Part shown: positions 1 to 64,000 of the stretch, piece after piece | How the letters are laid out: every line of letters starts with the position of its first letter | Numbering within the stretch: the stretch's first letter is position 1 | From: Pyropia yezoensis | Taxonomy: Eukaryota > Rhodophyta > Bangiophyceae > Bangiales > Bangiaceae | Assembly: GCA_009829735.1 (NCBI GenBank) | Contig: CM020618.1 | Coordinates: 22,429,346-22,493,345, forward strand | DNA length: 64,000 nucleotides | Reading direction: 5' to 3' | Made by a program: the position numbers and the translations under genes | The notes under the pieces: model-generated | What the model was told of the DNA's origin: nothing | Databases searched by the model: none | Seen by the model: only the letters and a program-made list of their open reading frames with translations

Positions 1-1
1 C

Positions 2-3000
2 TTCCTCCTTGCTGAACGGATCATGCGGTCTGCCAACTGCACCCCCGTCTCGGAGCCGCCGCTACCAAAGACGCACGAGCACCCGTTATGGCAGGCGTGG
101 GACTACACCGTCGAGCAGTGCCTTGCGCAACTACCCGAGCTGATTGCAGCCGACGAGGCGGCTGCCGCTGCGGCGGCTTCAGCAGCTGCATCGACGGCTG
201 CTCGGGCGCCCCCATCGCCCGCGAATGGGGAACTTGGGGGGGTTGGACAGCCAGGGGGTGGCAGTATCAGTGCCTACGATGCGCAGGCACATCAGCAGCA
301 GCAGCAGCTGCAGCTGGCACAGTTGCAGCAGCAGCAGCAGTCGCACATACAGGTTCAACATGGTCCACCACAGATTCAGCCATTGGCTGCTCCCCTGACG
401 AACAATCCTTATGGGGCGGGTGTCGGCGGCCTCGGCACTCGTGTCGGTTATGTCATGGACGACGGCTTGGATGGTAACGAACAGCCGCTTCAAGTTTCGG
501 ATTCGCTACCTGCCGTGGAGCCGTTTGTGTATCAGCACAACACGTTCTTTGAGGACGAGATGACGGCCTTTTCTGTGTGGCTCCGCATGGGACCCGCCTA
601 CCGCAAGCCACCAGAGCAGCTGCCTATAGTGCTGCAGGTGCTGCTGTCACAGGTGCACCGGGTCCGGGCGTTGGACCTGCTCGCCCGCTTTCTTCAGACT
701 GGCCCCGTAGCGATTGATCTGGCACTGTCGGTGGGCATCTTTCCCTACGTGCTGCGGCTGCTTCAATCGTCGGCGCTCGACCCTCGGGCGCCGCTGGTGT
801 TTATCTGGGCCAAGGTGCTGGCCGTCGACGGCACCTGTCGGTCCGACCTGGTCAAGGAGAATGGGCAGGAGTATTTTGCAGCTTTTCTAGCGTCATCAGA
901 GGCGACGTCTCTGCCGGTCCACACTGCGCTTGCGGCGTACGTTCTGGCGACGGTGGCCTTCCCGGACGATTCGCTGCCGTTGGCCGTTTCCCCACCATCG
1001 CCCGACTCGGGAGGAGACGCAACGGCGCTGTCCACTGCCAGCGGCGCGGCAGCTATGCAAGCGGCAGCGGCGTCAGCGGCAGCCGTTGGCCCCTGCGTGC
1101 TGCCCGACAGTGTGCCTGACTCGTGCGTGCGATTGCTCGCGTCGTCGCCATCTCCACTGGTGCGGCGCTGGGCCGCCCTCTGTCTTGAATGTGCATTCAA
1201 GGCTATTGCTGCCGCTGACGGGTCCGATGGCTCATCGGAGGAAGCTCAGCAGCCTGCTGTGGGAACAGCGCCCTGTTCGCCCCCAACATCTGGGCCTTCG
1301 CCTCCATCATCGACGCTACCATTTAGCTTCTCGTGGATGACGAGCACCATGTCAGTGCTATTGCGGGTGGCGCAGGCAGACCCAGTTGCGGCCGTGAGGG
1401 CGGCGGCAGTGGCTCCGCTGACGACGCTGCTACTAGCAGTGCTGCGGCCGACCTACGCCGCCGCTGCGCTGGGTACCTCCATTTTGAGGGGGTCCGCTCC
1501 CGATGCCGGCGATGCATACGTATCGAACCTCACTGGGGGTGGTAGAGCAGTCCCCTACAGCTCGACTGCCGGTGGTGTCGGTGGTGGAGAGACACCGGGA
1601 GACGTGCGGCATCCACGTGTTGACGAGCTTGTCGGCCGCCGCCGCCCGTTCGGCCGCGCCGATGCGCCAGCGTCCGACAACTCGAGCAGCGGAGCCAGCA
1701 GCGGGAGCGCGGAGAGCTCTAGTACGGGTCCGCCTGCGGCTCCGCCTCCTTCGCCTGCGACGTCGTCCTATTCGGGGGATGACAGTGCACAGTCGCACTC
1801 GCACGATGCGCTCCAGCGGCAGACGACGAACTACGGCGTGATCACCAGTGGTGACAGCCGGCGGGTACACGCATACGACCCGTCATCATCTGCGGTAGGA
1901 GACCGTCCTGCCACGGGCGGTGACAATACAGCAGGCATGCATGGAGCCAGCGGCAGGGGTGGTGGCGGCGGCGGTGGCCATAGCAGCGTGAGCGGCGGCG
2001 GTGGTGGCGACGGAAGGGGAGTAGGCGTCGGCAGCGGGCACATGCGTGGCCCTGGAGTAGCTGGGGGTGTTCATCCAACCACAGAGCGTCAGTCGCCGCG
2101 GTCTGCCGGACAACATCACCATCCGCGTGGGGCTGCGGCCGATGGCGGGGAAGGAGGCAGTTATGGGCGTTCTCCACCCTCTAGGGCCACATCCCCATCG
2201 CACTGCAACACTGGGGGTGGGGGGCTTCACGCTTCGACGCTCCGGCTCCCACGTATGGCAGCTGTGGCGCTTCACGACGTTGGTTCTGCATTCCTTTACA
2301 TGGCTGATGGGGACGCGTCGCCGTTGGTGCGGCGAGAATTGGCTGACATGCTTTCGCGGATGGTGGGCGAGCGGCCGGCCGACTTGCATACTGCTGCGGT
2401 CGCGGCTGTAGCACGGCATCCTGGCGCGCGTGGTCGCTCCCCACATTCACCATCCTCCTCCTCGTTGGTGCTGGGCGCGCCAGAGAGTGAGTGGTCTGCC
2501 GGGGACAATGTCATGGGCCGGGGTTCCTTTGAGGAGGGCAGCAGTTCCGCGGTGGAAGGCCTGCGGCGGTCCTTAGACCATCCCTTTGGGTCTTACTGGG
2601 CAGCGCTTGCCGCATTGGCTGCTGACAGCCACCCTGTGGTGGCTGCTGCCGCCACTACGGCATATTCTACGATGCTCTCCGGCCTGGTAGGCAGTGCGGG
2701 CTTTGCCAGGTCACACGGACGGCATGCGGCAGGTGTTGGTCGGGCTTCTTCCGTGCGAGGCGGAGACCGCCCTCCAGGAGTGACAGGGACGTTGGTGTCT
2801 GCAGCTGAGGACCCGTCTACGGGTCGGACTCCCCGGCCAGCCGCGGCTGCTTCGGGGCCTCCGCCTCATTCGCCGCCCGCAGCGCCGCTAGTGGTCCCTT
2901 CGGCCATGGCCCACGGGGGTCCTGGTGTACCCCGTCGTCGCGTGCCTGGCGGTGGGGGGGGCGGCGCTGTCCTTACGGGCTCTCCTGGACCCGCCGCCAC

Positions 3001-5638
3001 TGCGTACGTTGACATGGCGCAGGCCGTCGCTGCCGGTCCGTCGCGGCGGCTCCGCCCGCCACGGCCGCCAGAGGCGTCTCGTGCCGCCAGCAGCTTGGGT
3101 GCCGCCAGCGAGGTGGCCGAGAGCGGCGCTGCCGGGGGGGCTGACACCGGTCGGCGGAGTGGGATGGCCTCGGTCATGTCTTTTGAAGGCCTCAACAAGC
3201 TCATTTTTGGGGGCCAACGACCGTCCAGTCATGGTGGCTCCCGCCCATCGCCATCAGCAGCGGGCGCAGCGGCAGCAGCTGCAGCAACGGCAGCGTCGGC
3301 AGGCGGCCAGTTGTCGATGCAGGCGGTTCGTTCCAGCTCCCTCACCGGTGTTCCAAGCAACGGCACGCCCGCACCTGCCACGCCTCGCAGCTTTGGTGGC
3401 GGCGGGCGGAGCTCCTCCTTCTCCCTTCTTGCGTCCGCCCTTTCCTCGCCTTCGTCACCTCGCAACTCTGCCAAGCAAGCGGTACGGCGGAGTACCAGTG
3501 CTGACGGTGTTGAGACCACGCTTCTCACTTCATTTAATGACGTTTCATCAGAAGACTCACGGGCAGTAGAACGGGAAGCGCTGGTGTGCGGGCCTCCTCC
3601 GCCCAGCCTCTATTCGTGGAGCTGCCGGTCCGTCATGCGGCTTGTCTGTGACGGCCCTCCTGGCTTTGAGGACGAAGAGAGCGGCGTCGGTGACACGCGA
3701 ATGGGAGACATGGGCGAGGCATTTTTCTTTCGTCACTCGGTCAATGGGGCGCTGGTGCCCGTGCCAGTGGGCCCCACTGAGACTCACGAGGAGGTCAGGG
3801 GCGCGGGCCATGCTGCTGGTCTGCCGCCGGTCGCTTTCCCTTCCGAGGGTGGCGCCTGGGATGTGTCGGGCGACGAGGCGTGGTGGGACGAATCGGAGGA
3901 GGACTCGGACGTGGACGAGCCCGAGCCGCACGCGATGCCGCTTCCGGCTGGTCGCACCGCCCGGGCGACGGCCGCCGATGAGGCTGTCGCTCGTGCCATG
4001 TCGCCACTCGGCTACGCCGCCGCGCCAACGGGTGGGGCGGAGATCTGGGCCATGACTTTCCTCCCGTCTGTGCGGAGCTTTGCGTGTGGTGGCTCGTCGG
4101 GCCGAATCAGCGTGCTGTCGATGGAGACCTTTGGAGCTGTCGAGTCATCGTTCCTTTTGCCGCCGCTGCCGACACTCGGTTCAGCACTCAGGCGGGGACA
4201 CAGTCCGCTGGATGTGGCGAGCGCCGCCGATGACGCAGGCAGTCTGGTTCTCCGACGCGCTGCCGCACTCGGACGAGGCCGCGTCGGCGGCCTGGGTGCA
4301 GGGCTCCTGCCGCCGGGGAGCCCCCCGGGTCGTGGCCCGCGGCCGGCGGTCAATGGATTGCCTCGGGGTATCGCCCTCCCCTGCGAGGTGTCGTCGCCAA
4401 CTCCATCATCGCACGCTGATGAGACCGACGGCACCAGCGAGCCACCCGAGACGGCTGGCTCGGGCGTAGGTGTCGTCTTCTTGTCGGCCGTTGCATCGGT
4501 AGGAAGCCTGCTGCTCGCAGGTGGCGCTGACGGGCGGCTCGGTGTCTTTCGTCGCCGCCGTGTTCGCACCGCGCTGGGTCGTCCTGGTACTGGTGGAGGC
4601 GCTGGCAGTACGGTCGGGGACGACGTGGACAGCGAAGATGGTACCGGCGCGGGCGCCGCTGGGGGTGGCGCGGCACCGACGAGCGTCCGCTACGGCCTCG
4701 TCTCGTCGTTCCGCGCGTCGGGCGGGTCTGAGGTGGCGGCCTCGTGGTCGGGCGTGGGAGCGAGCGGCGCCGCCCAGGGCGGCGGCCTGTGCGCGTCGTG
4801 GGATGACGCGACCGAGAGCCTCGTCGCCGGCGGCTGTGAGCGCGGGGTGGTGCGCCAGTGGGACCTGCGTTCTGAGGTCTGCCTGTACACGGGCCGGGTG
4901 TTGCCGCGGGGGGAGACCCCAACCGCCGTGACGGTGCTGTCGGACAGCGCGGCTGGCCGGGCGGGCTCGCTGGTTGCAGTGGCGGGCATTGCGGGCACCG
5001 TGGCTGTGGTGGACACGCGCGTTCCGGGCGGCAGCGGAGGCAGCACCCCTGGCGGGGGGGGTGGCCGCGGGGGAGGCGGGGCCGTCCTGACGCTGGGTGC
5101 CCACGCATCGGCGGTGGTTTCGCTGTCGCAGCAACACTTTGGGCGGCGCGGCGGCGGCGGCAGCGGTGGCGGTAGCATTGGGAGTGGCGGCTCTGGCAGC
5201 AGCACCAGTGCGGATGAGAACCTGGTGTCGGCCTCCCAGGACGGGTGCCTCGTCTTTTGGGACGTCCGCGCCGCGTCGTGCACACCGCCCGCCGAGCCGC
5301 CTGCCCGGCCCGTGGTTACGGGGTGGACCCAAGATGGCGGCGGCGGCGGCGGCGTCGGCGGGGTGGCCAGCCTGGGCGGCCCCGCAGTGGCCAACGTGAC
5401 CGTCGCGCACAGCAGCGAGCTGACGTGCATGGCCACGTGGCCGGGCTCGTCAGTCGTTGCGACGGGGTCTGATAACCAGAGCGTCAAGCTGTTTGGCGGG
5501 CATGGCAACTGGCTGCGGATGTTCCGTTACAGCCACGACAAGGTGCGTCTGGGGCACGTGTCGTCGCTCGCCTTTCACCCCACCGACGGAGTGCTGGCGG
5601 TGGGGTCGGAGAACGCGTCGGTCACTTTTTTTCACTAG
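2..5638 (+). CDS. RPTOR: Raptor, TORC1 scaffold subunit (5' end outside the window)
   Basis: Raptor recruits TOS-motif substrates to the TOR kinase. The frame is open from the window edge: bases 2-22 read FLLAERI and continue into MRSANCTPVS, matching the metazoan stretch FLLAERIMRSYNCTPVS, so the ATG at 23 is internal and the caspase-like N domain lies upstream. HEAT-type repeats follow: PPEQLPIVLQVLLSQVHR, ALSVGIFPYVLRLLQSSA and PLVFIWAKVLAVD at about nt 600-850, with more around nt 1090-1200 and 2240-2420. A WD40 propeller fills about nt 4040-5635 (EIWAMTFLPSVRSFACGG to SSLAFHPTDGVLAVGSENAS). Unusual for the family are long Ser/Gly/Pro/Ala low-complexity insertions, notably at about nt 1540-2230 and 2690-3500. 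No intron is needed across 5.6 kb. Family assignment is secure; where the insertions fold is unknown. Confidence 0.97.
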   Translation, partial: FLLAERIMRSANCTPVSEPPLPKTHEHPLWQAWDYTVEQCLAQLPELIAADEAAAAAAASAAASTAARAPPSPANGELGGVGQPGGGSISAYDAQAHQQQQQLQLAQLQQQQQSHIQVQHGPPQIQPLAAPLTNNPYGAGVGGLGTRVGYVMDDGLDGNEQPLQVSDSLPAVEPFVYQHNTFFEDEMTAFSVWLRMGPAYRKPPEQLPIVLQVLLSQVHRVRALDLLARFLQTGPVAIDLALSVGIFPYVLRLLQSSALDPRAPLVFIWAKVLAVDGTCRSDLVKENGQEYFAAFLASSEATSLPVHTALAAYVLATVAFPDDSLPLAVSPPSPDSGGDATALSTASGAAAMQAAAASAAAVGPCVLPDSVPDSCVRLLASSPSPLVRRWAALCLECAFKAIAAADGSDGSSEEAQQPAVGTAPCSPPTSGPSPPSSTLPFSFSWMTSTMSVLLRVAQADPVAAVRAAAVAPLTTLLLAVLRPTYAAAALGTSILRGSAPDAGDAYVSNLTGGGRAVPYSSTAGGVGGGETPGDVRHPRVDELVGRRRPFGRADAPASDNSSSGASSGSAESSSTGPPAAPPPSPATSSYSGDDSAQSHSHDALQRQTTNYGVITSGDSRRVHAYDPSSSAVGDRPATGGDNTAGMHGASGRGGGGGGGHSSVSGGGGGDGRGVGVGSGHMRGPGVAGGVHPTTERQSPRSAGQHHHPRGAAADGGEGGSYGRSPPSRATSPSHCNTGGGGLHASTLRLPRMAAVALHDVGSAFLYMADGDASPLVRRELADMLSRMVGERPADLHTAAVAAVARHPGARGRSPHSPSSSSLVLGAPESEWSAGDNVMGRGSFEEGSSSAVEGLRRSLDHPFGSYWAALAALAADSHPVVAAAATTAYSTMLSGLVGSAGFARSHGRHAAGVGRASSVRGGDRPPGVTGTLVSAAEDPSTGRTPRPAAAASGPPPHSPPAAPLVVPSAMAHGGPGVPRRRVPGGGGGGAVLTGSPGPAATAYVDMAQAVAAGPSRRLRPPRPPEASRAASSLGAASEVAESGAAGGADTGRRSGMASVMSFEGLNKLIFGGQRPSSHGGSRPSPSAAGAAAAAAATAASAGGQLSMQAVRSSSLTGVPSNGTPAPATPRSFGGGGRSSSFSLLASALSSPSSPRNSAKQAVRRSTSADGVETTLLTSFNDVSSEDSRAVEREALVCGPPPPSLYSWSCRSVMRLVCDGPPGFEDEESGVGDTRMGDMGEAFFFRHSVNGALVPVPVGPTETHEEVRGAGHAAGLPPVAFPSEGGAWDVSGDEAWWDESEEDSDVDEPEPHAMPLPAGRTARATAADEAVARAMSPLGYAAAPTGGAEIWAMTFLPSVRSFACGGSSGRISVLSMETFGAVESSFLLPPLPTLGSALRRGHSPLDVASAADDAGSLVLRRAAALGRGRVGGLGAGLLPPGSPPGRGPRPAVNGLPRGIALPCEVSSPTPSSHADETDGTSEPPETAGSGVGVVFLSAVASVGSLLLAGGADGRLGVFRRRRVRTALGRPGTGGGAGSTVGDDVDSEDGTGAGAAGGGAAPTSVRYGLVSSFRASGGSEVAASWSGVGASGAAQGGGLCASWDDATESLVAGGCERGVVRQWDLRSEVCLYTGRVLPRGETPTAVTVLSDSAAGRAGSLVAVAGIAGTVAVVDTRVPGGSGGSTPGGGGGRGGGGAVLTLGAHASAVVSLSQQHFGRRGGGGSGGGSIGSGGSGSSTSADENLVSASQDGCLVFWDVRAASCTPPAEPPARPVVTGWTQDGGGGGGVGGVASLGGPAVANVTVAHSSELTCMATWPGSSVVATGSDNQSVKLFGGHGNWLRMFRYSHDKVRLGHVSSLAFHPTDGVLAVGSENASVTFFH

Positions 5639-6857
5639 TGCCCGCCGCCGTGGCCTTCCCCCCCCCCCGAGTGATCTTTTCTTTTCTTTCGATCTTTCCC
5701 CACCCTCGTTGTCGTTGCTGCGCGCTTGGCCGCTGCTCCCGCCCCACCCGTCCACCTCGCTTCTCTCTCTTTCTCCTGGACCCCCGAGTTCTTTCCTTTT
5801 CCCGACCGATCTTGACGTCCGTACAGGCGCCCATTTTTCCTCCCCCCCTGACCGGCCCTTCTTTTTTTTTTTATGGTTCGGCGTATTCTACTGCGAGGCT
5901 CTTTCCCGCGCTGTGAGCTCTCTGACCGACCATTGGGTGTCACGCACCATCCACACTGGTTCCACCCAACCGCCCCCTTCTTTGACCTCCCGCAGCTCCC
6001 ATCGCCACATGTTCTTCCATTGCGCCTCACCGCGGGCGGGTGCCCGATGCTCCACTGCGGCGCCCACATGGGCGTAGCGGCGCCAGTCAAGCAGGCAGCA
6101 GTCAACACACCATGTACGGTACAACCCCCTTCCCTGCCCTCCCATCCCCTGCCTCGCCTGACGCGAGCGCATGGCAGACGGGCGCGGCGCACCACGGTCG
6201 CCCGCCGTCGACGCCGACCCCACCCCACGGCAAACGCGGCCGTGCGGTCCCACTCCCCCCCCCCTCATGGCTATAGAGCATCTAACCCACCGTCTGCCCA
6301 CACAGGCGGCTCGGGCGTCCCGCCGTGGCACCCCGTGCCGCTGCGGGCGACTCAGAGACGCATCCGCGTCGGCGCACGGGGGGGCAGCTGCCGCTACGAG
6401 GCGACGCGCCGACGGCCCGCCCCCCTTTCAGTCGCAGCGGCCAGCGGGTGGCCAACGCGTCGCACCCCCCTGCATCTTCCCGGCTTCCCCCTCCCCTGCA
6501 TGGCCATCGCGCTGGGGCACCGTACTGGCAGAGGTCGTTGCCCCAGGCATGGGCACGACAGGCTAACCCCGACTCCCCTCCCCCGACACCTCCGGCACCG
6601 GGGGCCCCACCAATGGGAGGGGCCCGCCCCCCCCAGCGCTTTGGTCCCTCTCCCCTGCACCTCTTGCACCCTCCACCCCCCCCCCCTCCGGCCTCGCCGC
6701 GCCCACTCCTTCAAGTGACTGCCGTCGCGCCACTCCCAGCCCCGTGTCGCCGTGTTTCCTCAAGCTACATACCACCGCCCTCCCCCCTCCCCGCCCCCCG
6801 CCCCTTCCACTGGTCTGCCCCCCCCGCCACGCGCACCACGCCGCCGCCGTCACCTCC
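5639..6857. other. Intergenic, pyrimidine-rich, no gene seen
   Basis: The first 230 bases after the Raptor stop are C/T-rich and probably include its 3' untranslated region. The rest is C-rich; the frames open here translate to Pro/Arg/His-rich sequence without domain character. It ends at the stop codon of the minus-strand SNARE gene. Confidence 0.5.
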
Positions 6858-7713
6858 TCACCACCCGAAAAGGAGCTTACGCAGCAGGTGGAGGACGATC
6901 AACACGGCAATCACCCCCGGCCAGATGAGGAGGCAAAACAGGCGCCACGTGTAGGGGCTCGACGTTGCTTCCGCAACCTGCGGAGCGGGCGTGGCGGCGC
7001 AGTGGTGGCGGTGGCGCCACCAAAACACAGCAACCAAAACGACAGCGGGTCCACAGAGCGGCAAAGGAGCAGAACATGCGCGGAGGAGGCAACAGCAGGG
7101 GGTGGCGGGGTGTCCCGCGCAAGCCAGCGTCAGGGTCCAAGACGGGCGGGGAAACAAGGGAGGCTGGCGGCGGCGGCGGCGGCAGCGGTGGGGGACGCCG
7201 CCCCGCGCGGGCGGCCCGGCGTGGGGAGGGCGTCCCGCTGCCGCGACCACGCCCGCCGGCTTGCCACGGAGGCAAGGAACCGCTCCTCCCCGACCGGCTC
7301 CCATCCCACGCCTGCCGCCCAAGCAGGTCTATCCCCCACATCCCCGTCGTCACCCCCCCGCGACCGCTCTCGGCGCGGCAGGCGCGCCCCCCTCGCTCCC
7401 AGACGGTAGCGTCCAAAATCTTTCCCCCCCGCTCAGCTAACCCACCCCCCCCCCACCCGGCACGTACCCGTGACGCCTGCAGCCGCACGTCGGCAGCGGC
7501 GCGGCCCACCCCCCCGCCCAGGTCGTCAATCTCGCTGACGCCGGCGCGCACCTCTGCCTCCATCGTCACCGCCGTTGCCCGGACGCGCGACACGGACGCA
7601 GCCAGCTCCTCTAGCGCCCCGTCCTGGGCGGCCATGGCGGAGCGGGTGGCCGCCAGGGCGGCGTCTGCCTCCTCGGCGGTGACGGCACCATAGTTGGCAG
7701 GGGGGGGGGGCAT
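6858..7713 (-). CDS. Bet1-like Qc-SNARE, two exons
   Basis: Predicted tail-anchored SNARE of ER-Golgi or Golgi transport. Exon 1 is 7713-7468 (82 codons) and exon 2 is 6977-6858 (39 codons plus stop). The intron, 7467-6978, has donor GTACGT and acceptor CCGCAG and is phase 0. The 121-residue product is the usual size for Bet1/Sft1. Residues about 33-85 form one SNARE motif (ALEELAASVSRVRATAV, MEAEVRAGVSEIDDL), and residues about 93-117 form a C-terminal membrane anchor (WRLFCLLIWPGVIAVLIVL) with a short basic/aromatic tail. The ATG at 7713 gives this length. Upstream, the same frame runs only into a proline homopolymer coded by the C-tract. Aligned with Bet1, the ionic-layer glutamine seems replaced by glycine (EVRAG where Bet1 has EVKTQ). 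It could instead be another short Qc-SNARE. Confidence 0.85.
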
Positions 7714-7753
7714 GACAGCAACCGCCCCTGTGGCAGAGATAAGGTCGGCAAAA

Positions 7754-7780
7754 GGGGGGGGGGGGGGGGGGGGGGGGGGG
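7754..7780 (-). promoter_or_regulatory. 27-nt C tract in the SNARE leader
   Basis: The plus strand shows an unbroken run of 27 G, so the sense strand of the SNARE gene has 27 C starting 41 nt upstream of its ATG. Several other genes here have similar runs at a similar distance. A promoter/start-site or leader role is inferred only. Confidence 0.35.
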
Positions 7781-9463
7781 AGGGGGGAGGGGGAGGGGAG
7801 GAAGGCCGCAGGCAGAGGTGAGCGATGACCAACGCCGCGACAGAGGCGGCAGCGTGGGATGCGGTGGTGGCGGAGGAGACCGCAACAGGCGCCGCCGCTC
7901 CAACAACGAGGTGGAGGGGCGTTCGAGTGCGACATCAGCCGTCGCACGCACCGTGCTATGGAACAGGTGAGTTCCAGCCGAGCGGTTTCCCCCACGAGTA
8001 CTGTATAGTTTTGGCTGGTGGCTCTCGCCACCTCAAGTCGTGTTCTGCTCAGATCTCCGTGAAGATCCTGTTGATTACCGAATTTCTGCTGCCACAAGGT
8101 ATGTGCTGCCGGCCTGTTGTCAACCCCAGTCGTGTACACGTGGCGACCACGTGTTGTCCCGACACCACCGGCGACAAGAAGGGCAACACGGGGTCGCCGT
8201 CATGCACCGCCGAGAGGGCAACGATTATACCACTCCGTCTTCAATCTTGTACACCTGAGACCACGTGAGGGGGGCACAACCACAGGGAAGGGAATACGAG
8301 GGCGCGAAGGTCAGCCACGAGAAAAGAGTGCACGGAGAGCCTCGGCCAGCAGTAACACACTCGCCATCATGCACGGATCACGGCCTTATGTGACGCGTTG
8401 GGTGAGAGTGGGGCGGGAAGGTGGTGGGAACTGCAGTTACCAAAGACATGCAAGAACCGGGAGCCGTTGATCCTTGCATACAGTACCTGCCAGTTACCAG
8501 GCACTTCCCACCGTTGTTACGGCTTGAAGCTGCTACCCTGCTACCCCATGACCGCCACAGTGTGGAAGGAGCACCTGTGTAAAGCAAACGAGGATCGTCG
8601 GGGGTTGCCAAAACGTTCGTGTGCCTGTTGGTTTTAAGGTGTCTACAGGCGCCCAAAGGGGGATCCCGGGGGGGGTTCTCCGACAGTGGCAACGACGCCC
8701 CCAGGACGACCAACTTTGAGGGTGATTATTTTGGCTCCCTGATAGTGAAGAGATGTCCCCCATCTGTTTTCCTCTCTGCAGCTGCACTGTTGTGCCTTTT
8801 TGATGACCGGGAACGCCACCAACCGCTCCTGTAACCCCCTGCTCCCGCTGCCGCGCTGCCGGCCTCTCTCAATGCCTGAGTCGTGACCTGTGTGAAGCCA
8901 GGATACTTCTTCGTCGGCCGCTGCCTCCCCCGCCACTGCTCCGACCCCGGTCGCACGCACCGCAGCCCCTAGCGACGTCGGCGGCAGCCTCGGAGCATGC
9001 GAGGGGCGTAGCGTGGTGGTAGAGCGACCACCTTGGCAGTCCCCTGCGTGAGAGCAGCTCTCGCAACGACATCGCCCACAAGTGGTGACTATTGTCGCTT
9101 CTGCCGCATCTGTTGCAGCGGCGTGGAATCCTTCCCACACCGAGCGTGATACATCTGTTTGCGCAGGCATTTAACCTCTATGTCTGTTCCCCCCTCTGCT
9201 GCTGCCGCTGCATGTGCCGCTGCCAGTGCCGCTGCCGCTGCCGCTGCAAATCTGCATAGAGATGTGTGGGGAGGGACACCTCATCTCAGGGGAAATGGTG
9301 TTGGGGAGAGTGAAGGTGAATGACGTGAAAGTCGCTGAGGGAAGGCGCGGATTGAGGGACAAGTGGAAGGAGAGAGGAGGGCCTGAGACTGGGCAGTAAG
9401 AGGAAGCGATGTAAGGTTCCGTTGACTTGAGGGTCCCTGTGCACTATGTGACCGAGTGCCACC
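7781..9463. other. No supported gene
   Basis: Mixed-composition DNA upstream of the SNARE gene, probably holding its promoter. No open frame shows a recognisable domain. A tRNA-like stretch near 9003-9080 was examined and not accepted. (CTGCCG)-type hexamer repetition lies at about 9197-9247. Confidence 0.4.
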
Positions 9464-9959
9464 ATGTCGCCGGTGGGACTGGGAGACTCGAGTGTCCATA
9501 TCGCCGCTGACCGCCTCCGCAACGCACTCTCCCACCCAGGCACCACCGTTACTTACGTGGACGTCGGACAGGAGGTGTGGTTTCATCTCCAAAAGCGCGG
9601 ATGGCTGCGCGGCATCGTGCACGCCCTGGACCGCAAGACGGTGTACATCCGCCGAGAAGGCGCCCTCTTCTCTTTCCACGAGGCCCGCACCAAGCCCTAA
9701 GTCGACTGCTCAACCCCGCGCCGCCCACCCGCGGACCCACCACCTGCCACCCATCCCACGCCCATCCGCGCGCGCACGCGCGCGCTCACCTTGCCGGATC
9801 AAGTACCCGCAGCTGCCCGAGTCTTCACGACGCACCCCGTCGAGCCCGTGTCCCACCACCACCCCCGCTGGGATGCCGCGAAAAAGAAGGAGATCGACGT
9901 CTTTCGCGCCATGGGCTGCATGCACACCGTGCCCGCCTCCAAGGTACCGAAAGGGACGC
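9464..9959 (+). mobile_element. Ty1/copia-like pol fragment (fossil)
   Basis: A short frame starting at 9464 resembles the C-terminal end of a retroelement integrase, with the pattern GQEVWFHLQKRGWLRGIVHA and a closing HEARTKP. Just before 9960 another stretch resembles the start of a copia-type reverse transcriptase (WDAAKKKEID, VPKGT). The piece stops abruptly at the LTR that begins at 9960, which suggests that the LTR inserted into it. It is a broken remnant. Confidence 0.5.
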
Positions 9960-10942
9960 TGTAAGGACTTCCCCCCTAATCCCATGCCTCATACATAAGG
10001 GATAATATCTGGTACCTCTCCTTACAGATCCTGCCGAACCAACTCCTGGCAACATGGATCAATTCCTTGTATTGTGAGGCAAGACGCGGTGTACCTTCCA
10101 GACTCAAGATGAGTCAGCCGCTGTCTCACGGTGTCTGCTGGCCGCACGACAGCAGCCATCGACAACCCATCATGGCCTGTCGAAAGGCGCCACCGTCAGC
10201 ACCCATGACGAGCCACATCTGCCACAGCTGGCGAGTCCGTTAGAATGTCCTCGCTGCAGCATTGCAGCGATGTGACTGGCTAGCCGGCTGGCAGATTCGG
10301 TCGACTCTATCGAACCGTGCTTACACGCCTCCTGGACCTTCGGACCGACTGGCGTCTGGGGCCGGCTGAGACGGCGCACTAGGCGCCGCACGCCGGACCC
10401 CTTCGTTTGGGGCAAACTGGTGCTGCATTCCTTTAGTGCGCACGCCTGCCCATGCTTTGTTCTGAGAGCGATGCTTTGTTTCTGGGCCGTTTTGTGCCTA
10501 CCGGCGGCGCGACGGGGGAACGCATGCTTTGGGGCACCTCGAGTGCCCCGACGCGAGTATATAGTGCGTGGGTGTCGGCGCCACCGGGGAAGACCGGACG
10601 GGCAACCACAGACACAGACCAAAGACGACCTTCACCCTTTGACCCCCCCTCGATCACCACCGACGTCGCGCCGTCCTCTTCCCCAGACCCCCCACCGTCA
10701 CCACCCCCGCCCTCTTCCCCGCATCCTGTCGCCCTATTGGCTGGCACGGGAGGCTGACCCCATTACGAGTACGTTGAGGGCTGCCCGAGTGTGGGTGGTT
10801 CCTCACAGGCGGCCGCAGCCGCGGCCGCCGCAGCAGGGGGGAGGGACGACGGTAAGAAAGCCAACGAGAGGACATGCGAAGTACGACGGTCGTCGACGTC
10901 GCTGGCGCCCACCGGCCAGTAGCGCCCGCCAGGAAGAGCAAC
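9960..10942 (+). repeat. ~980 bp LTR, copy A
   Basis: Bounded by TGTAAGGACTT on the left and GAGCAACA on the right (TG...CA). About 93% of sampled positions match the inverted copy at 18237-19218, and the lengths are nearly equal. A TATATAG motif lies at 10558-10564. No clear 5 bp target duplication is visible. Plus orientation is assigned only because the neighbouring pol fragment is on that strand; the TG...CA ends fit either direction. Confidence 0.65.
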
Positions 10943-11465
10943 ATCCGCGAGCGCAAACCCGCGTACACACATCACGATTCTACGCGCAGCCCAGGTCGTG
11001 GCATGTGCAGACAGCGCCGCGAAACAAATCCATGGAATGACTTCTTTCAACGTGGTCTTCATCTCTAGTAATATTTGCAATATTTTCCAATATTGTGGCG
11101 AGCACTCTGGTGTCCGAGGGACCAATCAGAACGCCGCATTCTCCTCAATTTCACGCGACTGAGTTCGGAGCTTCCGAACTGTGTCCCCATACACGCCTTG
11201 TATGGGAAAATCGAGTCGGAAACCCAACCTCGTTCCGAATTTTATCCGATCGAAGACGAATGTACTTACAATAATCTCCAGAGGCGACGACAGCCATCCT
11301 TTCCCCTTGATCCCGTTCCCAGACGTTGTCGGACGCAGTCGTGACGTTCCCACGTTGTCCAAAAGATCAACGTGGCACATAATATTCTTAGCTTTAATAA
11401 TATGGTCTGGGAAAGCCTGTCGTTGGACGCGTCCAAATGAAAACCCAGGCAGCACACCTTAAGTA
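10943..11465. other. Lower-GC island, no gene assigned
   Basis: Roughly 11040-11465 is visibly less GC-rich than its flanks (runs such as ATATTTGCAATATTTTCCAA). A 109-codon minus-strand frame spans 11126-11455, but I recognise nothing in it. The composition break suggests inserted DNA, source unknown. Confidence 0.35.
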
Positions 11466-11468
11466 GGT

Positions 11469-11818
11469 GTGGCCAGTGGTGGTGGCGGCGGGGGCGGCGG
11501 GGGCGGCGTGGGGGCGGGGGGGGGGGCGCTCGCGGCTGCCGGCACCCGCCCGCGACTGCTGCCGCTGCCGCTGCCGAAACGGCCGCACCTGGCGGCGGCG
11601 GGCGCTGTCGCGCGCCCCGCTTCCCCCGTCTCCCCCCCGTCCCCTACTCACGTGTCGAGTGCATGTACCCACATACGCTGCGTGTCTCCGCCGTTGAGAG
11701 GCTGGCCTGCCCCGCGTGGCGCCGGCGGCGCTGGGCGCCGTCGCCTTGGCGGTCGCGTCACACCCGCGCATGGCCCCCGTGCTGGTCGCGACGCGGCGGA
11801 CCGGCGACGGCGGCGGCA

Positions 11819-11852
<34 letters not shown>

Positions 11853-12610
11853 GGCGGCGGCGCGGCGGCGGCGGTGGCGGCGGCGGCGGCGGCAGTGCCG
11901 TCACCCCCTGGTCGACTGGGCCATGTGGGCGGCCGTGGCGGGCGGACGGAGCGGGCAGGGGGCGGCGGCTTTGGTGGCTGCAGCTGCCACGGTCACTGCC
12001 CTGTTGGGCACCCCGCAGCCCGGCAGGGCGGCTGCGCTGGCGGCTGCCGCCCCCCCCGGCGGCCGCCCTCCGCGCCGCCAACGGGGGGGGGGGTGCGGCG
12101 GGTACTGCAGGCGGTCGCCACCGCGCTGGTCAGCGGGGTGGTGGCGACCGCCCCGCCTGCCGGTGGCGGCAGCAACGTCGAAAGTGGCGGGTGTGACGTC
12201 ACCGGCGGCGGTGGTGGTGCGGGTGGTGGTGTGGATGGGCGTGGCGCACCGTGCTCCCGGCTGGTGGTCGACGCCGCCGCCGCCGCCGCCACGGGCCACG
12301 TGTGGGCGGCCGTCTCCACGTCGGTGTGGGCCAAGCCGGCCGCCACCGCCGCCGCCACTGCCGCCACTGACGCCGACGGTGGCGACGGCGCTGCCGAAGC
12401 GCCGCGCGCGCGGTGCTGGACTGGCTCACTGCTGTGCGGGTGACGCCCCTCCCCTGGCGCCTTCCCCGTCGCTTCCGCCGCCGCTGCCGCCCGCCGCTCC
12501 CTTGCGGGCGCGGCACTGGCGATGGTGGCTGGCGTGCCTGGCCTTCGGGCCGCCGATGCCGTCGCGCTGGTGCGGGCTGCGGCGGCGGCGGGTTGGGCAC
12601 CTGTCAGCCT
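11469..12610 (+). other. Coding-like region with inconsistent frames, product unknown
   Basis: Three stretches read like the Ala-rich proteins of this genome, but not in one frame. About 11716-12080 gives WAMWAAVAGG and ALVAAAATVTALLG in one frame. About 12090-12410 gives VLQAVATALVSGVVATAP and HVWAAVSTSVWAKPAAT in another. About 12445-12610 gives AALAMVAGVPGLRAADAVAL, ending at a TGA near 12610. No convincing GT-AG introns connect them, and G/C homopolymers lie at the junctions, so assembly errors or a decayed gene are both possible. No family is recognised. The open frames continuing to about 13200 do not look protein-like. Confidence 0.3.
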
Positions 12611-13309
12611 GTGTCCGCTGTGACCATCCGTCCCTACACCAGGGGTATGGTTAGGGGCCCAGGCAGCATGGCTGGACAGCTTCCCCCAAGGCTCCTTCTA
12701 GGGAGCTGCGCCGGCGGCCCGTCCATTGGCTGCGCCCGCCCCGCCTACCGGCACCCGCCGTTGGCCAGGCACCGTCCACGTGCCGGCAGGCGGTGTGCGA
12801 CAGGTGGTACGCTGTCGCTGCCCTACCCCCTGCTGCGCCCAGCCCTGCTGTTGTACCCCCTCCCCGCTGCTGCCGCGCGGCAGGCAGGGCCGTTCCGCGT
12901 CGGCGGCAGCCGACGGGAGGGACTGTACTGGACAGGGGGGCGCGGGCACGCCCCGCCTGCCGGCCGTCATCGGCCAAAGCGGTATGGCCCCGCGGTCCTT
13001 GCGCCTGAGCTGCCCCGCCTGCTTTTGGCGGCTGTCGACCGCGCGCCGTGCCCCCCGCGGGGGCCTCAGCCATACGGATGCCCGGTGTGGGGGGACACGC
13101 CCCGGTGCTGCGCCCTTGTGACGCACCCCCCTTTTCCTACTTCGTGCTCCTGCCTAAATAATGTTCTTCTCTCACCCTCGTGCCGCCCCCTAAGAACGCC
13201 CACCACGGCCACTGACCACCCCAGCCAGTCCCTCACCCCTACCCCCCCCCCCCCCCCCCCCGCCCTTCCGCCCCCCCGCCGCCGCCGCCGCCGCCGCCGC
13301 ACCGCCCCT

Positions 13310-14896
13310 TCATGTACCGTACGTGAGCACCTGGTCCACCGCCACCCCCGTTGCGGTGAACAGTTCCCCCCCCGGCCACCGCACCGCCACCAGCCGCACG
13401 TCCACGGGGGAGGCGCCCAGCCCAAAGTGCGCCACGTTGAGGAGGCTCGCACTAAACGTGGAGCCGCTCGTGCCGATGCGCCGCCGCTGCAGCCGCCCTG
13501 CCCCGTCGACAATCGTCACCGTCGCGCCCATGTTGCACGCGTTGGTCGACGGCGACCGCCCGACGCGGACGCCAAGGAAGTGGTTGGTCGCCGCCCCGCC
13601 GGTGCGGGCGTTGCGGTAGAGGGACCAGCTGCCGGCGAGGGCGGCAAAGGTGAAGTCCCCATTGGCGACAACCAGGTCCAGCGCCCCGTCGCCGGTCAAG
13701 TCGGCAGCAATGGCATTGTCCCCCCGCCCATTGTCGGGCGTCGTTGTCGCGCCGTGGGTGGTGCTGACCGTAAATGTGCCGTCGCCACCATTGTTCCACA
13801 GGATGTAGTCGGGCTCACGGGGCGCCTCGTGGCGCACCACAAAGATGTCCTCCCACCCGTCATTGTCGAGGTCCCCCACCGTCACGCCCTGATTGTCCCC
13901 CCCCTGCGGGATGCCCGACAGGACACTCACGTCTATGAACCGGCCGGCCCCATCGTTGCGGAGCAGCATGTCCGGCTGGTCACCCCGGGCAATGTACAGG
14001 TCCGTCCAGCCGTCGTTATCGTAGTCGAGCGCCGCAACCGCAAACGCGGGGGCCACCTTGCCCCTGCCAATGCGGTTTAACCACCGGGGTTCTTCCACAA
14101 AGCGCACCTCCCCGCCGCCAGCCGCGGTGTAGATGCGGAAAAAGGGAAACATAATGAGCTCAGGGAGGCCGTCACCATCCAGGTCTGTCACCAGCACCCG
14201 CTCCACCGGGAGGTCGCCCAGGCCCGCCGCGTCCGCCACAGGGGTGTGCCTGCCGCCCACGCCGTTTGCAAAGGCCAGCTGCAGGTTGCCGCCGTCCAAG
14301 ACGGGATCCCCTCCTAGGGTGGTACCCTTAAAGTTGATGACAAGCACGTCTGGAGTGCCGTCGCCGTTGACGTCTGTAAAGCGGGGCGCCCGCCCCCGTC
14401 GTCGTGGCGAGCGCAGGCCAGCAGGGGTAGTCACATTTAAAAACGACCCCCCACGCAGGGACAGCAGCTCCACTGCGGCGGGGAGTTCCCCGTTGGCACC
14501 CCCCCGGGTGAGTAGGACCTCTGGGAGGCCGTCGAGATCGGCGTCACCAACCGCAAGGCCGTGGACGTCTTCAAGAGAGGGGAGCAAGTTCGGGCCGCGG
14601 GTAAACGAGCCGGTGCCGTCATTGGTGTAGTACCACACGAGCTGCGAGTCGTGGTTGGGAAGGATAAGGTCGTACGGGCCGAGGCTATTGGCCAGCGGCG
14701 CCACCACGGGACCCCCGTACGACAGCTGCCGTGTCGTCGGTATGCCTGAAGCGGCGGTAGCGTCAAAAAAGGTGGTGTCTGCCGCCGCCGAGTGGGGGGC
14801 GGTCACCGTCACGACCGCCGCCGCTGCTACCACCATGGCCACCACGGCCGCCACGGGCCGGGGGACCATGGCGGGAGGCCAACCACTGCGCCTCAT
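13310..14896 (-). CDS. Secreted FG-GAP/VCBS repeat protein with C-terminal UnbV/ASPIC domain
   Basis: A 528-residue protein predicted to be secreted or anchored. From the ATG at 14896 it has a basic start (MRRSGWPP), a hydrophobic core (PVAAVVAMVVAAAAVVTVTA) and a likely cleavage near HSAAA; the ATG at 14869 or the one at 15085 could also be used. At least six calcium-loop-like repeats follow (DADLDGLPEV, DVNGDGTPDV, DLDGDGLPEL, DYDNDGWTDL, DLDNDGWEDI, DLTGDGALDL), typical of FG-GAP/VCBS beta-propellers. The last ~75 residues match the UnbV/ASPIC pattern (GATVTIVDG, LLNVAHFGLG, VRWPGGEL), as in bacterial proteins and animal CRTAC1. The function is unknown; calcium-dependent extracellular binding is the usual guess. 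It has no intron. Bacterial origin by transfer is possible but unproven. Confidence 0.87.
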   Translation of the reverse strand: MRRSGWPPAMVPRPVAAVVAMVVAAAAVVTVTAPHSAAADTTFFDATAASGIPTTRQLSYGGPVVAPLANSLGPYDLILPNHDSQLVWYYTNDGTGSFTRGPNLLPSLEDVHGLAVGDADLDGLPEVLLTRGGANGELPAAVELLSLRGGSFLNVTTPAGLRSPRRRGRAPRFTDVNGDGTPDVLVINFKGTTLGGDPVLDGGNLQLAFANGVGGRHTPVADAAGLGDLPVERVLVTDLDGDGLPELIMFPFFRIYTAAGGGEVRFVEEPRWLNRIGRGKVAPAFAVAALDYDNDGWTDLYIARGDQPDMLLRNDGAGRFIDVSVLSGIPQGGDNQGVTVGDLDNDGWEDIFVVRHEAPREPDYILWNNGGDGTFTVSTTHGATTTPDNGRGDNAIAADLTGDGALDLVVANGDFTFAALAGSWSLYRNARTGGAATNHFLGVRVGRSPSTNACNMGATVTIVDGAGRLQRRRIGTSGSTFSASLLNVAHFGLGASPVDVRLVAVRWPGGELFTATGVAVDQVLTYGT

Positions 14897-14932
14897 GCCG
14901 ACAGCCGCACTTGCTTCCCACCGTGTGGGCTT

Positions 14933-14941
14933 GGGGGGGGG
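14933..14941 (-). promoter_or_regulatory. C tract upstream of the FG-GAP gene
   Basis: Nine consecutive C on the sense strand, starting 37 nt upstream of the preferred ATG at 14896. It resembles the longer runs ahead of other genes in this window. The role is inferred. Confidence 0.25.
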
Positions 14942-14944
14942 AGG

Positions 14945-15382
14945 GTGGATGGAAATCATGAATGAGGGGGAAGTACATGGAGGAGTCGGACGGGATGGGA
15001 CAGATGGGCGACGGCAGGGACTGCTGCCAACGGGGTAGTCGAGACAGCACGCTGCGGCGACGGGGCGTGCTCGGGACTGCTGCATCAGCGGACGCGACTT
15101 TTACCTGCTGATGGGCGCAGGCAGCGTCCAATGGCCGTCGGAACGTCGACGCGCGCCTCAGTTGTTGTGTCGAGCGCCACGGGCGGCGGTTCTGGGGATG
15201 GAGTTGCAAGTGAAGCTCTGCCACGGCCCAGCGACCACACTTACTCTCCAGGTGCCCGGAGTCACTGGGACCCCTGACCAGATCGGTGCCAGTCGGTTAC
15301 CAGACGCACGCGAGACAGCATCTCGTCGGCCGAGCGGATCCAGTGGGACGCTTCGTGTCGCCTCTCGAGATAGCTGCCTGTG
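14945..15382. other. Upstream region of the FG-GAP gene, nothing else seen
   Basis: Mixed-composition DNA between the C tract and the left end of the DNA transposon remnant. The frame of the FG-GAP gene stays open to an in-frame ATG at 15085, so part of this may be leader or an alternative N-terminus. Confidence 0.35.
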
Positions 15383-15478
15383 CAGTGGTGCTAAAACCGG
15401 GATCCACCACAAGCCTGTTTCTAGCCGGAAAAGCTTGTGCGCGGATTGTAAAGTGGCCCCCTGAACCCCCCTCCACAC

Positions 15479-15967
15479 CAGGGATGGCAAAAAGGAAACT
15501 TTTATCTCGGCTTTAATTAATTTATAGTATACTTAAACATTTCGATTTCACTATATGAACTATTCATCACATGACCGTACTTAAACAAATCTTGACGACA
15601 TATGTCTGGCATTGAATACCAACTATCGCTGCCGCAACAAACGCTTTTGTCTTCGGCGCGGCTCCTGGCCACGCTTACCGTCGCTATCCGGGATGCACAA
15701 GGCGGTTTTGCATAAGTGCCGTCCCCATCGACGAGGTGACTTGCACGCGTCCAAGCTGAGCTCGCTGAATGACCCGGGTTCCCCCTTTCAAATCCCGGCG
15801 GTGTCCGCCACCCTGATGGTAGAATTGTTCAGATGTGACATCAATTACTCACTCAAGTATTCCATAGATTAATCAAAGGGCCGTTCCTGCTATTTGATTA
15901 ATCTGTAAATTAATAATAAATTAATGAATTTTAGTATAATGTATACAATTTATTGCTGCCACACCTA
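15479..15967. mobile_element. hAT-type MITE, copy 1, inserted in another transposon
   Basis: The 489 bp run from CAGGGATGGCAAAAA to TTGCTGCCACACCTA, giving short terminal inverted repeats of the hAT kind. The flanks CTCCACAC (15471-15478) and CTCGACAC (15968-15975) match at 7 of 8 bases. The intact opposite arm of the host transposon shows the empty site with a single CTCCACAC, which fixes both borders. The interior is AT-rich towards the ends. It is homologous to 44889-45468, sharing AACGCTTTTGTCTTCGGCGC among other stretches. Confidence 0.85.
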
Positions 15968-16349
15968 CTCGACACCCCCATACAGGCCTTTTTTCTTCTT
16001 CTATGTTTTTCAAGGCTTGTGCAATTCCCCTCAAGGTCCATTCGATATAGCCAGTCACTTGGAAAATGATTTCTCTCTCGGCCGCATCCCATGGGCTGCA
16101 GCTCTTACTTGGTCAGAATGATCCCCATCGCGCTCCGGGCCAGAGATAAAAAAATCAGGACCCAAGACCATGTTTTTGCGCCTGTGTGCACGCCCGAAGC
16201 GCTCTGCGGGGTTCTCTGGGCCCTCCGGTGCGATCCGGACGCGCCGGGTCCGAACGCCGATTGACATCATACTGGCCAACATTCGCTTTTGGCCGAACAG
16301 GGGTTACATGATGACCGATTCCACATCCGATCAGGAGTTGGAGCAGTGA

Positions 16350-16547
16350 CTACCGTATCAATTCCATAATCCCGCCGCGCATGGCCACCGGGTTAGCGAT
16401 GGATTTGGCATTGCCCGCGGCGCGCTCCCCCTCAAAGAACCGACGGACGTTGTCCAGGAGGGTGGCCGTCTCCTTTGTCAAATGGTAGAAGGCGCGGCGC
16501 CGACGTGACGGGCCACCACCAGCGGCAATCTGTCCCGCAGACGACAT
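16350..16547 (-). pseudogene. Transposase N-terminal fragment, 65 codons
   Basis: The frame from the ATG at 16547 gives a basic start and then LTKETATLLDNVRRFFEGER and NAKSIANPVA. This resembles the helix-turn-helix beginning of Tc1/IS630-like transposases, which usually continues with an arginine and a second helix. Here it ends after GGIMELIR. It lies within the terminal-repeat element at 15383-17415 and is probably a leftover of that element's gene. The family call is tentative. Confidence 0.4.
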
Positions 16548-17415
16548 GGTGGTGGGCGCAGCTTGCGGGGGCAGAGGGAATAGGGGGGGGGGAGGTGGTA
16601 GTGTACAGTTCGCGGTGCAACCGCCGTGCAAGAGCGCCAGTCGACGATGGGCGAAGCGCAGAGGGTTGTCTGCAGACACGACAGCGCTTCACAATAACAT
16701 TTCTCAGTCCACAATTTTTTTTCGTGTCATTGTGCTTTTAGGTGGCCCCCGTAGCCGATTTTCTGTCGGATCTGGTGGAGAAGAACAACAAGCCGTGCGT
16801 TATTCTCTGTCTCAACAGAGAAGCAAGATAACGTGAAACGATAATAGAACCTACTCTGCCGTGACCCCTAGGCGACTAACGCACGGCGAGCCGTACAAGT
16901 GCAACTAAAAAGTCGGAAGAACGGACGAGTTGCTGATATATGCGACTGGTATGCGCGGCGGTCCTGCCTATGAACGGAGTGTTTTATTTTTGAGCGTACG
17001 GAACCATGGCCAAAAAGACAGATAAAAAGTGCTTAATGATGCCCATGAGCACTGTACTCGAGAAAAAAGGAACCTGGCGGCTCCCGTGATGCACTGTGAT
17101 ATGCGGGGGGTATGAAGTTGGGTCTCCTCAGGTGACTAGCTATATGCAATGGACCTTTAGACGTCGCCCCCACACAATTATGATGGTATGACAAGACGTG
17201 CAGCGACGGTGCGTACCAGAATATGTAAGAAAAATTGTGTTCGTACGTCTTCCAGGACCATTCAACAACACACTTGTCGAGCCTCAAGGAAGAAAACAAG
17301 AAAAAAACGGCCTGTATGGGGGTGTGGAGGGGGGTTCAGGGGCCACTTGACAAGCCGCGCACAAGCTTTTCCGGCGAGAGACAGGCTCGTGGTGGATCCG
17401 GTGTTAGCACAACTG

Positions 17416-17889
17416 CGCTATGTCATGCCTCTCGCTCCAGCCCGGCCAGAGCAGCTCGCTCGTCTACTTCTGGGGACACACATGTGGCAAGACGAGTTTT
17501 TTTTTCTTACTAGGGATGCTTTTGATTCTTGATTGGCGCTTCACAGACTGTATGAAAATTTCAAAATGTTCGACTGTTCTTAGTTCGCCAAGGTGCGAGG
17601 TAGTGGAGAGGGCGAATTAGGACTGTATTTGGGCCCCGTCGCCGGTGGGCGGCGGTACATTGGAACGGGATCAGCCCGGACCGGTGCATCGCTGGGGATC
17701 TCACTCGCGCTGCCCTGTCTTACTCGGGCGGTCTGGGTGAAGCAGTCCGCATTGGGCGCCTTGGGGCGCCCTGGCCGCGTGTCTGGCTCGGCCGGTTTTC
17801 TCTTACTGGCTCCACGCTGGGCCCGTCTTGCTTCTTCTCCCACCTCCTCTCTGCTAATCTCCACTCCCTATCTCCTTCCTTTGCTCCCT
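17416..17889. other. No supported gene; likely upstream region of the ORF at 17943
   Basis: Open frames occur on both strands without recognisable content. The last ~70 bases are C/T-rich and lead into the C tract ahead of the ORF at 17943. Confidence 0.35.
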
Positions 17890-17905
17890 CCCCCCCCCCC
17901 CCCCC
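17890..17905 (+). promoter_or_regulatory. 16-nt C tract upstream of the ORF at 17943
   Basis: An unbroken run of 16 C ending 38 nt before the ATG, inside a pyrimidine-rich leader. Position and strand match the runs ahead of the SNARE and of the secreted repeat protein. Confidence 0.3.
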
Positions 17906-17942
17906 TCTTATTTCCCTTCCTTCTCGCCTTCTGTTGGCCGTC

Positions 17943-18239
17943 ATGTCGTCGTCTGAATCGGAGTACACTCCTCCCATCCCTGGTGACGTGCCCTCGGTAT
18001 CCCGGAAGCTGTTTCCGGCACCCGACGCTTTATTGAACGAGAAGATCATCCATGCGGCTGAAAAGCATGGCAACGGTGTACTTCTCGCGCGGAATGAGTC
18101 CAGGCGGGCGGACCTGCTTCGTGCTGAGACCACTCGTCTTCAGAGTCTCTACGCGGAAACCACGGCCCCAGGTGAGCAAATCCGGCGCCTGCTGACGCGC
18201 GCGGCATTGGCAACGCTCCGAGTACCAGTCCCGGATTGA
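17943..18239 (+). CDS. Short unknown ORF, cut by an LTR
   Basis: A 98-residue frame starting MSSSESEYTPPIPGD, followed by a charged, probably helical region (LLNEKIIHAAEKHGNGV, ESRRADLLRAETTRLQSLYA). I do not recognise it; a retroelement gag-like or host coiled-coil protein would both fit. Its stop codon TGA consists of the first bases of the LTR at 18237, so the natural 3' part is probably lost or lies beyond the LTR. A C-rich leader precedes the ATG. Coding status is plausible, not shown. Confidence 0.4.
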   Translation: MSSSESEYTPPIPGDVPSVSRKLFPAPDALLNEKIIHAAEKHGNGVLLARNESRRADLLRAETTRLQSLYAETTAPGEQIRRLLTRAALATLRVPVPD

Positions 18240-19218
18240 GCTCTTCCTGGCGGGCGCTACTGGCCGGTGGGCGCCAGCGACGTCGACGACCGTCGTACTT
18301 CGCACGTCCCGTCGTTGGCTTTCTTACCGGCGTCCCTCCCCCCTGCTGCGGCGGCCGCGGCTGCGGCCGCCTGTGAGGAACCACCCACACTTGGGCAGCC
18401 CTCAACGTACTCGCAATGTTGTCAGCCACCCGTGCCAGCCTATAGGGTGACAGAATGCGGGGAAGAGGGTGGAGGTGGTGACGGTGGTGGGTCTGGGCAA
18501 GAGGACGGCGCGACGTCGGTGGTGATCGAGGGGGGTTCAAAGGGTGAAGGTCGTCTTTGGTCTGTGTCTGTGGTTGCCCGTCCGGTCTTCCCCGGTGGCG
18601 CCGACACACACGCACTATATACTAGCGTCGGGGCACCCGAGGTGCCCCAAAGCATGCGTTTCCCCGTCGCGCCGCAGGTAGGCGCAAAACGGCCCAGAAA
18701 CAAAGCATGGCTCTCATAAAAAGCATGGGGGGGCGTGCGCACTAAAGGAGGGCAGCCCCAGTTTGCCCCAAACGAAGGGGTCCGGCGTGCGGCGCATAGT
18801 GCGCCGCCCCAGCCGGCCCCAGACGCCAGTAGGTTCGAAGGTCCGAGAAGCGTGTAAGCACCATTCGATCGAGTCGACCGAATCAGCCAGCCGGCTAGCC
18901 AGTCACATCGCTGCAATGCTGCGGCGAGGACACTCTAACGGACTTGCCTGCTGTGGCAGATGTGGCTCGTCATGGGTGCTGACGGTGGCGCCTTTCGACA
19001 GGCCATGATGGGCTGTCGATGGCTGCTGTCGTGCGGCCGGCAGACACCGAGAGACAGCGGCTGACTCATCTTGAGTCTGGAAGGTACACCGCGTCATGCC
19101 CCACAATACAAGGAGTTGATCCATGTTGCCAGGAGTTGGTTCGGCGGGCTCTGTAAGGAGCGGTCCCAGATATTATCCCTTCGGTATTAGGCATGGGATT
19201 AGGGGGGAAGTCCTTACA
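18237..19218 (-). repeat. ~980 bp LTR, copy B, inverted relative to copy A
   Basis: Bounded by TGAGCTCTTCC on the left and TCCTTACA on the right. The reverse complement matches 9960-10942 along its length. No 5 bp target duplication and no internal element region are evident, so it may be a solo LTR or one end of a lost element. It interrupts the ORF at 17943. Confidence 0.65.
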
Positions 19219-20490
19219 TCGCCGTATCCATGTCAGCTGCGCTCCCTCTACGCCCGTCTCGCGATGCAGACGACGATTCAGCACCTCTCTCACCTGCTGC
19301 TGTAGAGCCTCCTGATGTGGACAGCGACTTTACGGAGGCAGGCGTTGCCGCAATCAATTGCAACTTGGAACCTCTCCGTGCCCCACATCCACACATGTTC
19401 GGTGCTTTGTCTGACGTCGACTGCCTATGGGAGTCGGACGCAAAGATGTACCTCCGTCGTTTACGCACGGAACTACCTTGTATTTCCACGCAACGCGCGC
19501 GTAACGTCCGTGCCAATGTCGCAACGGGCGGTGCGCCCTATGGTGGTCCGCACGGCCTGCCTGGTCGATTCCCTGCAAGACGGGCCTGTTACTCAAGTCC
19601 CTCATCATCGCGAGTCGGTGGTCAAGCCTCGGCCCATCCAAGGGCACGTTCTGCTTACGGTGTCCATATTGGTTGCCGTGCGTACACGGACTCGGCGGGC
19701 CTTGACCCCGTTTCCCCCCTTGCCGCCCGTCTGGCATTACGGCGGCGACGTTGGCGGTGGCCGATGCGGGCCGAAGGCTCTTCTCGAGGGTCCACGTGGG
19801 CCGGTAGTGGTGGTCGCTGGAGTCCGTCCGGCCCTGGTCTTGGTGGCATGCCTTGAGGTTGCTCTTTGGACGGGTGGCCATGGCCCTGAGGCGGGCGGTG
19901 TGGGCCCATGGCCGGGTGGTCCTGGCCTCGGCGGCGGAGGCAGTGGCGGCGGTGGTCGCGCAACTCATCCTGCGCCGATATCTCCCGCCCCAGGCATCGG
20001 TCGCCACCTTGTCCTGCCCTCTGTCCTGGTTCCCGCCTCGGGAGGTCCAGAGGGTTTCTCCACCCACCAGCGCCGAGCATGGGTGTGGCTGCACACGTGC
20101 AGCCCCCCTCCTTCCCTGCCATGTTGGCGCGCTCCTTCTGGCCCTAACGGGCCTGGTGGCTGAGACTGCCTAGCAGGTTCCGCAGAAGAACCTTGCACGC
20201 GTGGAAGTGGGACTATGACGGCGTACATCGTCAAGTCTTAGACCGCGGACTCCCGTTGTGTGCAAGCCGGCGCGACTATGCTGGATCAGTATCTCGGTGG
20301 CCTGTTCGGTCGCAACGCCGGTCTCTCCCATGAGCAGCAGGTAGTAGCCAAGGACACCGCTGGCTCCTCGACCGCTGTACTAACCAACCCTGCGATGACG
20401 GAAATTGCTGCTGCACTGACGCGCCTGCTTGGCCACGTCCTTCCCCCTCAACACCGACCCAAATGCCAACCATCACGCTGATGGCTGCGG
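19219..20490 (+). other. Fragmentary coding-like DNA between an LTR and a copia element
   Basis: A plus-strand frame from the ATG at 19230 reads DADDDSAPLSPAAVEPPD and DCLWESDAKMYLRRLRTELP before becoming low-complexity. A shorter one from the ATG at 20277 to 20481 reads MLDQYLGGLFGRNAGLS and ends just before the copia LTR. No domain is recognised. These may be pieces of one older element or gene split by the two insertions. Strand and limits are uncertain. Confidence 0.3.
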
Positions 20491-20805
20491 TGTTGGCATG
20501 TCAGGTGGCGGCCGCAATCCCATCACGTGTCAGCCGCATTTCTGGGGTAAGACGGGCTCTGAGTGTCATGGCCTGATAGTGTTGACACGGCCCGATGGTG
20601 TAAGGGATTGAGTTTTATTGAGTTGTATTGTGTTGTTCCACTTGCGCGTGGGGCGGTGCCCGCGGGAGCATCCCTGGCCGGGCACTGCAGGTAGGCGCGA
20701 CCAACACGGCGGAGTGGGAACAGGGGGGCACCTCGACAGTACAAGACGGCGGGTAGCGAGCGCCGAGTGGACCCCAAGGGATAAAGTGCGCGTGTTTGCT
20801 CAACA
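20491..20805 (+). repeat. 5' LTR of the copia element
   Basis: Starts TGTTGGCATG and ends CTCAACA, 315 bp, directly followed by the primer-binding site. The first ~100 bp match the repeat at 25039; the remainder does not. Confidence 0.75.
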
Positions 20806-20820
20806 GGTTATTGGCCCAGG
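20806..20820 (+). other. Primer-binding site, internal initiator-tRNA type
   Basis: GGTTATTGGCCCAGG follows the 5' LTR directly. It is one base from GGTTATGGGCCCAG, the complement of the anticodon stem-loop of initiator tRNA-Met, which Drosophila copia and Ty5 use as a half-tRNA primer. The usual 3'-end site TGGTATCAGAGC is not seen. Confidence 0.65.
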
Positions 20821-23800
20821 TTGCGCGAGATCCCCACGCTCGCGGTGCTACTCGTTCACACGCTGCCCCTCTCCAGACGCTGCCACGGCCTCTGGGCGCG
20901 TCCTTCTCCTGCCTGAGCTTGCCGAGATGGAGGGGCTGATGGCCGATGCGGAGGACCGGTCGTACCGCCGGGTGCCCAACCTGGACGAGGATTACAACAC
21001 GTGGGCTCTACTTTTCAAAGCCTACCTCGTCACCAAGGACCTGTCACAACCGATAGAGAAGTCGCTGCCGCCCGAGGGAGAGGCGGCCGCGCTGCAGCAA
21101 TACAACCAGAAGGACAGGAAAGCGCTGGCAGAGATCATACTTAGCGTCAAGATCCAGCACCTACCCACGCTGGCGGAGGCTGGGACGGCCCGCCAAGCCT
21201 GGGGCGCGCTGGAGGCGGCGTTTTAGATTGAAAACAGCGCGCGTAAGGTCCAGCTGACGCGTGAACCCGCCACCCTGCGAATGGACGATGGCGAGGCGCT
21301 CATAACCTACGTTGGCCGAGCCAAGACTCTGCGAGCAGAGCTTGCCGGCGCCGGTCACCCAATCGGCGAGGACACGGCGGTTATGCACGTGCTGGCCGGC
21401 CGGCCCTCGGCGTACAAGACGGTCACTACTGTGCTGATGGCGGCGGGGGTCTCCCTCCAGTGGGACGAGCTGCTCCCAGCACTGCTACCCGCCGAAATGG
21501 AGCAGAAGGAGACGGCCCACAAGGGCGCGGGGAGCCGTCCATTGCGTATGGCGCCTATCATCCGGTTTGCAGTGGCGGTGGTGGCCGAAGAGACTCGCGC
21601 GGCTCAACCTCAGCAGGCGCCAAGCAGCTGCTATGCTGGTATTGCAGCAAGCCGGGCCATCGCCGTCACGAGTGCCGCAAATGGGTGGCAGACAAGAAGC
21701 GGCGGAGCGGGGGCGGCGGCGGCCATGGTCAATGCCCTGACGACGTTTCGTCTGGGGCGGTGGCGTTCACCGCCACTGTAAAGGACGCGCGCCCTCCTAT
21801 GGCAGGTCAAGCCGACGCGTCCAGCCAATCCGGGTCGCGTACCTACTCGAGTCACATTTGGATAATTGACTCCGGCGCCAGTCTTCACATGACAAACAAT
21901 TCTTCCCAATTGGTCAACATCTCGACGGACGGGCTCCGTGTGACGCTGGCGAACGGGGAGACGGCCGCGGCTATGGGCAAGGGGTCCCTGCGCGTGTCTC
22001 CCCAGACGGGTATTCCGGTCACCCTTGAGGAGGTGCTCTACGTGCCCAGCCTGGCGGACAACTTGCTGTCCGTGAGGGCAGTGACTCGGCGCGGGGGCTC
22101 GGTCGAATTTATCGGCGATGCCTGTGCGGTGCACATATCCGCCCGTATGGCGATGATGGCGACCCCCAACAGCCGCAAGCAGTACGAGGTCGTTATGCAG
22201 GAGACGCCGGCGGCCGCCGTGGCCTATGGTCAGGCGTCCAGCGAGGTGGCGCGCCTCTGGCACAGGCGATACTGTCACCTGAGTGCCACCAACCTCCGCA
22301 TCGTAAGTAACCTCTTCAAGGGCATGGCGCCATTGCAGGCCACCGACGTCGCGTCTACAGAGGGGGCACTGTGCCACCCGTGCATCGTGGGGCGGATGCA
22401 CGCCGAGTCGTTCCGCGCCAAGGACGCCGCCACGGGCAAGCTCGAGCTGGTCCACATGGATCTCGTTGGGCCCCTCCCGGACTCGCTGGGCAAGGCCCGC
22501 CACTTTGTCGCCGTTCTGGATGACGCGACGGAGCTGGTTGTGGTCTCTACGCTGAAGGCCAAGAGCGAAGCTGGAAAGGTCTGGATCACCCAGCTGGAGC
22601 TACAGGCTGGGGCACGGGTGAAGCGTGTGCGGTGCGAAGGTGCTGGGGAGCTGATATCCGCGGACATGCGGGCGTTTCACGCCCGGCGGGGGATCCGCCT
22701 TGAGCTGACGGCGGCACACACCCCGCAGCAGAATGTGAAGGCCGAGCGCCTCAACCGGACCCTAATGGAGCGAGTACGCTCCATATCAGCGGAGGCCGGA
22801 CTCTGCGAGGAGCTGTGGGCGGAGGCATTCATGGCGGTCGTCTACACATGCAACCGCGCGCACACAAGTGACGGGAAGGCTACGCCACACGAGCGCTTTT
22901 ATGGGAAAAAGCCGGACGTTGCCTGCCTCCGCGTCTGGGGGAGCCTCGCGTATGCGCTGAAACCCACGGGCCAGCAGCGAAAGCTGCAGCCGAAAACAAT
23001 GCTCGGGCGCATGGTCGGCTACGTTGCTGGGGGACAAGCGTACCGTGTCTACAACCCCGCGTCGCGCAAGGTGGTGGTGCGCCGGAATGTTGTTGTGGAC
23101 GAAACGCTGCGCGCACGGGGGGGTACGAGTTCCCCACCGTCCATCTTGGCTCCTGACAGCGGCGCAGATTCGACAACTGAAACCGACTACACATCGAACA
23201 CCACCACGGAGACGCCTGACAGCTCTTCGAGCCAACTCGAGAGCCCCCGATCAACTCCAAGCGAACCTGCGCCGGTCGACCAAGTCCCGGAAACTTCATC
23301 ATCGGACCCTACACGTGGCGAGCCGAATACCTCAATGTTTGGTGACGGGCGCTACCCGATGCGGTCGCGGCGCCCCAAGCGCTTCTTTGACGACGAGCAG
23401 GGGTCAGCCAGCCAAGCAACCATAACGGCTTTTACCAGTGAAGCCCTGCGCACCATACCAACCACAGTCAAGGAGGCTATGGCACGGCCCGACGCCCACC
23501 TGTGGCTCGAGGCCATGCAGGATGAGCTGCGGTCGCTGGCAGAAATCAACGCGTGGGAGCTCACGGATCTCCCGCCGGGGGCCAAGCTGACCGGTAGCCG
23601 CTGGGTATTTGACCTGAAGCGTGACGCGGCCGGCAATGTGGTGCGCTACAAGGCGCATTTTGTTTTCCGCGGCTTCTCACAGAAGCCCGGCGTCGACTAC
23701 GACGAGGTCTGGGCGCCCACGCCGGCGAGGGCGACCGTGCGCGCTGTCCTTGACCTCGCGGCCGCGAGGAACATGGAGATCCACTGCCTGGACATCGAGA

Positions 23801-25038
23801 CCGCCTACCTCAACGCCATAATGGACAAGGACGTGTACGTGGAGAAGCCGGAGGGCGATGCGGTGGGCGGCAAGAAGCTGGTATGGCACATCCTCCGAGC
23901 CTTGTACGGGTGCAAGCAGGCTAGCCGCCTGTGGGGTAGCCACTTTGCCACCACGCTGGTCAACGCGGGTGCGGTTCGCTCAGCTACGGACCCCTGCCTC
24001 TTTGTCTGGAGCCACGCGGTCCACGGCGTACTTTTCATTCTGGTACACGTGGACGATGTACTGCTGTCAGCCAAGGATCGGGCCTGAATCAAGACAGTTA
24101 AGGACGTCATCACATCGGCTTACACCATCCGCGACCTAGGGGAGGTGAGGGACTTCCTACGTATGCGCATCACCCATGACCTGGCGGCGCGCACCCTCAC
24201 GCTGGCGAGCCCAGGCTACGCCCGCGCCTTGGTCGTGGCGCACGGGCTGGGCAGCGCCAACTCGGCCAAGGTGCCCATGGCCCCCGGCGTGGTGCTGGCC
24301 TGCACAGGGGCCGAGCTCCAGGACGAGGGCGGGCCCGCGTACGCGGAGCTAGTGGGGGGCCTGCTATATCTGGCCACCACCACGCGCCCAGACATCGCCT
24401 TTGCTGCTGGCGTGCTGTCGCGTTACATGCATGCACCAGAGGGCGGGCTCTGGCGCGCCGCCAAATAAGTGCTGCGGTATCTCGCCGGCACGCTCGACAT
24501 GGGTCTCTGCTTTGGCGGGGGGGGGGGATCTGGAGGCGTGCTGCGACGCGAACTTCGCGGCCGACAGGGAAACGCGCCGGTCCACGACGGGTTGGCTGTT
24601 CTGTTGGAACGGCGCCGCGGTGTCCTGGTGCAGCCGGCGGCAGCAGACGGTGTCGACCTCCACGGCAGAGGCGGAGTATATCGCCGCTGCAGCGGTCACA
24701 AAGGAAGCCCTGTGGTTCTGCAAGCTGCTGGTTGACCTGGGGGAGCCTCTCACGAAAATCAAGATCGGGGAGGACAACAATGCCTGCCTGGCCATGGTGT
24801 CCAACCCGGAGGGCACCGGGCGGGCCAAGCACATTGATATCGCACACCACATGGCGCGGGACCGTGTTGCACGCAGGGAGGTGGCCTTCTACCGCCTTCC
24901 GACGACGGAGATGGCCGCCGACGGCTTCACCAAGCCGCTGCCTGTGGCCGCCTTTGCCGCGTGCCGCTCCCGCGTCGGCGTACGAGCCCACCGGAACGCG
25001 ACGCGAGCGTGAAGGGCTGGGATACGGCCGTGGGGGAG

Positions 25039-25140
25039 TGTTGGCATGCCAGGTGGCGGCCGCAATCCCATCACGTGTCAGCCGCATTGCTGGGGTAAGT
25101 CGGGCTTTGAGTGTCATGGCCTGATAGTATTGACACGGCT
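25039..25140 (+). repeat. 3' LTR of the copia element, only the start is recognisable
   Basis: Begins TGTTGGCATG after a purine tract and matches the 5' LTR for about 100 bp, then continues with unrelated sequence. The outer border is therefore not resolved, and no target duplication could be assigned. Confidence 0.6.
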
Positions 25141-27388
25141 CTCCAAACTGCGTTTGGGGTTATTGAGTACGAGTACGACACACCCTACATTCAGACCAAC
25201 TGCATCACCGTTCCTCTCGCTCAAACCCTACCGGCCATCGAATGCTGAACTTGTCGCCACGGTCTCCTAGTGGCTCTGCCCTGGTAGTTGCTGCCCGCTC
25301 AGCCCATGTGTGATGGTGTGCTGGCGGGGTGGGACGCAGGCACCCCCAGCGAAGCGACTCCCGTGAGCGCCCTCGCCGCTTACAGCAACGGCCGGGCCTT
25401 CCCCGACGAGGCAGGCCAGTCAACAAGGTTGTTCCTGCAGCCGTCCTCTCACAAAATGTGCACTCACAAGACGCCACCATGACGCCAATAAGACGCGTCA
25501 ACAAGAGCCTTCGAGAAACTTCCAAGCATCCATGCAGTTTCTGGTCTGGCGAGTCATTTATCAGGTTAAAGCATGAAAGTATCTTGATTCATGATCCGGA
25601 GACTGCTCTACATATCTACTGTGCGTCGCGTAAAAAGTAGACGTGCACGGGTCGTGCAGTGTGGGTTTGATTGGTCAAGTGACCGATATTTGACATGATC
25701 ACGACACAAGCACGTCCTTTTTTTACGAGACGCACTTTAGCATTCTCGCCGCGGTCTTGTGTGCTGGACTCGTGTGGCAAGTCGAAAGAAACCCTCGCTC
25801 CGAGAGGGCGATCAGAAGTTCTCTGTGAAGTCGGAGAATAACAGCAGTCGTGGCTTGACACGTCAGCGATGACGCCTCATCGTCGCCCGTCCTCGCCCGC
25901 GTTCCCCACTCGGTCGTATTGTTGCCCTTTCCTCAAGAAGAGGCCAACAAGTGCCCAAGAAGAGCCCGCACCCCCTCCTTCTGATTGGCTGACTCTATTT
26001 CAGAGAGGGGCGCTTTTTCCAGCCCCGGACTCGACCAATGAGAGCGAAGCCCAAGGGCGTCTTTCTGAATCGCCCTTCAACAAGCTGCCATCAACAGCCC
26101 CCCTCAGAGAGGCCGTCAGGGCACCCCCGCGACAAGACGCCCAAGAAACCAACAAGTGCCCCGAGCCTCACCCAAATTTGCCAGACGTGCGCCCAGCCAT
26201 TGCGACATGCAAGAAGCGTTCTTGAGGGGCACGCTGCATGAGCGGATCGAAAAACAGTGGGCACGGCCCAGAGGCAAGACGGCATCATTCGGGATACCGT
26301 TGAATGCGTGAATGGGTTGACGCCCTGGGAAGACAGGGCTTCCTGGCAATCTGAGGGAGACTCAAGTTCTGGAGCGCCCCCCTGAGAAAGAATCGATTGG
26401 AGGATGGGATCTCGAGTGTTGGATGTATGCGCCCTCGGCGAGCATTAGACAAGATTTGACTGGCCTGACAAAACTCGGTCACATTGGCTTTGAGCACACG
26501 AGTCTGCTCAGTCTGGGAACCGCCTCCCTCGGTGCTCCGCGGTGGGGAGAGGAGCCCTGCCAGCAATACTCATCAGGAGTCTATTCCTTTGTGATGCTTT
26601 TCTATAAAATGCCCGGACACCGTGCTGCGGCGTTTCTCATGTCGGATGTGGACCACTAAACTCGATTGCAACACGTATACAGTTCGGCCAATAAAAAGCC
26701 AGGGCGTCCTCGGCCCGGGGAGTGACACGCGTCTGTCTCTCATGGTCGTTCACAATCCCAGCGGGCAATCCGATTGTGTGAAAGCGACCAAGGTGTCTGC
26801 AGTCATCTGCTGCCCATTGCCAGAGCACAGAAGCCGCGATCCGTGGTTTGCGGCACGGCTCGAAGAACTTTGACCTCCTCACACAAATTCTCTTACTCTT
26901 GACTTCAGTCGTCTTCACGGGTCGCATCCACTAAAAGCATGGCTTGATCATAAGGCGCAGCAGGTAACTCCGCACTTGAATGCGCAATTTAGCAATCTCA
27001 GTACTCGGTGCGCACTGTCATTGAGGGGCATCGACGTATACGGCTTTGGTGGCCTCAGCGGAAGCAGTAGCATTGCTCGAGGCAGCGCCTACCATGTACA
27101 TCGAAGTGCATGCCTGCAGCGCTTCCTGCCCGAGTTATCCCACCTGGCAATGCACCCGCTCAGCAAGTCTGCCACACGACGTCAGGCTTCCAGGCCGAAT
27201 AAACAAAACAACCCCGCCACGGTGTGCGTCTCATCTCACACACTGAGCAGCATGTCTGCGTCCTGTAGGTTGCACTGGTAGCTCTTCACTCTCCAGCTGC
27301 ACTGGCGCTTGGATTTGCCAACAGTATGGGCGTCCGACCTTGGCGCGAAGCGACAGCGGCTAGCTCAGCGTGCTTTCCTCGACGGCAT
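25141..27388. other. No supported gene
   Basis: Average-GC DNA downstream of the copia element. Frames of up to about 118 codons occur (for example 25869-26225, plus strand) but show no family features or bias. Part of it may be old transposon sequence. Confidence 0.4.
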
Positions 27389-27393
27389 GCGCA

Positions 27394-27400
27394 TATAAGG
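27394..27400 (+). promoter_or_regulatory. TATA-like box ahead of the SET-like ORF
   Basis: TATAAGG about 150 nt upstream of the ATG at 27546, followed by a short palindrome (TGTCCGCTGGACA). A core promoter role is inferred from position only. Confidence 0.35.
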
Positions 27401-27545
27401 GGACTGTCCGCTGGACAGGGAGAACAGAGTCGCTCGGTCGGTCACAGCCTTTCGCGGGCACATATCATCTTCGATCGTACCTCCTTTCCTTCTTCCCTCA
27501 CCGTCACACCATCGACTTCCACACTTCCTCCCCCCGCTCGGCCTC

Positions 27546-28172
27546 ATGAGCTGGGAACCTCTGGAGGAGAGACCGGCCTATACCCGTGTGCCCCGCTATC
27601 TGACAGCGGCGCTACCTGGCCTGCCGGGCGTAGCGCAGGCTCGAGGCCTTTGCGACTTGGCGCGCCAGCCTGTTGACTTCTGGCCTGCTGCGGCCGCTGA
27701 CATACTCGCCTATGGAGTTGATCATCGGGCGCTTCTCGCTGTGGATGCGGACGCCAGCGACAAGTACGTGCGTCGTTCCTCTATGGCTGGGGCCGGACGA
27801 GACCTCTTTGCTGCACGTGACGTTCTGCAAGGGGAGCTGATCTTGCCCTTCTACGGCCAAGTGGCCTACCACGATCGGATGCCGCTGCATACGAAGCAGA
27901 CCGCACTGAGGAGGACAAGCGGTACGGTGACAACGCGCTACCTAGCAGCCTTTGTGCAACCGCCCAGTACTGGGGCAAGCGATCGCTGCAGGTGCGGACG
28001 GGTGCTCGCTTCTGGGACGCGGGACCTGGGCTACCCGCTGCAGCTGACCTTCTTGTCTCTGTCGTTCCTCCTCTGCTTTGTACCGCGGGCTGGGCCAACT
28101 CCCCGCAGACCGGGCATCTTCCGCACGCTGAGTTTTACCAGCGTCCGGAACCCTTCGAGTCGCTGGAATTAA
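27546..28172 (+). CDS. SET-domain-like ORF, probably truncated
   Basis: A 208-codon frame from MSWEPLEERPAYTRVPRYL. Residues about 82-110 (GRDLFAARDVLQGELI, then FYGQVAY) match the first strand motif of SET domains (G-G-LFA----G--I--Y-G), the methyltransferase fold that binds S-adenosylmethionine. The later catalytic motifs (NHS and the C-terminal tyrosine) are not seen, and the frame decays into Arg/Pro/Leu-rich sequence near a LINE fragment on the other strand, so the domain is probably cut. SET-like genes can travel within transposons; the dense elements here make that possible. A short C run (CCCCCC) lies about 10-15 nt before the ATG. Confidence 0.4.
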   Translation: MSWEPLEERPAYTRVPRYLTAALPGLPGVAQARGLCDLARQPVDFWPAAAADILAYGVDHRALLAVDADASDKYVRRSSMAGAGRDLFAARDVLQGELILPFYGQVAYHDRMPLHTKQTALRRTSGTVTTRYLAAFVQPPSTGASDRCRCGRVLASGTRDLGYPLQLTFLSLSFLLCFVPRAGPTPRRPGIFRTLSFTSVRNPSSRWN

Positions 28173-28640
28173 GGAGACAGGAGGGGAGAGGCGCGAATGA
28201 TCGTGGCCCGCATGGCGGGCCGCGACACCAGGTTGAACGCGTGGGAAAAGTCCAGCTGCAGGACTGCCTCGACGGGGTGGAGCGCGAGGCAGGCTGTCAG
28301 ATCATGGGGCGCGAGGCAGGTCCTGCCGCGTCACACACCGTGCCGGTCAGAGCCGATTCCACTAGCTTCCGCATGACCTCGGACACGCCGATGGGTGGCA
28401 ACGTCGGCAGCCAGTCGGCGCCCGGCCCCCCCGGCTTGGTGAGCAGCAGGAGCTTGGCGCCGCAGGGGGCATCCGCTTGCCCGCAGCATTGCCTGTCAGC
28501 AGGAGCGCGACCGAGACCAACGGGTTCCGCCCGTCGTCGCGGAGCGCGTGCAGGTGCTCCATGCAGGGGCCCGACGGCCCCGGCGCGGACCTCTTCGGGG
28601 CGCGGCGGATCGCCGTCGTCACGGTGGCCCGCGTAATCTA
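28165..28640 (-). mobile_element. LINE-type reverse transcriptase fragment
   Basis: On the minus strand, a stretch near 28560-28620 reads AIRRAPKRSAPGPSG followed by MEHLHAL, the fingers-region signature of non-LTR reverse transcriptases. Further along, 28266-28225 reads LQLDFSHAFNLVSR, the catalytic motif A with its aspartate. The two lie in different frames, so the copy is degenerate. No poly(A) tail, endonuclease or target duplication could be defined. It probably interrupted the SET-like locus. Confidence 0.55.
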
Positions 28641-30567
28641 CCGTGGCGTGGTGGCGCGCGCGCCGAATGCCGCCGCGGCGGCCAGGTCCACGGAGAGCGC
28701 GACCTCGAGGCTGGCGGTCGTCGCCTTCGTGGACGATGCCGACAGGTGGAGGGCGTCGGCCTGGGCGTAGATTGCGACCGTCTGCGGCGCCAGCGCACTC
28801 GCCGCAGTGCGCGACTCTGCGCCCGGGTGAGGCTCCGCGCGTCAGCTCGGACGAGAAGGGACGGGGGAGGGGGGGGGCGGGAGCCGGTTCGGCGGCCGCT
28901 GCCGACGGCGCAGGCTGGAGGGAAGCGCGCGGGGCCGGCCGCCAGATGCCTGCATCGCGGGCGTCGAGACCGTCAGAGAAGTCACCGTCCAGCAGGAGGG
29001 CGGCGCGCGCCGCGCGCGAAGGCTGTTGGGCGGGCGGGGCGCCTGGGCGGGGCGGGCAGGGCCCGCGTAGCAGTAGGCGCGGACTTTGTCCGTCACATTA
29101 AAGTGTTTCACGCACAGTACCACCACGCGGACGTGCCGACGTCAGGACGAAATGCGGAACTTGCCCAGCTACTGCCCAGTGCTCGTTTAAGGCTCCCGCG
29201 GCGGGCCCTACTGATACAGACGTTCCTGAGGCACGTTCTGACAGATTGTAACGTTATGTGGGAAGCGGAACGGGTTCTTTTCGCTCACGGGACCCGACGT
29301 TGGGCCGTCTTACCAGACTTCAAGAAGTGGTGGGACCAGTCCAAGGGATCGCCGCCACGGCGGCCCGTGCGACACAAGTAACCCCGCACTGATCGCCGCC
29401 GCCTCTCAGACAACCTTGGTGCAAGGATGCCCTTCCTGCTCGAGTGTTGGAAAACCAGGACCATTCCTCCAGACGCTGCCGTCGTGCTGGAGAGTCACGG
29501 AGTCACGCCGGATGTCCTGGCGGGATGGGTGTCCCCCGCAGCAATGAAAAAGCTGGCCATTTAGCGAGTCAACAACATGAAGCGGTACTACGCAGCCCAA
29601 AAGCGCACCCGAGAAGAAGCAGTATCGGAAGCAGTCCCCGTCGCCGAGGTCGCCAGACGGACTACCAGTGGACAAGGTCGCAAACGTGTCAACCGAGACG
29701 GGGGGAGCGCTGGGGCCACGACATTGGTGGGCGAGCACCGGGGCCCCCCGCGTGGCAGTGCCAGCCGCAGCCGAAACCGGCGACAGAAACGCAGGAGTTC
29801 CTGGAACGAGGCGGACTCTGTCGGAAACGCAGGTGATGGGCGGGCGGGGGCAGCACCCGACCCACCCCGGCTCCCACACACACACAAGTGGACTGTTCGA
29901 CGGACACGGTAGTGGGTGAACCGATTTAAAAGGGAATTGAAGAGACACAAAAACCACGGTGTGCGGGAGCATTTTTTTTTTTTTCTCACGCTTTATTTGT
30001 TGGGCATTATACCGCCAATCTATGCAGACAACAACGAAAGGCAACAGAGCACGATTTACTAGACCAGGTAGGGCGTGACGGGCAGGCACTCCCACTTTGC
30101 GGAACAGTCTTGCAACCACTTCTCACTCACACGGGACGCTCGCCCCTGACGATGACCCACCGCGGAAGCCTTCGCCCCTCGCCACCGCCCGCCCTTCTTA
30201 GCCACTTTTGCACCGCCTACGACAACCATATCGACATTGTCAGCGCCGTCGTCCACCCACACTCCCCCGGCAACGATGATGTGGGCGAGCACTTCGGTGG
30301 GGTTCATCCGTCGTGGTGATCCCAAAAGACCCCAGTCGCAGGCCCTTGAGCAGCGTCACACCCGCCGCGTGGGCCTGACGGGCTCACAGAATCGCTGGGA
30401 ATGAAGCGTGGTCAAACCATCGCGTCGTCTGGCTGACGAGGCCATCGCATGGCTGGCGAAGGCACCGCACCCGACTTGTGAAGGTGTGTAGGTAATTACA
30501 ACTTCTCGCCCCTCACCAACCCCCCCCCCCCCCCCGTAAAAGTAGTCCATTTGTCAATTGTTGGTAA
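28641..30567 (+). other. Unassigned coding-like frames and intergenic DNA
   Basis: A plus-strand frame ending at 29381 contains VGADFVRHIKVFHAQYHHAD and LPDFKKWWDQSKGSPPRRP. A second, from about 29577 to 29912, reads MKRYYAAQKRTREEAVSEAV and then basic sequence. Neither is recognised; they could be the far side of the locus split by the LINE fragment. A T-rich run lies near 29972-29984 and an 18-nt C run near 30518-30535. Confidence 0.3.
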
Positions 30568-31085
30568 AATGCAGAAGACCCTCAAATCCATGTTGGACTT
30601 ATTATCAAGCAAAGTATCCCTGACTGAGGGAATTCGAGATCAAATGCAAAAGGAGAAACGTTTCAAGCTAGCTGCCTGCTGTCCTTTGCATGGCACGTGT
30701 TGCCCCCTGCTTGAGGTCAATACTGCCACACTCCGCTCTTCTCAGTTTCGACCGACCCGGTCGGCCCTGAGAAGGGGTTTAAGAGCGCGTGTTGCTTTCG
30801 CCGGGGGCGCGACTTGCAGTCCCCCTGCACGTCTCGTTGACGTGGAGGCGGTCACGTCGACCGCAACTCCCCTTAAGGCTGCCCACTTATCAGCTTGCAC
30901 TCACCGCAGCGCCCTTCATGACTACTTTTCCCCACCTAAGGACCAACACATCCAACTTTCCTTACTGGGGGCCCCACACCATCCTAGGGAGGCCGCTTGT
31001 CTTCCCCCGTACCAATTTCTTCTCAACTAGAGGTGGGCCTCGAGCAGCTGTTCCCGGTTTGCCTCCCCCTGACTTAGGGGGAGCC

Positions 31086-34000
31086 ATGGCGAGCCAGGGG
31101 TTGGAGTCTGACTCCCTGGATGTGCGTAAGGAGGAAACGCCTCGCGTTGCAGCACCCACCGGACCTTCCGACGGAAGCTCCGCGGCTTCCCCGGGGGGTA
31201 GGACGCCTGCGTCACCGACGTTTTTGGGATGGCGGCGGGGTCTCCCCCAGAGGTAGGCCCCGTTACTCCACGAGAGGCATTGGGGCGGTGGTTCTAACCT
31301 CCTCGGCCTCTGTACGAGGATTGTTTGACTGTGACCCGCTGTGGCCGACTTGGCCCAGCGATGAGTCGGGTCTGGGGACGCCTATGGGAGAAGCTCCCTC
31401 GTAGGGTCGGATCCCCCCCCGACTTCAAGATGGGCTATTTTCCCTTACTGGACGACGAGGAGGTCGAGAACGTACAGCGGCTCAACAACTGGTAGCAGCA
31501 CGGGGGCACTACCGCGGGCCCCGTCGACACACCGACCTTCACTTGGGATGCTGTGGCAACTCGCCCACCCTACCTCCGGTCATCGGACCCGCATGTCCAT
31601 CACTTTGACGCGCGTTTGTAGAAGGACATCCGACGAGGTCCCTACTTGGTGACCTCGGCTCAACTTGAGTTTGCGTTCCAAACGCCGGCGACTAAGGAGC
31701 AGTACAACCCCAAGAAAACAAGAGTGGTGGCCTCAAGTTGAGGTCCCTTATGGGATTCCCGCGTTGCTGCCGCGGATGGTTGACCACTTCGGCTCCATCA
31801 TCTTGACGGGTGCCCCGGACCACGTAGTGTTCGCCATGTTGGCTACAGTGTGGCAACTCAAGGTCATGTCGACCAGGGTGGGTTGCGTGCAAGTACGCGG
31901 GATCTTCTGGCATCTGCCACCCCGCCTGCTCCAAGGTTTGGAGCAGCTCACCCCTTAGCAAGTTGCTGAGGGCTGCCCGGAAAGCCGGGGTGCAGGCCGG
32001 CCCAAAAACCCCCCAGCTGTATCTGTGTCATTGATTTCTGATCTGCGGCCCAACTGCGGCAGAACTCGCCCCACGCAGGGGGGCAGAGCGCGCCCTACTA
32101 GGATGGGGGACAAATTGTCGGACCCGTTCTTCCCTTTGCAGTTGATCCCGAATTTCCCTCAGTCAGAGATACTTTGCTTGATAGTAAGTCCAACGTGGAT
32201 TTGAGGGTTTTCTGCATTTATCGTCTTGAATTTTCGTATGGCACGGTGGGCAGGTGCTGTGGAGGGAGGTTCTGAGTTGCGAGATTCTGAGGGGACCCTG
32301 GGGGGATAAGGGGAGGGATAGCGGGGCTTGGCTCTGCTTCCCCGTCCCGACCAAGAAACTGTTGGCCCACACACCATCTTCTTGTTTGCTCGTGGGGGGA
32401 TTGCCCCACAACAGAGACAGCATATGTGCGACTTGCACTTCTTACGGTTCCCCCGACACGGGATGCAGCCCGTGTGCACCGCCCCAAGTTGGGTGCTGGG
32501 TGCAGGAGTGGTTTTTGCCACATTTGGTGGAGCAGCAGGGGACGTAGGTAAACTTTACATTCGGGTGCACCCGGGTGCTGGGGGCCCTTTGTCTCAGAGG
32601 AACGGTGGTCTTGGACTGCGTCGTTCGGCTCGTTCGCCAACACGGCTGGATCGGACCCCCCGTCGTCTGGGGAGTACACGGGTGACGCACGTACTTCAGT
32701 GCCTTTGAATACTGGTGAGACACAGGTACGTGTACCTGGGGTCGCAGAGGGACTAGAGGTCCCTCAAGCCAGCAGGACTGGGAGTACGGGCGGGCAAGTG
32801 GCCACCCCCACTCAGTCGGGAGTTCATTCGGGTGACACCCACGATGATGGTGGGCCGAAGTTCGGCCACCGGGTGGTACACTCAACGGAAGCGTCCCCGA
32901 GGTGAGAGGATTGTCCCCGCGGGATCCCCTCGGGTTGAAGCCAACTTTGGCATGGAGCCATCGCCAACTAGGCTTTCGAAGGATGGCGGAGCTCCGCTGG
33001 TCGGTGATGGGCTTGCGCCCTTGCCGCCGGTTGAGACCCGTGAGGATCGTGGCTCCCCCTCAGGTGGGCACCCGGAGCCTGACCGAGACTCAACTGGAGT
33101 CGAGAACCCTATCCTGGCTGAAGCTTTCCGTCGAAAGGCGACGCATGTGTTGCTGCAGGCTTTGCTGGAACTGGTGGTCACGATGACGAATGCCATTCTA
33201 AATCAGATTGTGGCGAGTTTGCCGCATGGTCTTGATGTCCAGACCGGAGTGGGGCTCTCGAGCCCACAGACGCTGTGAACAATCCACCGTACGCCTGTTT
33301 CGGGGCGTCTCGAACAGGGATCAACCCCTGGGACTCCCAACTTGGGAACCGCGGGGATGTCAGCAGGTCGAACGCCGAATACAGGGGCGTCTCCTGTAGA
33401 GATGCCGGGGGTTACACCCAGCCCGCCGGTGCTGACGGCACAGACGGGTCAGTTCACCCCTCTGCCCCAGCGTCTATTTCCTCAACGTGCGGTGCCGCCC
33501 AAGATCCAGGTAGCGAGCCCGGTCAACCAGGGTATCTTTGACTGTGAGGCCTTCGCCCTGAACAACAAGTCGGTGGCGTATGGCCCTGTTCAGGCCCGAG
33601 CTATGGGCCGTGCCAAGTAGAATGTAACTCACTCTTTGGGCACAAAGCGGAGTGGGCTGGAACTCCCCACCTCCGTGTCTTTGAGTTCCTACGTGGTTTT
33701 ACAAAACCCTGTGACGACAATGCGAAGAGTGAAGGCATGGGTTTCTACATGCTACAGGAATTCACCTGGGGCGACTTCCGGACGGAAAATATGTCCGTCA
33801 TGCTCAGTTCCTTAAGTGGAGGAGCTGGTGAGGTGACGTCCTACCTAGAGCTCATCAACTAGCTGTTGAGGGCTATGGTTGATGAAGCCGCGTTGGCTTC
33901 TCAAGTTGAGGAATTGACGCAGGCGCACCAGGAGGATAAAGCGGACGAGTTGTCCTTCGCGGACCGAGTCCGTAAGCTTGACAATCTCTGTGGTTTTCTT

Positions 34001-35114
34001 CACCCAACATCTGTCGTGAAGAGTCGCTTTGTGGAAGATCTCCATTGGTCGGTCCGTATGGAGACCCGGGAGGATAATACCTCCCGGGCAGCACTGGCGG
34101 AGTTGGCCAGGTTTGCCTACCGCAGAGGAGAGGCTTATCGCAAGCTGGGAGAGGAGCAACGCCAAGAACGGCAGGCCGAGTTGGCCCAGGAAAGAGAGGA
34201 GGCTCGCAAAGCCAAGGAGCTACGGGAGGCACGCCGGATCCGTAAGGATAAGGTGGCAGCCGCTGTGGGAACTTCCCTAGGCAGCCTCTTGGGTTCTCAA
34301 GTCGGGAATACCCTCCCGGGAAAGGAGAATCGGTGTTGGAACTGCAACGCTGATGTACACTGGGCCTATGTTGAGTAAATGCATTCAACAGCTTGTGAAG
34401 AATGCAAGTCAGAAGACGGCGACGAGCGGAGACCGGTCGCGCCGCGAGGGGAGTACGCGGCCGGTGGTGGCTGTGGCCACATCCTCGGCGGAAGAGACGG
34501 ACACGTCGTCCTCTGAATCGTCGTCCCCCCCCTTCGCCTTCTGACTCTGACGCCAAGTCGGCGGGAAGCGAATAACTGCTGGAGCTGGTCGTCCGAAGCT
34601 CACAGCGGCAGCCTCGGCCAAGTGGGTCGAGAGGACGAAGCAACCCTGTCGCATATTGAGCCGACGCAAAGGGGTCCGCCCACCTCGGGTAGGACTGCCT
34701 AAGAATGTTAAACCTCGTCGGGTCATCGCGGTGCTGACCGGAGAGAACTTCCAGGTGCCTGGCCGGGTGCAGCTAGCCCCAGGCCGTCCGTGCTGCGCCC
34801 GCATCGTACTGGATACTGGCTCAGGCGCTTCCTTGATTCGCAAGTCTCTGATACCCAACGAAGTGGAACTCCAACGTTGGAGGTCCAGGGCTAACTATAT
34901 GATCGACATCAGTGGTGGGCTTCTGACAATTGTTGGTGCTGTGACCTTGCCAACTAGGCTGGGGTGCCATGAGGTCAACGTGACTTATGGTGTGGTTGTG
35001 AGCGTGTCGGTGCCCCTGCTTCTGGGCGCCCCTTATGTGGTGACTCAAGTGCCTTTGATTTGTGGCCCTGAGTACCGGGTTAACTTGATGACCTGGGGCC
35101 CGTGGGGAAGGTGA
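31086..35114 (+). mobile_element. Ty3/gypsy-like remnant with gag and protease only
   Basis: A degenerate element. A late gag region around 33.85-34.4 kb has a long charged coiled-coil stretch and a zinc-knuckle-like CX2CX4HX5C motif. A retropepsin follows at about 34.7-35.1 kb (IVLDTGSGASLIRKSL, then VPLLLGAPYV). No reverse transcriptase, RNase H or integrase could be found before the next element starts. The left limit is approximate. Heavily broken, with many interruptions, and clearly older than its neighbour. Confidence 0.55.
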
Positions 35115-35741
35115 AACTATCCCCATCCTTGGTAAGGGGAAGTCTGTGGCTCCTTGCAGCAATATGATTGACTGTCTTGTGACCCTAGTATAGGGGGACT
35201 ACTTCTAACCCTTAACATTCAATTTGGGAGTCCGTATTGGTCACGGTATCTATAAGCTACGTATGACCAGAGGGACTTGCATCTTGGGGTGGACGGTAGT
35301 TAGTAGTGTCTCCGAGGGTTTATAACGAGGGGGCCGGCGGCGAATCCACCGCCGGCCATGGTAGAACAACAAACCCCTCTCATTCGGGCTCTCATCTTGG
35401 TCCCGTGGCTTGCGCTCGAAGGACAGCAACCTTGGCCGCCCGGTGACGTTGGTGCCGATCCCTCTTGGTGAGTGTTCCCTGAAAGTGGACTTGCAGCGGT
35501 TCCCTATTGTGCTACATTGGTGGAGCAGCGGGGAACGGGCTTCCGTCACCCTTTTGGAAACGCCGTCTTCGGCCCTGGCACACGGATAGGGATCCTGTCC
35601 TTTACTTGTACTCGGGATGTTGCGATCGGGTTGATTGTGTTGAGTGGCTACGTTTGACTGCGATCTACTGTTACTCTCTCCCCCAACCTACCCCCTCTCT
35701 CTTCTTCGTGGTGACCGTTACGTCGGTTGACTGATTGTCAC
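35115..35741. other. Junction between two gypsy elements, possibly LTR or leader
   Basis: No gene. It contains a 10 bp hairpin (CCGGCGGCGA around ATCCACCGCCGG) near 35333-35356 and a pyrimidine-rich stretch just before the next gag start. A matching copy on the other side of the second element was looked for and not found by eye. Confidence 0.35.
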
Positions 35742-38700
35742 TATGTCTACCCAAGATAAAAGGAACGTTCAAAATGACGGATCGGCGTCGACGCCGACCC
35801 CGTAGTTGAACCAGGGAACCGGGATCGGTAACCCGATCGACAACATTGAGACACCGATGCTCTCCGGTGCCGGATCGACGTTTGGTACGGCGCGGACGGC
35901 CGGGGGCGGCGGACCGCCTCAACCGTCTTCTGCCGACCCCACTCCGCCGCCACCTTCACCACGGGACTCCCTGATGGCATCATTGGCTCGCATCGAGGCC
36001 CGGTTCACCGGACTCGACGCCCGTCAAGAGCGTACGGAGTACGAAATGGCTGTGCTGATGTCAACGCGCCACACGACGGTACCCCGTCGTGCTTCTCCCA
36101 CACCGGTACGGCTCGATCCGGCCGGACTACTTTCGGAGTCCACCAGGGTCGACCCCGGTGTTGCTACTCCTAGACAACCCCCGGATACGGCGGTTTATGG
36201 ATCCGACTCGTCAGCCGAGTTAGAACGTAGCCACACGGAGCGCTATGCTCGTAGTACCCAGAGCGGACTCCGCCGACATGGTCCGGCGGATACTTACGCC
36301 GGAACAGAGCCGGCTATGGAGAGGGGCGGTACCCTATCGCAGTACCCCCTCGGCGACGGAAGCCAAGCAACTCGGGTACCCGAGGCGCCGACGCCGGAAG
36401 TTCCGGCGTCACTGGTGCATGGTATGACAGCGCAGGTTACTGCGAGCTTGCTGAAGCGGAAGGAGTCCGATGAGCTGACTCATCAACTGTCCAAGCGACT
36501 GGATATCCAGGACGCTGACACGGAGATCGTCAACAAAGTCTTTCGGTCTGTTTATCCAGGACGCTGACACGCAGATCGTCAACGAAGTCTTCCGGTCGGT
36601 GCTGACTTCTGCACGTTATCGTTTGGAAGACCGATCCACTACCGTATCGGAATTGATGCGTACTACCTCGCGCCGAGCGATCCGCTCTATGCAGACCCTT
36701 ATGAAGGGAGTCCCTATGTTCGGGGGCCCGAACGGACGCCCGTTGGCAGTCATTGGCTTCTTGCCTAGCTTCAAGGCAGCCGCGGACAAGGCACTCGTCA
36801 ACGAGGGGCTGGCGCTGGAGATCCTCCCATTCTGTGTTGATGAACGGGTACGAGGCATCCTCCGCCAGGCATCCCGGATGCCGGGAATGAGGGTCGCAGC
36901 CAACCCCATGGATGACCGTGGTATACTGAAGGAGCTGCTTAGCAGCTACCTCAGTGAGGACAAGTGCGAAGACCACTATCGGGCCCTTCGCACCGCCACC
37001 GCCCAGTCCTTGGAGGATGAGGAGATGTTTGGACGCCGGATCCAAGAGCTCGACTACGAGCTGGGGAAGCTCCTCGGAGAAGGGGAGCTACGGGCCATCC
37101 TGCTCGCAGGAGTACCCAACTACGTGCGGATATCCACACGGGGTGGCAACACGGCTCGGACGAAGTTCAGTCGACTGATGCATATGTGCAAGTCCCTGGG
37201 AGACGCCTACCGGGTGCTACACCCGGAGTGGGCCTTGGCCCCGAAGCCCAAGGGTGAGGGGAACAAGCCCAACCTTACCCCGGTACCTAGGCAAGAGAAG
37301 GTGAAACGTAAGGCCGCACCAGTACTGGTGGCGACCGAGTATGCCCCCACGGGAGAGGATGAACCTCTGGTCGGCCTACAGGGCCACCTGTTGCTACTGG
37401 CGACGCCGGTGAATGATGAGCAAGGTACGATAGCGTACATCGCCCCAGCTGGGACCCAGTTCCAGGTCAACGAGGGTGCGGGCCGTCGCGTCCCGTATGT
37501 ACGGACTACGGGGTATGCCCCGGTTACGGGTCACCCCCACCAACCCCTGCCGACATGGGCGGTGCGTACGGAGGCACCTCTGCACATCGCGGGTAGGATC
37601 AACCGGTTGGGGGAGTCCATGTTCCGTTTGGCACCGGGACCCAAGGCCTACCATGGGTCGGTACTCGGGCGCCCGAGGCAGGCAACCGGACCTATGGAGC
37701 CAACCCGACGCGGACGCCCGGGACGGCCGGCACTTCCGGATGTATGTTGTGCGGAGACCCCCAACACTGGTTGTCCTCATGCTCGCTCATTCCGGAGGAG
37801 TCTCGACGGGAAGCGGCGCAACGCACGGCATCCATCGTGGGCTATCCCGCCAGAGCACCCGCACCGGGTAGGCAGCAAGCTCCAGGAGGTGTACTGGCAG
37901 TCGAGGAGGCACCTCCTCTCCCGGATATCCCGGAAGACAGTACCCGGCCAATCGCGGGAAACGAGTAAAAGGAAGGACGACACGGGGTCGCTGGGGCAAC
38001 CCCAGCAAGCCACCCTGGACTGCCGCGGGGACAGCCCCACGGAGAGCGCGGTTGAGCCGACGCCGCATCAATCCCCGGGTACACCTTCCGTCCCCGACGA
38101 CACGGCGTCAGGGGAATGATGACCAACCTCCAAGGAAGGGAGGCGAGGACGGAAAGCCCCGTCACGTTGAACCAGACGAGGGCCCTGTCCAGGATTCCGG
38201 AGCTGCACCGGATATTGATGTAGGCCACGTACTGTTTACCTTGGAGAACTTCAAGGTATCAGTCACACTGGGGGTTGACCCCCAGTCGACCCGATCGTAT
38301 TACCCGGTACTGGACACAGGGGCTGGGCCGAACCTTATCCGGAAGGATACCCTCCCGGACAAGTGGCTCCCGCGAGTCAGAGTGGCCCGAAGACCCACGA
38401 TCAAGGATGCAAATGGTCTTCTCATTCGTACGACCGCAGCGATGTCGCTGTGGGTCACCATCGGGGACCTCACCACGGAATTCGACATCCAGGTTTGTGA
38501 GACCCTATAGGTGCCCTGCATACTGGGGTGCACATTCATCAACGTTCACGTGGATGCATTCCGGCCGGGCCGGAGGACCGTTGAGCTACAGGAGGCCGAC
38601 GGGACGAAGAGAGGACAGACAGCTATCGTCAGAGACCTGACGCTACAAGGGAGCCCCGTTAACGTTGCAGAGGTATACGCAAACGTAGAGCCGAAGACAC

Positions 38701-41700
38701 TCCGGCTGACCGAGCGGACTCGCTTTGAGCCGTTATCGGAGACCGTCCTCCCGGTTAACTGTGACCTCGCAGGCATCTGCAGAGTCCAGTCCAACCTACG
38801 AACCTACAAGCGCCATGGGCTGACCAGGGACAATGATATCGTAGACCTCCCAGCGGGGTGATCATCACTGCTCGTGATGGCGAACTATCGCCGTAAGGCA
38901 GTCACCGTTCCGAAAGGGACCATTCTCGGGATCGCCGAGCTCTACGAAGGAGACATCCTTACCCCTGACGGGGAAGGTCAAGTGGAACCACTTGAGGTAC
39001 TGGCGGTCGCCGAAACCACCGAGTTGGAGGAACCCGACGCCGGGAAGCCTAATCAATCACCAGCTCCGGCGGATATTCCGCCGAAGGACCAAGAAGTCTT
39101 GAAGGCACTGGCCGAGGCTCACCTCGACCACTTTCCCCCTTCGGTAGCCGAAGGAGTACGACGGATGCTAAGAAAGTATGACGTCATGTGGACCGGCGCG
39201 GCCCTGGGTACCATTGGGGCAACCCAACATCGTATAGACCTGGTACCAGGTGCACGACCAGCGCGGTCGCAATCGCACCGAGCGGGACCCATGCAACGAG
39301 AGATCGTTGACGGAGAAGTGAAGAGGATGAGCGAAGCTAAGGTGATCCGACCATCGATGTCGGAGTGGGGCGCCCCAGTCGTTATCGTACCGAAGAAGGA
39401 TCAAGCCCCTCGGTTCTGCATCGATTATCGACGCCTCAACTTGGTTACCAAGAAAGACTCATACCCATTACCAAGGATGGACGAGTGTATCGACTCCCTG
39501 GGGGAAGCCACAGTGTTTACCACTATCGACTGCAATGCCGGGTACTGGCAGATCCCAGTTGCAGAGGAGGATATCCCCAAGACAGCGTTCGTCTGTCACT
39601 GTGGAGTGTACAAAATCCTAAGGATGCCCTTCGGATTGTCCAACGCCCCCACTACATTCCAGCGGGCCATCGACATTATACTTTCGGGAGTGAATTGGCG
39701 TGACTGCCTGGTGTACCTGGATGATGTCATCGTCTTCTCGCGTCACATGGATGACCATGTGCAACATGTCGACGAGGTACTCACCCTCTTGCGGAACGCC
39801 GGGGTAACCCTGCGTCTCAAGAAGTGCGCCTTCTTTCAACAGACCGTTGAGTATCTGGGTCACCATATCACACCAGGTAAACTGGGAGTGCTCGAAGCTA
39901 ATACCCGGGCTCTCCGGGATGCGCGATACCCGACCACCCAGACACAGATGAAAAGCTTTCTAGGGATGTGTAACGTATACCGACGATTCGTCAAGGACTT
40001 CGCACGTATAGCCAAACCGTTAACGGTTCTGACGAGCAGCGCCTCGCCAACGGTACTCCAACCTAGCGAGGGAGAGGCATTTGAGCTGCTCAAGCAAGCC
40101 CTGCTAGCCCCACCCGTGCTTGCGTTGCCGCATAGACGCGGGACCTTCGTCATCGACGTCGATGCCTGCGATACCCAAGTGGGGTGCACCCTGTTACAGG
40201 GAGAGACACTCATCAGTACCGATAATGCTATCCCGGCCCTACATCCGGTGGGTTACTTCAGCCGGACAGTCAACCCGGCTGAGCGTAACTATAGTGCCAC
40301 CGAGCGCGAGTGCCTCGGAGTTATATGGGCAGTGCAACTGCTCCGTCCATACCTGGAAGGATCCAGGTTCATCGTGAGGTCCGACCACGAACCTCTACGA
40401 TGGCTCCTTAACCTTGGTGACAAGGATTCCGACAGCCCTGGCCGGCTAGCCCGGTGGAGGCCGAAGATGGCCGAGCACGACTACCGGACCATATAAAAGG
40501 CCGGCGCTACCCATCATCTGGGAGACGCGCTGTCGCGACTCGATACACCGAGCGGGGATACCCGACAAGTGGACGAGGACATCCCGGTGGTACCGGTTTG
40601 TATGGTGGGTAACGCCACCCAAGGTATGGTTGACCATACCATGGCACACCTGGCGTGCCCATTGACCCTCGCGGACTTCCGCGAGGCACAGGCCAATAAC
40701 GATGACTGTAAACGCCATCGCGCCCACCTCCTGGCCGGCACGGCCGGCATCTTCTCCGAGAATGAAGAAGGACTCATATACCGGCGGGCACCCGCCGATG
40801 GACAACATCAAGTCGTGGTTCCCGTGTCCTTACGACAAGCCTTCATGGAACGAGAACACGAGAACCCTACAGATGGACACCCGGGGGGTTCGCGCATGTT
40901 CGCAGCAATGCGGAGGTTCTTCTACTGGCCAGCAATGGCCGTCGACGTAGTCGACCACGTGCGGGGATGCCACCCGTGCGCACGGAATCGTTTGAGTCTT
41001 CATAGGCGGGCATCCGCTATGAAACTATTCCCGCCCGACGGGCCCAACGAGCAGGTCGCTATCGACATACTTGGACCACTTCCGGTAACGGAAGAAGGGA
41101 ACAGGTACATCCTGGTCATGTCGGACCGCTTTACTAAGCTGTCACGAGCAGTAGCCATTCCGAATGACACGGCATATACGATCATGAACGCAGTGGTTGA
41201 CCACTGGATCAGTGTTTGTGGAGTAATGAAGCAACTCCTCTCCGACAACGGAGCAAACCTTATGTCAGCGTTCTGCACTAAGATCATGGGCATGTTCGGT
41301 ATCGAGCCACATCGGGCATCCGACTACCACCCGCAATCCAACGGGCAGGTGGGGCGGTTCAACCGCACCACCGTCAAGATACTCCAATGCTACTCGGCGG
41401 AACACACGAGCACGTGGGGCAGGCTCCTGTCCGGTTTGACCCTGGCATATAATGCCAGGCCCCACCGGAGTACCAGCATTGTTCCACTGGAGTGGGTCAT
41501 GCCAATGGGCGTCGGTAACCTGACGCTGCCACCAGGCAGGTGCACTCGGTATGACATACCGAAAGGCCGACCGGCAGAACGGATCCACTTAGCTTCGTTG
41601 GCGAAGCTATCTTGCATGATACCGAAGCTCAAGGGTGCCCTTGACCGTACACAACTTCGATCCCGCGACGCGGCGTCAGCCGGCTACGCGATGTATGGGT

Positions 41701-41702
41701 AG
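35742..41702 (+). mobile_element. Ty3/gypsy retrotransposon, all pol domains, broken
   Basis: Order gag, protease, reverse transcriptase, RNase H, integrase. Gag begins at about 35.74 kb (MSTQDKRNVQND). The protease motif LDTGAGPNLIRK lies near 38.3 kb. Reverse transcriptase is around 39.3-39.9 kb (FCIDYRRLNLVTKKDSYPLP, VYLDDVIVFSRH), RNase H around 40.1-40.45 kb (FVIDVDACDTQVGCTLL), and integrase around 40.9-41.5 kb (HxxxC zinc start, DILGPLP, SDNGAN, HPQSNGQVGR). Gag and pol are separated by interruptions, about four in all, so the copy looks inactive but fairly young because the pol segments are long and clean. Paired LTRs could not be recognised by eye. No chromodomain was seen at the integrase end. 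Confidence 0.9.
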
Positions 41703-42872
41703 GAGCCGCGCTGCACGAGTGCGACTGTGCGACCGGCTGGACCCCCATGTGTGGTTGTGGAGAGAGCTTTGCTGGGTCATCCAGGGCTACGGGCGAGCAC
41801 CACCTTTGTGGCTGCACAGAGGGTCTTTTGACGTCGTGCCTGAGGGTGACTGGCAGCTGGCAAGGTGGGGTGCAGCAAGGGGGGCACCCTCGACGCCCAC
41901 GTCACCCTCGGCGGCCGTAATGGGGGGGTGCTCGTAGGTCACCTAGCCACCAACAAATACTCGGGTGTATGATACTTGTAGTGGTTTTACGTACCTTAGG
42001 CGCGTAGCACCCAGAACACACAGAGAAACAAACCACCAAGAACGCGGGGAGACAGGAGAGATACCGAACCGCCGACCGCCTGGCTGGTTCACGCGGGGAT
42101 CCGCGACCAGGACGACAGTGTCCAAGCACACGCAGGTCTGTTTTTTTCAAAGGGGGATGCAACGCGCACCCCCACGCACACTCTTACCCTCTCTCACCCG
42201 CACCCAGCAACCCTCCACACCGGGCTACGTGCGGGCCAATCAAAACCCTCCAACATGTCCGGAGGGTCCCCTCCCCCACGGATCATCCCTGCCAGCGGGG
42301 CAGGAGTCTCCAAGATACGGGGAAGAGGAGCCCCGCCGGACATCAGTGCCAACACTCAAGATCTCCCCAATCTCACAATCACGCAAAATACACAATCAAA
42401 ATCCAAACCCCAAATGCATCCCATCCCGGAATATTGACCAATGGCCAATTCCGGTCAGGGGAAATTCCCATACACTGGAAATCCCAACATGGGCTCCAGA
42501 ACCAATGGCGACCCGGTCCCATCTCCATAGGAGAGGACCAATCGGAAGCCAGTAAAATCCCAAGGGGCCAAATCGGCCCCGTCCTCCGCACTAGGAAGGT
42601 GGGCACAGGGGTGCGACGCGATCTCTACGAGGTCCCCCCACGTGGAGGGCCCATAGGGTCCCTACAATACTCAATCAGCCATTTATCTCAGATAATCATG
42701 GTGATCTGAATGTCAAGGTTAATACCCTTACTCACACCCGTGAGTCCCGGCAGCCAATGAAGTACCCGTCAGCAAAAATAGGCCCACTTTCAGCCGGTAC
42801 TCTTAGCGCTAGACACTAGCCAATACTGTATTCATGAGAGAAGTTGCTACTCTAGAAAACCCCTGGTACCTG
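41703..42872. other. No gene; downstream flank of the gypsy element
   Basis: From about 42330 to 42760 the sequence is less GC-rich and contains many CCCAAT/CCAATxGC-like words, unlike its surroundings. It may be an LTR or old repeat. No open frame is convincing. Confidence 0.35.
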
Positions 42873-43361
42873 GTGTCTATTCTACTGACCGCCTCATTTG
42901 AGGCGATTCGCCTCAAATGAGGCGATTTTTGGGTGCCCTTTTTCAAGGTCTTCCGCTCATCAGACGAGAGTTCTGACGCCAGAAACGGACTCAGCGCGGG
43001 CTGTTTGCTTCTGAAGGAAGCGGAGTGCGTCCAACGACGATGGGCGGGCATCGATTGGCGCCATTTCTTCCGCGCCAGGGACCCGTTCCCGGCGGAGCAG
43101 CGACCGCCCAAACCGCGCTGCAGAGCGCCCTGAAAGCGAGGTGCCCGACCTGCAGGGGCTCAGCTAATGGCGCGCTCGCGCTTCTCTTCGTTTGGACTGC
43201 GGCGCGGCGACCCCAGCCCCGTGGACGTCCCAGCAGCGGCCGGGCATGCCCCCCTGCCATGTCAGGTTCCCGTGGTCCACCCCTGCAGTGTCGGGCACCA
43301 GGCGACCATCCGCCCGACCCTGCACCATCTCTCTTTTTCTTGTGTCTGCTCCCGCTTCCGT

Positions 43362-43383
43362 CCCCCCCCCCCTCCCCCCCCCC
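43362..43383 (+). promoter_or_regulatory. Double C tract upstream of the element's gene
   Basis: Runs of 11 and 10 C separated by one T, ending 28 nt before the ATG at 43412. Same sense and similar spacing as other C tracts in this window. Confidence 0.3.
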
Positions 43384-43411
43384 TGCCTGTGGAAGCACTT
43401 CTATCTGCACC

Positions 43412-44134
43412 ATGGACGAGCGTCCGACCGCTGGCTGGTCGACCACGTCGGACCCCACGACTGGCTCTTCCACCCCCTCCGCACTTGCTCCGCCGATTCC
43501 CCCTGCCCCCGCCGCCCCAGCTGCCCCCTCTTCCACCCTCACCCGCCCCCCCCCGCCCTCCTCGGCCAATCCCTCTGCACTTGCTCCTCCGGTTCTCCCC
43601 TCCCCTACTGCCCCTGTTGTCCCCTCTTCTACCCCCCCCCGCCCTCGCCGGCGTGCTCAGGGGCCTGGCAAGGACCCTTGCCTGGAGGTAGGCGCGGAGG
43701 TACACACCAAGGCGACCAACGTCACCAGCTTTGCCCAATGCTCGCGCCTTTTTGAGTCCTTGGCGTCCCAGAAGCTGCTGAGCGGGCGCGTGCAGGAGGT
43801 CGTGGCGGGCTTCCACAAGGAGGGTCGCCGCAAGACGGACCTACGGGTGCTGTGGACGGTGAAGACAAGCACGGTGGTCAAGACGTTGGCTTTGGGGACC
43901 GTCAAGGCTGGCCCCCCCCCCGCGCCCATTCTCGGTCCAATTCCCTCCGTCTCGAGGGGAGGCGCACATTCGACTGAACAGTCTCAGTCGGGCATCTCTT
44001 TGTCTCTGTGGCTCCGTCGAGAGCGTCCCCGGCCGCGGGGTGCCCGGCCGGTACAGTCGCTGCCACGCCGCCGCTGCTGCCGCGGCGGCCACCGCCCTTC
44101 TGTGCGGCCGCCGCGGCCAGCCAATGCTGCATAA
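43412..44134 (+). CDS. Transposon-encoded protein of unknown function, 240 residues
   Basis: Begins MDERPTAGWSTTSDPTTGS. Residues about 20-80 are Pro/Ala/Ser-rich with two similar modules (PSALAPP). Then comes a compact region, residues about 88-165: VHTKATNVTSFAQCSRLFESL, LASQKLLSGRVQEVVAGF, RRKTDLRVLWTVKTSTVVKTL. The product then turns Arg/Pro-rich. The compact part looks like an N-terminal accessory domain of a transposase, but I cannot name the family and no DDE triad is visible, so the element probably keeps only part of its gene. Start chosen at the ATG after the C tract; an in-frame open stretch continues upstream to 43025. Confidence 0.45.
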   Translation: MDERPTAGWSTTSDPTTGSSTPSALAPPIPPAPAAPAAPSSTLTRPPPPSSANPSALAPPVLPSPTAPVVPSSTPPRPRRRAQGPGKDPCLEVGAEVHTKATNVTSFAQCSRLFESLASQKLLSGRVQEVVAGFHKEGRRKTDLRVLWTVKTSTVVKTLALGTVKAGPPPAPILGPIPSVSRGGAHSTEQSQSGISLSLWLRRERPRPRGARPVQSLPRRRCCRGGHRPSVRPPRPANAA

Positions 44135-44508
44135 TGGGAATAGGGGCGGGCTGGGGAGCGTCCACCGTGGTACAAGAGCTGGGATAGGGGTGCAGGAGTC
44201 GCAATATGCCGTGCGCTGTTGACGGGTGGCATGCTGGATCCGTGTTTGCCACCGCCTCCGCCACCGCCCCCGCCGCCGCCGCCGCCGCCGCCGCCGCGCA
44301 AAGGGAAGGGGACGCGGTGGGGAGTGTGCAGAAGCGAGGGGAGGTGGCCAGGGGGGGCCCGCAGGCGAAGAAGAAGCCATCTGAGGAGGGCAGCGACAGC
44401 CTTTTATTTGCCAGACAGGTCAAAAACGACGATTTCCGGTGATCCGGGTGGAGCCTCATTCGAGGCTCGAGGCCGCCTCACATGAGGCTCAAATGCAGTA
44501 GAATACAC

Positions 44509-44812
44509 ACTAGTCTTCTCTTGTCTTAGAAGCCTATGTCTAGTCATGCTCATGCTCGGAGGTAGCACCCATGCAGGCGGCCCTTGCGCGCGGCAAAGGC
44601 GCGGTCACCGTCACTCTCACCCGCGCGGCCGGGCGCGCGCCGTCCACCTCTACGCGGACATCGCATCGGCGGCGTCCCTCCCTCCCCTCCCAAACCCCCG
44701 ATTCACTACCACCTCCCACAGCCTTACTGCGCATCTGCTGACCCTGCCACCATTTCTCCGGTCGCGTGTTTGTTCCTCCCACTCGCGGACCCCGCCACTG
44801 GTCGCTGTGACC
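44509..44812 (+). promoter_or_regulatory. Upstream region of NUP93
   Basis: About 300 bp between the DNA element and the NUP93 ATG. The last 140 bases are pyrimidine-rich (CTCCCTCCCCTCCCAAACCC) and lack ATGs in good context. They probably contain the promoter and leader. No TATA box was seen. Confidence 0.4.
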
Positions 44813-46904
44813 ATGGCGGGCATGGACCTGGCTGACGTCCTCACCCGCTCCCGCGCTATTGAAGCGCGACGGGGAGGGCGCCCCCCCCCAGGGTTGGCAA
44901 AAACGTATCAATTTTTTGTCACGGCTTTGATTAATGTATAGATTAATTAAACATATTTTCATTTTCCATTTTATATGCATTATTCATCAAATGACCGGAC
45001 ATAAACAAATCTTGACGACTTATGTCTGGCATTGTATGTCATCTATCGCTGCCGCAACAAACGCTTTTGTCTTCGGCGCGGCTCCTGGCCACGCTCACCG
45101 TCGCTTTCCGGGATGCACAAGGCGGTTTTGCACAAGCACTGTCCCCCTCGACGAGGTGACTTCCGCGCGTCTGAGCTGAGCTCGCTGACTGACCCGGGTT
45201 CCCCTTTTCAACTCCTGGCGGCGTCCGCCACGCTCCCGACCAGCCGTCAGCCATAGCTGGAGCGGCGCCCATGAAAGGGGCAGCAGGCCGAGTGTTCGCG
45301 TCCACCGGCGCCCGCCCCGTGGGAGGCGCTGCCTCGAGCCGTGGCACTGGACGAAAGGCGAGCGACATCCAGTCGGAGTTAGGGTAGTGTTAGTAGTAAT
45401 AATGTTAGAATTGGTCAGATGTGACATCACTTACGGACCCCCAATACATTTTATTGCTGCCAACCGTGGCCCGTAGGGCCGTGGAGGCGGCGGCAGTGGC
45501 AGCGGCGTCGGTGGCGTCGCGGCGGCCTACCCCGGCGCCCCCGCCGTCGCTACCACCGCTGCGCCGTACCGTTCTGCGGGTGCGACCGCCTCCCTCCCCG
45601 CCGAGGGCATCCCCTCCCTCCACCGCCCGCTTGCAGACCTCGCCCGTGCGTCTGTGCCGGCCGGGTCTAGGGGTGCGGGGGCGCCGGGTGGCGCCGCCGC
45701 CGCGCTGCTGGCCGAGTACGCGGCGGCGGGTGGGGGGGGAGGGGGGCGCCTGGCGGGGAGGCGGGGGGGGGGTGGGCGGGGGGGCAGACGGCATGAGCCT
45801 CGCCGCGTTGGCTCTTAAGGACCAACTACGACCGCCGCCGGCTGGCCGCGACTTGCAACGTGGCGGCGGCGGCGGCGGTGGCGGTGGTGGCGGCGGCGGC
45901 GGCGGGGGCGGCGGTTGGGCGCCCCCCCCCCCCTTTCTGGCTGGGGAGGCGCTGGAGCGCCTCGTCGGCCACGCCCACGAGATGACCGTCCTCGCGGCGG
46001 TGGAGGAGGCGATGGGCGGCGCGGCGGGCGCGTCGATGAACGCCGTCCTTGCAGGCCTCGTCGCCGAGTGGGCCACCACCCGCTCCGGGGTGCTGTCGCT
46101 GGCCGCGACGGGCGCCGCGGGCGGGGGGGTGGTGGCCCTCCGGGGGGCGTCGGCGGGGGGGCTGACTGCCGCCTCCCCCGCCCGTGCTGGCTCGGTGGGG
46201 GCGGGGGGCGGGGGGTCCCCCGCGGGGGCGCCAAGCCCGTTCCGCACCCCTCGACGCCGGACCGACGGCGGGGGTGGCGGTGGTGGTGGTGGGGCGACCG
46301 GGGGGGGTGCTGCGAGCGGGTGGGGGGCCCCTCTGGCGGCGGTTGGCGCGGGGCGGGGCGCCGCGGCCGACGGCGGGCGGGAGGGTGGGGTGGAGCTGGC
46401 CGCCGAGGCGGCCATCCGCCGCACGCTCCGTGGCGGCCGCACGGCGGTGGCGACGGACCTTGCCGCCGCGGCCGCGGACGCGGGCATGCGTACTGTCTTT
46501 GCGGCCCTCGCGGCGGTGACGGGGGAGGAGCCCTCCGCCGCCGCCGCCGCCGCTGCCGCCACCACCGGGGGGGGCCGCCGCCCTACCGCCGCGTCAGCCG
46601 CCGCGGCGGCGGCCGCGGCGGCCGCAGCGGCGGCGGCGGCGGGGCCCGCGGCTGTCCGCGACGCGCGCATCGTGGCGGGCGGCCGCGCCTTCCTCGCCGC
46701 CCAGTTCCTCGACGCCAAGCTGCGGCGGGATATCGGCGCGGCGCCCGCGGCGGCGCGGCGCGGCGCCCGCGGCGGCGCGGCGCGGCGCCCGCGGCGGCGC
46801 GGCGCGGCGGCGCACCGGGTGTCCGCGCGGACGTGTGTGCGTACGTGCGGCTGGTGGTGGGCACCGCGTCGCCCGCGGTGATGTCAGCAGCAGCGGCGGA
46901 TGGG

Positions 46905-46941
<37 letters not shown>

Positions 46942-47639
46942 TGGCTGCCCCGCCCCACCGGCCGCTGCCGCCGGCGCTGACGGCGGGTCCGCTGGTGGAC
47001 GGCGCCCTCCCCCTGTGGGCGGTCGTCTTTTACGCTCTCCGCGCGGGCGCGACGGCCGTCGCGGCTGGCGCGGTCGCCGACGCGGTCGGCGGCGCGGGCC
47101 TCAGCGCGGCGGGCCCCGCGGCGGGCCGCTTTGTCGCCGCCCTTTGTGCGGCGGGCGGCCCCGGCGGCGGGGAGCTGGCGGCGCTCCTGGATGACTACGC
47201 GGCGGTGGTGGCACCGTCGGGGGACCCGTACATGCGCGCCGCCTGGGCGGTCGCGGCGCGGGTGGACGTGGTGGGCGGCGGCGGCGGCGGCGGCGCGCTG
47301 CCGGCGCTTGCCCTCCCCGATGAGGACTATGCGCTGCTCTTTTGTTCCGTCGAGGACTACCTGTGGATGTGCCTGGCGTGCGTGCGGGTGGGCGGGGTGG
47401 ACGCGGCGGTGGGCGCGGCGGCGGCGCCCGCGGCGCTTCGCCTCGACGCGGTGGCGGCCGAGATGGCCGCCGCCGGCGCGGCGCACTTTGACCCGCGCGG
47501 CGACGCGCCCGCCGCCTACGCGGCGGTGCTGGTGCTCGACGGCTCCCTCCCGCCGGCGGTGGACCACCTGGCGGGCAGCGGCCGCACCCGCGACGCGGTG
47601 CACCTGGGGGTGGCGGGCGCCTACCACGGGCTCATCGAC

Positions 47640-47670
<31 letters not shown>

Positions 47671-48756
47671 TGGCGGCGGGGGTTGGCCGCCGCGGGCGCC
47701 GCCGCGCGGCCGCTGACGACCAGCGGCGGCTACGCGGGCCTCATGACGTCCTACGCGGCGGGGCTGCCGTCGCCCGCGTCGGCCGCCCTCTACCTGTGCA
47801 CCATCCCAGACGCGGCGACGCGGACGGCCCGCCTGGCGGCGCTGCTGGCCTCCTCCCCCGCCGCCGCGGCGGCGCTGCTGGCCACCCCGGCGGCGGGCCG
47901 CGGCCGCGGCCGCGGCGGCGGTGGGGCGGGGGCCCCCCCCTTGACCGCCTCGTGCGCGCTGGCGGCGGTGGAGCCGCGCGGCGCCGCCGGCGTCGACGCG
48001 GTCGTTGCCGCGGCGGTGGCGGCCGCTGCCGCCCGTGGCGACGCGGCGGCGGCCGTGTCGCTGGCCGAGGCGGGCCCAACGCCCGCCGACGCCGGGGCGC
48101 ACCACCTGGCGCGGCTGGCGGGGGTGACCCTCCGGCGGGGCGCCCCCGGCCGCGCCGCCGCCACCGCCGCCGCCGCCGCCTACACCCGCCGGTGGCCGCC
48201 GTCTGCGCCGCCCCCGCGGGCGGCGGCGTCGTCCGTGGCGGTGGCCGCCCGGGCGTCCCGGTCGGTCGCGGCGCTGCTGTGCTGGGCCCGGGCGGTGGAC
48301 GCGGCCGCGCCGGTGGGGGCGGGCGGCGGCGGGGATGTTGCCGCCGCGCTCGACGCGGTATGGGCGGCGGGGGTGCTGCCGTTGGCGGTGGCCCCCGCGG
48401 GCGGCGGCGGGGGGGGGGGGGGGGGCGCCGACGGGGCCGCCGGTGGGGGGGGGGGCGCCGGTGGCCGTGGAGGGAGCGCCGGCGGCGGCGGAGGGGGCGC
48501 CGGCGCCGACGCGGTGGCGGCCGGCGCCGAGCGGGTGCGCGTCGGCTGGTGGGCGCCCGAGCTGGCCTCCCGCCTCGGGGAGGTGCTCGTCGCGTGCGCG
48601 GGGTGGCTGGGCGAGTGGGGCGCCTCGGCGGGGGGGGGGCGCCGCCGCACCGCCCGCGACGCGGGGGCGACGCTGGGGCAGTTTGCGGCGCTGGCGGGGG
48701 TGGAGGGGGGGGGGGTGGCGGGCGCCTTCCTGTCCCTCGAGGTGCTCCTTGGGTGA
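44813..48756 (+). CDS. NUP93: Nucleoporin NUP93/Nic96, inner-ring scaffold of the nuclear pore
   Basis: The N-terminus at 44813 (MAGMDLADVLTRSRAIEARR) matches the short helical start of Nup93. After the MITE at 44889-45468, the frame resumes with an Ala/Gly linker to about 45729. A possible 58 bp intron (45730-45787, GT-AG, phase kept) precedes SLAALALKDQL. Family landmarks follow: EALERLVGHAHEMTVLAAVEE and LAGLVAEWATTRS (human LKNEKDNALLSAIEES, MLVEWEQV), VRADVCAYVRLV, PLWAVVFYALRAG, DPYMRAAWAVAARVDV, SVEDYLWMCLACVRV, AHFDPRGDAPAAYAAVLVL, DAVHLGVAGAYHGLI, GYAGLMTSYAA, and an end like the Nup93 C-terminus (FAALAGVEGGGVAGAFLSLEV). The frame changes twice more: within a 22 bp tandem repeat at 46741-46810, and near a G run at about 47680. 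Poly-Gly/Ala insertions are long. Identity is secure; exact exons are not. Confidence 0.9.
44889..45468. mobile_element. hAT-type MITE, copy 2, inside the 5' part of NUP93
   Basis: 580 bp from CAGGGTTGGCAAAAAC to TGCTGCCAACCGTG; the inverted ends read CAGGGTTGGCA and CACGGTTGGCA. It is homologous to the MITE at 15479-15967 over most of its length, with a longer 3' half. It lies between the NUP93 start codons and the rest of that coding region. The expected 8 bp duplication is not apparent (C run on the left, GCCCGTAG on the right). Within its left end is GTATCA, a possible splice donor at 44905. Confidence 0.8.
46741..46806 (+). repeat. 22 bp tandem repeat, three units, in NUP93
   Basis: The word GCGCCCGCGGCGGCGCGGCG recurs at 46741, 46763 and 46785, a period of 22 bp, which is not a multiple of three. 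The reading frame supported by family matches differs on the two sides by the amount that two surplus units, or one missing unit, would produce. Confidence 0.7.
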
Positions 48757-49530
48757 CAGGGACGCGGGGCTGTCGGGGCGGGTTGGTCGGGGGGAAGGGG
48801 TTGGCGTGCAGTCGGCGACTCTTTTCGTTTGCCGCGTGTCCCGCTAAGACAGACGGGACGGAGCGTGTGGGGGTGGGGGGTGGGCCGCCCAACGCTGGCC
48901 TGGTGGCTGGCCTTGTGGCATTCTGCCGGGTGTGGACGGCGCGAGGGGGGGGGGGTGATGGTGGGTGGCGGGTGGGCGGCGCACGGGTGGCGGCGGGCTT
49001 GTGTGGCCCCCGCCGCCGCCGCCGTTGCGCTCGGCACGCATCATACATACATAGAGGGCGCGGCGGTCTCCCCCCCCGCGTTGGCCACACAAAAAAAAAT
49101 AATCCCCTTCGACAGCTATCGCGTTCGTGAGCGCCCCCTGCAGCCGCCTGGCAGCCGTGCGGCCCTCTCTCGACTCCCATGCTCTCTTGGCATCCTGTTG
49201 TGGGTGCGTGACGGGCCTCTCGAAGATCCGTGCGCGCTCACCGCCGCAGCCTGTGGCGACGGCCTATTTCTCCTGTATCCCTTCCCCGTCACGTCGTCCG
49301 TAAGTTGCGGTCCTGTACATACAGCTCTGTGTGATTTATACGGGAGAGCACAGGAGGGTGCATTGCCCGCGACGGCGCGCGGCAACCCGGCCGGCCAATC
49401 TACTTTCAAGCCACACCCCCCTCCTTCCTCACGCACGACTCCTATCCTACTGCACACGCGACATACGATCGCGGGTGGCAGGCTGCCGCCCGCCTACCCC
49501 CCCCCACCCCCCCCCCCCCCAAAGCCAACC
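48757..49530. other. Convergent intergenic region
   Basis: Lies between the NUP93 stop and the stop of the minus-strand secreted protein. It holds both 3' untranslated regions, an A run at 49090-49098 and C runs at about 49498-49520. No gene is supported. Confidence 0.5.
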
Positions 49531-51690
49531 TCAGTGCGAGCCCCCCGGCGCCAGCTTGCACGTCACCCGCGCCTGCTCCACCAGCAGCGTCGCGTACAAG
49601 GCGCCGCCGGTCGCCTGCACCGCCACCGGCGCCGGGCGCCCACCGTCGGCGGTGGCGGCCATGGCCAGCTCCCCGAGCGTGCACCGCAGGCCATTCCACA
49701 CCGCCACCACCGCGCCGCCCACCACCTCCACCGTCGCCCGGCCGAGGCCACACGTTGCCGGCGGGGGGGGGGGGACGCGATGGCCCGACGGCTTCTCCGG
49801 CGCCGGCTCCCCGTGCGCAGGCGCGCCGTGAGCGGGCTCCCCATGCGCAGGCGCACCGTGAGCGGGCTCCTTCTTGTGCGCCGGCTCCCCGTGCGCCGGC
49901 GTGCCGCGCGCGGGCTCCTTCTTCTGCGCCGGCTCCCCTTGGGCGGGCGCACCGTGCGCCGGCTCCTTGTGCGCCGGCTCCCCGTGGGCGGGCGCCCCAT
50001 GCGCCGGCTCCCCGTGCGCAGGCGCTCCGTGCGCCGGCTCCCCGTGGGCGGGCGTGCCGTGAGCGGGCCCCTTGTGCGCCGGCTCCCCGACGGAGGGCTC
50101 CTTCTTGTGCGCCGGCTCCTTATGCGCAGGCTCCCCGTGGGCGGGCGTGCCGTGCGCCGGCTCCTTGTGCACGGGCTCCCCGTGCGCAGGCGCACCGTGA
50201 GCGGGCTCCTTGTGCGCCGGCTCCCCGTGGGCGGGCGCGCCATGCGCCGGCTCCCCGTGCGCCGGCGCACCGTGCGCCGGCTCCTTGTGAGCAGGCTCCC
50301 CGTGAGCGGGCGCACCGTGCGCGGGATCCTTCTTGTGCGCCGGCTCCCCGTGGGCGGGCGCGCCATGCACCGGCGAGCCGTGGGCGGGCGCAACGTGTGC
50401 CGGCTGCGTGTGGGCGGGCGCGCCGTGGGCTGGCCCCTTGTGCGACGGCTCCGCGTAGGCGGGCGCCCCATCGTGGCCCGGCATGGCCGCGGGTAGCGGC
50501 ACAAACGGCGTCAGCAGCACCGGCGCGTGCGCCGGCGCCGGCGCCTCATGCGCGGGCGCCTCACCGTGGGCGGGCGTACCGTGGGCAGGCGCCCCGTGAG
50601 CGGGCGCTTCGTGCTCAGGAGTGCCGTGGGCGGGCGCCTCGTGCGACGGCGCGCCGTGGGCGGGTGCCTCGTGCGATGGCGGCCCGTGGGCGGGTGCCTC
50701 ACCGTGGGCAGGCGTGCCGTGCAAAGGCGCACCGTGGGCAGGCGCTTCGTGCTCAGGCGTGCCGTGGGCGGGCGCCTCGTGCGCCGGCGCCCCGTGCACG
50801 GGCGCCTCATGCGCCGGCGCCCCGTGGACGGGCGCCTCGTGCGCTGGCGCGCCGTGAGCGGGTGCCTGGTGCTCGGGCGTGCCGTGGGCGGGCGCCTCGT
50901 GCGCCGGCGCACCGTGCGCGGGCGCTTCACCGTGGGCGGGCGCCCCGTGAGCTGGCGCCTCATGCGCCGGAGCGCCGTGGGCGGGCGCTTCCTTGTGACC
51001 CGGGACCCCGTGAGCGGGCGCCCCGCCGGAGACTGGCGTCCACGGCGCCGGCTCCCCGTGCGGCGGCGCACCGTGCAACGGCTCCCCGTGGGCGGGCGCC
51101 GCGTGGTGACCCGGCACCCCGGTCGCCGGCCCCCCGTGTAACGGCGCCCCGTGCGGGGGCGCCGGCTCCCCGCCGTGGACGGGCGCCGGCTCCCCGCCGT
51201 AGACGGGCGCGGGCTCCCCACCATGGGCAGGCGCGGGCTCTCCGCCATGGGCAGGCACAGGCTCCTCGCCGTGGACCGGCGCCGGCTCGCCGCCGTGGAC
51301 GGGCGCCGGCTCGCGGCCGTGAACGGGCGCCGGCTCGCCGCCGTGGACCGGCGCCGGCTCTCCACCATGAACGGGGGCCGGCTCCCCACCATGAACGGGG
51401 GCCGGATCCCCGCCGTGGACGGGCGCGGGCTTCCCGCCGTGTACGGGCGCGGGCTCTCCGCCGTGGACGGGCGCCGGCTCCCCGCCGTGGGCAGGCGCGG
51501 GCTCCCCACCATGGACAGGCGCCGGCGGCGCGTGCTCGGGCGCCCCCCCATGGACGGGGGGCACCCCGCCGGCGGGCGCGCCCGGCGGCGAACAGGGCGC
51601 TGCCGGCACCGGCACGTGCTGCACCACCGCCGCAGAGGCGGAGGAGGCCAGCGCCAGCGCCGCCACGACGGCCACGGTGGTAGTCTTCAT
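49531..51690 (-). CDS. Secreted His-Gly-Pro repeat protein, 719 residues
   Basis: The ATG at 51690 starts a typical signal peptide (MKTTTVAVVAALALASSA, cleavage near SASA). About residues 40-180 are octapeptides of the type PAPVHGGE. The middle and later parts are pentapeptides of the type PAHG(A/E) with variants PAHKE, PVHGA and PSHEA, so a histidine comes every five to eight residues for more than 500 residues. The last ~85 residues form a compact non-repetitive domain with two cysteines (CGLGRATVEVVGGAVVAVWN, CTLGELAMAATADGG) and a third near the end. No membrane segment or lipid anchor is seen. It is probably an extracellular-matrix, wall or metal-binding protein; I know no named family. 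The sense-strand C tract at 51747-51734 lies 44 nt upstream of the ATG. Antisense frames are long only because of the repeats. Confidence 0.82.
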   Translation of the reverse strand: MKTTTVAVVAALALASSASAAVVQHVPVPAAPCSPPGAPAGGVPPVHGGAPEHAPPAPVHGGEPAPAHGGEPAPVHGGEPAPVHGGKPAPVHGGDPAPVHGGEPAPVHGGEPAPVHGGEPAPVHGREPAPVHGGEPAPVHGEEPVPAHGGEPAPAHGGEPAPVYGGEPAPVHGGEPAPPHGAPLHGGPATGVPGHHAAPAHGEPLHGAPPHGEPAPWTPVSGGAPAHGVPGHKEAPAHGAPAHEAPAHGAPAHGEAPAHGAPAHEAPAHGTPEHQAPAHGAPAHEAPVHGAPAHEAPVHGAPAHEAPAHGTPEHEAPAHGAPLHGTPAHGEAPAHGPPSHEAPAHGAPSHEAPAHGTPEHEAPAHGAPAHGTPAHGEAPAHEAPAPAHAPVLLTPFVPLPAAMPGHDGAPAYAEPSHKGPAHGAPAHTQPAHVAPAHGSPVHGAPAHGEPAHKKDPAHGAPAHGEPAHKEPAHGAPAHGEPAHGAPAHGEPAHKEPAHGAPAHGEPVHKEPAHGTPAHGEPAHKEPAHKKEPSVGEPAHKGPAHGTPAHGEPAHGAPAHGEPAHGAPAHGEPAHKEPAHGAPAQGEPAQKKEPARGTPAHGEPAHKKEPAHGAPAHGEPAHGAPAHGEPAPEKPSGHRVPPPPPATCGLGRATVEVVGGAVVAVWNGLRCTLGELAMAATADGGRPAPVAVQATGGALYATLLVEQARVTCKLAPGGSH

Positions 51691-51733
51691 CTTTGCGGCG
51701 TACCGGGCGCGAGGGGGTGCGCGCAAAGGAGCT

Positions 51734-51747
51734 GGGGGGGGGGGGGG
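51734..51747 (-). promoter_or_regulatory. 14-nt C tract in the leader of the secreted repeat protein
   Basis: Fourteen G on the plus strand, hence 14 C in the sense strand, starting 44 nt upstream of the ATG at 51690. Placement is close to that of the SNARE C tract. Confidence 0.3.
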
Positions 51748-53202
51748 TGAGGAAGGAAGAGAGCAGACGCTGGTGGGCGGGGGCGGCAACCTCGACGGCC
51801 GATGCCGGCTGGGGCAAACGGCGTCGGCTGGGGGGCAGAAGGATGAGGGAAGGAGGCGGGCAGCTACGGAGAGCACACTTGGGGGAGAGAGTGGGCGGGG
51901 AAGCTGGCTTTGTCGCTGCGGGATAGGCTGGTAGCGGCCGGTGCTGGGGACTTTTGTACCCTACGGCGCGGCCGGCGGGTCGGCCGGCGGGTGCTGCCGA
52001 CGCTGCCGCCGCCGCCGCCGCCGCCTTGCGGCCGCTGCCGCCCCCAGACTGCGGCGTGGCCGGCCAGGCGCTCAGCGGCCAACGCGCACCCGGCGCGCGA
52101 GCGCGTGGCGGCAGAGGGGGAGGCGGCTGGCCACGGCGACGCGCCGCCCCCTTCCCCCCCCCCCCCCCGCCCCCCCTGTCGTCCCCTGCTCTCTCACTGC
52201 GGCGCCGCCGACGACGGGGCGTTTTGCGTAGCGGCGGCGGCCACCGCCGGCGTGACGGCGGGCCTGACCGTCGGCCCAGCATGGGAGGACGCTGAACGGC
52301 ACGGCCGGCCGCCGCGGGAGCGTGACAGAGCGGGTGAGGGGGGAGAGCGGGGTGGCGGGGCGGCGGGGGGACGGACGGAGGGAACGGCAGCCGCCTAGGG
52401 ACACGCGCGGCCAACGACGCAACCACGATCGGGGCTCTTCCCTGAAGGGGGGGGGGGGCGGGATTGCCTACGCTCCTCGCCCTGGAGGCCGCCACCCCCG
52501 ACGGGCGGGCGCTGGTTGTGTGGCGGGTGTGGCGGCGCACGCGCGGGCCCCTGTTGGACCTCCCACGCCCCCCCCTCGCCCTTCCCCTTTGCACAGCACC
52601 GCCTGGGGGCGACCAGTCCGGGGAGGGAGGCCCGATGCCACCCTGCCCCCCCCCCCCCTCCCCCCACAGACGGCGGCAGCCAGCCCCACACCCGTCGCCT
52701 CCCCCGCCGGCGTGGCCACAAGCATCCCAATGCTGTGGGCGGCAGCGTGCCAACGCTGTGGGGCGGCGGCCAGCGCTACGGCGGGGGGAGTTACGCGCGC
52801 CGCCTACATTTCTATCTACGGCGAGCGCCCGCACCGACCGCAGCCCACCTCCCTTAGCCAGCCGCCAGCCCCGTCCCAGCCCCCCCCGAAAGAGGCCCGC
52901 CTGGCGGCATCCTCCGGCAGGTGACCATCCCGTCCTCCCCATGTCCCCGCGAGCGCCGGCCTGCCCTGCCACCACGCCTGCTGGCTCGCCTGCCGCCGCC
53001 CCAAGCTGTGGAAGACAGCACGCCCGCTACGACAGCGCCGCGCGGCCGCCGCCGACGTGGGCGTGACGTTGACGTTGGCGGCGGGACACAGCCGCCCCCG
53101 TCAGTGGTGGGCAACCGGGGCAGGTCCCCTCCCCGAAAGGAACGCCCATCGTCGGCAGGATATGCTGTTTCACGGTGCAGCCTCGAGGGGTTTGCGGCGT
53201 AC
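51748..53202. other. GC-rich region without a supported gene
   Basis: Open frames cross this stretch on both strands because stop codons are rare at this composition. Pieces such as LLALEAATPDGRALVVWRVW (plus, near 52468-52525) look protein-like, but neighbouring sequence in that frame does not, and no splice sites connect them. Possible promoter of the secreted protein at the left end. Confidence 0.35.
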
Positions 53203-53405
53203 AGTCTGTATCCAGTTGTATGACCCCCTTGCGCACATTGTAGCCCACCCCCACGCTTGCCCCTTTTTAACACTTCCACCAATGAGGTGCCTTCTTGGAA
53301 CGAGTCGGGCTCTCAGAGAGCGTCCTGCTCCCTCATGCGAGGGAAATCTCCCAGTTATATGACCCCCTGTCGTATAACTGGGGCGCATATAACCGGATAC
53401 AGACT
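53203..53405. mobile_element. 203 bp MITE-like inverted-repeat element
   Basis: The left end reads AGTCTGTATCCAGTTGTATG and the right end on the other strand AGTCTGTATCCGGTTATATG. A second inner palindrome (CAGTTATA...TATAACTG) lies near the right end. No coding potential. Flanking bases do not give a clear target duplication. Confidence 0.6.
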
Positions 53406-54202
53406 ACCGCAGTTGGTTGTCATCGCCACAGTCCCTCCCGTCCGCCCCCCCCCCCCACCCCACCACCGCGTCGCGTCGGGCGGCAGACCCAGGCCATGGC
53501 CAGCCCACGACACCACACGGATGTATTCCTGCACAGAAACACCGGTACCCCCGTGGGTGGAGACGGGGAGCACACGGGGCGGCACCGACGACGGCGGCCG
53601 TCGTCCACCGGTTGGGTGTGTGGGAACACCAGGGCGGGGACGTGCGTGGCAGGCGGCACTTGAGGTGGAGGGGGGGGGGAGGAGGAAGGGAGGGCGTCGT
53701 CGACTGCTGCGGCGCATCGTCAGAAGGTTATGTTTTTGCATCGCGGCCTCATCGCGGCACATCGCGCCCTCTCGATGTACGTCGCGGCCTCTCGATGAGG
53801 CCGCGTTTCGGGGTATCGCGTTTTCATCGCGGCCCCTCCGCGATGACCCTCTGCGACCGGCTCGACCCGCGCGAACGCGTGTCTGGAGTGTCACACAGCA
53901 AGCAGATTTTCGTGCGTCGAGTCCAGCGATGTCCGTTCGGATCACTTATTGGTGCAATTTGACTGTCGGCCTCTGGCACGAAACGAAAAAGCGCGCACAC
54001 TCCTTGGTGTCGCTTTTTCGACAAATGGAGCGCGGGAGGGGCGTGTTTTGCGAGCGCACTTCGCGCGCAACCTTGAGCGCCCCCCCACGTGCGCGCACCA
54101 CTGGAGCGGTGCGCGGGGTCGCGTCGGCGACACTATCCAGCACCAGAAAGTAGCCCCCTACGCCCGTTGCCCTCGCAGTGAGGGTGAGTGGGGGTAATGG
54201 CA
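53406..54202. other. No gene; short CATCGCGGCC-type repeats
   Basis: At about 53739-53850, variants of ATCGCGGCCTC recur on both strands in close succession and can fold into hairpins. The remaining sequence shows no gene. Confidence 0.4.
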
Positions 54203-54304
54203 GGGTCGGATTTTTATCAGTAAGGGTCGGGACCTACTAAGAAGGGTCGGATTTTCACTAGCTAAGCTAATCAACGATTAGGGGGTCTCTGTCAGCATCC
54301 GACC
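54203..54304. repeat. 102 bp element with GGGTCGGAT inverted ends
   Basis: Starts GGGTCGGATTTTTATCAG and ends CAGCATCCGACC, with a further direct GGGTCGGATTTT copy at 54244-54255. The AT-rich core and inverted ends suggest a tiny MITE; this is tentative. Confidence 0.35.
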
Positions 54305-56304
54305 TCCTTAACTGTTACCACGTGGATACCCGCACGTGGCACGCCGGGCCAGCCAGCGGCGGCAGCAGCGGCAGCTCCAGGGGGGATGGGGTGGCCACAG
54401 CCCCCGACTTGGCTGTGCAATCGGACACCGTGTGCGCCCGACTTAGCCGCGCACGCGGCGCATGCGGACGCCGTGACACCGTGTGGGCCGCGGCCTCGGC
54501 CGTCGCCGCGCCAATCGCCTCCGCCTTCGTCGCAGCGGACCCGCTTGCTGCGCGCCCGATAGCTGCCGCCCCGATCGCTGCCGCTTTGGTTCCCGTCCTC
54601 TGGGAACCCACGGTGAGCACGCCCCCCCCCCTCCTTCTTGGAGCTGCCCTCGGCGCCCCTTGGCCGACCGCCACGGAGTGACCAGCGGCGTGGCAACCGC
54701 CACCCCGGAGACCACTGGTGGATCGCCCTCCCGCGGAGGCCGCCCCCATGCCCCTGGGGGATGCCACCCCACTGCGGCGGCCACCTCCTCGGGCGCCCCC
54801 ATCCCCGCCTGAGTCGGCCCCCTTCTCTGAGGCCGCGCACGCCCGGTCGCTGCCACGCGTCTGGCAACTGCCTCTCCCCCTGTACCTCCTTTCGCCCCGG
54901 CGGCCACCGCCCCGCTGCGGCTGCCGTCCATCGCGGCGGCCGCCCCCCGCCCATCATCGGCCCCATTTTTGGCGGCCGCGACCACCCGGCGGCCCACACC
55001 ACGCCGGCGGCCGCCACCCCACTCGACACGGCTCAGGTTGTGTGCATCCTGCTTGCCATCGTGACGCTCGACGTGGACCAGTTGGCGGTTGCTGTGCTTG
55101 GCACCTCCCGTGGGTCGGCCCATCGTCGGCGACCGGAACCACATGCAACTCAATCACAAACACTGCATGGCGTTGCATTTCACAATGTTTCCACTGCAAC
55201 GTGCTGCAAAATCAAGTGAAGACCGTCCACTGATGAAAAAAGAGCACCACTGCAATACATGTCATGACTTGTGTATCGCCGCATCTTCTTGTATTGCGCT
55301 GCAACATAGATCCTTCATGGACATCACCGCTCCTCACACACTGGCCATCGCGACTCCGACAGTCGCATCGGACAAGCTGGTCGAGTCGCGGACGACGGAA
55401 CATCGACCTTTCGTTCTCCACGCGTACGCGCCCGGCCGCCAGTGTCATCTTCGTTTAAAATACATCGCTGAAGAGTCTACCAATTCTTCCGATCGCGCGG
55501 TCCGGACGTTTCACGGCATCTGATTGACCACACAGCCTCGCCCGAGCCTCCATTCACGGAGGCTACTTTTTGACACCCCCTCCTGAACATGCTCCGTTGC
55601 GCATCTACCGACGCCAGTGAGCTGATTCTGGACCCAGCGTGTCCTAAATCGCACCACGACCCTCCATAGCGATGATCCGGTTCCCGGCTCGCGCGCCTCT
55701 CACATTCCCACACAATGCACCTCCCAAGAATCATCCTTGGTGAGGGATACGGTCGTTTCTTTGCCCAAGTCGGAGGACTATCGACTTGGTGCAGTCGCGG
55801 AGATCAAGAGCCTGTGAGCTCACCCGACCATGATTGAAGATTTTACTCGATGGCCTCTCCTTGCTACGTCCTGAGCCATCCCCACCCCTCTTTCCCGGAA
55901 TCTTTGTCTGACCCTTCAAATCATGGTCAATCGCAGCTGCGGATGCTGTCCGACCGACCGTCCTACCCGCCCTCCAGCCCTCTCACTTGCCCATGTCGAC
56001 CCCCTTTCCAAGAAGGGCCCTTGATTCATCAAATCAGCTCATGGAACGTGAGGAAAAATGACGACGGGAGCAAGACGCTCAACATACACACTTCCACTTG
56101 GCACAATCGCTCATAGTCGCTTCAGAGAGAAACATTCAAGTCGATACATGGCCATACAAGCAAGCACCAGAGAACACACTCCCGAGGCGCACAATGACTG
56201 TATGGAAAAGACAGAGTGGAAGTATTCCCGAGTTGCAATCAAATGCAAGGTGTATACAGAGAATTGCAGAGCAAGACATTGAAAGTCACGTACGACAAAG
56301 CAGC
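54305..56304. other. Unassigned region downstream of the transposase gene
   Basis: About 54320-55030 is GC-rich with Ala-rich plus-strand frames (ASAVAAPIASAFVAADPLAA) and Gly/Arg-rich minus-strand ones; neither is recognised. From about 55130 GC drops and words such as TGCAACGTGCTGCAAA appear, as in the introns further right. This may be the 3' part of the transposon at 56.3-59.9 kb. Confidence 0.3.
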
Positions 56305-59300
56305 CTAAGAAGCAAATGCATTGACGAAGAAGCGTCGCTGGTGGAGGTCACTTGCATCAATCGGGTGCGTTGTCGGAAAGTCGATGAGGCCGTTCCGCGT
56401 CACCCAATCGTCCCAGTCGAGCTCAACACAGAGCACCTTCGTATTGGCACTCAAATCAATGGCTTCAAGGTCTGCCTCAGTACAACCCTGCTGATGAACC
56501 CAACGCAGCCGGGTGCACCCATAGGCAGAAAAAGGGCAGTCCGGTACTGCAGTTGTTGCTTCTGCGCGCTCGACGACCACAGTTCTGCGGACCGACCCGT
56601 TCAGGCTCACCACCAAGACACGGGCTCGTCCGTATCGCTCCGAGCCGTCGGACGCCCGGTAGTTCACCCAGTCAAACCAAGGACGGCCCTTGAGATTGGC
56701 TGTCGCCCATAAAGTCGACCGACGTCCGTCCGCCTTTCGCGGCACCTCCTCCGAGAGCCACACACCGGACTGCAAGACGACACAATCAGATGCATCACAT
56801 TGCAATGCGTTGCAGAGCTTAGGCAGGCTTAGATCAACCGCGAGGTCACCAGCTGAGCACGGCCTGCCGCGTGTCCTTACCCGCCTGCGCCGGTTTCCCT
56901 CCCGCCTGACTGCTTTTTGCTCCGCCTCCAAAGGCGAGATGAGGGTCGATATCTGCTCAGCCAACACCATCTGTAGCGCTGCATGTCCGCGGTTCTTGTT
57001 GGTGAGCTGGAAGGCCCGCTTCACATACTTATGCAGCGCCTCGTTCGCGCCGGTGTTGCCGTCAATCACACTCGCGCGCAACAAGAACTCATCTTTGAGA
57101 TGAGATACAGTGCGATGCACCTTGCTCGTGTTGGTCTCGCCAAACAGCTCGTGGAAGTCATTCTCAACCCAATCTGAAAACCACTCGCACAGGTCCTTGG
57201 CATCGCGCCACGTCTTCGCCCGCGGATCGAAGAAGTCCCTGAGCAGCGCCGCCAGCTCACAGATGCTCCATGTCAATATCCCATAGAATCGACGACCGGG
57301 CGCACCTCGCCCAAACAAGCCTGCAACCGCAAACGGCAGGAAATGCACAGCGTCGCGGTGCTCCTTTCCTTTCAGCGTGGCTTGCAACACACCCGGCTTA
57401 ATGAAGTAGCCGGGGGCCACAGAGGGGACGTGATTGGTGCGGCACGCGAAGCGGAACCGCTTGTTAGCGTGACGTATCGACTCGGTGTCTGTCCCATGGA
57501 GGAGAAGTCCCTGTCGTGCAGTCGCCTTCGCGTAGTTGTACACGCCCTTTGTCAGATCCCGACAGATACCAAGATCGATCACCTGGCGAACGAGACGACC
57601 AGGCCATAGCAAAGAGTGCACTGCGGTGGGACGTCTGTCTCGTCACGTACATGATTAGTAAGTGGCAAGAACATACAGGGAATGACAAACATACACAGTG
57701 ACCTCGTACGGAAGACAGCGACATGCAGCGACATACAATCAACAACAGCACACTACCCACACAAACATAAACGAAATGGTAAACGTACATGCAGGCGGTC
57801 GAATCCGATTATTTTGTAGAGCAGAAGACACCCGGAGCCCAGACCCGCCCAGGCTGCCAGTGCAGGTACGATACAGTGGATACTATACTTCATCTCCATT
57901 GCATCAATCACGACACCCGCACCATAGGACCCTCTCATTCGAGCTCCCTTGAGTTGCTTGCCCACCATCTTCAACACGTTGCGCTGCTTGTGTGGCACAC
58001 TCGGCCGACGACCACAGCTGCTTAAAGGAGCCATACAAGGTGTACAGCTGAAGGCCGTACCGTGCCTCTTCAGACACACAATGTCTCGTTCCTCAGCCTG
58101 ATCACTGGCATACAGTACGACGCGAGGCGATACAATGCCTTGCGTACCGTCCAGCATGGTAACTGCAACGCCGAAGTGACTCGCACGCATAAGGTCGCCA
58201 AAGGCCAGGTTGAGCGTGTGCTGCAACACCTGCACACGCGCTGCAGCGGCGTTGGATGCCGAGCACTTCTGGAAGTCTGCCCACACCTGTGGAACATATG
58301 CCACAGTCACCCAAACAGGCACACGCGACAACAAGTTCATAATCCTCATTCTTATCAGGTAAGCAGACACACCTGTGGAGAGGCATGGTGGTGACCAAAT
58401 ATGCGGACACGATGTCAGTACGGTACACATCGTGCAACGCAACAAGATACAACAAAATGCAAGTCGATGCAACACCTCCACAATACAAGGCGACGCACAT
58501 ACGTATCAACGCAACGCTGACGAAGCTGTGGCGCCACATACTGCAGAATGTACCCAATGGTCGCCAAAGATGGCAAGTGGCATGTCTTACCTCCAGAGGT
58601 GGTCACGACGGTACCGTCCGAGTAAAGAGCCAAGGCCAACATGAGCGCACCCATGCCGAGAACTTTGAGCACATCGGCTCTCTGGGCCCCGTACGCTTTC
58701 CCATCGAAGCAGTCACGTAACACGTCGTCGTTCTGCATCGGTGAAAGCCGCGGCTCGCCGCACTCGTCGAGTTCAGGAGTGCAAGCGCGGCAACCTCTTT
58801 CAACCCGAGGACTCTCGACATTGCTTGGGTCGCCTTGCAACACACTGCCTTTGCTTGTATCACAGTTGGGTCGGTCGTAGCGCACACCCTCTCGACAGTT
58901 GCAGGTACCACCTCCACGCTCCCAACGAATAACTGGTGCCGAGGCGACTGCCTTCATGACCTCCGCCATGCCACTGCGGAAGATGATACGCTGCGGTCCA
59001 AGCACGGTAGGAGCGTCGGCCTCCTTCCATCCAAGCGACTGCAACAGTCGCTTCTTCTACTTCTGAACAGCCTCTTTGATGGCGGTTGGAGACTTGAAGG
59101 CGTCCTTGATGGGTCTGGTAGTCGAGCCGGTCCCGTCTTCGACCCGTCGACAAAGGCGATAGAGCCGGGCGACCTCACCCTTCGACAAACCAGTGCCACC
59201 AGACGTACAAACGTAGAACAAGAACTGTCTCGTTGCAGGAGACCTAAATGCAGACACGTGCGTGTGGGATGAAGCAAACGTTGCAGGGTGATACACGGAG

Positions 59301-59932
59301 TTGCTGGCGCACGGCAGTGCGTTGTAGTAGTCTCACACTTGCCCGCACAACGAGGCCCCAAGGTCGCCTGCTCCAATATCCACTTCCCCCGGATGATGAC
59401 GTGCGGCAAGGGAGTACAACTTGGACAAGGCGTGATCCTCCACGTCGTCCGCGGGCTCGATCGACTCGCCTTCTGCCCCCATTCGCATGGATCCACAGGT
59501 CTCAAAACACGCGTCCTCTGCGACAGTTGAACCAGTGTCATCGCTTGGTAGTACCCCCTCCTCGTCCGTCTCGTCACCAGGTTCACTGTGATCCTCGTCC
59601 ATGAATCCATCCGAGTCACTGCTCTCACCGTCACTAGTCCCGACCGAGCTTGCGCAGTCGTCTCCAAGATCGTTAGGGTGAGGGCCTCCATCCTCTTCGC
59701 CCATACCACCTCCAGCCACACTACCAGCATCTTCACCACCGCCACCGACTGTGTCGCCCCCGCCTGCTGCGCCTCCAACTGGATTGGCATCACCGCAGCC
59801 TTCTCCACGAGCATTCCCGGGATCGTCGACGGGACGTCGCCCATCAAAGGCATGGCGCCTCCGTAGGTGGCGACCCAATAAAATGGAGTACACGAACTGC
59901 TCCCCGCAGTCGAACACAGGACAATCGATCAT
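56305..59932 (-). CDS. Plavaka/KDZ-type transposase gene, several exons, with at least one in-frame stop
   Basis: From the ATG at 59932 the product begins with a C2H2 finger (CPVFDCGEQFVYSILLGRH, spacing CX4CX12HX4H) and an acidic linker. A later exon near 59220-58590 contains GLSKGEVARLYRLCRR and ends ALALYSDGTVVTTSG. The intron 58590-58373 (GTAAGA...CACAG) joins it in phase to GVSAYLIRMRIMNLLSRVPV, as expected for the SDxT-x-SG-xSAxPxxL motif of Plavaka-like transposases. Next come VVLYASDQAEERDIVC, with a candidate catalytic Asp/Glu, and CX2C. The last exon, about 57610-56305, has LHSLLWPG, KVHRTVSHLKDEF and NEALHKYVKRAFQLTNKN, the usual C-terminal pattern. A TAG at 59059-59057 breaks the second exon unless it is spliced out. 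Exon borders at 59.3 and 57.9-57.6 kb are not settled. DNA transposon origin is inferred from the family. Confidence 0.6.
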
Positions 59933-61320
59933 CACAGTTGTTCACCGCCGTTGTGTAGCACATTGCATCTCCGTGCATTGACAATTGCAACGCACTGCAA
60001 CTCAGATGAACCACGTGGCTTCGCCAACGAAAATAGCGATGACCCCGGTGCACACCCACGCAAAGGTACACACGGACGACGGAAACACGCGCGCCCCAGG
60101 CATAGAGGACACACGCCGTTCCAGCCGCCGAGTCCGGGGTTGAGGATCAATCCTCCCGCTCGCGAGCAATATCCGTGATCGGTCGACGGAGTGCAGGACA
60201 ATGGGGCAGTCCGACAACGAGCTCACCCCAGTTTGGCAACCAGCTCTCGTCACACCCGTGCCCCGCACCTGTGGACACGCTTTGCAGTGAGCAGAATTGC
60301 TGTGTGTGGCGAGCATGGTGCGCCGGCCCCACCGCAGATCGTGCACAAGGAGATACACAGCAACTCTCATGGCACAATCTCCCCTCCTCGATTTACTTCA
60401 TCACGGTTGTTGGCAAAAATACCCCACCGTACACGCAGGACTACGGAGCTTCCAAGTAGGGATAAGGAGCAGCATATATCATTCAAGTGCCGTGGGAGTG
60501 TGATTGTGTTCGTGAAGTCTGAAGAAATACGGATTTTGTCCTGCAAAGTATGCACACGCCTTGTTCTGGTTGGTCGATACGTAAACGGGCTCCAAGAGTC
60601 TCTTTCCACCGTGAGTTCACCGCACTCAAAGACATAGACGAAGTTAATAACTTACAGTCCTTTATATAGTTGTTACATGTCGTTAATCACAAGAAATGTT
60701 TTGTAAGTACGTGTCTCATTTTAGAGCTGTGACCGCAGAGAATCTGATCGGGACACCCGGTCGAGCAAGCTCCACGTTATATTCGCTCGTCCGACCAATC
60801 ACTGCAATCCGCCACCACGAGCTGGCCCCGCATACACCTATTTGTGGACACAATAGCTGCGGGCACCAACCCCTCCCCCCTGCCCTCCCCCGCGCCTCCC
60901 CGCCCCCCCCCCCCCCCCCCCCCCCCCCTGGCACACACCCCTTCGGAGCTCCCACTGGACCTTGCAATGCACCACACAGCCACCCTCCCCGACAGCCACA
61001 GAGGAGCATACAGCGAGTTCACCCCTGCGAGGCGTCGCAGGGTGGCCCCATACCTGGCCGGTGCGACACAGGGCACAACAGCAGGTCGCTGGCCCTCGAA
61101 GGAGTCACACGCCGATACAGGCCAAGACAGCGGGCCTTCGTCCTTGCGTGTACCGTGCCAGGCGCCGATCCCACAGCTCAAGCGCCTGTACCTGTGGTGA
61201 AGCGCACGTACTTGCTGTTCGAGGGCCTGCAACACACACTCACGTGATGACATCCCCCCCCCCCCCCCCCCCTTCCACCCCCCCCCCCCCCCCCCTTTCA
61301 CCCCCCCCCTCCCCCACCCC
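59933..61320. other. Intergenic, with long C tracts, no gene assigned
   Basis: C runs lie at about 60903-60929 and 61254-61310. A 78-codon plus-strand frame from the ATG at 60966 to 61200 (MHHTATLPDSHRGAYSEFTP) follows the first run by 36 nt but is otherwise unremarkable. The transposase promoter should lie at the left end. Confidence 0.35.
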
Positions 61321-63710
61321 ACGCGCACCAATCTGCCCCCTGCACCAACTACGCCGATTCTGCCCCAACGGCAAGCCGCCCACACGCGCCCCCCCCCCAC
61401 GGACACAACGGACAACGATGCTTCACGCGCGGGCCCGGGGGCCGCGGCACTACCGGCCACGGCGGCCGCGCCCGCCACACCGACCCGGACGGCGGCGTCC
61501 CCGCTAACCGCGCCGGTCTGCGAGACGGATACCGCGGCGGCCGCGCCCGCCACCCTGGTCCAGACGGCGGCGGCAACTTCGGCGGCCGCGCCCGCCGCAC
61601 CGATCGGGCCGGCGGTGGCAACCTCGGTGGCCGCGCCCACCGCAACGATCAGGTCGCCGGGTGCAGTCACGGCGGCCGCGCCCGCCACCTCGACCGGGAC
61701 GGCGGTGTCCCCGCCCACAGCGCCGGTCTGTGCGGCGGGTACCGCGGCGGCTGCGCCCACGGCGCGTTTCCTGGCAGCGGCAAGCACGGCGGCCGCGCCC
61801 GCAACGCCAACCCGGACGGCGGCGTCTCCGCATACCACGCCGGTCTGCGCGGCGGATACCGCGGCGGCCGCGCCCGCCACCCCGGTCCAGACGGCGGCGG
61901 CAACTTCGGCGGCCGCGCCCGCCGCACCGATCGGGTCGGCAGTGGCAACCTCGGCGGCCGCGCCCACCGCAACGATCTGGTCGGCGGTTGCAATCACGGC
62001 GGCCGCGCCTGCCACCTCGACCGGGACGGCGGCGTCCCCGCCCACAGCGCCGGTCTGTGCGGCGGGTACCGCGGCGGCTGCGCCCACGGCGCGTTTCCTG
62101 GCAGCGGCAAGCACGGCGGCTGCGCCCGCAACGCCAACCCGGACGGCGGCGTCCCCGCATACCACGCCGGTCTGTCCGGCGGCTACCACGGCGGCCGCGC
62201 CAGGGGCCGTGCTCGCCCCGGCGGCAACGCCCACGGCGACACCGAGTGGGGCAGCGGCGACGACGTCGGCCGCGCCTTCCGCGCCGATCGAGTCGGAGGC
62301 CGTGCGGCTGGAGGAGGCAGCCACTTTGGCGGCCAGTCGCTCCTTCGGCCAGTCCTGCGGCGGCGGCGACGGCGCTGACTTGCCTGGGGTGACGCCCCCT
62401 GTGACAACGCCCCTCCTGTCGACAGTTGCAACTACTGCGTGGCCGCCGGGTCATCCCTTCACGGACACTGAGGGTAGTGACACCGGGATGAGGCAGACGA
62501 CCCTCACCCCGGAAGGGGCAACCGACGCGTTGCGCGCGGCGCACGCGGCCAGCGCGCTGACGCTGCCGCTAAACCAGGACGGTGGCGGTGGAACCGACGC
62601 TGGGGAAGTGACCGATGACGGCACAGGCGGCGTTTTTGGTGACGCCGGAGGCGCTGTTGGCAACGACGAGCAGGCCGACAAAGCATCACTTGATGGTGTG
62701 GAAGCAGCAGATACGGCACCCCGCGATGGAGACGGTCCCGGCGTTTTGCCTGCTGATACCGTTGTGGGAGACTCATCGGGGGACGACGCCCCTGTAGCAA
62801 CACCAACAGCCGCTGAGAAGCGGACCGCAAGCCCGCGACAACGGTTGAGGTCGGCTGCCACGGTGAAGGTATGGACATATTGTGTACTGCATTGTGTTTG
62901 TTGGATTCTGTTGTGTCTGACCGTGTCACACTGTACGGGATTGCCTTTCGCCACCTCTCATTGTATCTCTGTGCAACTCGCGACGCGCCAGTTCCAATCC
63001 TGGGTCCAGTTGTTGTATCACATGCTAACCGTCACTCACGCGCATGATCGCCTCGTTGTTTTCACTGGCCTCCATGTCTAGAGCGTAGCAGACCAAGAAG
63101 ACAGGTGGTCGAAAGCCACCCATGCGGCGGAAGGCCGCGGGCAAAGGGAAGCAACTGGTACGCCTCAAAAACTGCACCACTCCATGCATTTTGCTTGTCT
63201 TGGACATGTTGTGCTGTTATGGTGCGCGTGACCCTGCTCGTTGGAGGGAAATTATGTGCTGACTTGCCAGCCAACCCTGCTCCCCGCCACTGTTTCACGT
63301 TGCTTCTGGTTCTTTGGAATGTCGTTCATCACCCTCCCTGTCTTTTGTCCCTTCTCAACAGAAGTCTGCGGTGAAGAAGCCAGTCGCGCCTGCGCGCCGG
63401 GCTGCAAAGGCAGTCGCATCCGCGATGGCGGTTGCAGCTTTCACCCCACGCCGTAGAGCCAAGCCGGTATCCGTGCGCAGTCCGCCAAACGCGGTGGCGA
63501 ACCAGAACCAACAGGTACGTTTACACTTTTGTTCTGCTTGCTGTGGTGTGCTTGGCGATACTGCCCGGTCGGGTGCAGGCCCACGCAATGCGCTGTGTTG
63601 CGTGCAACGTGTTGTATGTTTGTATGTATTCAGGGGACTGACCCTACTCCCTCTCCCGTCTTCCGTAAGACTTTGGCTGTCCACCGTCCGCCGACTGCCC
63701 CTCTCGAGCA

Positions 63711-63744
<34 letters not shown>

Positions 63745-63893
63745 CGTCCTGCTTGATCCCCTCGCCATGGTACTTTCTCAGGAGGCGAGCACGGAGAAAC
63801 AGGCACCAGCTGACACGGATGAACAGACACCTGCGGAAGCGCCTCCCCGACCGGCGAAGGCGGTGGCGAGGACAAAGCAACAGGTACGTAGCG
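61321..63893 (+). CDS. Ala-rich repeat protein with basic tail exons, partial at the right edge
   Basis: Exon 1 is open from about 61321 to 62868 and ends AAG|GTATGG. Exon 2 is 63362-63514, phase 0, ending CAACAG|GTACGT. Exon 3 starts at 63634 after a TTCAG and ends at 63893 with CAACAG|GTACGT; the last intron leaves the window. Exon 1 codes for Ala/Thr/Pro repeats including two copies of a 327 bp (109-codon) unit, then an acidic Gly/Asp part. Exons 2 and 3 are Lys/Ala/Pro-rich (KKPVAPARRAAKAVASA, RPAKAVARTKQQ), like linker-histone tails or nucleic-acid-binding linkers. A 32-nt C run inside exon 3 (63712-63743) makes its frame uncertain. The true start is not identified: no ATG lies in frame near 61321. 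Function unknown. Confidence 0.45.
61721..62374 (+). repeat. 327 bp direct repeat, two units, within the Ala-rich gene
   Basis: CGCCGGTCTGTGCGGCGGGT occurs at 61721 and again at 62048, 327 bp apart, with long near-identical stretches following. Within each unit a ~60 bp degenerate module (ACGGCGGCCGCGCCCGCCAC) recurs. The second copy decays after about 62190. The unit is a multiple of three, so the frame is preserved. Confidence 0.65.
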
Positions 63894-64000
63894 TCGGAGT
63901 CCACGTCGCGCAACGCCACGACCCGGTCCTTGTCGTGTGTTGTATTTGTGTGCTGCTGGTTGTACAGGCCTGTATTGCACGTTGTATGATACTGTATGTT

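Follow-up and report, generated by a model that had tools for sequence, protein, structure and literature searches.

What becomes of a nuclear-pore scaffold gene when a transposable element lies between its likely start codon and the rest of its coding sequence? The question is raised by a NUP93 gene in the window (the whole stretch of 64,000 nucleotides analysed here), which ranges in GC content from 55 to 83% (2-kb windows) and holds long uninterrupted open reading frames (ORFs) as well as copia- and gypsy-type pieces. The GC content and long ORFs fit a Bangiales red alga: passages of published work give 64-68% GC for Bangiales (Pyropia, Porphyra; PMC7423979) and, for P. yezoensis, 63.6% GC, a mean intron of ~300 bp and ~60% of validated genes without introns (PMC3594237).

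The gene downstream of the element is NUP93, as an earlier sequence-only reading of this DNA had proposed. The piece 46842-47700 (+), one of five submitted to Pfam, matched Nic96 (PF04097; E=1.7e-19, score 70.1 bits, cut-off 34.2), and phmmer matched Arabidopsis NUP93A (E=3.5e-8). The four other pieces (45477-45818, 45790-46881, 47683-48753 and 44813-44938) matched no Pfam family, and a phmmer search with 45790-46878 gave glycine-rich top matches, with NUP93 absent among the 60 chains listed. Pattern searches for NUP93 relatives in genome and viral contig collections returned 332 and 34 matches, respectively, of which tblastn confirmed none. Codon usage across 45477-48756 follows the coding frame through the order 0, 1, 0, 1; because the training set included NUP93 pieces, this signal serves to locate the frame changes only. 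Within the four segments between the frame breaks, which were chosen by hand, the coding frame contains 0 stops in 1033 codons, and the other two forward frames contain 11 in 1030 and 5 in 1029. In a neutral simulation limited to substitutions (GC-rich model, 300 runs per setting), zero stops occurred at a frequency of 0.67 at 1% divergence, 0.07 at 7.5% and 0.013 at 15%; on this model, a long-dead NUP93 copy should show stops by now. Convergent with NUP93 is an ORF of 809 aa (49531-51960, minus), which from residue 91 onward looks like a secreted protein (MKTTTVAVVAALALASSASA...) and contains long repeats of the HGAPAHGEPAHKEP type.

The first ~84 codons of the downstream frame (45477-45728) contain no in-frame ATG and so need a start further upstream. 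One candidate, the ATG at 44813, opens MAGMDLADVLTRSRAIEA, and in gapless alignment to the N-termini of human, Xenopus and Arabidopsis NUP93 its N-terminal 19-mer ranks fifth, tied with one other, among the window's 1036 open 19-mers that start with ATG. Scores as high are reached by 297 of 89856 open 19-mers with any start (shuffle p 0.0135). The likeness to a NUP93 N-terminus noted in the earlier reading has this rank in its favour, but phmmer found no NUP93 chain when the joined N-terminus was searched against the PDB; overall the likeness is weak and suggestive, and an exon here is plausible. Its frame, which continues into the element and meets a stop at 44939-44941, is uncertain because a C9 run precedes the element. 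On the other side, coding had been said to resume within ~30 nt of the element, and an open frame does run from 45477, but the first stretch that can be aligned to NUP93 (IPSLHRPLADLA, from 45609) begins ~140 nt beyond the element; by eye it resembles LPHVERNLQEIQ in human and FPPLQRNLDQLE in Arabidopsis NUP93.

Transcription could instead start to the right of the element, with translation from the ATG at 45793 (MSLAALALKDQL) giving a NUP93 that lacks its first helix and with the element acting as promoter or 5' UTR. That ATG is in frame with segment 45790-46737, so that the first frame break would call for no frame change; the region it leaves untranslated, 45477-45729, nevertheless has coding-like codon usage in frame 0 (by a training set that included other NUP93 segments) and carries the NUP93-like IPSLHRPLADLA and LLA stretches aligned by eye. 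We regard such downstream initiation as rather improbable. The element splits the gene, and the upstream ATG is usable only if the element is bypassed.

The element is non-autonomous, about 570-580 bp long (its right end is possibly 9 bp shorter than the inverted ends indicate) and plausibly a hAT MITE. Its ends, CCAGGGTTGGCA and TGCCAACCGTGG (44888-44899 and 45458-45469, with one base added on each side), are complementary at 11 of 12 positions. Terminal inverted repeats of hAT MITEs end in the (C/T)A(A/G)NG type, and we take the CAGGGTTGGCA type seen here to be of that kind. The ends alone prove nothing, because the same 1-kb region holds 50 inverted pairs, 17 of them ranked ahead of the element's own; and CAGGGTTGGC, with ≤1 mismatch allowed, is present at 9 places in the window, where 9.19 would be expected. 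What makes the element a repeat is a second copy that matches it from the left end. The flanks of the NUP93 copy (CCCCCCCC and GCCCGTAG) show no target-site duplication (TSD), with no match of at least 6 bp at ≤1 mismatch in any of the shifts tried. Among 30 of the 148 window ORFs of at least 150 aa, Pfam found neither a hAT transposase nor an autonomous partner. The proposal of a hAT-type MITE between the start codon and the body of NUP93 therefore holds for the repeat and its position, but the family assignment lacks a TSD at this copy and a transposase among the ORFs searched. Elsewhere in the window, 57756-58505 (minus) has a weak match to a Plavaka transposase (23.5 bits, under the Pfam cut-off of 26.3).

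Two copies of the element occur in the 64 kb window. The second, which lies outside recognised coding sequence, ~380 bp away from an FG-GAP/ASPIC-UnbV ORF (13313-15100, minus) on its 5' side, matches the NUP93 copy over 15478-15814 with 85.0% identity in 347 alignment columns (E=1e-109), and over an additional 33-bp block at 91%; the alignment begins at the left ends of both. Its flanks, CTCCACAC and CTCGACAC, form a TSD-like repeat (7/8), or alternatively a perfect 7-bp repeat that would place the right end 9 bp earlier, and its ends, CAGGGATGGCA and TAGGTGTGGCA, are complementary at 8 of 11 positions. Large internal blocks differ between the two copies, and a block of 53 bp (45043-45095 and 15623-15675) is identical in both despite the 15% difference over the aligned part, a difference that sets at best a loose upper bound on the age of insertion. 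An exact 30-mer common to both copies had 0 hits in the genome collection and 0 in the viral contig collection. A tRNA-derived part, considered for a T-arm-like stretch within the element, gained no support from ARAGORN or Rfam: ARAGORN and Rfam over the window, and Rfam over 44880-45480, returned no hits.

Table 1. Positions of the NUP93 segments, the element copies, the frame breaks and the candidate splice signals in the window.
Feature	Position	Strand	Basis
Second element copy, 489 bp	15479..15967	+	similarity to NUP93 copy, TSD-like flanks
Putative NUP93 exon 1 (MAGMDLADVLTRSRAIEARRGGRPP..)	44813..44888	+	ORF; N-terminus likeness score
Element, non-autonomous, probably hAT-like MITE, 580 bp (by inverted ends)	44889..45468	.	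inverted ends, second copy
Candidate donor GTATCA of the earlier reading, phase 2	44905..44910	+	3/7 consensus matches
Other GTs in left end of element	44893, 44918, 44936	+	GT listing
Branch-point-like CTTAC	45430..45434	+	yUnAy match; second, weaker TTTAT at 45450
First AG after branch-like site (TAG), phase 0	45474..45476	+	AG listing
Candidate CAG acceptors of the earlier reading, ending 45496 and 45502, phase 2	45494..45502	+	frame check
NUP93 coding, frame 0 (..EGIPSLHRPLADLARAS..LLAEYAAA)	45477..45729	+	ORF, codon usage, stop count
Frame break 1, G-rich 23-bp tandem repeat	45722..45787 (break region to about 45790)	+	repeat scan
NUP93 coding, frame 1	45790..46737	+	ORF, codon usage
Frame break 2, perfect 22-bp tandem array, 3.5 copies	46734..46809 (break region to 46840)	+	repeat scan
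NUP93 coding, frame 0, Nic96 domain core	46842..47670	+	Pfam, phmmer, codon usage
Frame break 3, near G5 run	about 47670-47690	+	codon usage
NUP93 coding, frame 1, up to stop codon	47683..48756	+	ORF, codon usage

Besides the element, the gene is interrupted by three frame breaks (Table 1). Without 45730-45787 (GT...CAG, 58 bp, G-rich) the frame is continuous across the first and reads LLAEYAAADGMSLAALALKDQL, which resembles the Arabidopsis NUP93 stretch LLAREGINAEQLARDLKSF; these 58 bp are possibly a mini-intron or a tandem-repeat expansion. At the second break, two copies of the array (44 nt) explain the frame change. All three fall in G/C-rich repeats, a kind of sequence prone to assembly error, and could have arisen in that way; if they are real, the copy would be dead. 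The three further breaks thus make a defective copy or an assembly error a serious rival to the reading in which the element is spliced out. That this is a defective NUP93 copy or allele, no longer used while a working copy exists elsewhere, would account for the gene's four lesions, among them the perfect 22-bp array of 3.5 copies. Three further long ORFs in the window (5634, 1788 and 2430 bp) are intact, although they were chosen for their openness. We nevertheless consider it unlikely, given the lack of stops across 1033 codons in homologous frames and the placing of the breaks in error-prone G/C-rich repeats; homopolymer runs of at least 6 number 18 in NUP93 (3277 bp) and 8, 8 and 7 in the three other ORFs. 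Far less probable is an artefact at the element itself, either misjoined at this place by the assembly or present on a hemizygous allele that most cells lack: a TSD-less NUP93 copy, membership in a repeat family and G/C-rich flanks are all compatible with such an error, but both element ends are present, with an open frame of the expected gene on either side.

The reading that we favour, tentatively and at somewhat less than even chance, is insertion of a non-autonomous and probably hAT-type element within or next to the first NUP93 codons, with splicing as the most likely way for the pre-mRNA to get past it. Splicing is favoured because the four coding segments are free of stops, and we infer the intron role solely from the requirement for a functional gene. 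A GT of the A+T-rich left end, no more than 50 nt from the terminus, would serve as 5' splice site. The 3' splice site would be provided by an AG of the right flank, namely the TAG at 45474-45476 if the first is used and otherwise the CAG ending at 45496 or at 45502; a few element codons would then remain in the mRNA. GC content falls to 31% in the left 152 bp of the element, from 74% and 81% in the flanks, an intron-like contrast. Unless removed, the TAG at 45474-45476 is an in-frame stop of the downstream frame. Worked through by hand, precise excision of the element with no TSD removed keeps the frame and leaves this TAG in it, and precise excision together with an 8-bp TSD is out of frame; the C9 run may alter either outcome. 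An insertion into an older intron is a less likely arrangement, as there is no GT across 44838-44892.

The donor GTATCA at 44905, paired with either CAG acceptor (ending 45496 or 45502), does keep the frame as had been claimed, and ten GT-AG combinations keep both the frame and the downstream motif. Frame-keeping pairs carry no weight, however, because at least one arose in 440 of 500 dinucleotide shuffles of the element (observed 6, mean 4.0), and at least one GTR...YAG pair arose in 290 of 500 (observed 3, mean 1.3). Donors in this test could lie anywhere between 60 nt downstream of the ATG and 80 nt inside the element, and acceptors between 60 nt upstream of the element's end and 36 nt downstream of it. 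Compared with the splice donor consensus MAG/GTRAGT, the five candidate GTs score 1, 3, 3, 1 and 3 of 7, and 37.5% of the window's 3588 GTs score at least 3 of 7. GTATCA, moreover, has no counterpart in the second copy, where it falls in a 4-bp gap. The idea of the MITE as an intron accordingly keeps its one argument, that a working gene must bypass the element, but loses the particular sites named for it, which are at chance level and in the case of GTATCA missing from the other copy. On the acceptor side, no AG lies between the branch-like CTTAC and 45475-45476, and the last base of that AG is 8 nt beyond the right inverted end, at the expected limit of a target duplication; the acceptor at 45474-45476 is in frame with donors at 44837, 44918 and 44936 and out of frame with that at 44905. 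We dropped the arrangement of a branch site followed by the first AG as evidence of splicing, since 173 of 1000 shuffles of 45401-45510 showed a branch site with a first YAG; this result makes the 45476 acceptor a less preferred choice and leaves the likelihood of splicing itself as it was.

A wider version of splicing would have a hAT-type MITE family starting to serve as introns in a GC-rich alga that has few of them, with NUP93 as a fixed example and with the A+T-rich ends reading as intron against very GC-rich exons. We hold this to be very unlikely.

Splicing of Ds out of exons is known, and like the maize Ds and Ds1 elements the one described here is a short, probably hAT element in a gene, with candidate donors at element positions 5, 17, 30 and 48. 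A study of maize Ds reports that these hAT elements supply splice donors near their ends (PMC5432752). It concerns exonization from insertions in introns, with two Ds donors tested by RT-PCR (PMC5432752), whereas the NUP93 element is likened to Ds by description and from DNA only. As far as size and termini go, the element may resemble hAT-type MITE families in its copies of 489 and 580 bp, in the 8-bp TSD-like repeat (7/8) at the second copy and in a terminal inverted repeat presumably of the CAGGGTTGGCA kind; it differs from them in that its copies are distinguished by large internal blocks and in having no autonomous partner among the 30 of 148 ORFs searched.

Introners offer a second comparison. 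They are described in PMC9860276 as DNA-transposon-derived introns in many eukaryotes, with terminal inverted repeats in 72 of 177 families and from 5 to >2,000 copies per genome present as introns, and an introner may itself bring one splice site, the second being supplied by the target-site duplication or by the exon. The TAG at 45474-45476 would be similar in this respect, ending at the expected end of a target duplication, where introners can take splice sites. The two window copies, by contrast, do not show the introner trait of several genes with a common splice site: there are two in 64 kb, one of them does not lie in a recognised coding exon, and the candidate donor is not common to both. 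The main text of PMC9860276 contains none of the words red alga, Rhodophyt and Porphyra, and a red-algal MITE intron is named in none of the titles listed on introners, red-algal genomes and MITE/Ds splicing. Should RNA show no splicing, the locus would be a commonplace insertion into a gene copy that is damaged or misassembled. Should RNA show splicing, it would represent a single-locus case of a DNA transposon turned intron, in a scaffold gene of the nuclear pore and in a genome that looks intron-poor, with implications for intron gain outside the known introner lineages; if confirmed, it would join a known kind, that of transposon-supplied splice sites and introners, rather than constitute a new one.
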